NCBI RefSeq assembly: GCF_042242105.1 | Contig: NC_092015.1 | Coordinates: forward strand, 13,321,035-13,385,034 | Length of the DNA: 64,000 bases | Source of the DNA: Pempheris klunzingeri | Taxonomy: Eukaryota; Chordata; Actinopteri; Acropomatiformes; Pempheridae | Direction of reading: 5' to 3' | In this document: one piece after another, positions 1 through 64,000 of the stretch | Layout: each line of letters begins with the position of its first letter | How positions within the stretch are numbered: position 1 is the first letter of the stretch | Program-made: the position numbers and the translations under genes | The notes under the pieces: generated by a model | What the model saw: only the letters and a program-made list of their open reading frames with translations | The model's database searches: none | What the model was told of the DNA's origin: nothing

Positions 1-476
1 CAGTTGTTGTTTTTTGTCCTGTTTAGGAAAATATGGAAATAGAATGAGGAAAAAAAACACCTGCAACGAGATTTAAATATACATGCATTCACCTCACAGT
101 CACTGATGGTGTCATTTTGAAAATAATCATCAATGTTTTGTTAAAATAAAGCACAGTAGCTTATAGTTATTACAATATAAATAGAATAGTCTAAAGATAC
201 ACTTCAACTATTCTGATAGGTTAATGTAGGAAACTCTAAAGCAAAAATAAATTGTGAAATAGAGACGTGGAACAGGCAGAGCATCATCTCAGTGTTGAAA
301 GCGATTTCAGGTTTGCAGTGTCATGGGTGCGAAGAAAGGACAGGACTGAAAGAGCTGCAGGAAGACAGTAACAGGTTCCAGAGGCAATAACATTGTTTTG
401 AAGAAGTATCACTTGGATTTATTCCCTGTCATATTGAACATTTCACAGTATTTAATTTTTATCTATTTCTTTTTAG
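1..476 (+). other. Intron upstream of the acidic exon
   Basis: AT-rich DNA with no convincing coding signal. It ends in a good pyrimidine tract and an AG acceptor at 475-476, so it is read as the 3' part of an intron whose upstream exon lies outside the window. Confidence 0.6.
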
Positions 477-2274
477 AGAAAAATCATATGAATCCCAAAC
501 TGAAGATGAATCCAGTCATTCAGCCGAAGGTTCAAATCTTTCCACCATACAATCTAATGTCTCTGATGAGGTTGATTCACCTGAAAAAACAGAGGAAGAA
601 GAAGAAAAAGAAGAAGGAAAACATGATGTTGCAGAGAAATTCATTACTTCAACAGAAAAGGGACTTTCAGAAGAGGAATCGGTCAACAGGCTCCCAGCTA
701 CAGATTTACTGCCAGATGAACTGAGTGGAACTGAGGAGGAGGAAGACCCAACAATAACTACCTTTGATAAAGTTGACACGGGAGCTAATGAAAAAGATAG
801 CAGCTCTGTTCCAGACCAAGATATAACCCGGTCTGAGGCTGAGTTACAGCCCACTGACTTGTTATCATTCAGAGGGATTTCACATGTAGATGTGTGTGCT
901 CAGGAGTTAGAAACGGATGAGGGAGGTGATAAACAAGAGACTGCAGTTGTAGATGAGAAGACTGTAGACTCAGAAGATGAGGAAAAAACTGAAGCTGAAG
1001 AACCAGTGGAGGTTTTTCCATATTCCGGGTTAAGTAATGTGGATGTGTGTGCCTCAGAGCTTGGAGGAGCAGAGGTAACAACGAAAGAAGCCATTGCTGA
1101 AGATGATACACATGTAGTTGAAGAGGAAAGCTCAAATCCCCAACCTGAGGAAACTGTGGTACAATCATCATTGTCTCAATCTGAAGCCCCTGAGGGCAAT
1201 GACCAAGAGGCTGAAGATGAGGCAGAAAAAACAAAGGATGAGGAAAGATCAGAGACCGGGGCTTCTTCTGGGGAAATACATGAAAGTTTAGCTCATATAG
1301 AGGGTGAGTTAGACAGTAATACTATTCCAAAGGAGGATGACTTGGTTGAGATTAGCTTTGAAGATGTTCCAGAGGCTCAGCAGATTAACAAGGCTGGGGA
1401 GAAACAGCCAGAGGAAGAGGTTTCAGTAGGGGTCTTACAGACTAAGATGCTAGAAATGCAAGAGGAGGAAGAATCCAAGGAGGTCACTGTAGCGGCAACA
1501 AACGATGAACCTGAAATGATGGGAGCAGAAAAGGAAGTTAACTCTGAAGGGGAGGAGATGGAAAGTCAGCATGAGGCATATGATATAACGAAGGAGAAGG
1601 TGGACACAAATTACTCTAATGTAAGTGATAGTGATGATGATGATGAGAAGGGAAAAGGTGTTAAAAACATCAGCTCATCAAATCAGCCCACCACCGAGGC
1701 AGACGAAGAGAACCCAGACGATGAAACCGATCATAAAAATGAAGACGACGAGAAGATTAGTGAAGGCGAATTTCACCAGAATGAGGGTTCTGAAAAAGAG
1801 ACAAAACCAAACAACCCTGACTTTAAAGAAGATGAGACAACAGACTCGGATGGAGGAGACCAAGAGGACAAACATAAAGAGCGTTATAGTGAGGTGGAGG
1901 ATCAAGAAATGAATGATGGTGGTGCAGAAAATCAGCCATCACTTGTAACCCAGTCAAATATACCAACTGCTGCAATGGAGACAGAAAGTGAAACTTTAGT
2001 GACAAGCGCAGATCTGCCAGAGGAGAATGAGGAGAGTCGGGGAACTCTTGTACAGCCAGAGGATACAGAGGCAGAAAAAGAGGTCATATCAAAGGAGGGA
2101 GCATCAGAAGCAGAGGAACTTGTGGAAGAGGGAACAATTGACTCTGAAATTCAAGAGAAGAGTGATGCCATGTGTGAAGAGGGCAGCACCATTCAAAGTG
2201 CAGACTGTCTGGCTGCTGACCACCAAGGAGAGGAAAAGGACGCCACACAGCCGGAAGGCAACAGTGTTGACAAG
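477..2274 (+). CDS. Large acidic internal exon of a spa17-like gene (partial)
   Basis: A single open exon of 599 codons, bounded by an acceptor at 475-476 and a donor at 2275-2276. The reading frame starts at base 478; base 477 completes a codon from an upstream exon (phase-2 intron). The downstream donor is phase 0 (GAC AAG|GTAAAG). The product is extremely rich in Glu and Asp, with little hydrophobic content, so it is probably disordered. No signal peptide or membrane segment is visible. A 14-residue motif, F/Y-x-G-I/L-S-x-V-D-V-C-A-x-E-L, occurs at 868-909 and 1021-1062, 51 codons apart. There is no start codon in this exon that needs to be used and no stop before the donor, so both ends of the protein lie in other exons. 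The first residues (EKSYESQTEDES) resemble the acidic stretch after the RIIa domain of human SPA17 as remembered. SPA17 neighbours NRGN in human. Identity is inferred; the exon itself is well supported by its open frame and splice sites. Confidence 0.7.
868..1062 (+). repeat. Two copies of a 14-residue motif in the acidic exon
   Basis: Codons 868-909 read FRGISHVDVCAQEL and codons 1021-1062 read YSGLSNVDVCASEL. The copies are separated by an acidic linker. Sparing of VDVCA-x-EL within otherwise drifting acidic sequence suggests a short binding motif; its partner is unknown. Confidence 0.75.
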
Positions 2275-2637
2275 GTAAAGTTTGATGTTTCTTCTTGATA
2301 CAGAATGCACATACTTAATGAGTTTGTTTTTATTTCTGTGCCACATCTGTCCCGTCTCACTTTGGATTACAAGACACCTTAACTTTACAAAGCATGCATC
2401 TCCCAATAACACATTTACACAGTAGAAAAAAATGACCACATTTTAAAGTATGCCTATACCCTTTCAAATGACATTTGAAGTGACACGTTTCAAATAAATT
2501 GTTCACTCAAAAGAACAACTACAGTTTATCCTGATATTTATCTTTCTCTTCTCCCAGAGTTTCTGAAAGCAACCAGCAACTTATTATATTTATACATACA
2601 CATGACCCACCATATTTCACATATCTTTATATATGTC

Positions 2638-3542
2638 TTAAAGGTGCAATGTGAATGATTTTGCCACCCACTCAAAATAGATAGGGGGCAGCATTTAACC
2701 TCCTTCTCCCACCTCCGTCCTCCCCTATAAGGCAGTTTTTGAATTTCCGCCTGAATGAACATAAAAATGCCAACTGATAGTGATGATAATGTAGTTTTCA
2801 TGTTCACATTAAAATTCCGACATTTGCGTGTGTGCACCAAGCATCATGATGTAAACACAGAATTCGCCTCCACTCATCTTTACTGGAATCCGCGATCTGT
2901 CTGCTCAGAGCACAGCCCACTCGTCAAGAGCAGTAACTTGATCAGAGGCGCTGAAACAGAGCCAAGTCTCTGGAAAGATGTGGGCACAAACAGTCTGTGA
3001 TTTCCTGTTACTCGTCCAGCCTGAGTCCCATTTCATCCACTCCACCTTTGCTGAACAACCATCCAGATCCAAGCTGGGTTAACTTAGCTCTTATCCCGGT
3101 TCTCTTCCCTTTCCTCTGGGGCGGTTGAACCACTAATGCATTTTGTCCATGGGCAGCTGTTTTTTATCCAAAAAAACTAAAACTAAAAAATGAACAGCTT
3201 GAAACTAAAATGTGGCCAAGTTTGAATGAGCTACACCTGCTACATTTGGAATGTTTTTCAGTGCAGTTAGTGTTGTCGTCAGTCGTTCTAAAGATATGAA
3301 ATAAAATGTTTGCAGAGGAAGCAATTCTTCTTCTTCTTCCTCTCATGTCAGGCTGAGGGCAGACTGAATGATACAGTGATTCACGATCAACCCTGATGTA
3401 CAAAGTGGTATTCTGAGACAGTATAAGCCGAGGCTAGCAGGTTAGCATGTTAGCAACTTTTGTAGATATCTCCACACCACAGTACATTTTGAATGTGTTA
3501 AACTGTAATTCTGCCTAGCTCTTACACATTGTACCTTTTTAA
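2638..3542. mobile_element. Non-autonomous DNA transposon (MITE-like), about 905 bp
   Basis: The left end reads TTAAAGGTGCAATGTG (2638-2653). The right end at 3525-3542 is its imperfect inverted complement (CACATTGTACC...TTAA). No transposase frame is visible inside. Both ends carry TTAA, which could be the target site, but this is not proven. A second copy of the same end, in reverse, is at about 36242-36328. Confidence 0.6.
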
Positions 3543-5470
3543 TAGATGAATATTTTTACATTAGAGAATATGAGAAAATAACCCCGATAGTTTGCCCTTC
3601 TTGGCCATAACTTGTATGCTTTGAATATAACACAGACTGTTGTCTGTTGTCACCACATCTCCACTTTTATCAGCAGGCTGAGGATAAATGTTTGGACAGA
3701 GGTGTCTTTAGCTAGGCTACAGTCTGCTCTGCTCCCATTTCTGTCTCAGGTAGCTTATATAAATAAACCCTTCAAGGACATGTCTAACCAACAGTGGCCC
3801 TCAATTTTTCCCCCTGGACTCTCTAGGGGTATGTGATTGAAAATATCTCCAAAATAGTTCATTTTCTGGATGACGTATGGCTGTCGCTCTGATAAACTTT
3901 GAATGTCACGGAGAGGGTCATAATCAAAAACCTTCTTAACCGTGGTTGTGCTTCAAAATTGTAGTTTCCGTCTCAACGTTCACAATAATCTGCGTCTTTG
4001 TTCGTGTACTGGCGTGTTCAAGATGCTGTTTGAGGACTTCGCTCTGCTGCATGCTCATAAAACTGTAATCTGGCTGTGTTAGTGCCAGATCCACTCTCCT
4101 CTTGGGAGCCACCACAGCCTTTACAGATTGAAACTTGATTCAGTGATCTATCATCATAAAAGACAGACTGAACAATTTGTCTTGTGAATTAGGCCTTTAA
4201 CATTTTTACTGCTGTCACAGTTAGCCCTGTCTGATTTGTCTGGACCAACAGGGCTCCGAAACACACAGGGAGGGAGTGTAGGAACGGGTACTAAGAATGT
4301 TACCATGGTAACCTCTCACCATCCTGCTCTCTCTTAGTGTCGTCATGGAATTAATAGGAGATGGTGATGCTGATAGTTGCTATGCACCATCTGTATCAGT
4401 AATCTATCTTTAATAGCTGTTTCCAACTGACTGATTAAATGAGTGCTTTCTGTATTTTTACATACAGCGCTATTTTGTATTCTCTTGCTTAGTGGCAGAA
4501 TTTATTTCGGCTGGAACAAAGCTGCCACAAAACTGTACAATATATAGGCCATCTATTCTAACAGTGACCTAGCTGCAGTCTCAGATGCCTTTTCTTTTTA
4601 TTTCATTTTTCTGCCTTTAAGCGCTGTTTATAATGATGTTCCTATACTTATCTCGGGAGAATAAATACTGTGTTAGGTACACCAACAATCAGGCTAATAT
4701 GAGCAGTCTAAAATGACTGATTACGGTAAATTTGATTACAGTCTTTATGAAATTAACAAAGTGAACTGATCGATAAAGCAAGTCAAGATAGTGAGATTAG
4801 GCATGAGGCTAACTTAACATATTGTTTGAGCGGTTAGTAAACCAGCAAGAGAGCGTTAATGTCAGAGATATAACTCAGATAAATGGACGTTTTCTGTTTC
4901 TCTCCCTCTCCGTCTTGTCTCTGAGGCTGGCAGAGGAGTGTGGGCGGCTATACCAGCTGGGATCAGAGGGATGGAGAGGGCTGTTAGCTGTTAGAGGCAG
5001 AGTCTCTAATAAATTTATAACACCTCCTAGTGCAAAACAGTCCAAGATGCTTGCACTGTTTTGTTGTCACGCTATTAGTAGAAATCTGAAAGTCAGCAAT
5101 TATTGTTTTGTGACCATCTGGCTTTTGTATAGTATTTCTATGTTGGTCATCTGTTATTCATGGAGTTTATTATTTATGTTTTTTAGTAACACTGCAACTT
5201 GTGGATTTTTTTGATGCATGTGGGAGTCACTTTGGGTTTTTCTAATTTATATCCAGACTGTATTGCTCATCATTTTCACTTGTGTTGAAACTGTCAAACT
5301 TTAACTCACTGAAAGCACTTCATATTCAACCTATTTCATTTGATTTTCTTAAGTCTTAAAGTTGTGCTCGGTGGATGTTAAAGGTCTGTAACAGTAAAGT
5401 GAACACAGTAGGTCAGGAACCTTAATGAGACTGAAAAGATGGAACACATGCTGTCATGTTTGTAGGAGGT

Positions 5471-5522
5471 CTCTCTTTCCCTCCCTCCCTCCCTCCCTCC
5501 TCTCTTCCTCTCTCTCTGACTG

Positions 5523-5560
<38 letters not shown>
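5471..5560. repeat. CT/CCCT pyrimidine microsatellite
   Basis: A CCCT-rich block followed by (CT)n, ending about 180 bases before the neurogranin start codon. It may lie in the nrgn promoter or 5' leader. Confidence 0.9.
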
Positions 5561-5563
<3 letters not shown>

Positions 5564-5738
5564 ATGCGTGAGCGGGTGTTACTGAACATACAGTGATTGT
5601 TAGTAAGAGCCAGTGAGGCATCTGTATTATACCGGAGACTCATTTAAAGAGAGCCTTGCTTGATCCACATAAAAATCGAGGCATACAAGTCACACTAGCT
5701 CAACTCACCTGAAGACTGAAGTCATCTCTGAGTAAGAC

Positions 5739-8700
5739 ATGGACTGTCACAATGTAAGTAGAAGCTTCAGGTTAACTTTTTTTAATTGATTCATTTTTTC
5801 ATTTTCAACCAATTTGGTAGGTGGATGCACATACAGTTCACTGTGTAATAGAGTTTGATAGTTAGTTGGTATTTACTAGTTTTGTTTCTCCCTCAAACTG
5901 GATACTGCCATGTGTGTGTTATTTTTGTCCTTTCACCGGAGTAAAATCTATTATGTTAACCACTTGAATGATTATGACTCACAAATGGTACAAATTTCAC
6001 AGGAAATTGACCCCATAATGTCAGATAGCCCCAAGGTTTACATAACTTAGCTAATTTATACAGCTATGAAGCTATTTTCATCATAAGTGGATTACATGAG
6101 ATTTGCATCAGAATATTTCAAATCAATTTGTGTCTAAAACCCCTGAGGCGATAAAAAACAATAAGACCTTGCAGAAGGTGTGTAGCCAGCTAAATCCAAT
6201 GCACCAGGCAGGCATCACTGCCACTGCAAAAGAGCTGGATTTTGGCTGCTTAGTGAGCAGTCAGACAGAGAGGCTAATGAATGCTGGCTGAACAGGTGGG
6301 TGGTCACACTCCTACACTGGAGGGGTTTCACTGGAGACATGATGCACTGCTTCACCAAGGTAGTGGGATGACAGTGGGCTCATTCTGTGGGCTGCCTTTG
6401 TGTGAAATGTCAATCTGTTTCCATAAGCAAAGCATGGGGTGTAGCCGATATGTGTTTCACCACAGAATTTGAACTGGTGTTTACATAACTCGTCGACAGC
6501 CTTGGCGCTATTCCACTGACACTTTTCTGACAAGCCAGAAATTTCTCTTCCGCCCACCTCAGGTTTCCTTTGGGACAATGGATGCTGTACTTTCAGTCAC
6601 TGAATGAGCTGCTGGTGTTGACTACAGCAGCATTTTCGCTGGGTCATCCTTTTTGGCCCAGGCTGCAGACCAAGAAGTTGTTTTGTTCTTGAGAGAGATG
6701 TAAAATCTAGCACTTAACCATATCTCCATTATTTGAAATAAGAATTAGTTATAAATATATTACCACACGTGAAGCAGTCTTTTTACATGAACCTTGTTTC
6801 TTATCATAAGAAGCAGAGTGTTTTGTTTTATGTTATAAACATTGAAACAATGAAAAAATAATGAACATTTTTATAATGATTGCCTCAACCCAACTCAACT
6901 TGAGAATCTATGTCTCTTAAATGTGCAGTTTTATGGCTTTTTAAAAACATTTTCTATGATAAAAAAAAAAACCCAGCAGACTGGTAATTCATTACAAAAT
7001 AGGTTGACTCAGATGTGTTTTTGCCAGCAGTGTATTATATGGTATATAAGAGGAGAAGTGAAAAAAATGTGGGTTATTGACCTTCTGAGAGCCCCATTGA
7101 AGTCATGTAATAAGAGTGAGCCACTCAGCCACAAGCACACATCCGTCTCTGTCTAAAAGATAGTGCTGGAGCATACACAGTTGACAAGAAAAGGCTGTTG
7201 CAATTTATTGAGGGCTAGATTCTCCCACCAATGTCACAGGAAAAACAGATCTCGTAATATGCTCCCCTTCTGTGACAGACTGCTAGTTTTTGCTCCTCTC
7301 AGCAGGAGGAGTGCAGCCGGCCCCAGGAGGAGGAGGACATCATGGACATCCCCCTGGATGACCCAGAGGCCAACAGGGCTGCCGCCAAGATCCAGGCTGG
7401 CTTCCGTGGCCACATGACCCGTAAGAAGATGAAGCCGGAGGACAAAGCAGAAGGGGAGGAGGTGAGCAGCACTGGGGATGTGCTCAACGGCAGCCAGGGG
7501 GACACAGGTCAGTGGTGTAGAACCATGGGCTAAGACTAGGCCTCATAATGCCGTTAAAGAGGGCATTATGGCTAGTGACTGTAAGGATGCTAACAGAGGC
7601 TCCCATCAGGAGCTGTAGCTACAGGAGGTGATGAAAGGTAAGTGATGCGGAGCAGAAGTTTAGCTTGTGAGACTTATAGCAATTCAAGGTTCTACATACT
7701 ATGAGCAAGGAAATGTTAGGCATAGCGCTTTTAGATAAGTAAGTATAACGGGATGTGCTGCATGCTGTTGGTTGAGGTGTCCCATTTTAAGATGTTAGTG
7801 GTGACTATAACCTTTTCTCAGAGCCAAAGTCTTGAGCGTAATGCAGGAGCACAAACTGATTTACCATTTTACACACATGGAAACAGAAACCCTTTAAAAG
7901 CTATACATAATTAAATACACCTATTAGAGCCCCTTATGGGTTATTCCAAGTGTTATTAATGCAATGCATAACTGAGTGACTCATTTAATTACCCCACAGG
8001 GTATGCAGCAACAGATGATTGAATCTTTCAATTAATTCTTTTGTTAAAGGGGTTATGAATGAATCAGCCTGTAGATGTGCTGTTAAATCGCTAGAAGAGA
8101 ATAGATGTTTGTCAGAGTTCAGGTTACCCAGAAAATGTCAAATTACATTCTCACAATGGCAAACATGTTGTCCTATTTTTATTTTGTGCAACTATTGACA
8201 GGGAAGTGGTTTCAGAATTCAGTTAACAGCGCGAAAATGTCTCGCTGTTTTCTCCTGAGGGCGTCCACTGTTTCCACTGTAGACTGTGTCGTTTCAATAC
8301 AGGCAAAGGCTGCATTTAAGACTTGATTTTTATGCTTCTAAAAAAACAAAATCAAACCTCCGTCAAAAGGCCAAACAAAGTCGTCATAGTATAAAATCGT
8401 ATAAAAATGACCTCACAAATTTACATCAGATTTCCAGTTAAGTCAGATTTTTTCCTGAAACACAGTAACTAGGTTCTTTTGATATGTAAGACTAGACTTT
8501 AGATTCTCAGCCCTCAAAATTTCACCTTTTCCAGTAAGACAAAGCAGCACTTTCTTTGGGGATGCAGCTGGCACAAGGGATCCTCGTCAATGATTCTCCC
8601 TAACCCACTTGCTGGCTGCGTTGCATCCTTATGTAGGAGATGTATTTATAGCTCCAGGTGCATTAGGCACAGTATATGCTTCGGAGGGCCTAGCAGAATT

Positions 8701-9141
8701 AATGGACCTGTCGGACTGGAACAGAGCATTACGAGTACCTCCCATTGGGGGAGACCCCTTTTCACAGCAGAATTGGGTTTTTGAGCTCATCGGTTTATGT
8801 CGTTTCTCAGCATTGCAAAGTACTTTCAAACTTTGAAAGTAAATTCTGCTAAACAGATATTTGCATAATGGAAAGTTCCACTTCCTATTAAATTAAATTC
8901 TAAGTAGCAACTCAATATCAAGTTTTCTTCAAGAGTGTGTTTTTATAAGAGATCCACCCACATGTAACCTTACAGTTTTTGGCTGCGCATTGGAGCCTTT
9001 AACCTTGACGACTATAGTGTATACAGAAAGTGTTCTTTCCAGGCTCTGCGGTGCTTAACTACGCCTTGCCTATTTCTGTTTTTAGAGACAGGAGGATCGG
9101 GGGCAGTAGAGAGAGACGACACATCTGTGCCAGAGCAGTGA
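5739..9141 (+). CDS. nrgn: Neurogranin, IQ-motif calmodulin-binding protein
   Basis: Three coding exons: 5739-5753, 7303-7507 and 9086-9141. The product is 91 residues (human about 78). Exon 1 encodes only MDCHN, like mammalian neurogranin, which also starts with MDC. Exon 2 carries the family core [20 protein letters not shown] followed by [12 protein letters not shown], an IQ motif that binds calcium-free calmodulin. In mammals the protein is postsynaptic and buffers calmodulin. Exon 3 gives an 18-codon tail ending in TGA; the AG at 9084-9085 keeps the frame. The mammalian PKC-target Ser (IQASF) is Gly here (IQAGF), so that phosphorylation site is absent. The exon 2 acceptor is a tandem CAGCAG, so a 90-residue form starting at 7306 is possible. 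Identity is firm; the exact use of the tiny exon 1 is a little less so. Confidence 0.88.
5754..7302 (+). other. nrgn: nrgn intron 1
   Basis: GT donor at 5754 and AG acceptor at 7301-7302. AT-rich, with only chance ORFs. Confidence 0.75.
7508..9085 (+). other. nrgn: nrgn intron 2
   Basis: Donor GTCAGT at 7508 and acceptor TTTTAG ending at 9085. A short open stretch at 8609-8836 looks protein-like but lacks splice sites and a family match, so it is left as non-coding. Confidence 0.7.
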
Positions 9142-10040
9142 CGCCCCTGTCCTGACCTGGATGAAGAAAAAGAGGGGAAGCAAGGTAGCGAGAGATGGCT
9201 AGCATAAGCTGGCTGGGCTGGCTTTCAGGCACACCTTTTTACCCCAGGAGTCATTTTCTTTTTCAACACAAATTAGCAGTAGAAAATGAACCGACAGTTT
9301 TGAGGGTGTGTTATGTGATTTTTGTGAACTTTAACACTCCTTCTCTGCTTCTCCAGCAGTGTCATCAGTACGGATGTCTTTGACCCAGAATTTGCAACTC
9401 ACTGCATGTACTTGTGAAACTTCTGGTAGTGTGCTAGTTTTTAGATGATGGTCTGTGAATGTGAAAATGAATGTCCTCTAAATTCTAAACAGGGTTTATT
9501 TTGGATGGATCAGTTCATGCCGTCTGTGTATAAACCTTGTATGCATCTGCACTAGACTTTGCGTAGGTAGTGGCTTCAGTTATTTGTTATTTTGCATTGT
9601 TTTCTGATGTGCTTGTATCTTGATTATTATTTATCTATTTGACTTGCTTATGAAAATGATTAAAACATCAAAAGAGAAGTAGCTATGTATGTTCGATTTA
9701 TTATTTATTAAGTTATTTTATTCAGATTTCAACTGCCTTGATTATCTTTTTGATCACAGGATCTTTTCACCGTTACAAGCATTTTCTATAAATCTGATCT
9801 TCCAGAACAGTAGGCATGCAGTAATTACACTTTTTCTTTCCCAGATGCATTTGGTGCAGCTTTACCTTATGAGACATTGGTTCAATATGCTCTGTTGTTG
9901 TGTTGGTGGGTTTGACTTGTTAAATCAGATGTGTGAAATTCCATTGTCAGAGTTTGCAGATCCGTCATGCTTCAGAACTAATTGAATAGTACATTGCTGA
10001 ACTTTGCTGTAGAGTCATGGCATTACAATAATAAATCCAC
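9142..10040 (+). other. nrgn: nrgn 3' untranslated region (probable)
   Basis: Follows the nrgn stop. AATAAA is found at 10030-10035, which would give a 3' UTR of about 0.9 kb. Earlier ATTAAA-like signals near 9659 could give a shorter form. Confidence 0.45.
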
Positions 10041-10079
10041 CTAAAATATATGTTGAAATGTCTGTTTTAAACTTTATTA

Positions 10080-10470
10080 ATTCAAATTAAGTATCTCTTT
10101 GGTTCAAACGGTTCCTCTGATGTCGTCTCTCACCTACGTATCTATTCTTCAATTGAGATTTTTATACATTACAACAGACAAAGCTGCTATTTCTTCTTTT
10201 TGTCACTGCAACATGAGCAGGGCTGCTAATTGGAGAGAGCGGCTTCCGTGAGGCGGAAACAATGTTTTGTGTCCCGTGTGCCTCTCTTGCACGTGGAATC
10301 TTAAATAATCTATCACGCAAAACTGCAATTGTCACACTAACCAACTTAATTGAGTTTTTACTAATAATGATAGCTATTAAATGGGGCCATTTAATTGGTA
10401 ATTACATTACGCACAGTTGCAGAGCTTGGATGCAATAAGCCATAAAATGTTTCCACCTTATTAACGGCTG
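10080..10470. other. Candidate conserved non-coding element
   Basis: A dense group of TAAT/ATTA homeodomain-type cores (CTAATTGG, TTAATTGAG, TTTAATTGG, GGTAATTAC) in a low-repeat block without coding frames. Enhancer function is only inferred from composition. Confidence 0.3.
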
Positions 10471-13127
10471 CATTGTTATAAACACCTACACTGCTGAATG
10501 ATGTGTGAACTTGTCGGATGTTTTGCAATACGTAGCCCACTTTTATTGCAATAAGGCTATTTAAATCTCAAAAGAATAACAAATGTTTCGCTTCATTTGC
10601 CTAGGCAGTCTTGTTCACTTTATGAGAAACAGGCTAGAGCATCTTCAGTCTCCCAGTGCTCCCACTCAGCCCACCTACACACATCTGAGGTACACACCAC
10701 TCTGCACAAACTCAAACTGCACATGCTTTCTCACACAGGAAACACAAGCCATACTTTAGTATGCAGATCCCACTCGAGTTCACTGTCATGAACACATGCA
10801 CAAACACACACTGTCGGCTGTGTCACCAGCTGTAGAGACAGGACACCCAACATGAGTCTTGCTCTCTGTGGTTTTGCAAAGCCAGAGTGCAAAGCAGTTC
10901 CTGCTCAGGCTGATGTTCCTCCTCCGCCACGCTCTCATAAATATCCTCTATGGGTTTTATATGGACCTATTCTATCATTTCTCCTACTCAGTCCCAGTGG
11001 TGCCATGGCCACGTTCTGCTGTCTCTTTAATGACTGTGGGTGAACAATCAATATTCTGCACACCTCCAAACATAGCACAACACCCACTTGGTGCTGTAGA
11101 TTGAAATGTGAGAGTGAAGGAAAAGACAAGTTTTCCTAAAAAAAAACAAAAAACATCATGTCAGTTAAGGTTGCAATAAAAAGCGCCTGGTAGTCTTAAA
11201 CTATGGTGAAGCAGCAAATAATAGTCCTGATGCTCCCTTTTACAACTTATTTAGCTGAATGTGGACTATTTTAGCGGTAGATCATATGAAAGAGCTGCTT
11301 GGTTGGTTTGTTCTCTTTCTCAGACAGCTTGTCAGTGAGAAAAAAATCTATGTGGTCTCCTGGGTGATAATTAAAGATGAAAAAGCCAGGATAAACAGCA
11401 GGGGGCGCAATTATCTGCTTTCCAGTGGTTATGCCAGTGGATGGCCTCGCCATCTTAGGAGATACAGTAGCTGCTATACTAAGTATGTTGCACAATTCAG
11501 TTGTGTGACATTTAATCCACTAAATATATAAATAGATATAAATCAGTGAAATTTATCGCCACAGCTGCCTAAACATCACCTGATGGATCAACATCAGTTA
11601 CGCTGTAAAACAATGGAGTCGCAGCCCAAAAGATTTGCTTTTAAATATACATTTTGTCACATCTGTGTGTCTGAGTCACACAGGACGACATCTTGTTGTG
11701 GACTAAACGTGACGATGGTTTCTGTCACTACACGTGCACCCAAACAGACGTAGACACACAGACCCCGTCTGCGCTCGCTCTCTATGCCTCTATTGAGTGG
11801 AGAGAGTCCCCCTTGATTTAGAGTGTGTTAGAAGATGAGAGGAAGAGGGAGGTGCTGCTTTTACCAAGGGCAAAGGTGGAGGGGAGAGGTTCGGCTTTGA
11901 TGGGCCACTACACAGGAGTCGCAGCCCCGGGAGAGTGATTGAGAATAGCAGCTGTTCCCACATTCCTGGAGCTTTCTATCAACCATGCTTCCTCCTCTGC
12001 ATAAAACCTCCCTTTGTTGTCAAACAAGATGCTCTAAAAAGCTCTAAACAAAAGACTGCTGTCCCAAAGTGGGAGAGATGACTTATAATACAATTTACCC
12101 ATCAATGCATACAAGCTAACGTCTTAATCTTCATCAATATTCTAAAATAATCTATTAAATAAAAACTGACAGTCCATCGCAAGGGAAACTAGAACTCCAC
12201 GGTAGACTGTCTGTCAAGGAGAAAGTCTAAAACCATGAACTACTTAATTCAAACTGTTGCATTTTGACTTTTTGTGCGCAGACAGTCATTTTATCCTCAG
12301 ACCTCTATTTCTTCTCGAAGAACACCTGATTTTGTCTTTTTATTGTGCGTCCGCCCTTCGATTAATGTGTTGCACTGCTGTTTTGTTTCCACATGCATAT
12401 TGGACATATAAATGACAAGACACTAAAAGAGCAAAAGTGCAGTTCTCAAGCCACAACACTGTTGTCGGCAGCTTCTCTAATAGCACTGCTTCCATAACAG
12501 CTCACTGTCTCAATGTAGCTTCTACACCACCTACAGGACAAAGTAGGTACAAACACTTGCAAAAACTTTGTTCAAAAAATGTGTTTCCTTTTACTTGTTG
12601 CACATATTAACATGTAGCTCTCACACAGGTACAGTACCACGGATCACACACCTGACAGGAACTGTAGCACCTAAACTGTGTGTGTCTGTGAGCCGGACAA
12701 CTGCAGAGTCGGTTGTTCAGTGACAAATTGTGAGTTTATTGTGAGGCTCCAGTCCAGTGAGGAGTTTGCACAATGTGACAAAAGTGGGCCAAAGAGGGGG
12801 GAAGTGAGTTGTTTTTCAAACTCAGACATTTCAAAGCTTTAAGTGGACTCTTCTTAGAGCCTGTGTTTTGGCTGAAGTACGGTAGTTCTTCCCAGCAGGA
12901 ATTCTTGCAAAGTAGCTCAACTCAATATTGAATTAAACTGTTTAATAGTTTACTCAAAGTGTAAAAAAGACAGCTGGGTTTTTTTTTCATAGTAAACTTT
13001 GACAAACAACAGACACTTTAAGATAAATAACCTCCTAAAGCAAAGATTATTTTCTTTGTGCTCCATTGTGAAAGGGCAATGTTGAGTGGAAGAGAGGAGC
13101 TCATCTACACTAAGTCTCTGTCTTACC

Positions 13128-13129
<2 letters not shown>

Positions 13130-13186
<57 letters not shown>

Positions 13187-13189
13187 ACA
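13130..13189. repeat. (CA)n microsatellite
   Basis: About 30 dinucleotide units with one AA interruption near the end, roughly 180 bases before the hepacam start codon. It may lie in the promoter or 5' UTR. Confidence 0.95.
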
Positions 13190-13326
13190 GTTGGCTGTTG
13201 TTGGCTGTGACTGGGGTGCTGTGAGGAGAGTGGGGCTCAGTATGACCAGGCAGAGGCCAGTGTTGCAGGCAGGCAGGCAGTGGAGAGAGTGTTGAGCCAC
13301 AGAGACGTGCCCAGGGTGGATAAACC

Positions 13327-13367
13327 ATGCTCACTAAGTGGGAGAAAGACTCTGCCCAGGACACAAG

Positions 13368-13371
<4 letters not shown>
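13327..13371 (+). other. hepacam: Upstream ORF overlapping the hepacam start
   Basis: A 14-codon frame starts at ATG 13327. Its TGA stop (13369-13371) overlaps the hepacam ATG (13368-13370) as ATGA. If the mRNA leader includes 13327, termination at this overlap could reduce translation or allow re-initiation. Confidence 0.45.
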
Positions 13372-19481
<6,110 letters not shown>

Positions 19482-20000
19482 TCCCTGCTTGGATGTACGT
19501 TTTCATTCTGTGATATGTAAAGTACATGTAGAGTTTCTCTGTGTATTGTTGTATTCTGCCACGAGGATAATGGATTTGATGCACTAGGATAAGAGATGAG
19601 TTCACTTTCAGCTAACTATTTGTCTTTATATTCCATTATTTATCATCTATCTCTCTATGGCTATGCAGAGTATTTCTGTAGTCTTGATGACATCCTGTCA
19701 AATTATATATTCTGTCCACTGGCGTGTAGTATATCATGTATGTGATATAGAGACAGAGAAGAATTTCATTTTCAAGAATTTCAAAGAATTTTCCACCTCT
19801 GGTATATATTTTGTTTCTTAATGAATTATGAATTTCACTGGGAACTTTTGATAAGTGCCTCTACAGTACAGACATTATGGGTTTTTTTCTGTTTGCTTTG
19901 TTTTGTTTTTTTCCTTTAAACAATTAATCCACAAAGTGTATTCTATTCAACATTGCACTGTGTAACCTATGGTAATAAAACAGTTTAAAAAGTGTGTTTG
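19482..20000 (+). other. hepacam: hepacam 3' untranslated region
   Basis: Runs from the stop codon to a polyadenylation signal AATAAA at 19974-19979. AT-rich with no ORF of interest. Confidence 0.65.
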
Positions 20001-21289
20001 CCATCAATTGTTTACAAAGATTCATTTGACTCATCGATTATTATTGTATTTTTGTCAGTAAAACCATACAAAGTAATACCACAAAGCAGCTGGTTCTTTG
20101 TGAGGGAGCTAAATGTCAAGTGCCGTCCTTGATTATGAATGTAATTCCTTTCTAGTCCAGTAGGTGTCGCCCACACATTTCTTTAAATACAGAGTTTCAA
20201 TGCACATTTGTCAGTAAAGAGGTTTACTTGTAAATATATTTTACTTTTACCAGCTTTTTCTCTTTTTTCTTACTTCTCATAAAGCATGAGTTGACATGTG
20301 CCACTTTGGAGTATATTGCGCGCTGGTATGTGTTGTGCTTTGATGAATTACCGCTTTTTTGCTCCTTTGCTTTCCTAAAGACAGCATCCATGAGCAACTG
20401 GTTGACTAATGACTAATGAAGAGCCTCTTACTCTTCAACTGCTTGACATTCAAAGGTCAGCGAGAATCAAACTGTATTTGAACCCACAGGTAAATCTAAA
20501 TCATAAAAAAAGGACAATAAGTATAGAAAATGTGAGCTAATTAACTGAAAGTGGGGATTTTACGTCAATGATGTGGTCAATCATATCATATTTACAGTCA
20601 GTCTTGTACAATCATGCAGCCTCCAAGTGCTTTTATATAAATAGACTCTTCTTGATTATGAGCAAACTGCCCCTAGAAATGAACAAATGTTTCCATGCAT
20701 ATGAGTAATTATTATTTATTATGGGGTTGTTTTATCCTTGTTTTACCACCACACAAAAAACACAGACAGGGAGCATGAAATGAAAACGGCCAAAAAAAAG
20801 ATTAAAGGGTGTGCTGAACTGTAAGGAGTTGTGAGGTGCAAGCTTGTGAAAGAGTGTAGACCTCCAATGCACACAAACACACACATAAAGTGGCCACGTT
20901 CATCACTATTATCAGGATAATGTGTTCCCCTCACAGGTCCAGCTGGACATCTTTTGTCATTTAAATCTGCATTATTTTATTTATTGCTTTTATCCTGAAA
21001 TATATCTTCCGTTACTGAAGGTGTGATGAGTCTTGTGGTTCCATAAGCAAATCAGATCCGCCTGTTTTGATCTGGGCTTTGCGGTCTTTGTTCTATTTGA
21101 AACACAATTTATTCCTTGGCACACGGACTCATGAATACGCATACAGCATCACTGGCACACACAAGCACGGACGAGCAAGCACACAAACATGAGCATAATC
21201 ACTAGTTGCTTGCAGTAAGTAGAAAATTAAATGTTTTCAGATAACAAAAGTCTATTTTAATCTATTTTAACCTCAAAAATGTTATTGGT

Positions 21290-21560
21290 TTGTCGATCAT
21301 GTCCCACCTCTACTCCAGCAGAGGAGCTTAGCTGCCCCGGCGGTAATTAGAGCCTGGGGAGCACGATTACATCTGTGTGCATACAGTACTTGTGCATGTG
21401 TCTGTGTGTGGGGAGTAGGTGTCCTATGAGTTTAACAGAGATGATGTATGATGTTCTCCTCTTCTAATTAATTACCTCCTCCTCCTGCCTGGTCGAGCCT
21501 TCTCACTAATGACCTTGTTCACACCAGCCTGTTGATGTGAAATTCCCAGTAGAGGAGGGT
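21290..21560. other. Candidate conserved non-coding element
   Basis: Complex, non-repetitive block with GGTAATTAGAGCC and CTAATTAATTACC homeodomain-type cores and no coding frame. Composition only; no alignment available. Confidence 0.3.
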
Positions 21561-21889
21561 GACTTTATTGTTGGGCAGCTCTCATCTAACTGTTTTTTTT
21601 TCATCTCACTATCTAGGCCAGGGCCTGCAGGCGTGCAGAACAGGTAGCTCTCCAGAGGAGGTTAAGGTCTTTATGTGCGTCAGTGGACAAAACCAAAGGA
21701 GAGTCTTACCAGCTCACATGGTGGAGGCTTGATGCCAGTAACATGTTGTGTTACTGACACTGTTACATTTTGCCAAACATTCTTATAACTAATAAAACTT
21801 AACATTTACTTTATGTTATTCGTAAGTTACTTAATACTGTCAATATTTCAATTCTACTATTGCTACCTGTGTCTGCTCTGAACATACAA

Positions 21890-22735
21890 CATCTATTTCA
21901 TGTATGTCTACTCCAGTACTGCACCTAGGCACAGTTTTGAGTTACTTGCACTTAAAGTATTTTCATTTTATGCTACTTTATATTTAAACTCTACTCCATT
22001 TCAGAGGCAAATTCCATGCTTTTTACTCCACTACGTTATTACAGATATAGTTACTTTTTAAATGTCAGATAAAGACATATGATAAGTATATAAAGTACGA
22101 TGCATTGTCACTGCTTCCCAGCTTGTCACACCTTACAAAAGCAGTGTCTAGTTGGGGCCTCTTATCATTTTTTAGATGTCTATCAGTTGACAGGAGTTCC
22201 ACCAAAGAGACGTTTCCCCTTTAAACGTCTCAGAGAGTTTCATTCAAATAACTGTGTTAGGCCCAAAGAGGTGACATTTTTCCAATATTTCATGAAATAA
22301 GGAAAGATCAGAGAACCATCTTAGAGATAGTATATCTGTGTAACACAACTTTGTTTACTCCTCTTTTCTACCCCGTTAATCATCTCACGACCCCATTTGT
22401 TTCATGACCATTACAAAGGGGGGCCTGACTCCTTGGTTGGAAACCACTGGGTTTAAATACCTGTCTCACTATAAATAAAGGATTTAACTAGCTCCACAGC
22501 AACAACAGTAAAATCTCTCTTACACACAAATATATCGGGAAAAGCGATTTATTAATTGTGATATAATATATCATGACCATTTTTCTTTTTCTTTTGATAC
22601 TTACATTTAGCTGATCATACTGCTGTTCTTTAACTTAGGTCAGAGGCAGGGCTTTTACTTGCAGTGGAGTATTTTTTACATAAGCGTATTGGTACTTTTA
22701 CTTCAGATCTAAATAGGTCTTCAACCACAGCTGTT
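21890..22735 (-). repeat. Dispersed fish repeat, reverse copy with an internal insertion
   Basis: The left part (to about 22110) contains TTTTCATTTTATGCTACTTT and TTTTTACTCCACTACGTTA. The right part (about 22560-22735) contains GACTTTTACTTGCAGTGGAG-type sequence. About 450 bases of unrelated DNA separate them, suggesting an insertion into an old copy. Confidence 0.5.
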
Positions 22736-24323
22736 GTGAAAGAGGGATCCCTGCTATGTGTGAAGATTTCCCTCATCCATAAGGAGGGTCTATAAACAGA
22801 CAGTGTTGTATGCACATTTATAAAGGCCTCTTTTAGGTTTTGGGCTGTAAAATAATGATGATGTTACCATGATATGAAATGAAGTGCGTCAAGACAAGTC
22901 AGACCTTTAGTAAGTGTTTTACATAGTCTGAAATAAGTTACGAAATATCATTAGAACATGTGTTTTGATATATATTTATTTTTATCCAATTTTATCCCCT
23001 TGACCAGTTTAAAATTTTTGTTGAAAATAAAATGCACTTTGAAATCTCCTCAAGGGCTCTGCTGATCTCATCTGACCAAACCATCTGTTAGACCTGTTCT
23101 CAACATTGGAGTGGATGAGTGGACCAGGGAAGGTAACACACACACATGCACACGCATGTACATAGAAAACAAGCACATTTCAAATGGCCGTAACACACAG
23201 TCACACATATGTACATATAAATGCACCCATGAAGCTCAGTGACTGACAGAAAGAACAAAGCCACACCCGGGTTTGAAGTGGAGTCTCCCTGATAAGATAT
23301 AATTTTCCACGTATTGTTGAGGGCTCTAATCAGCAATTTTGTTCATGCACTGTGTGCCTCATAGACCAATAATAATTGCCGTTTTCCACAGAACATAGTT
23401 ATGATATAATTCTCCAGCCAGGTTTAGCTACAGTGAACAATTCATTTTCAGTATTTCTGTGATAAAGGACGTATGTTTTTCTCCTGTGAGATACCGTGAA
23501 TCAAACTACGTGGATAAGACATTTGTGACCAGCGCAGATAAGAGCCCTACACCACTTAAGACATTATTGTTGTCTTTTTTTCTCCATAGTAACAGTCCCC
23601 TGGCAACCAGCAGGAGTGCCGGTTATATTCATAGTACTCCATACCCCACTGGCTCCATCACATTTCTCCCTTCTCACCTTCTCCATCACTCACATCCTCT
23701 CTCTCCCCCCCCCCTGTAGCTCTCCCATTGCAGATTTGCGTTTGTCTCTGAGCGTGTCTGCATGTGAGTAAGCTGCACCCTCAGCACCTGGGACATTACC
23801 TCCACTCTCCACAGGGGAAGCTGCATCGCTGACACTGTGAGTTCAACAGATGCACTGTTGCTTTTCATGAATTTCATGAACTGTATTTTATGAAATGTAC
23901 TACCTGTGTGATGTTTTCTGTTTTATTGAAAGAACATTTTGAACATTTGATTTTATTGTGGAAACTGGCTGTGTATTATGGAAAATAATACATGTAAATG
24001 ATCTTTTATCATAATATTATAATATTTTGTATTTGGATTCCTGTTTTTCTATTTATTTCTTTTTCACTAGAAATTAGCAAGCATGAAAATGATGTGATTT
24101 TGTATTTGTTGACAGCTAAATTTGACCTTCTGTCAGGACTCAGTGGTTTTTATCGGGCATTGATGTACACTCAGCTGTATCTGCATGTCCATTGATCTGT
24201 TTATTTAGTGGCTTCTCTGTAAAAAAAAAAAAAAAAACCCTGGTTGTCGGCTCTTCAGGTTTGTCGATCAGGGCTCCAAGCCAGAATCTCTGTGGGTGTG
24301 TAAAAGAGGAGAGGGAGGTCAAC

Positions 24324-27300
24324 ATGGGCTCCAGCTCCTCTTCCTATGCCCCAAAAACCATTTACCTGGAGGTGGACGGGAAAGTGCAGAAGGTGGGTCC
24401 AATTCTAGTGGAAATGTTTTATTTCTTGGGGGTTTTTTTCATTGTAAATTTATATTCAATCTCTCCTATTTATTTGAAATATAAAAAAATATAATTTCTT
24501 CTGTGTGGGATGGGCTGGTTTGACTAAAAAGTTATAAAAAGTCATATAATATAGAAAAGATTTTTGAATAAATGGAAACACTCACAAATCAAAGACTCAA
24601 AATCTGTTCAAATTAAAATTATTTCTTCTACATTAAGCACCTAAATTGTTTTGACAATGCAATCCAAAATATGTTTTAAACAGTGACTCGTCAAGTACAT
24701 TTTAAAGTTTGATTGATTTATCTATTTGTTCAATTTTAAGACAGAAAGATTTGATAATGGGTTTAATTATAAAGCCTGCCTTTAACGACTTTAGCGATGG
24801 CAATTAAATAATTCAACCTTTAATTCCCCTTCTTGATTTATATAGCAGGTATTCCCAGATGACTACCCTCATCTGACGAGGTGAGGCTAAAATTAGACGC
24901 TGATGCAAAGCAGTTTGTCTTACAGGTGTTACTAACAGAGGCAAACACCTGTTGTTAGCAGGTTACTCACGGGCATTCATTTCGTCTGCCTTACAGTTCT
25001 GGAGTGAAAATATGGATTTAGATGTAATTTTATCATAGGTTTAAGTTTCCAGGAGCAGAAATTGAGCAATTAATCAGTGCTGATACAAAAAGGAAAAAAA
25101 CTGGCAAGCAAAATAAAGTATAAAACTAATATATTTCCGCTTTTTAATCATGATGAACATAGCAACAGCTTTGTGATAATTTAAACAGTCGTGACAAATC
25201 GTTTAAGGCTAAAGTTTCATGTTTCAGTGTTCCAGACATACTGAGATGCAGATTATTGAAGCACTTGCTGATCTGGTGATGTGGAGTGCTTCAAGTAGAG
25301 AGCTGGCAATGACACATGTCTGCTCAAGAGCCCTGAGCCCACGGCCTGAGGCTGAACGTATGTCTACTACACCTGCTCGCCTCAAGATGCAAGATCACAG
25401 AATTTGCACAGCAAATCTGCATCTGTACTCTCTGTGCATGCACTGTGCTGAGTCTTGTAAACTGGGCTGATAGCACGACAGACGTGGATAATGTCGCTAT
25501 CTTCAAGAGCTCCATGATCTCTCACACTCCAGCTGTCCTTTTCTTTCTCATTTTTCTCTCTGCTGACTTGACCTCATTTAACCATGAAACGAATCGACCC
25601 TTACTTTACATTCCCATGTGACTCGGTTGTCTGAAAAACACATGAAATTTGATAACCTTCCTACTCTGTCAGAACACTGAGGCCTTATATCAAAACCACA
25701 GCAGCTGTTTGTGTGCAGGTGTGCCTTTAGAAACCACATAGACACAGCCTGCACTGTGTTGAATTTGGGGAGAGGTTTTTCCTTATAAACAGGTGACGGT
25801 ATAATAATTAGCACTACTATGTGGCCTTTTTCCCCAATTACCAATTCATTAAATGTAAATCCACAGCCATCTACCTGCAATTCCATCACGTGCGTATAAA
25901 TTGATATAAAACGGGATCCAAGCTTGTTTTTGACTTTCGAAAACCAATAAAATTACCGTGTTTACCTCACAGGTGGTGTTCAGTCGGCATTGCAGCCCGT
26001 GTGACATCAAGGAGCTTCTGTGTTCCTCATCTAACATTCCCAGGTTTGTTGTTTTGTTTCCTCACTGATTTATTTACTGACATGCACATTACATCTTTCC
26101 ATGTATGTGTTGGTGGGCACAAGTGAAAATTGCCCATAAAAAACTATCCCCCTAACTTGCTGAGAAATATCATACAAAACAGCAACAGTCGTGCAGTAAA
26201 GCAGCTCTTAAAGCGCTGTTTTGCTTTTATTGAGGAAAATAAACTTTGTATACACAGTTTTTTCAGTTAGTACTCTTCTCTCTTTCTCTTTCATTCAGCA
26301 AGCCAAAGTCTTCAGTGCACATATTTTGGAATAAAATATAGCAAATTTATATTCTTTGTTCATAACTTTTATAGTATAAATGTTGATACTTTCTGTTTAA
26401 CGCTAATGTAATATTTAGCACTGTCTCACCCATGAAAAAAAGTCAAAATATTTACATTTTCAAAAGACTATAGTTTGATTCTAGAGTAAAACAGTGAGAG
26501 GAGTGTATTTCTACTTACTCTTACTTTTGTTCACTGCAGGAACACTGCCATCATGATGGTGGACCCAGAAGGTGCCTTGGTCTCCATAGATCCCACCATG
26601 CCCACCAACTCTCCAAAGTAACAAACTAGCATTATGATATTTTATTTATATAAATATCACATAGTTGAACTGAAATGAACTGAATTTACCTCAAGTGACA
26701 TTCATTTCCACCATATCTGCAAAGCTACTAAATCAGCCTTCGGGTGAGATTGTTCTGTCAACTGTCAAATCTTTGCGGGAAAACAAAAGTGAACTATAAC
26801 ATCTCCTCTGGTTTCCTCACAGCTCTTTGTACAAAGTTATCCCTCTGTCTACTGGTCAACTTGGAGGTAAACCGATCAGTTAGCAACTGATTTATTTTCC
26901 TTTACTCTATCTCGTTCACTAAAGAACATTCACTGTGAAAGCAACAATGAGCCCGAAAATACCAAACTTGACAATGTAATTGCTGTTCACAATGATTTAT
27001 CAGGGGTGTGTTTATGTCTGCAGAGAAGGAGGACATGTTTCAGAACGTGTTGTCCCAGGTGGCTGAGCAGTTCAGCAGGTAACACCTCAGTTGTTTATGT
27101 TATGTTATGGCTGAAGCCTGCCCTTCCCCACCCTCACACATACCTCACACACATGCCTGACACCAGTGACTTTCAAAGATAATACATGCTGCAACCCATA
27201 GAGGCAAGTTAAATCAGACAACAAGTTCTTGCACCTCTGTCTTTTATTTTGCTTTATTTTTTCTATTCCGGAACCTTGTGAAATGCACATAATTTTCCAT

Positions 27301-30300
27301 TCTTATCATTTGCTTTCCTCACACAGAGCATTTCGCATCAACGAGTTGAAGACTGAGGTCACCAACAGGCTAGCAATGCTGGAGAAGAGAGTGGAGTGTA
27401 AGTGGTACATGTATTCTTTAACAAATGCATATAAAACATGAATATAGCAAAGCTTAACTGTGATCTTCCTCATCATCCTTTCTCAGTGGAGGGCTTGAAG
27501 GTGGTGGAGATTGAGAAGTGTAAAAATGATCTGAAGAAGCTACGAGATGAGATGACTTCAAGAGGTGGTGGCAGGTGAAATGAAGATTAAAGTCAGACAT
27601 TAGACATCTTACTGCAGATGCCAACAGCAGCAATCAGTGAGGAACTTTTTTTGGACTTCTTCCCTTTTGAATTCAGAGTAAACTGTCCATGCAAATACAA
27701 CTTCTCAGACGACGGGAAGAAGGTCACTCCTAGACGAGATGTCGCCAATTACCCAAAGGTGTGTCCACAGGGACTAATATCTTCATCTCTATCATACAAG
27801 GCTGAGATTCACAAGGCTAACTGTATGAACCTGAACAGCGTCTTTTGAAGTTCTGATGGCTTTATTTATTTGGCCTATACAGTACACACTCTCTCAGGAG
27901 ACGGTGGAGGCACTCAAGAAGCCAACATTTGATGTCTGGCACTGGGAACATAATGAGGTTTGTTGATATTAACCCTCCATAACTCAATCAGCCATTTCCA
28001 TTGCATGTTACCAAAGTGACTGATGTCTGTGTTTCCTTTCTCTTCCTTTGTGGCTGCAGATGTTGAGTTGTTTGGAGTACATGTACCATGACTTGGGGCT
28101 GGTGAAGGAATTCAACATGAACCCCATCACACTCAAACGCTGGCTGGTAAAATTAGAGCAGTAAAAGACACCTAAGCACATGGATATACCGTATGCTGCC
28201 ATGCACATGATGCAGATTTCAAACGAGTGCTATCAGTGCTCTGACACAAGTTACAAAATAATTATCAAAGGGTACAGGGACTGACATACTAGTGATTTAG
28301 GATTCTGCAGTCAGCCACTGAATTAATAATTCTCTGTCTTCTAGTTGGCGATTCAGGAGAATTACCGAAACAACCCTTTCCACAACTTTCGTCACTGCTT
28401 CTGCGTTAGTCAGATGATGTACGGCATGATTCACCTCTGCAACCTACAGGTGTGGTGCATGTTTGTGGGTATGTGTGTGATCATGCATGTCAAGGATATA
28501 ATTCAAGTGACTGTGAAGTGATTTATTCACCAGTATCATCTTTTACTAAATAATATCTGTCACAAAAGGGAAAAAAATACCACTTTTGAGCATTTTTGAG
28601 TATAAAAACATCTGTCTTGTAAATACCAACCAATGAATTTCCAGACTGGACATTACGAAATTTCTAATAATACCTTAAATTTTCATGGTTGTGCAGGAGA
28701 AACTGACTCTCACCGATATGGGAATTCTAATGACAGCTGCAGTGTGTCATGACCTGGACCACCCTGGCTACAACAATACGTAAGACTCACTATTCTGTCT
28801 GTAGAGGTGTTGACAGATAGAGCACTACAGTTGCCCATTGACCCCACCATGTTTTGACATCCTCTGCACAACACTGTTCTCAATGAACTGTGAAACGAGC
28901 TCAGCATGGAGAGAGTTCAGGTATGAAAACACTCAGGTTATCGTGTTGTTTTTTGGGCAGGCGAGAACCTCTCTTATCAGGGCAGCTTCATGGGAATATA
29001 CCATCAATCCATCCATTCACCCACATTTTCCATCTATCAGGTACCAAATCAATGCCCGCACAGATCTGGCAGTGCGCTACAACGACATATCTCCGTTGGA
29101 GAACCATCACTGTGCTGTGGCCTTCCAGATCCTCTCTCTTCCTGAGTGCAATATCTTTGCAAACGTGGATCCTGAGGCGTTCAAACAGATCCGACAGGTG
29201 AGATGTGAATGTAAATCTCTCGGTAGTTTATTCATGACAAGCAAGCTGAGCTTTATCTTAGTCCTAAACAATGTTGTCAGATATTCACATAATTAATCTG
29301 AAGACTAGTTTGATTTCGTGACTTAAATGTAAGCAAATGTCTCGTATATGCTCTTATATTTCCAGGCAATTATCACCCTCATTCTGGCCACTGACATGGC
29401 CAGACACGGGGAGATACTAGACTCCTTTAAGCAAAAAGTGGACAACTTTGACTTCACCAATGAAGAGCATGTGACATGTGTATGTATACATTATGGTCTT
29501 GCAAGATCACGTTGCATGTCCACCGGATAGCAGCTGTTTACTGTACAGCACATTCACAATGTGACTCCAACACAAGCAGGCCTTTATCTGTTGAGTGTGC
29601 TGCAGTCAGCAGAAGCCAAATGGATTGTATTAGTGTAATTGGAAAAGTAGTCATAAAAACAGAAGATGCTCTAAGAAAGGGTTGTGTGTGTTGACGATGA
29701 ATAGGCTTCTTTATCCTGTTTGTGTGTGGGAGGGGTTGTTTGTATGTTTGTACATGTGCATGTGTTTGTGTTTTCAGCTGAAGATGGTTTTGATCAAGTG
29801 CTGTGATATTTCCAACGAAGTGAGGCCAACTGAGGTAGCTGAGCCATGGGTGGACTGCCTATTGGAGGAGTACTTCATGCAGGTGACCTCAACCAAAGAA
29901 ATCCTCCGTCTGAATCTGATTATGCCAACTTAAAAGAAGGAAAAAGTACACTGTGAGCAATAGCCACCCATAATAGGTGAAGTTTGCTGTATCAGTTGAC
30001 AATATTTCCACCTTTGTGTTTCCCAGAGTGACAGGGAGAAGTCTGAGGGTCTCCCTGTGGCTCCCTTCATGGACAGAGACAAAGTCACCAAACCCACTGC
30101 TCAGATTGGATTTATCAAGTTTGTCCTCATCCCAATGTTTGAGACTGTCATGAAGGTAGGGCAATGTGAGTACAGATGTGTTCTTCTATAAAAAAAAACA
30201 AAAACGCACACACTGATTAACAATGAATGCTCTTACTGTGGTGTCCAACAGCTTTTCCCTCAGATTGAGGAGATCATGGTTCAACCTTTGAGAGACTCTC

Positions 30301-30347
30301 GTGACCACTATGAGGAGCTGAAACAGATCGATGATGCCATGACAGAG
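24324..30347 (+). CDS. pde9a: cGMP-specific phosphodiesterase 9A
   Basis: Seventeen exons in consistent phase: 24324-24392, 25973-26043, 26540-26617, 26823-26866, 27024-27078, 27327-27397, 27487-27574, 27677-27758, 27883-27957, 28060-28146, 28345-28449, 28697-28779, 29041-29197, 29366-29479, 29778-29882, 30027-30155 and 30252-30347. They give 503 codons before the last exon (human short form 533). The start MGSSSSSY matches the mammalian N-terminus. The catalytic domain shows HNFRHCFC (His253, His257), [11 protein letters not shown] (His293, Asp294), [10 protein letters not shown] (Asp403) and AQIGFIKF with the invariant Gln454, so all metal ligands and the purine-binding Gln are present. These fall one residue after the human PDE9A2 positions. 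The enzyme hydrolyses cGMP with high affinity and lacks GAF domains. The N-terminal part has a predicted coiled-coil region ([15 protein letters not shown]...). The stop codon is not in these exons; see the candidate last exon. Confidence 0.95.
24393..25972 (+). other. pde9a: pde9a intron 1
   Basis: Donor GTGGGT at 24393 and acceptor CTCACAG ending at 25972. AT-rich, no coding signal. Other pde9a introns above 300 bases are 26044-26539, 29198-29365 with flanks, 29480-29777 and 28780-29040; none shows anything beyond short ORFs. Confidence 0.75.
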
Positions 30348-30378
30348 GTAGAACCTATTCTAGTTTACTAATCAATTA

Positions 30379-30412
<34 letters not shown>
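30379..30412. repeat. (ATCT)n tetranucleotide microsatellite
   Basis: About eight ATCT units in the intron following pde9a exon 17. Confidence 0.95.
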
Positions 30413-30413
<1 letters not shown>

Positions 30414-30453
30414 AATCATACTGTCATACTGTTTCATCCTCTTCATTTGCCAG

Positions 30454-30534
30454 CTGGCTAATGTGGCTATTACATGTAATTGTATGGATAAGCACAAGGA
30501 GAAGTTGAAATATCAGAGATTATGTAATCATTAG
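30454..30534 (+). CDS. pde9a: Candidate last coding exon of pde9a
   Basis: A pyrimidine-rich acceptor (CTCTTCATTTGCCAG) ends at 30453. The phase-0 frame then reads LANVAITCNCMDKHKEKLKY and stops with TAG at 30532-30534. Joined to exon 17 it gives a protein of 529 residues, close to the human 533. However, the residues do not resemble the mammalian tail (LQKK...), so this rests on phase, splice site and length alone. The true last exon may lie further downstream. Confidence 0.3.
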   Translation: MANVAITCNCMDKHKEKLKYQRLCNH

Positions 30535-30567
30535 ATGATCCACAGTGTAGAAAATAATGATATTTTA

Positions 30568-30760
30568 AAGGAATAGTATGGCATTTTGGGGAATGTGCTT
30601 TTTCACTTCAGCTAGCAGCTGGTTAGGTTAGCTTAGCTTAGCTTAAAGACTGTAAAAACGGCCATGAAAGATAACAGTTTGCCTTTTTTTTATAGAGGGC
30701 TAAGTGCCCAACTATGTTTCTGGCTCTGCCCAGTTGCAGGTAAATCATACCAAGTCAATT
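30568..30760 (+). repeat. Dispersed fish MITE-type repeat, diverged copy
   Basis: Contains AAAGGAATAGTATGGCATTT, then AGCTAGCAGCTGGTTAGGTT, AGCTTAGCTTAAAGACTG and CTGGCTCTGCCCA. This order matches a repeat common in teleost genomes. A second partial copy is at 54840-54965. Confidence 0.6.
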
Positions 30761-33700
30761 TGATTTGTATAACCAGAAATTTGCCTTAAACACTGGTCCT
30801 AGCCAAGAAAGTACATAACCTCTACAAAACTGTGAATTGACATATTTCAATTACATTTCGACTCTTCAGCAGACAGCAAATAAGCATATTTCCCAAAAGG
30901 TTATGCTTTTGAATTTGGCTATTTTAAAAGTATAAGCACCATACGCAATGTAAGAAATCCATTCTTACATTTTAGTTTTAGTGAAACTATTACAGCATCA
31001 GAGTTTCATTGTTACTACGGTTCTTTTTGTGGCAACAAACATAGAGTGAAACATTCATGTTATGACCCCGGGGTATGTGATGAACAAGGTTCGGTCTGGT
31101 TCCAGCCTGCACATGCATGCAGTGATCACATGCAACAGTGACACTGCATGGACACAAACATGTCGTTGTGCCTGTGTGGACATGCTAAATTGAATTTAGT
31201 TTGGCATATACTGCCAATCTCAGGGGTTAAAACAATAGCAGAGATTCAGGTTTCCTGCTGTGAGAAGGAGGCAAACTACACAGTGTCATTCAAGCTTTTC
31301 TCTTGGAGGTACCAAACACTACGAATGATCCGTTTCTGCAATTTGTTTCACACGAGTGGTGCCTCACACACACACACACATATAGCCTATAGTGTATATA
31401 TGGCCACACATGCCTACACACAATCATCAAACTACTTGCTAACATAAAGGTGTGTCTTTTGTTCAATGAGGCACAGAAGAAAAAAACTGAAAATATGTCA
31501 TTAGGCGGCAAGAAGAAATAAGCTCTGCAGTGAGTGAGTGCAGTGGTATCTGTGTAAGTAAAAGCAACTGACTCCCTGCTTGTGCTTTAGTGTTTAGTGT
31601 TGGTGTCATGAGTGCACTCTGTCTCTGCCTCCCTCTGGCCTCTCCAAAGCAGCTCTCCTCTGCGCTGAACTCTATCTACAAAAGCCAGACCTTTATGAAT
31701 GTGCAGTACTTTCATCACTTTGGATTCGCCTTTTAATTTCCACCAAGGAGTTCATATCAATTTACTCACAAAAAGGAAAACCGAGGGGGTAATCCTGTTT
31801 AGTCAGCTCAAGCTGAATTGGTTCAGCGTGAGAAATCCCTGGCAAGCGTGAGGGTTTTGGTTGCATAGAAATTAAACAGCCAACAAAGAAAAAAGAAAGC
31901 AAGACAAGTTCAACAGCTTACAAGAAAGAAAGAAATTACGAAAGAACAAACCCCACCAAAACTCTGAAAGTTGATTTGAAATAAAGGCAAAACAAATCAA
32001 TAAATTATTTTTTGATATTGGAGGAGGGTTTTGGGGTTTTATTTACTTATCGCTTTTGTCACAGCTGAAAACAAAGTGGTGAAATTCTCGCTCATTTGTT
32101 TCCATCTTAAACACCATGTTACCTTTTTTTCACAATGACAAGATACAGCATTTTCTGCTAATGTATAATGAAATTATAACCTCTTTTCGGTTACTGAACT
32201 GAAGCAGAAGTTGCTACTAGACTCTGAATAAGGTTTGACTTCCACATAGAAGCCAAGCTTCTCAAAGCTCTGGGGCAACTTCAGTCCAGCAGCTTTTATC
32301 TGTGGTGGATTGTAAGCACCAAAAGTTCGGGTGGTTAGGCATGGTTTGGGCGCAGCTCTCAGTCACTGAGTTCTAGTTTTAGTTTCAGCTTTCCTCCTTA
32401 ACATCCTTTTGTTTCTCTTTGCCTAATCCAAGCTCTGATTCTATTGCAGGGGTCTTCTTTTGTAATCAAATTAAGGAAAGACCTTAAAAAACATGACTGA
32501 CGCCTCAGTGAAGACATTCTACGCTGCGTTCGGAAGATGACAGATGGATCAGCAGGGAGAGAAAAGAGACTGCTTGGCTACATACTGAACTAAACTTAGG
32601 CGTCAAGGTGGCATATCTTGAACTTTGACTTAGACTTTTGCACTGGATGTAACAGAGAGGGACCTGGTGACCTCTCTGTGTATTTATGGTGTTTATGTTG
32701 TTCTCTCTACTTTTTTTTTTATTTCATAGTGCCTCAAGAGTTTGAAGGACCAGTTTCTACAAAAACTCACTTAAACCCTCTTTTAAGATTGATTACCATG
32801 CATTGAAAAATATACAATAGTTGCAGAATAGGCCTCACGGACCAAATGTTCAGGAACATATTTTCAATAAACAGTTAATTATCATTTCATTTTCAATTTT
32901 TCCAGTAGAAAAGTAAAATGCACCAAATTGAGATGTTTTAACCTCACTGTAGCAATAAATGTTGGATTGATATGGTGCACTGGGTTTTTTCCAAAGAATC
33001 TTGCAGCTTCGCACCTTTTTTTTGTGTTTTTCACACACAATGAGCAGTTGATTAAATCATCACAAGTCTAAGTGTATACTCTTCAACACTTTTTAATAAA
33101 ATAAAGGCACTTAGGGGCAAATGTTGTCCAAGGTGTTACACAGTTTGTCCTGTGAAAAAGTTTTAATGTCTCGCAATACATGTAACACTGGGCTTCATAT
33201 GTCTTTTCATCTGTCACACACTGTATTTATATATAAAGGTTAGACAACTCACATTTCAGAGTGTCTGTTATATTAAAAGGGCAAAACTGTTCACATGAAG
33301 TCATCTCCAGTCTCACCATTGTCAAAGAGCAGATTCAAAAGCAACAAATGTTGAGGTTTCTTAGAGAAAAGAAAACACACTTGCATAATTTAAATGAGCC
33401 TGATAAACACCACACAATGATCACACAGAGTAAAACGAGAAATGAAAGTTTTCTTTGACTGAACATGAGTAAACTTTCTGAATATGGGTTCAATAACCAA
33501 ACGGCAAACTATGTATATAAAGTATAGTGATGATAACATAACTAATAGACATAAATGAACCCCTCATTTTAGCTTTGTCACCTCCACATGACTTGTTACG
33601 TATTACTGTGGATAAACATGAAAATAGTAGACAATCCCAACAGTCTCTTTTGGAGCCCTGATCCATAAAACACATAAGCTACTGGGTTTGCTTGTCAACA

Positions 33701-35029
33701 CATCCATTTCCATCACAACTAAGTGAACTTGCTGATGAAGACCATGTGATGCGAAGATCAGGAAAAAGCAAGTAAATAAAACACACCACAGGAGGTGTCT
33801 ATTTTGACCACTGAGATAACATTTCACTTGCAATTATTGGAGCTATTATGAAGTGAACACAAAATCAACACTTTACTTTAAGTTAATGCTTAATTTCAAC
33901 TTTGTTTGGGACCACTGGGTGTAAAATCGAGACCACGTCAAACCTGAAACTACATACCTGAAAAGAACCAACTTATTTTGTTGCTTCACCGTCAAACTTC
34001 TTCTCCTGATGACCGCACGTGTAAAGCTGCATGATCTTAACATCATGAACCGCAGTGGAGGCGTTCCAGTTATGTGCAGCTCATCTGCCCATCATCCTGA
34101 TTGATATACATTTTATTGCTACAGTTTAGACTCGAGGGCCAGAACGCAGTCAAGATGTGTTGAAATACGAGTTTTTATCCGGTTGTGTACTGCCAAGAGG
34201 TGCCACTTATCTCAGCCCGCACCACGCCCCTCTCTCGCTCCACAGCTTCCCTTTGAGCCATATCAGATCTGGGTGGTTTTCCTCCAACTACTCCACAGTG
34301 TTTTTATTACTGTGTGTTTTGGCAGTACGTTGCTAATTACACTACAGGTAATTATTGTCTCACCTGTTGGCCTCATCTCACACACACCGAACACCACCTA
34401 CACAGCTCTCATCAAATCACATTGATAAAAACAGAGTAGCTCACACCATGAATCACCAAAGACTCAGTTTGCACTGTATCTTTTGGCCTAGTTTTGCATT
34501 GCAAAATCAAATAGTATAATTAATAACCTTCAATTTCACTCCTCTAGTCTGTAGCTTGATTTAATCACTCACTTACTCACTATTCATTCAAAGGTACATG
34601 ATGCGTTGGGTTGTTTTTAATTATTCTGATCTCTTGTGTGCAAACTACTGCAATCCTACTTGTGAGCTGATGATCTCAAAGCAATAAGAAAAAAAGAGTA
34701 AAGTAGACTACATGTTGTTGTTACAGTTGAGATCAGTGAAAGAGAGTAAACATATCTGAGTGCGAGTGTTGTTTGAATGAACGTAATTACGCATCACTTC
34801 CTCCACATAGCGTGACAGACTGTATAGACATTAACCTGCAGGAATGCTCTGATTAAACAACATGCTGTCTTATCGTAAAAGAATAATGCACAGCACTCTG
34901 CTGCATGGCCAACGATGAAACCACCGAAACCCGTAGGAGTTAAGCGACAAGTTGAGACAATTTGCGTTACTTTTCTGTCTGTCTTGCTTGTTTAGAAATG
35001 TAGAAGGTTTGTTAAAAAGCTTAATTTTA

Positions 35030-35230
35030 TCTTCACGGTTGGCGAGTGACAGCGCTGTGCTGGATGCAGATGTTCTTTTGAGCGCCTCATAACCTCTTCA
35101 TCTCTCCTACATCAAAAGATTAATCCCTCAGATTGAGCACCCACCCAGCATGCTGCCTTGTGAGGCAGTCGGGAGACTGTTAAATATTTTCATGAGTGCA
35201 GCGCTAATTAAAGCAACTGAAATCTAAAAC
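35030..35230. other. Candidate conserved non-coding element
   Basis: Non-repetitive block with TTAAATATTTTCATGAG and GCGCTAATTAAAGC cores and no frame. Enhancer status is a guess from composition. Confidence 0.25.
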
Positions 35231-36241
35231 CCTTTAGTCACTCTCTCTGCCTTGAGGCTGGGTGTCACATCATGTTAAACTGCCACAATACCTCAATGCG
35301 CCTGTTTGTTGACGTGAAGGTGGATACTGTATCCACCACAAAAGCACCTTGACTTTGGTTAAATGAGCAAGTGTTCATTTTTCCTTTCACTTGTCTTGCA
35401 CGATATTAGACTTCAGCGTGCAAAGGAAGGTGTGGCACTTTTGCAGAGGCATTTGATCAGAGGTTTGGTGCGTGATTTTCAGCGTCAAGATAGTAGTTAT
35501 ATATATATATTTACATATTACAGCAACAAGGAATCCATCACAGTGAGATTTTCTACCATCAGAGCAAAACTGTTAAAGTCTGACGTAAAACATAATGTAT
35601 CATAATGTACAAAAAGTCATTATTTGACACTAGTGTAGTGGAGTGCACGAACTTTGGTGATGTATTATTATGGTTTGTCATCATCCTCACTATTTGTTGC
35701 TGTTAGACAGGCCAGTTGCTCGTGGCATGCGTTGTGGCACATGTTGTCATTTCCATTTGCTTAAATGAGAAATAAAGGCTGAAAAAAACCATCTAAACAC
35801 TGAAGGAAAAACATTCCAGATGCAGCGGCTGTAGCTCTTTCAAACGCCACTACATTTTTGTGTTTCTCGGTTTGGATTAAGAGCAGCTGTGTCAGAAATA
35901 CATTTATCAGCTTTGGAAATTAAGCATGGGGTTTGGATTAACAGTACCTGACCGCCTGACCACCTGACAGTTACTGTCCGCAACATCTTACGACCAAGCA
36001 CCACAGCGGGCAGCGTGACCGCCCCACCAGCTTGGACCAGCTTTTATTGTGAAGATGAAGACCATATTGTCATATCATCACTACCCTGCCGTGGCTGTTT
36101 ACATTTCCCTCGATGCCAAATGCACTACATGATTATTTCCTGTGTAGGCTACCCACAGCATTCGTTATTCAACCCTGTGTTGTAAAATGATGAATAAAAG
36201 AAGCTTAACCCTTGAATAAGATGATCCAATAGCCTAACAGG

Positions 36242-36328
36242 TTTATTAGAGGAGGAGGAGGAGGAGGTGAAATGCTGCCCCCTATTTGTTTGGGGCAGAT
36301 GGTACGGCTTTATATACTGCACCTTTAA
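36242..36328 (-). mobile_element. Partial reverse copy of the 2638-3542 element
   Basis: Read on the - strand from 36328 it begins TTAAAGGTGCAGTATA and continues to ATAGGGGGCAGCATTTCACC. That matches the left end of the 2638 element (TTAAAGGTGCAATGTG, then ATAGGGGGCAGCATTTAACC). Only this end is present; a GGA-rich run borders it. Confidence 0.6.
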
Positions 36329-36867
36329 CTGATTTCTGAATCATGGTGGTCAAACAGATGGTAAATATAAAATATATTGAATAACTGTAATGTAATTTGA
36401 CCCAGCTTATCAGATAAAAAGCATGTGAGAAAACAATATACAGGAATGTTGATGAAAATTTATCAAATAATTCTGTTTGCAAAGCAGCACAGAGAAGAGA
36501 CAGTACAATGTCATACAATGAGCTCGTTTTGACTTGACCACAGTACAAGCAGTCATCTTTAATGGGAATAGGTCTGATAAGAGCTAAATGCAAAAATGCT
36601 TTCTCTTGTTTGTTCTAACTTCCAAAATGTCTCTTAAAATAATTTGTGTAAAGCTTTTAGCTTCACATGAGCTTTGTACAATTCTCAATGAAAGAGATGC
36701 GTAGTTCAGACTTTTAGCTGTAACTAAGAAAAATGCCATTTTCCATTTTCTTATTCCTTCTTTCCTCCTATTATTTCTCCTTTTCTTACTCATTACATTG
36801 GTAGCTCAGACGCACCGTGGAGAACTCCTCCCAGCATGCTGTCTACCAGGGGTTAAGGTAAAAGGGC

Positions 36868-36869
<2 letters not shown>

Positions 36870-36901
<32 letters not shown>
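36870..36901. repeat. (GT)n microsatellite
   Basis: About 16 GT units. Confidence 0.95.
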
Positions 36902-36905
<4 letters not shown>

Positions 36906-39489
36906 GTCACCAGGCTTTCCAAAATTGAAGTCTTGCAGCAGGAAGCCTTGGATGATCCATGGCCTAGTTTCATGGGGAACTGGGTAAAATACAAAGCACA
37001 TGGTACGAAATAAATTCTGACTGTAGTACTACCTAGCTTATTTATTGCCTTACTGTCCATTAATCTGTTCTTTATTACGTACTTCCAGCTTGTCTGGCAG
37101 TTTTTAAGGTAATCTGAATGAACTGAACATGTAAGCTGTAGGATTCTCCGCCAAGTCTATGTAAACACATTTATCTTTTGTTGGACCACAGATTAGACTG
37201 TGGCGTTGGTCAGGGGAATGAGTCAGCCACACAGGCGTTTCTGCTGCTGACCAGACAACAGCGAAGCTCAGACCTGTTTCATGTGAGCAAACGCGCACAG
37301 AGACAAAGCCATGCTTGTGGGAGAGGCAGTTAAACCATCATGGATGTCCCTTTCCCCTGAATCCCACATTCAGGAATGCCCAGAGTCTTGTTTAACCACT
37401 GGACTGTGAGGACACAAGCTAGATTTACTGAAGACAGTTATATCCCCAGCAAGAATGGCAAGAAGTCAAAGGTCGAAGTGAGAGTTAACCTTAAATTCTG
37501 GCTTCGCATTTTTGTTTCAGTGATTACTTTGTGGCGGAGGACAAAGAGCAGTGTCAGATGGTGTAAATCTGGGCACCAAAACAAGATTGTTTTTTTTTTT
37601 TATTCTTTCTCCCTTGGAAATCACATCCACTGTGGCAGTAACTCTGCACTCTTCCTTGAAATGTCCTTGTTAAATGTTTTTGGTGTAGTTATAAGAATAA
37701 CCCAATCCAAAAAACTCACAAGATAGTTTAACAGCTACACTTTTTTTTACAAGCTATGAAGACCTCACACACTCCACACGCCACAGGGCTGTGAGACACC
37801 TGCACTACGTCCCGATAAAACAGGTCTTAAACTTAATGTTTCCGCAAGGAACTAACGGCACAATATGACTCATTTAAGTGAGAAATAGAATACAACCTAC
37901 ACTTTACAAATGAGTAAATTCATTGCAATGCCATAATATCCTTAAAAGAATTTTAGTGTGTTTTAGATGATGGAATTCGTCTCGCTCTTCAAAGGTGGAA
38001 GTGAACACTGTTTACAGTCAGCGTCTCTCACCTGAATATACGATGTGCATCTTGAAACAATGTTGAATGAATTTCCTACCTTGTAAAAACATGCAGTGGC
38101 TTTTTAATGCTTTCAAATTTTTACAATGGCTTCCAGTCTTCATTGTCTACTTTTTCATCGGTACATTACTTTCGTTATGACACATGAGGGCACCCACCTA
38201 CGGGTGATGTGCAATGCCAGAGAGTGTATTACATCACCCTCCTCCTCCTTGTTTATGTCCCAGTAAAACACAAGGTGCAAACAAAATGGGGACTTGCTCA
38301 TCAAAACACTGCTCATACAGCGCTGATCAAACACTCCACTGAGTACTTTTCTTTACTCGGAGTATTTTGTATAGCAGTTGCCTGCTTTCTCATGACCAGT
38401 TTATTAAGCGACTAAATCATCCATCATAATATCACATACCGACACCACTCCATACAGTTTGTTCTCTTTTAGTGCAGCTCTCAAAGGCAACATTGGTTTA
38501 AGTAAATATTGAAAGATCTGATTTCCAAAGAGTTGTGCACATAGAGGTTATCTCAGCCCAAGCACCCATTTCCTGAATACCAGCGTCATTCAGTGAATAT
38601 CTTTGCCTTCCTGAGCGGCCTCATGCAGGCTAGACCCTGCACTGTACGTTAATTACTTCTACTCTGGTTTTCCCAACCTTGCACGCTGTTTTTTCTGAAA
38701 TGTGTTGTTTTTTTTGGTCTGTATTATGCAAGAAGCTGAACTTTAGATTTTCTACTTGCAAATGTCAATCATGCGCTGTCAACCAAATAGATATAAAATG
38801 TTTGTCTAATTTAATTTCCCTTTATCAAACTTTAGATTTTTGGTAAGCTCACTGTCAGAGGCAGAGTTGAAATGAATACATATATCTATATTTGGAGAGA
38901 AATAAGAACAGATGGAGCTCACTGGTTTAAGGCAAACAGAAGCACGCAAACAGCAAATATTGGGACATGGAAAGATATTTGTTTTCCACAAGCTGTCATG
39001 GTTCTTGTGAAACTTCAGGGGATACTTTCTTCCACTTTAACTCTGTACAACAGAATACTGCAAAATATTGAAGCCACAGCCCCTGTGGTCATTTCTTCAT
39101 ACTTTTCAACATTTTGTATATGTTAAATCATGAACAGTTATCTCATATTTACTGCTGGCAGTATTTCTTAAATGTAATTAAATTCTGTACATAAAAAAGC
39201 ACCACTGTCATAAGAGACAACAGTTTTGCCTCATTTACAGCCTCCCAAAAACAGACATTTTATTGGTTTGCTGTTTTTCTCAGCAGAAAGTTAGATTATT
39301 AGTCCCTCCCCCACCTCAAAAGGAGCACCAGAGAGCCAGAAATGAATGATGTGGATTCAACAACACCATCAGATGAAGGAGCTAATAATATTACTATTAC
39401 AACACTGTTGATCAATTACTCTCATGGAGCTTTGGTGCACAGCTAGGATTTGTGTTTGTGTTTATCTGATTCTTGTTCCAGACACATGT

Positions 39490-39730
39490 GGTCACTACAC
39501 ATATAAGAGAGAAGAAGTGAGCCCAGTCTGGCAGCTGACAGTTGGAAATGCTAATCCCAGGGCATGAAAGAGGCCTGACAGTTCACTGAGGGAGAGGCCC
39601 GCACCAGTTTGTTTACAGCGTGATAATCTGGAGCAGGCATCTTGATTGTGTGCTGGCAGAACATCCGTGACTGCAGAGCCAAACAGCAATTACACTGGCC
39701 TCTTATCTGTATGAATAGCAGGCCGAATGA
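39490..39730. other. Candidate conserved non-coding element
   Basis: Balanced-composition, repeat-free block with GCTAATCCC, GTGATAATCTGG and AGCAATTACACTGG-type sites. No coding frame with splice sites. Confidence 0.25.
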
Positions 39731-41679
39731 CAGATGGACATATGGAGTATGGTTCCCAAAACGAAGAAAGTAACTTAAAGTCTTCCCTCAGTAATTTTGG
39801 CCTGGGTATTAGCATGGGGCTGCAGTGGAATTGGGTCAGTGTTTGCTTTAAGTGATGCTAAAGAAATCACTGACAAAAAAATATACACCTGAGCTTTGTA
39901 TTGTTATAACAGAGGTGGAAACTGTGCTTTGATATTGTCCCTGAATATAGTCTGGTTATTAACGGGCCTATTACAAGGTACAGTTGCTTCAGACATGATT
40001 GCATTGGCGGTCATTCCTTGTTTAATGGGCACATAAACAGAAAACCTGGGAGATGGACTTTATTCACTGTACATGTATAATAGCAGATTTTTTGGGCCAC
40101 TTAGGAGCAGCAGAAACAAGCTGAAACTCAACACTTACATACCATCTTTTACGTTCATATGAAGACACTTGCAAAGCAGTTGCTTATTTACACATCCAGC
40201 AGATTAGTATTCGTTTGGAGTCGTGTGTCTGGCCACTTGATGTCCATTACTGACTTTTGTGATAGATGTCACCCTTCACTTCTGGACAATACTGCGATCA
40301 CTTAATGCTGAAGAGCAGCACCCCTGTTAGTGGATACGATTTGTGAGCTATTTGGTTGCACTTCAGATTACAGCCCAAGGATGAAGTTGGAAAATAAGGT
40401 GGTAACAATGTGGGAAGACGCACACAGGTGAGGGGCAGATACAGCACATGAACATAAGTGTAATGTTTCCCACAAGAAATAAAAACAAGTATCATTCGTA
40501 TAAAAAGAGGTTTAATTGCTGAGGAAACTGATTTTAGTGATTCACCTCTGAATGACTCCCAGCAAACCTTGTTAAATGCCCCCCCACAGAGAATTAGCAG
40601 TAAATTCTTCTTTAACCCCAGCAGGCCAAGAGCTTGATTAATTAAATAGTGAGGAGATCCTCCCTGTATCCCGAACAGATGTTTTCTGACTCATGTGCTT
40701 CCTCAGAACCAGGACTTTAATCAACGCCATCTGATGAAGGGGAGAGTTGCTGCAGACTCCTGGCCAAGTATCATCTACCTTGAAGCTCCACTATTTCCCA
40801 CCGAAAATATACTCAGGCTACAGATTTCATTTCTGTTAAGGGCTCTTGAACGTGGACGTATTCATGTTTGGAAAGACATTAAGGTTTGCCAGATGTGTAC
40901 ACGCAGGCAGCATGAAACAGGCTCCTTGTGTTCTGTAATTACCATGCGCGCACACAGTAGATGCTCAAAGTATTTGTTTATGAATTTTCTAGAGGGAAAG
41001 AGAGAGGTAACTCCACCTCAGCTATTAGATCATAACAGCTCTGACCTCCCATAATAGGGAAAGATAAATGATATGTTCCTACGCATGTGTTTAAAGTGGG
41101 ATTGTCTTTCATCTCCTGCTGGGACTCTGCCAGGAAAGATTCTCACTGTGGGGTTTAATGCTTCCAGCTATGAGTCCAAACATGTTTATTTATTTTTACA
41201 ATTCAAAAGAACCTTTTTTCCTTCTCTGTATCTCCCACTTTCTTTCCCTCCTCTGTCTCTCTCTCTCTCTTTCTCTCTGTCATTAACTTTATGGGAATTT
41301 CCATGGAATTCTTTTGTAATATAAGTGATTGTGTGGGATGGGGAACCACGTGTGATGCTTTTCTTGGACAGCCAGGGGTTAAATGATCCCTCCTCTGTTA
41401 TTTCACCATGATTTTTTCCTTTGAACTGTGCCCCTGCCAGTGATGACACATGAACATCTGGCAGTGAGTAATACTAAATAACGTACAATCATTAAACAGC
41501 ATCCAAATGTTTGTGTACGTAAGATTATGTGACATCAGAGATCATCAATAAAAGAAATTCTGTTCTCTTCTCTTATCCTCTACTCCTCTCTTCTACTCTT
41601 CCTCTCAGTTCAAAAGTCTTTGGGTTTTTATATTCCTCAATGCTAGAATAGTATGTGATGTGAGCTCAGGCTCCAGTGG

Positions 41680-42000
41680 TGGAGAAAGTTTTCAGCTCCT
41701 TTACTAAACTAAAAGTGGCAATGAAAATGTACTATTACAACTAAATGTTCTGCTTTAAAAACGTCACTCAGTAGACGCAAACGTCTGATAGTATTATTGG
41801 GAAATTGTACTTTATCAAATGTAAAAGTGCGACTGACACTATTCTATATTATAGAGCTATTATCAAATTATGTATGCTGTTGCATGTATATGTAAGTAGC
41901 TTTAAGTTAGACAAAATGGAGTTAATTTTCACAGTTTTGTGTACTGTTGGAGAGCAACTAGTAGCTATAAATGACCCAGAGTAGAATGTTGTTCATGTAA
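41680..42000 (+). repeat. Dispersed fish repeat, third copy
   Basis: Begins GTGGTGGAGAAAGTTTTCAG with CTCCTTTACTAAACTAAAAG, then AATGTAAAAGTGCGAC and GTGTACTGTTGGAGAG. Same family as 16690-17110. Confidence 0.55.
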
Positions 42001-42116
42001 AAGCAATCTTAAGACATTTCCTTTTTCTGCCTTGTTTCAATAATCTGTAAAACATCCTTTATAATTGATGTGTTGTTTTATTGTGAATAACTATTCTTGT
42101 TGTTTCTACAACAACT

Positions 42117-42170
42117 TAAATATATATACAGTATATATACTGTATAGATACACACACACACATATATATA
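42117..42170. repeat. AT/CA low-complexity tract with a perfect palindrome
   Basis: The 22 bases at 42125-42146 are a perfect palindrome centred in a TATATA core, followed by (CA)n and (TA)n. Confidence 0.85.
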
Positions 42171-43160
42171 TTCAAGTTGCCCTGCCTTCTTGTCTCCCCA
42201 CCATCATCCAACTTTTCTCTTCCTTGCTCTCTTTTCCTCCATGTGAGCCTGTGCTCCAAAAGGGTTACTCAGGCCCCAGAGCCCCACATGTGTAAGTGGA
42301 TATCTCCTCAGTCATCCTACAGCGAGGAGCTCACTGAGCGACGGTGCTGCCCCAACAGACTGTAGGAAAGGCAGTCAGAGGGAAGAAAAGAAGGGGAGCG
42401 AAGATATGAAAATATCATCAGAGGACTGGAAAACAGCTTGATTTCAGCTCCTTCAATCCTTATGTAAATACTGTACACATTCTCAGATAGTGCACACACA
42501 CACACTCACACACACACACACAAACACTTCTGGCATCTGTCTGGAGGAGGGATCAACTAGATCAACCACAGAGCTTGGCTCTCCCCCACTGGCTGTCCTC
42601 ATTCTGCAGAGGAGAAACATCATCAGCTTGTTGGTTTTGGAGGTTTTCTCATTACCTCTGAATACTTAGTTCAAGCAAACCATGATGGACGAATATTATT
42701 ACGCCTTTTCAGGGAGTATTAGGGGTATTACTGCTTGGCTGCATGTGATGGCGATCAACCCACAATGCAAATATTGTCTTTCTGTATCTGGAGTTTTCAA
42801 TCCCAACATGTTCCAGTTGGGGAATATCCTCTTAATCCATGCTACTGAATTTATGTAAAATATGACAAACTTGATGAGATGCAAAAGAGTCAGGCCTCTG
42901 TTCAGCTCACTGGCAAAAATTGCTGTTTTGGTGAAAAGCGCTATCTGGGTGGCACAAATCCCTTATCAAATGCAACTGTTTTAAGCTAACTTAGTGCAAG
43001 TCCACGCAGTGGAAGCCCACACACATAAACACACACACGACTGGAATGCAGTATTAGCACCCCGGCTGTGCTCAAAGCCGAATACCTCAGAAATAAGCAC
43101 AATTGTCCCTCATCAATGGGCGAAAATACTTCACATTTCTAACAGTAAAAGTGGAAGAAC

Positions 43161-43184
43161 GTGCGTGTGTGTGTGTGTGTGTGT
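43161..43184. repeat. (GT)n microsatellite
   Basis: About 11 GT units with one GC unit near the start. A shorter GT run is at 44110-44128. Confidence 0.9.
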
Positions 43185-44641
43185 CTGTTTGCAGCAGTGG
43201 TGTGAAGTAGAAACTTTACAATGAATATTCTATCATAAACCTGATGTTTAATGCTAACATGGTTTAGCTCCTTGAATGTTAGATAAATTGATGACATTCT
43301 TTATCATATTCATTTTGATTTATTTGTAGTTTTTACAGACACTGCAGCCTAGTGTCTTAGAGCCATGGATATGGTTCAAAAGTAAAACAGACATAAAAGA
43401 CATATAACTCTTTATCTACACTTTCATATCATTGCTCTTTTATGGGGTCAATACATCACTTTTATCAAGGGGTGGGGTATGAATTGGTTCAGTTCTTTCA
43501 CATCTGCAGGAGGATGTCAAGATTGCATGTGCTCAGATAAGGAAACTTCTGCAGCTGTGTTGTTCAAATGAAAATGCAAACACATAGAGAGACAACAGGA
43601 CACTGACCAGACGAGACTGTGGTGTCTATTTCACAGGTTTTGCCTTTAGGAATGCAAACAGCCTGTCTGCATTTCAGCTTAAAGAGAATTTCAGAGAATA
43701 TTCCAGTAAGTTTGAGCATTGCAAGATCAGGATAAAGATGGCACCCACACTAAAGAAATCAAGTAACCGGTGAAAGGAATATCACAAAGTTCTACTATAA
43801 GTTAATGATAAGTGTAATACAAACGTCGTGAAAATATAATCCCCATTTCTATGATTTCCACATTAGCTTCAATGCAGAGATTAACTGGATTTCTCTCTTC
43901 TCTGGCCCACTGTTCTAGAAAAGACCAGTGAGTTAAGGCACCGCCATGGTTAACCATACACTGTTCATCATGTCTGCAATTACTGCAGACATCGCAATTG
44001 CTAGTTAATCATAAACACCCTCTGTACACTGCAGCTTGTGTCTGTCTTTGCTATCTGCCTGAGTCACGGCACACAAACAGCCTCATAGAGCTACTGCACT
44101 TTGGACTGCTGTGTGTGTGTGTGTGTGTGGATACAGCACGCAAAATTCATGGTGAAGTGCACATGATTTTGAATGTAGCTCCAAAATTGTCGTTGCTCCC
44201 GATTATAAGAATGAACCGTGGAGATAGAACAACTCGCTGACTCTGAATTGTTGACTCTGAAGAAGCACATCCCATCACCTACGCATGATCCAAACTTCAG
44301 TCCATTTAAATGCTCTAACTAAGATGTAGCCTGTGAAGACTTGAGGACTAAGCCCCCGTCACAAAGGGGTGTGTTTGCCTGACCCCCGACTCCTCCAGTC
44401 TATCAGGGCCCAGTTTGGTTTGCCAGGCAAAGCTAACAGTGTTTGCTCTGCTTTATAGCCTCTCTGTTTGTTTTCCCCTTCACTGAAGCGACCACCTCTT
44501 GGTCTCAGCAGCACTCAAGTCCTGCCACATTTGGGGTCACCAGCCCAGGGGTCGGCCCACCCAGAATGCAGTGCGTTAGCCGACAGAGATAACACAACAG
44601 CTCAGGTGGTTTAGTGCAGGGATGTGTCACCCTCCCTTTGG

Positions 44642-44644
<3 letters not shown>

Positions 44645-44674
<30 letters not shown>
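44645..44674. repeat. (CA)n microsatellite
   Basis: About 15 CA units. Confidence 0.95.
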
Positions 44675-44677
<3 letters not shown>

Positions 44678-46008
44678 GCAGTGGTAATCTACCATTTGAT
44701 GTGGCTGTGAGATCCTCCTGCAGATAGGTAGCTTTTTGTTGTTTGGCAGCCCTCACTTCAGGTTTGACAAGCTTTCCCTTGAGGACATCATAAAATTAAT
44801 TAGCATACCTCAGGAAAATAAAGGGGTGACTGTACTTTTTTCCTTCAGCTGAAACCTGTTAATCAACCATAGATTGTCATGAAAGGCAATAATACCTGAT
44901 AGATTTATGTCAGAAGGCATGAATGAACTGAATTCATAAATAAAAAAGGTGTCAGGGAGATTAGACACATTAGATAAGCAAGTGGAAAAACACGAAAATG
45001 ATCTCACAAAGGAAAATTGTAACTCATCTTCATTTAGATACAACTTTTGTTCTTAAAACTGGTTATTGGGCCTACTGGCATAGGTGTCATTTTCATAGCA
45101 ATAGTCTCAGTTTCACACATCAGTAAAGCAAAGAAGTCATAATAACGTCTGATGTGCCAAGAGGACGTGTTAGAAGACTTTATCCAGTCATAAAACAGCA
45201 TAGTCCGACACGTGTGACACTTATTTATAAGATGCATTTATCATATTTATGTTTACATCAAATGAGATGTAAAGTTGAATAAATGTACAGTATAAACTCT
45301 TTAATAGGCTGAGTGTTTTTTTTCCATGCCACTAGTTATTAGTGTTTGCTTTTTGATCCCGACCAGCTGCAGTTTATAGTTTGCCCAGCCTTTTTATACA
45401 TCTACACATGGCGAGAACAACATCCACAAAGCTGTGATTTACAAATCCTAACAACACCTTTGTTATAATTGTTGGGGGTATTATTAGTTCAGCCCACTTG
45501 CTGGAGTGCAGGAGGATCACATGAGGCCTTTAGGGGGATGGGCAGAGTTTCCAGAGGGTGGTGTGGCTTTAAGAGTTTACTACCATCACTGCGCTCACTC
45601 ACTCACACACACAACTCAGAAAGTTTGGAGGCCAGGCGAGCGGTGGGATACCGACGGATAGGAAGTGACGGGACTGCACGAAGGGGGCATGCAGAGGGAG
45701 AGAAAAAAAGAAAAAGAAGACGGGAATATCAACACAAAGCAGACTGGGAAGCAACGTGCGATCATCGGACTGTTGGCTGGAGCGCGAGAGGGAGACTGAA
45801 ATGCGCGTGATCTTATCAACACCAACAACACAGCGAGAGACTTTCAATGGAAGTGAACTGCGCTCCCACAAGTGAAGAGCAGAGATTTTAGTGAAGAGGT
45901 GGTGGTGGTGGTGGCTGTCGTCTGATTTCTATGACCGTGGAAACTGCTGGCACACCGGGGAGCATATGGAACTGTGACCTATAAACTCCAATCCCGCTTT
46001 GAATATGA

Positions 46009-58343
<12,335 letters not shown>

Positions 58344-59960
58344 CATTTTGTTCTGCATGGTTTAAGAAAAGAGAAATACTTTGGGCCAGGCCAAGCCAAT
58401 GCTTCTCCACCCATGCTATTCAAAGTAAACACAGTAACACTGGACCTCGGTTTATATGATGTTTCGTGAAGCTGTCTCAGGTGGGGAGTGGTGAGATCCA
58501 GATGTTCGAGCTGAAACAGAAATGAATTCAGGTTCCTAATGAGACCAAAACCTTTAAGGAAGGAGAGATGCAGAACGTCGTTCCACTAACTTAAAGCCTT
58601 TCCTGGGAAAATGACATATCGTTGTCAGCTATAATGTGACTTTGCCAAGAAGCTGTCACTTTTGTGCCTTTATTTTGGAGAAATTACTGGAGCAGATGAC
58701 AGATGCCAACAACAATAACCTCTCAAGCAAGCTCTGGTGTTCACAAAGCTAGACAGTGCATTTCTGGTCAATTAAACACCAGCAGAGGAGCAACAGAGTC
58801 CCACTCTGATCAAAGGAGTCATGCAAACATAATCTTCCATTCTGGCAAAGGAAAATTTGGAAGGTGGGTTTATCTTCCTTTTTAAACCTCTGTGAAAAAC
58901 TGTTTAGAACCAGCTAAATGCCTGTTCATGACAACGTAAGCTGGCTGACAAAGAAAATGCTTCTCCAATGCTGGCTTTATTTATTTTGGTTGCAAAGTGA
59001 AATTATGGAGGACTATTTTTGTATCGTTTTGTTAAAAATAACCTCATCAGTTTTCTTTCCTTTTTTTGCATTAAACAAGCGCTTAAAGTCGCATGTCTAA
59101 ACAACAACAGGTCCTCGGTCACAAGAAGTATTCAACACATTTCAATGGATTCATTGGATGTTGTCTCATGGTTGTACAGAGAATGGATAAACAGGTGGAC
59201 TCTTACTCCTCGTGCCCACCAATCTTATGTTTAACAGTGTCAAATAAACCAAAGTCAGTGGAAATGCTGTCAAAAGAAGGGTGTAATGTTTCAGTTTCTA
59301 GAAACAGACTCTTCAGCATGATGTTTTTCCATGTTAGGGTTCACTGTAACTGCAGCGTAGCCTTTTTAAATAATCTATACTGCCATCTTCTGGTTAAACA
59401 AGTTCACTTCCTTCTGTTTTCTGATGAATCTCAACGCCAGAATTCAGGTTTTTGGTTTCTGGTTTTGTCTCTTCATGTCAACAGTTACATTTTCATAATT
59501 TATACATCCCATACCCCTGCTCATTTACATGCATAATTCAAATCTTGAACTTGCGGGACCAAATTTGATTTTGTCTGTCTGTTCTTCGGAGTTGAATAAA
59601 TCGAAGCGTAATCTCAGTTTGTCTTACCACCATCTTCATTTCAGTCTTTTCTGTCATGTCAAATGTTCATTTTGTGTCTTGTGTGTTGGTATGTCCTGCT
59701 AACTAAAGAACCAAATGAGTGAAACATTTCTATTTGTGGCCTTTTCTGGTGATCAAGTGCCTTAACATTTCCACTGATATCTTTGCTATATAATTGTAGA
59801 TTAAGTTTGTAAACATATTTTTTCTATGAAAGAGTTTTGAATATGATGTAAAAAGTTGCCATAAAGAGAAAATGAAGCAATTAGGTGACGTACCATTTTA
59901 AGACTTGTGTTTTAATATGTTTTAATTGTTTCAATAAAGTCTTTCTTTGCACTGCATATA
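58344..59960 (+). other. oaf: oaf 3' untranslated region
   Basis: From the TAG stop to AATAAA at 59933-59938; an earlier AATAAA near 59594 could give a shorter form. No ORF of interest. Confidence 0.6.
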
Positions 59961-60479
59961 GAATTGTAAGTAATTGTTTTGTACATATTTGTGAGTATTT
60001 CATGCCTTTTATTGGACAATATACAGTAGATATATCTGAAAAGGAATAAGGGAGGAAAAAAGTGTCGGTAGTAAAAAAAAAAAAGCTATAGTCTGGGCTG
60101 AATATGTGCTACAGTATAATCATCTCAGCGACCAGGATGCCCCCAAAATATTTGGCGCGGCTCACCACCATGATTTCAACCCAGGTCATGCAGACATATA
60201 CACCAGTGTGCAGCTCTCTATTAAACACATTATGATATTAGCAGTGTGATTACTGAGTAATTCTTCCATTTTGTCCCCCTGCTGGAGGAGAGCGTGTGTG
60301 TAGTTCTTGCTGTTGACCACAGGGTGTCTCCACTGTTCAGAGAAGATGAGACAACATCCGTCGCTTTGGGCAGACATCAGGGAGGAGGCACACATGCTTT
60401 GTTTGTTAATCAAGACTGGCCTGCTATACAATCTAAATTACACTTTAGTGTGGGATGACACAAGCAGGACGCAACGTTT

Positions 60480-60682
60480 CTAGTTGCTGTATCTGCTTGT
60501 ACAGGGAGTGATACAGAGGAGGAGGAGAAACTAAGGGATGCTGGAGGAGGCTGTTGCTGCCAGCAGCTAAAGGTAACAGATAGCAGCCAAACCTTTGACA
60601 CCCTCCTTCAGAAACACATCTCCGCAGGACACAACATCACCCAGGATGTAAAGGAAGAGACGGACACATGTGCGCTATCAAG
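60480..60682 (+). other. tlcd5: Candidate 5' leader exon of tlcd5
   Basis: A strong donor (ATCAAG|GTAATG) at 60683 follows a GC-richer stretch, and the tlcd5 coding exon has a good acceptor at 62429 with its ATG eight bases further in. This fits a non-coding first exon. The 5' end is not defined by the sequence. An ATG at 60668 in this exon would open an out-of-frame upstream ORF. Confidence 0.35.
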
Positions 60683-61104
60683 GTAATGCTATTTTACTGC
60701 CTTTGTGGACAAGTTAAAGCCACACAAATACACAGTTTGTTAGCCCCTTTAACGTTAGCTTCCTACCGGTTAGTTTGCTATCTGATCCAGCTAACTGGGG
60801 AGTTAGCCGGTGTGAGAGCATCCTCTGAAATTAAACGAGGGATAAACTTTGGTCCTCTAACCCTGTCAGTTTAGGAAGTAGTTATCATAGTTTAAGGTTA
60901 GCAAGGGAATAAACATTAGCGCTAACATTAGTCAAGCTAGCTAGATGCTAACTACATATTAGTTGTAATTTCCCAGGTTTCCATGGGAACGTAATTAAAG
61001 TGGTGCCAATGTGCATCTTTTCATCTTGTGTTATCTTATAAACATATGAACCACTTCTGTCATTCAAAGAGCATCAAATAGTCCTAATATCTCATCTGCA
61101 TGAA

Positions 61105-61262
61105 TGTATAAAACTTTATTTAACCAGGAAAGATTTAAAAGCACACAGAACACACAAACATTTAAAATAGGTTTTACATGAATTTTACATGAACTACAAT
61201 ATGTCTCTTAAAGCAGTTTCCCCCTGGGGATTATTAAAGGAATTCTGATTCTGATTATATCC
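61105..61262 (+). repeat. Dispersed fish repeat remnants
   Basis: CTTTATTTAACCAGGAAAGA at the left and CCCCTGGGGATTATTAAAGG with a TTCTGATT tail at the right. Both are common pieces of teleost interspersed repeats. Confidence 0.45.
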
Positions 61263-61833
61263 ATTTAGTATGCTGCTTTGTAAAGAGTTTGGAAATAAAC
61301 CCAAACGAAGTTGTCCAACGACGTGTCGTTTGCTGGATAACAACTTATTTGTGTTGTATGTTATTCATAGTGTGCATAGTTTGATTTATGTCCACATCCA
61401 TATCCCATCTTGGTCTGGACAAGTGTGTATTTTATTTGGTGAGTGTTTGGACAAGTGAGTTGTTCATGACACTCCCAACAGTCCTGATCTGTCCAGGTTA
61501 GTCGATCATCAGCTTTATTATTTTAATAACTGATGAGTCATTTCAAAAAGATCGACATATTCTCACTTCTAATGTGTAAAGATTTGAAGCTGCTACAGTT
61601 TAAATGTGATTATAAATTGAGTTTTGGACCGTTTGCTGAACAAATCAAGTAATGTTAATACATCACACCGGGTAAAATTTTTCTGTATTTTTTGACATTT
61701 AATAATGCTTAATGGGGAGATTTGCCATCCTATTTTGCATAGTGGCATCTAAAGAAAACCGCTTTGAAAAGGTACCCAACTGAGTTATCCTACTTCCTAT
61801 AGCATTACAGCTTCACCTCCCTGTGCCACCCTG

Positions 61834-61857
61834 TCATCCATCCATCCATCCATCCAT
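61834..61857. repeat. (CATC)n microsatellite
   Basis: About six CATC units. Confidence 0.9.
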
Positions 61858-62437
61858 ACAACTGTTAACTTCACCGCACATAACAGCCCAGCCAACAACA
61901 ATATAATTTGGATTGATTTATAGCGTTTTCAAAGGGCACTTGGCATTGAATAACTACTGAAAGGAGCTTTCTCTCTCATGAGAACCGTCTGAGGCCCAGC
62001 ACCCAGTAACCTCTCATCTAGTTTTGAAACTTGCTGAAAGTCTTTGAGACTCAAGTGTACATCTTGTTCCAGTCCACCGAGTGTGGGCCTGTCCATCTGC
62101 ATGGTCTCACCTCCTAGTACAAACGTCACAGCAGAAGAAGAGACGTCCCCCTCACCCCACCAGACCCTCGGCCGGCTAACTATAGTGCTATTATAGTTCA
62201 AGCAAAGGCTATTTGTTGGTCACTTACAAAGGATTGCACAGTCCAAGTCTCTGGATGGTAATACCGTGTCTTTCTACTGTAAGCGATATTACGGAGTAAG
62301 ATGTGCCTCTATGCATTTCTCTCTTTCTATGTAATGTGATTCTGAGTTGGCTTGATGACTGCTGGCATGCAGGTTTTTCAAGTTTTGCAAGTTGGTATTA
62401 GCTGTTCTTCTTGGTTGTCTTTTCTGTAGAGGAGAAG

Positions 62438-63856
<1,419 letters not shown>

Positions 63857-64000
63857 GGGGCTCGTGCTTCTCTAAAATAAATCAATTTACATAATGTCTG
63901 TGTTTTTCACTTTGGGCACACAAGAGACATTACAAAGAAAATCAACCTTTTGTATGTTAAACTGAGATTAGGATATTTCAAAATCATAGTTTCCTATGTT
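63857..64000 (+). other. tlcd5: tlcd5 3' end
   Basis: Short 3' UTR with AATAAA at 63876-63881, then AT-rich DNA to the window end. Confidence 0.7.

Follow-up and report, generated by a model that had tools for sequence, protein, structure and literature searches.

The giant acidic exon near the start of the 64-kb stretch of DNA analysed here (the window) belongs, in our sequence-based gene model, to spa17, the gene of a sperm and cilium protein with an N-terminal RIIa docking/dimerization domain. The neurogranin IQ exon that lies downstream is probably shared with spa17 through a long splice from the donor at 2275 to the acceptors at 7303 or 7306.

The evidence for the first part comes largely from the 10 kb that precede the window (here L009, in which position p corresponds to window position p minus 10000). 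The sequence-only reading had proposed a large spa17-like protein and had suggested searching upstream of the window for an RIIa-domain exon ending in phase 2. An Sp17-type exon was indeed found, starting 0.64 kb upstream of the window, exon 3 ends in phase 2 and joins the acidic exon in frame, and the gene is spa17 itself. The upstream exons, the acidic exon and the sites within and next to it are as follows.

L009:9358-9511, plus strand: spa17 exon 1, RIIa docking/dimerization domain (Pfam RIIa, E 2.7e-12).
L009, about 9596-9693, plus strand: spa17 exon 2 (gene model).
L009:9800-9843, plus strand: spa17 exon 3, donor in phase 2 (gene model).
477..2274, plus strand: spa17 exon 4, acidic, 599 codons, rich in Glu, Asp and Ser; acceptor in phase 2, donor in phase 0.
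850-933 and 1003-1086, plus strand: paired, related copies of a short motif within the acidic region, GISHVDVCAQEL and GLSNVDVCASEL (sequence).
1621..1622, plus strand: internal donor-like site AAT/gtaagt, phase 0 (splice score).
2275..2276, plus strand: phase-0 donor of exon 4, AAG/gtaaag (sequence, splice score).
2296..2298, plus strand: in-frame stop met if the donor is read through (open frame), with an AATAAA at 2493.

Residues 1-71 of the predicted spa17 protein align to the Sp17 structure 7my4 (E 4.9e-32), and its N-terminus also aligns to the longer PDB chains of Sp17, 9fqr (E 4.9e-30) and 8j07 (E 1.8e-29). The gene therefore carries the RIIa docking/dimerization domain together with the Sp17-type extension; excerpts of PMC8339350 describe a zebrafish Sp17 structure of 71-residue length. 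Whole-genome searches were run on the 646 Mb assembly, in which the window lies on contig C4, and the best candidates were scored. With exon 1 as the query, no second copy appeared among the 6 matches, the next best of which had an E of 0.004, and spa17 looks single-copy here. Exon 2 ends in a weak donor, modelled at L009:9694 (score -0.32), and any of several phase-0 sites could serve. The choice among them alters few residues and leaves the frame unaffected.

Exon 3 ends in TCT AA/gtgagt; its split codon is completed by an A from the acidic exon, after which GAA AAA TCA follow in frame. The acidic region thus carries on the frame of spa17 from exon 3, and a single open frame runs across all six exons of the model. 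Based on the upstream RIIa/Sp17 exon and the phase-2 junction, we assign the acidic exon to spa17.

The exon itself is as it had been claimed from the sequence, with 599 codons and a phase-0 donor at 2275. The open frame extends from stop to stop over 391-2298 (635 codons), of which 599 are whole codons between the acceptor at 477 and the donor at 2275 (frame 478-2274). When 391-2298 was resampled 2000 times at order 1, no frame was longer than 215 codons (median of the longest, 81), indicating that the acidic frame is not a product of chance. Its computed product contains 21.5% Glu and 9.8% Asp, with a net charge of -145 and a pI of 4.05, and we expect the acidic linker of the model protein to be disordered. 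Comparison of the acidic exon with Pfam and PDB gave zero matches, and a search of the whole genome gave no further match at E up to 1. The two donor-like sites inside the exon differ in phase: use of the site at 1621 would shorten the acidic region while keeping the frame into the IQ exon, and the second, at 1304, is in phase 1.

The neurogranin gene downstream consists of the following coding parts.

5739..5753, plus strand: neurogranin coding exon 1, MDCHN; donor in phase 0 at 5754.
7303..7507, plus strand: neurogranin IQ exon, also the proposed spa17 exon 5; tandem acceptors 7303/7306 (Pfam IQ).
7378..7434, plus strand: IQ motif (motif scan), with Gly at the position of the mammalian PKC Ser36.
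9086..9141, plus strand: last coding exon with the stop, a tail common to both models (gene model).

The neurogranin model has 90 residues, beginning MDCHN/EECSRPQ, with the MDC.. first exon followed by the acidic/IQ exon; its start at 5739 is preceded by a CT-rich tract. A phase-0 start of the IQ exon, proposed at 7303 or 7306, was borne out for both acceptors, which form a NAGNAG pair (ctctcag/cag/GAG), and the exon's donor at 7507 reads CAG/gtcagt. The IQ motif is recognized by Pfam (E 6.9e-6) and matches the calmodulin-bound IQ structures of neuromodulin and neurogranin (E 5.7e-4 and 5.9e-4). In the genome the exon has 7 matches, the best besides itself being gap43. PKC Ser36, a feature of mammalian neurogranin, is absent and replaced by Gly; as this substitution is reported for teleost neurogranin (PMC11043121, excerpts), it was not taken to exclude the gene from the family. 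The coding primers for zebrafish nrgna given in excerpts of PMC4177677 start with atggactgtcgaaac, which matches the MDC.. start found here.

The sequence is read most economically if the acidic exon joins the neurogranin IQ exon, since this is the sole IQ found in 74 kb, the phases agree and an IQ has been published for zebrafish Sp17. We scanned the 64-kb window and the 10 kb upstream on both strands with six IQ motifs. The neurogranin IQ alone stood out (score 73), the next candidate reaching 28 and the best inside the 2275-7302 intron 15; the scan found no separate Sp17 IQ exon. Genome-wide, queries with the neurogranin exon and with the Sp17 C-terminus likewise gave no separate Sp17 IQ exon among the best candidates scored. 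The C-terminal 47 residues of the PDB Sp17 9fqr (species not given) had three weak matches in the genome, namely the neurogranin exon (E 0.07), gap43 (E 0.14) and an Ig/IQ protein (E 0.16). Both longer PDB chains of Sp17, 9fqr and 8j07, contain an IQ motif, and excerpts of PMC3306315 describe zebrafish spa17 (zgc:153721) as having an RIIa-type domain, an IQ motif and a "glutamine rich region" that human and mouse lack; the excerpts do not say which exon encodes the zebrafish IQ. As the only IQ found by the local scan is that of neurogranin, Sp17 here has either lost its IQ or uses the one of neurogranin.

Against the join, agreement in phase between the donor at 2275 and the acceptors at 7303/7306 is expected by chance in 1 case in 3. 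The donor ranks 75 among the 3942 GTs of the window and the two acceptors 14 and 23 among its 4245 AGs (scores 11.2 and 10.6), by approximate vertebrate splice frequencies, and sites of equal quality are almost as numerous on the minus strand, which served as control; the splice scores alone therefore decide nothing.

The sequence-only reading had seen no other partner exon between 2275 and 7303. This is nearly so: at model-quality splice sites the interval holds zero internal in-frame exons and the bar admits a single acceptor, at 2558. A loosened scan (acceptor 6, donor 4) gave 16 acceptors and 5 open candidates, none acidic or IQ-bearing, and only one of them, a 29-residue exon at 4221-4307, is in phase 0 on both sides. 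It is this loose exon and the acceptor at 2558 that the earlier statement had passed over. Two further features of the intron bear on how spa17 might end.

2558..2566, plus strand: rival terminal exon with a strong acceptor, encoding SF and then a stop (splice score).
2632..3510, plus strand: repeated, transposon-like stretch, pieces of which match many sites in the genome.

The acceptor at 2558 ranks 4 among the 4245 AGs of the window, with a score of 13.6 against 11.2 at 7303 and 10.6 at 7306. It also lies nearer to the donor at 2275 than these two sites do. The repeated stretch has at least 52 matches in the genome, itself included (best 40 of 333 candidates scored), and the poly(A) signals that follow 2558, at 2808 and 3300, are both within it.

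The principal alternative to the shared exon is that spa17 has lost its IQ and has an end of its own, either SF and a stop after 2558 or read-through to the stop at 2296-2298 with the AATAAA at 2493, neurogranin being an ordinary separate gene. SPA17 and NRGN are separate genes in mammals, as they would be here. The rank of the acceptor at 2558 and the presence of the AATAAA also speak for such an end, and decay of SPA17 has a precedent in chicken, where it is reported as a pseudogene (PMC3434135, excerpts). Against it stand the IQ in both longer PDB chains and the IQ published for zebrafish spa17 (PMC3306315, excerpts), the location of the signals at 2808 and 3300 in repeated sequence, and the phase-0 match at 7303/7306, which would be reduced to coincidence. 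On balance we consider a separate end of this kind rather unlikely. It is more doubtful still that spa17 has dual ends, one Sp17 that ends at 2298 or 2558 and lacks the IQ and another that carries it by way of the neurogranin exons, perhaps depending on the tissue; usable signals are present for all three 3' options, but this explanation overlaps partly with that of the shared exon. That spa17 has an IQ exon of its own, missed through an assembly error or a different location in the genome, is very improbable: short divergent exons are easily overlooked and the genome search scores the best candidates only, but window positions 1-9600 are without N, the 5-kb intron is without an IQ-like stretch, and the Sp17 C-terminus matches neurogranin, gap43 and the Ig/IQ protein only, among the best candidates.

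If the exon is shared, one locus would be served by two promoters. An upstream promoter would drive spa17, with its RIIa docking/dimerization exons and then the giant acidic exon, and the splice from 2275 would skip the neurogranin promoter and its tiny first exon, entering the IQ exon at 7303 or 7306 and continuing to the tail exon. The joined model comprises the RIIa domain, the 599-residue acidic region and the IQ and has 783 residues via the acceptor at 7306, with one more via 7303; its product would combine an Sp17-like N-terminus for dimerization and docking with a calmodulin-binding C-terminus, separated by a long acidic linker. An internal promoter 5' of 5739 would produce the 90-residue neurogranin from MDCHN and the same two exons. 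A ciliary and a neuronal promoter would in this way feed one calmodulin-binding end. The spa17 exons, the phases, the one IQ found and the neurogranin model can be read directly from the sequence, and from them we infer the long splice from 2275 to 7303/7306, the separate promoters and this ciliary/neuronal division.

Upstream of spa17, a site that is X-box-like by the RFX consensus lies at L009:8979-8991, between an AATAAA at L009:8910, taken for that of the preceding gene, and the start codon of spa17. The 10 kb hold no other match; the pattern was picked after the site had been seen, and shuffling the 10 kb gave at least one match in 17 of 200 cases. In the window the pattern occurs once against 0.75 expected, with no excess over chance. 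Excerpts of PMC8339350 present Sp17 and ROPN1L as a pair forming a docking module and report that RSP7, a component of algal radial spokes, has the extended domain of Sp17. Expression of zebrafish spa17 is reported in the olfactory bulb, epiphysis, otoliths, pronephric duct as well as in vessels (PMC3306315, excerpts), a pattern which would fit ciliated cells.

Published data on neurogranin bear on the large product as well. In a zebrafish brain blot, excerpts of PMC9618489 describe three neurogranin-reactive bands of the mouse sizes and mention no large band, which is mild evidence against abundance of the large protein in brain. The passages of PMC2386828 on the neurogranin region of salmon do not name spa17. 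In the portions seen of the literature searched under both names, there was no mention of an exon shared by SPA17 and neurogranin; among the papers listed, one on mouse retroviral insertions named both. Separately, this fish sequence was looked for among bacterial, archaeal and viral contigs, and none was found.

Should the splice be real, a protein of synaptic plasticity and a protein of the cilium and sperm would be linked via one calmodulin-binding exon. In that case, fish neurogranin mutants that target the IQ exon would damage Sp17 too, and in situ probes on the shared exons would detect both spa17 and neurogranin. There would be a testable explanation of why teleost neurogranin lost the PKC serine, and a bearing on the origin of the neurogranin/GAP-43 family. 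The position of Ser36 is Ala in two solved Sp17 chains, Gly in the neurogranin described here and Ser in gap43 of the same genome. We conjecture that an IQ exon which also serves Sp17 would be under relaxed or conflicting demands at this position. A wider proposal, which we regard as unlikely, is that neurogranin here, and perhaps in teleosts at large, is an internal-promoter product of spa17, with one IQ exon serving a calmodulin buffer of neurons as well as a ciliary/sperm protein; this double duty could explain why the PKC serine was lost in teleost neurogranin, and the neurogranin/GAP-43 family may derive from the C-terminal part of a gene resembling that of Sp17.

Compared with known systems, spa17 here shares the N-terminal RIIa docking/dimerization domain with vertebrate SPA17/Sp17, including zebrafish spa17 (zgc:153721), and its N-terminal domain resembles the PDB chains 7my4, 9fqr and 8j07. 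It differs from vertebrate Sp17 in the acidic region of 599 codons in a single exon and in that an IQ exon of its own was not found in the window, the 10 kb upstream or the best-scoring candidates of the genome. The neurogranin model resembles NRGN/nrgna in its tiny phase-0 first exon (MDC..), with the IQ exon next, and has Gly for Ser36 like other teleosts, whereas it differs as the proposed internal-promoter product of a larger gene. The gene of the same genome that we take, from its sequence, to be gap43 (neuromodulin) likewise has an IQ exon, whose acceptor (tatcag/GTGGAG) is apparently in phase 0, but differs in keeping the Ser (KIQASFRGH). An RIIa gene beside gap43 was considered as a fossil of common origin, and none lies within 9 Mb among the 13 listed RIIa matches. 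By analogy, the closest formal parallel would be telokin: an internal promoter within the large gene of smooth-muscle myosin light chain kinase gives rise to this small C-terminal protein, which has in-frame 3' exons in common with the kinase. As in telokin and the kinase, the 3' exons here can be read in one frame by both products; the arrangement there is established by transcripts whereas here it is proposed from sequence, and the two proteins here bear the names of separate gene families.

The IQ exon of neurogranin opens on a NAGNAG tandem acceptor (window 7303-7306), and from this acceptor two neurogranin forms are predicted on sequence grounds, with and without one Gln (MDCHN-Q-EECS). 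The intron that separates this exon from the acidic exon of spa17 contains repeated, transposon-like sequence (2632-3510), pieces of which match many other genome sites in a whole-genome search. In the acidic region itself, a VDVCA-centred motif occurs twice (850-933 and 1003-1086), the rest of the region being acidic; the motif is possibly a binding site.

Upstream of spa17, a receptor-like gene occupies about 6339-8915 of L009, the 10 kb directly before the window, and its 3' end lies approximately 0.4 kb from spa17. Comparison with Pfam yields a weak Ig-domain match for this gene, at E 8.6e-4 to ig and E 4e-4 to V-set, neither of which reaches the cut-off of its family. The sequence EYAVITYA may represent an ITIM-type tail of its product.

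Further genes were found inside the window:
15542-16733, a pair of exons encoding Ig domains (matches to V-set at E 5e-11 and to Ig_3 at E 1.8e-10)
24324-24395, likely the N-terminal exon (24 residues) of a PDE9A-like phosphodiesterase (PDB match, E 0.0016)
63290-63853, TLC-domain gene (TRAM_LAG1_CLN8, E 6.8e-15)

We take the two Ig exons to be, probably, those of hepacam; in human, hepacam is close to NRGN.

Finally, a gene covered by L006 and L026 (contig C4, 22.5 Mb) reads as what we presume to be gap43. It shares the contig with neurogranin, 9 Mb away, and retains the PKC serine, the counterpart of Ser36 in the mammalian neurogranin IQ motif.
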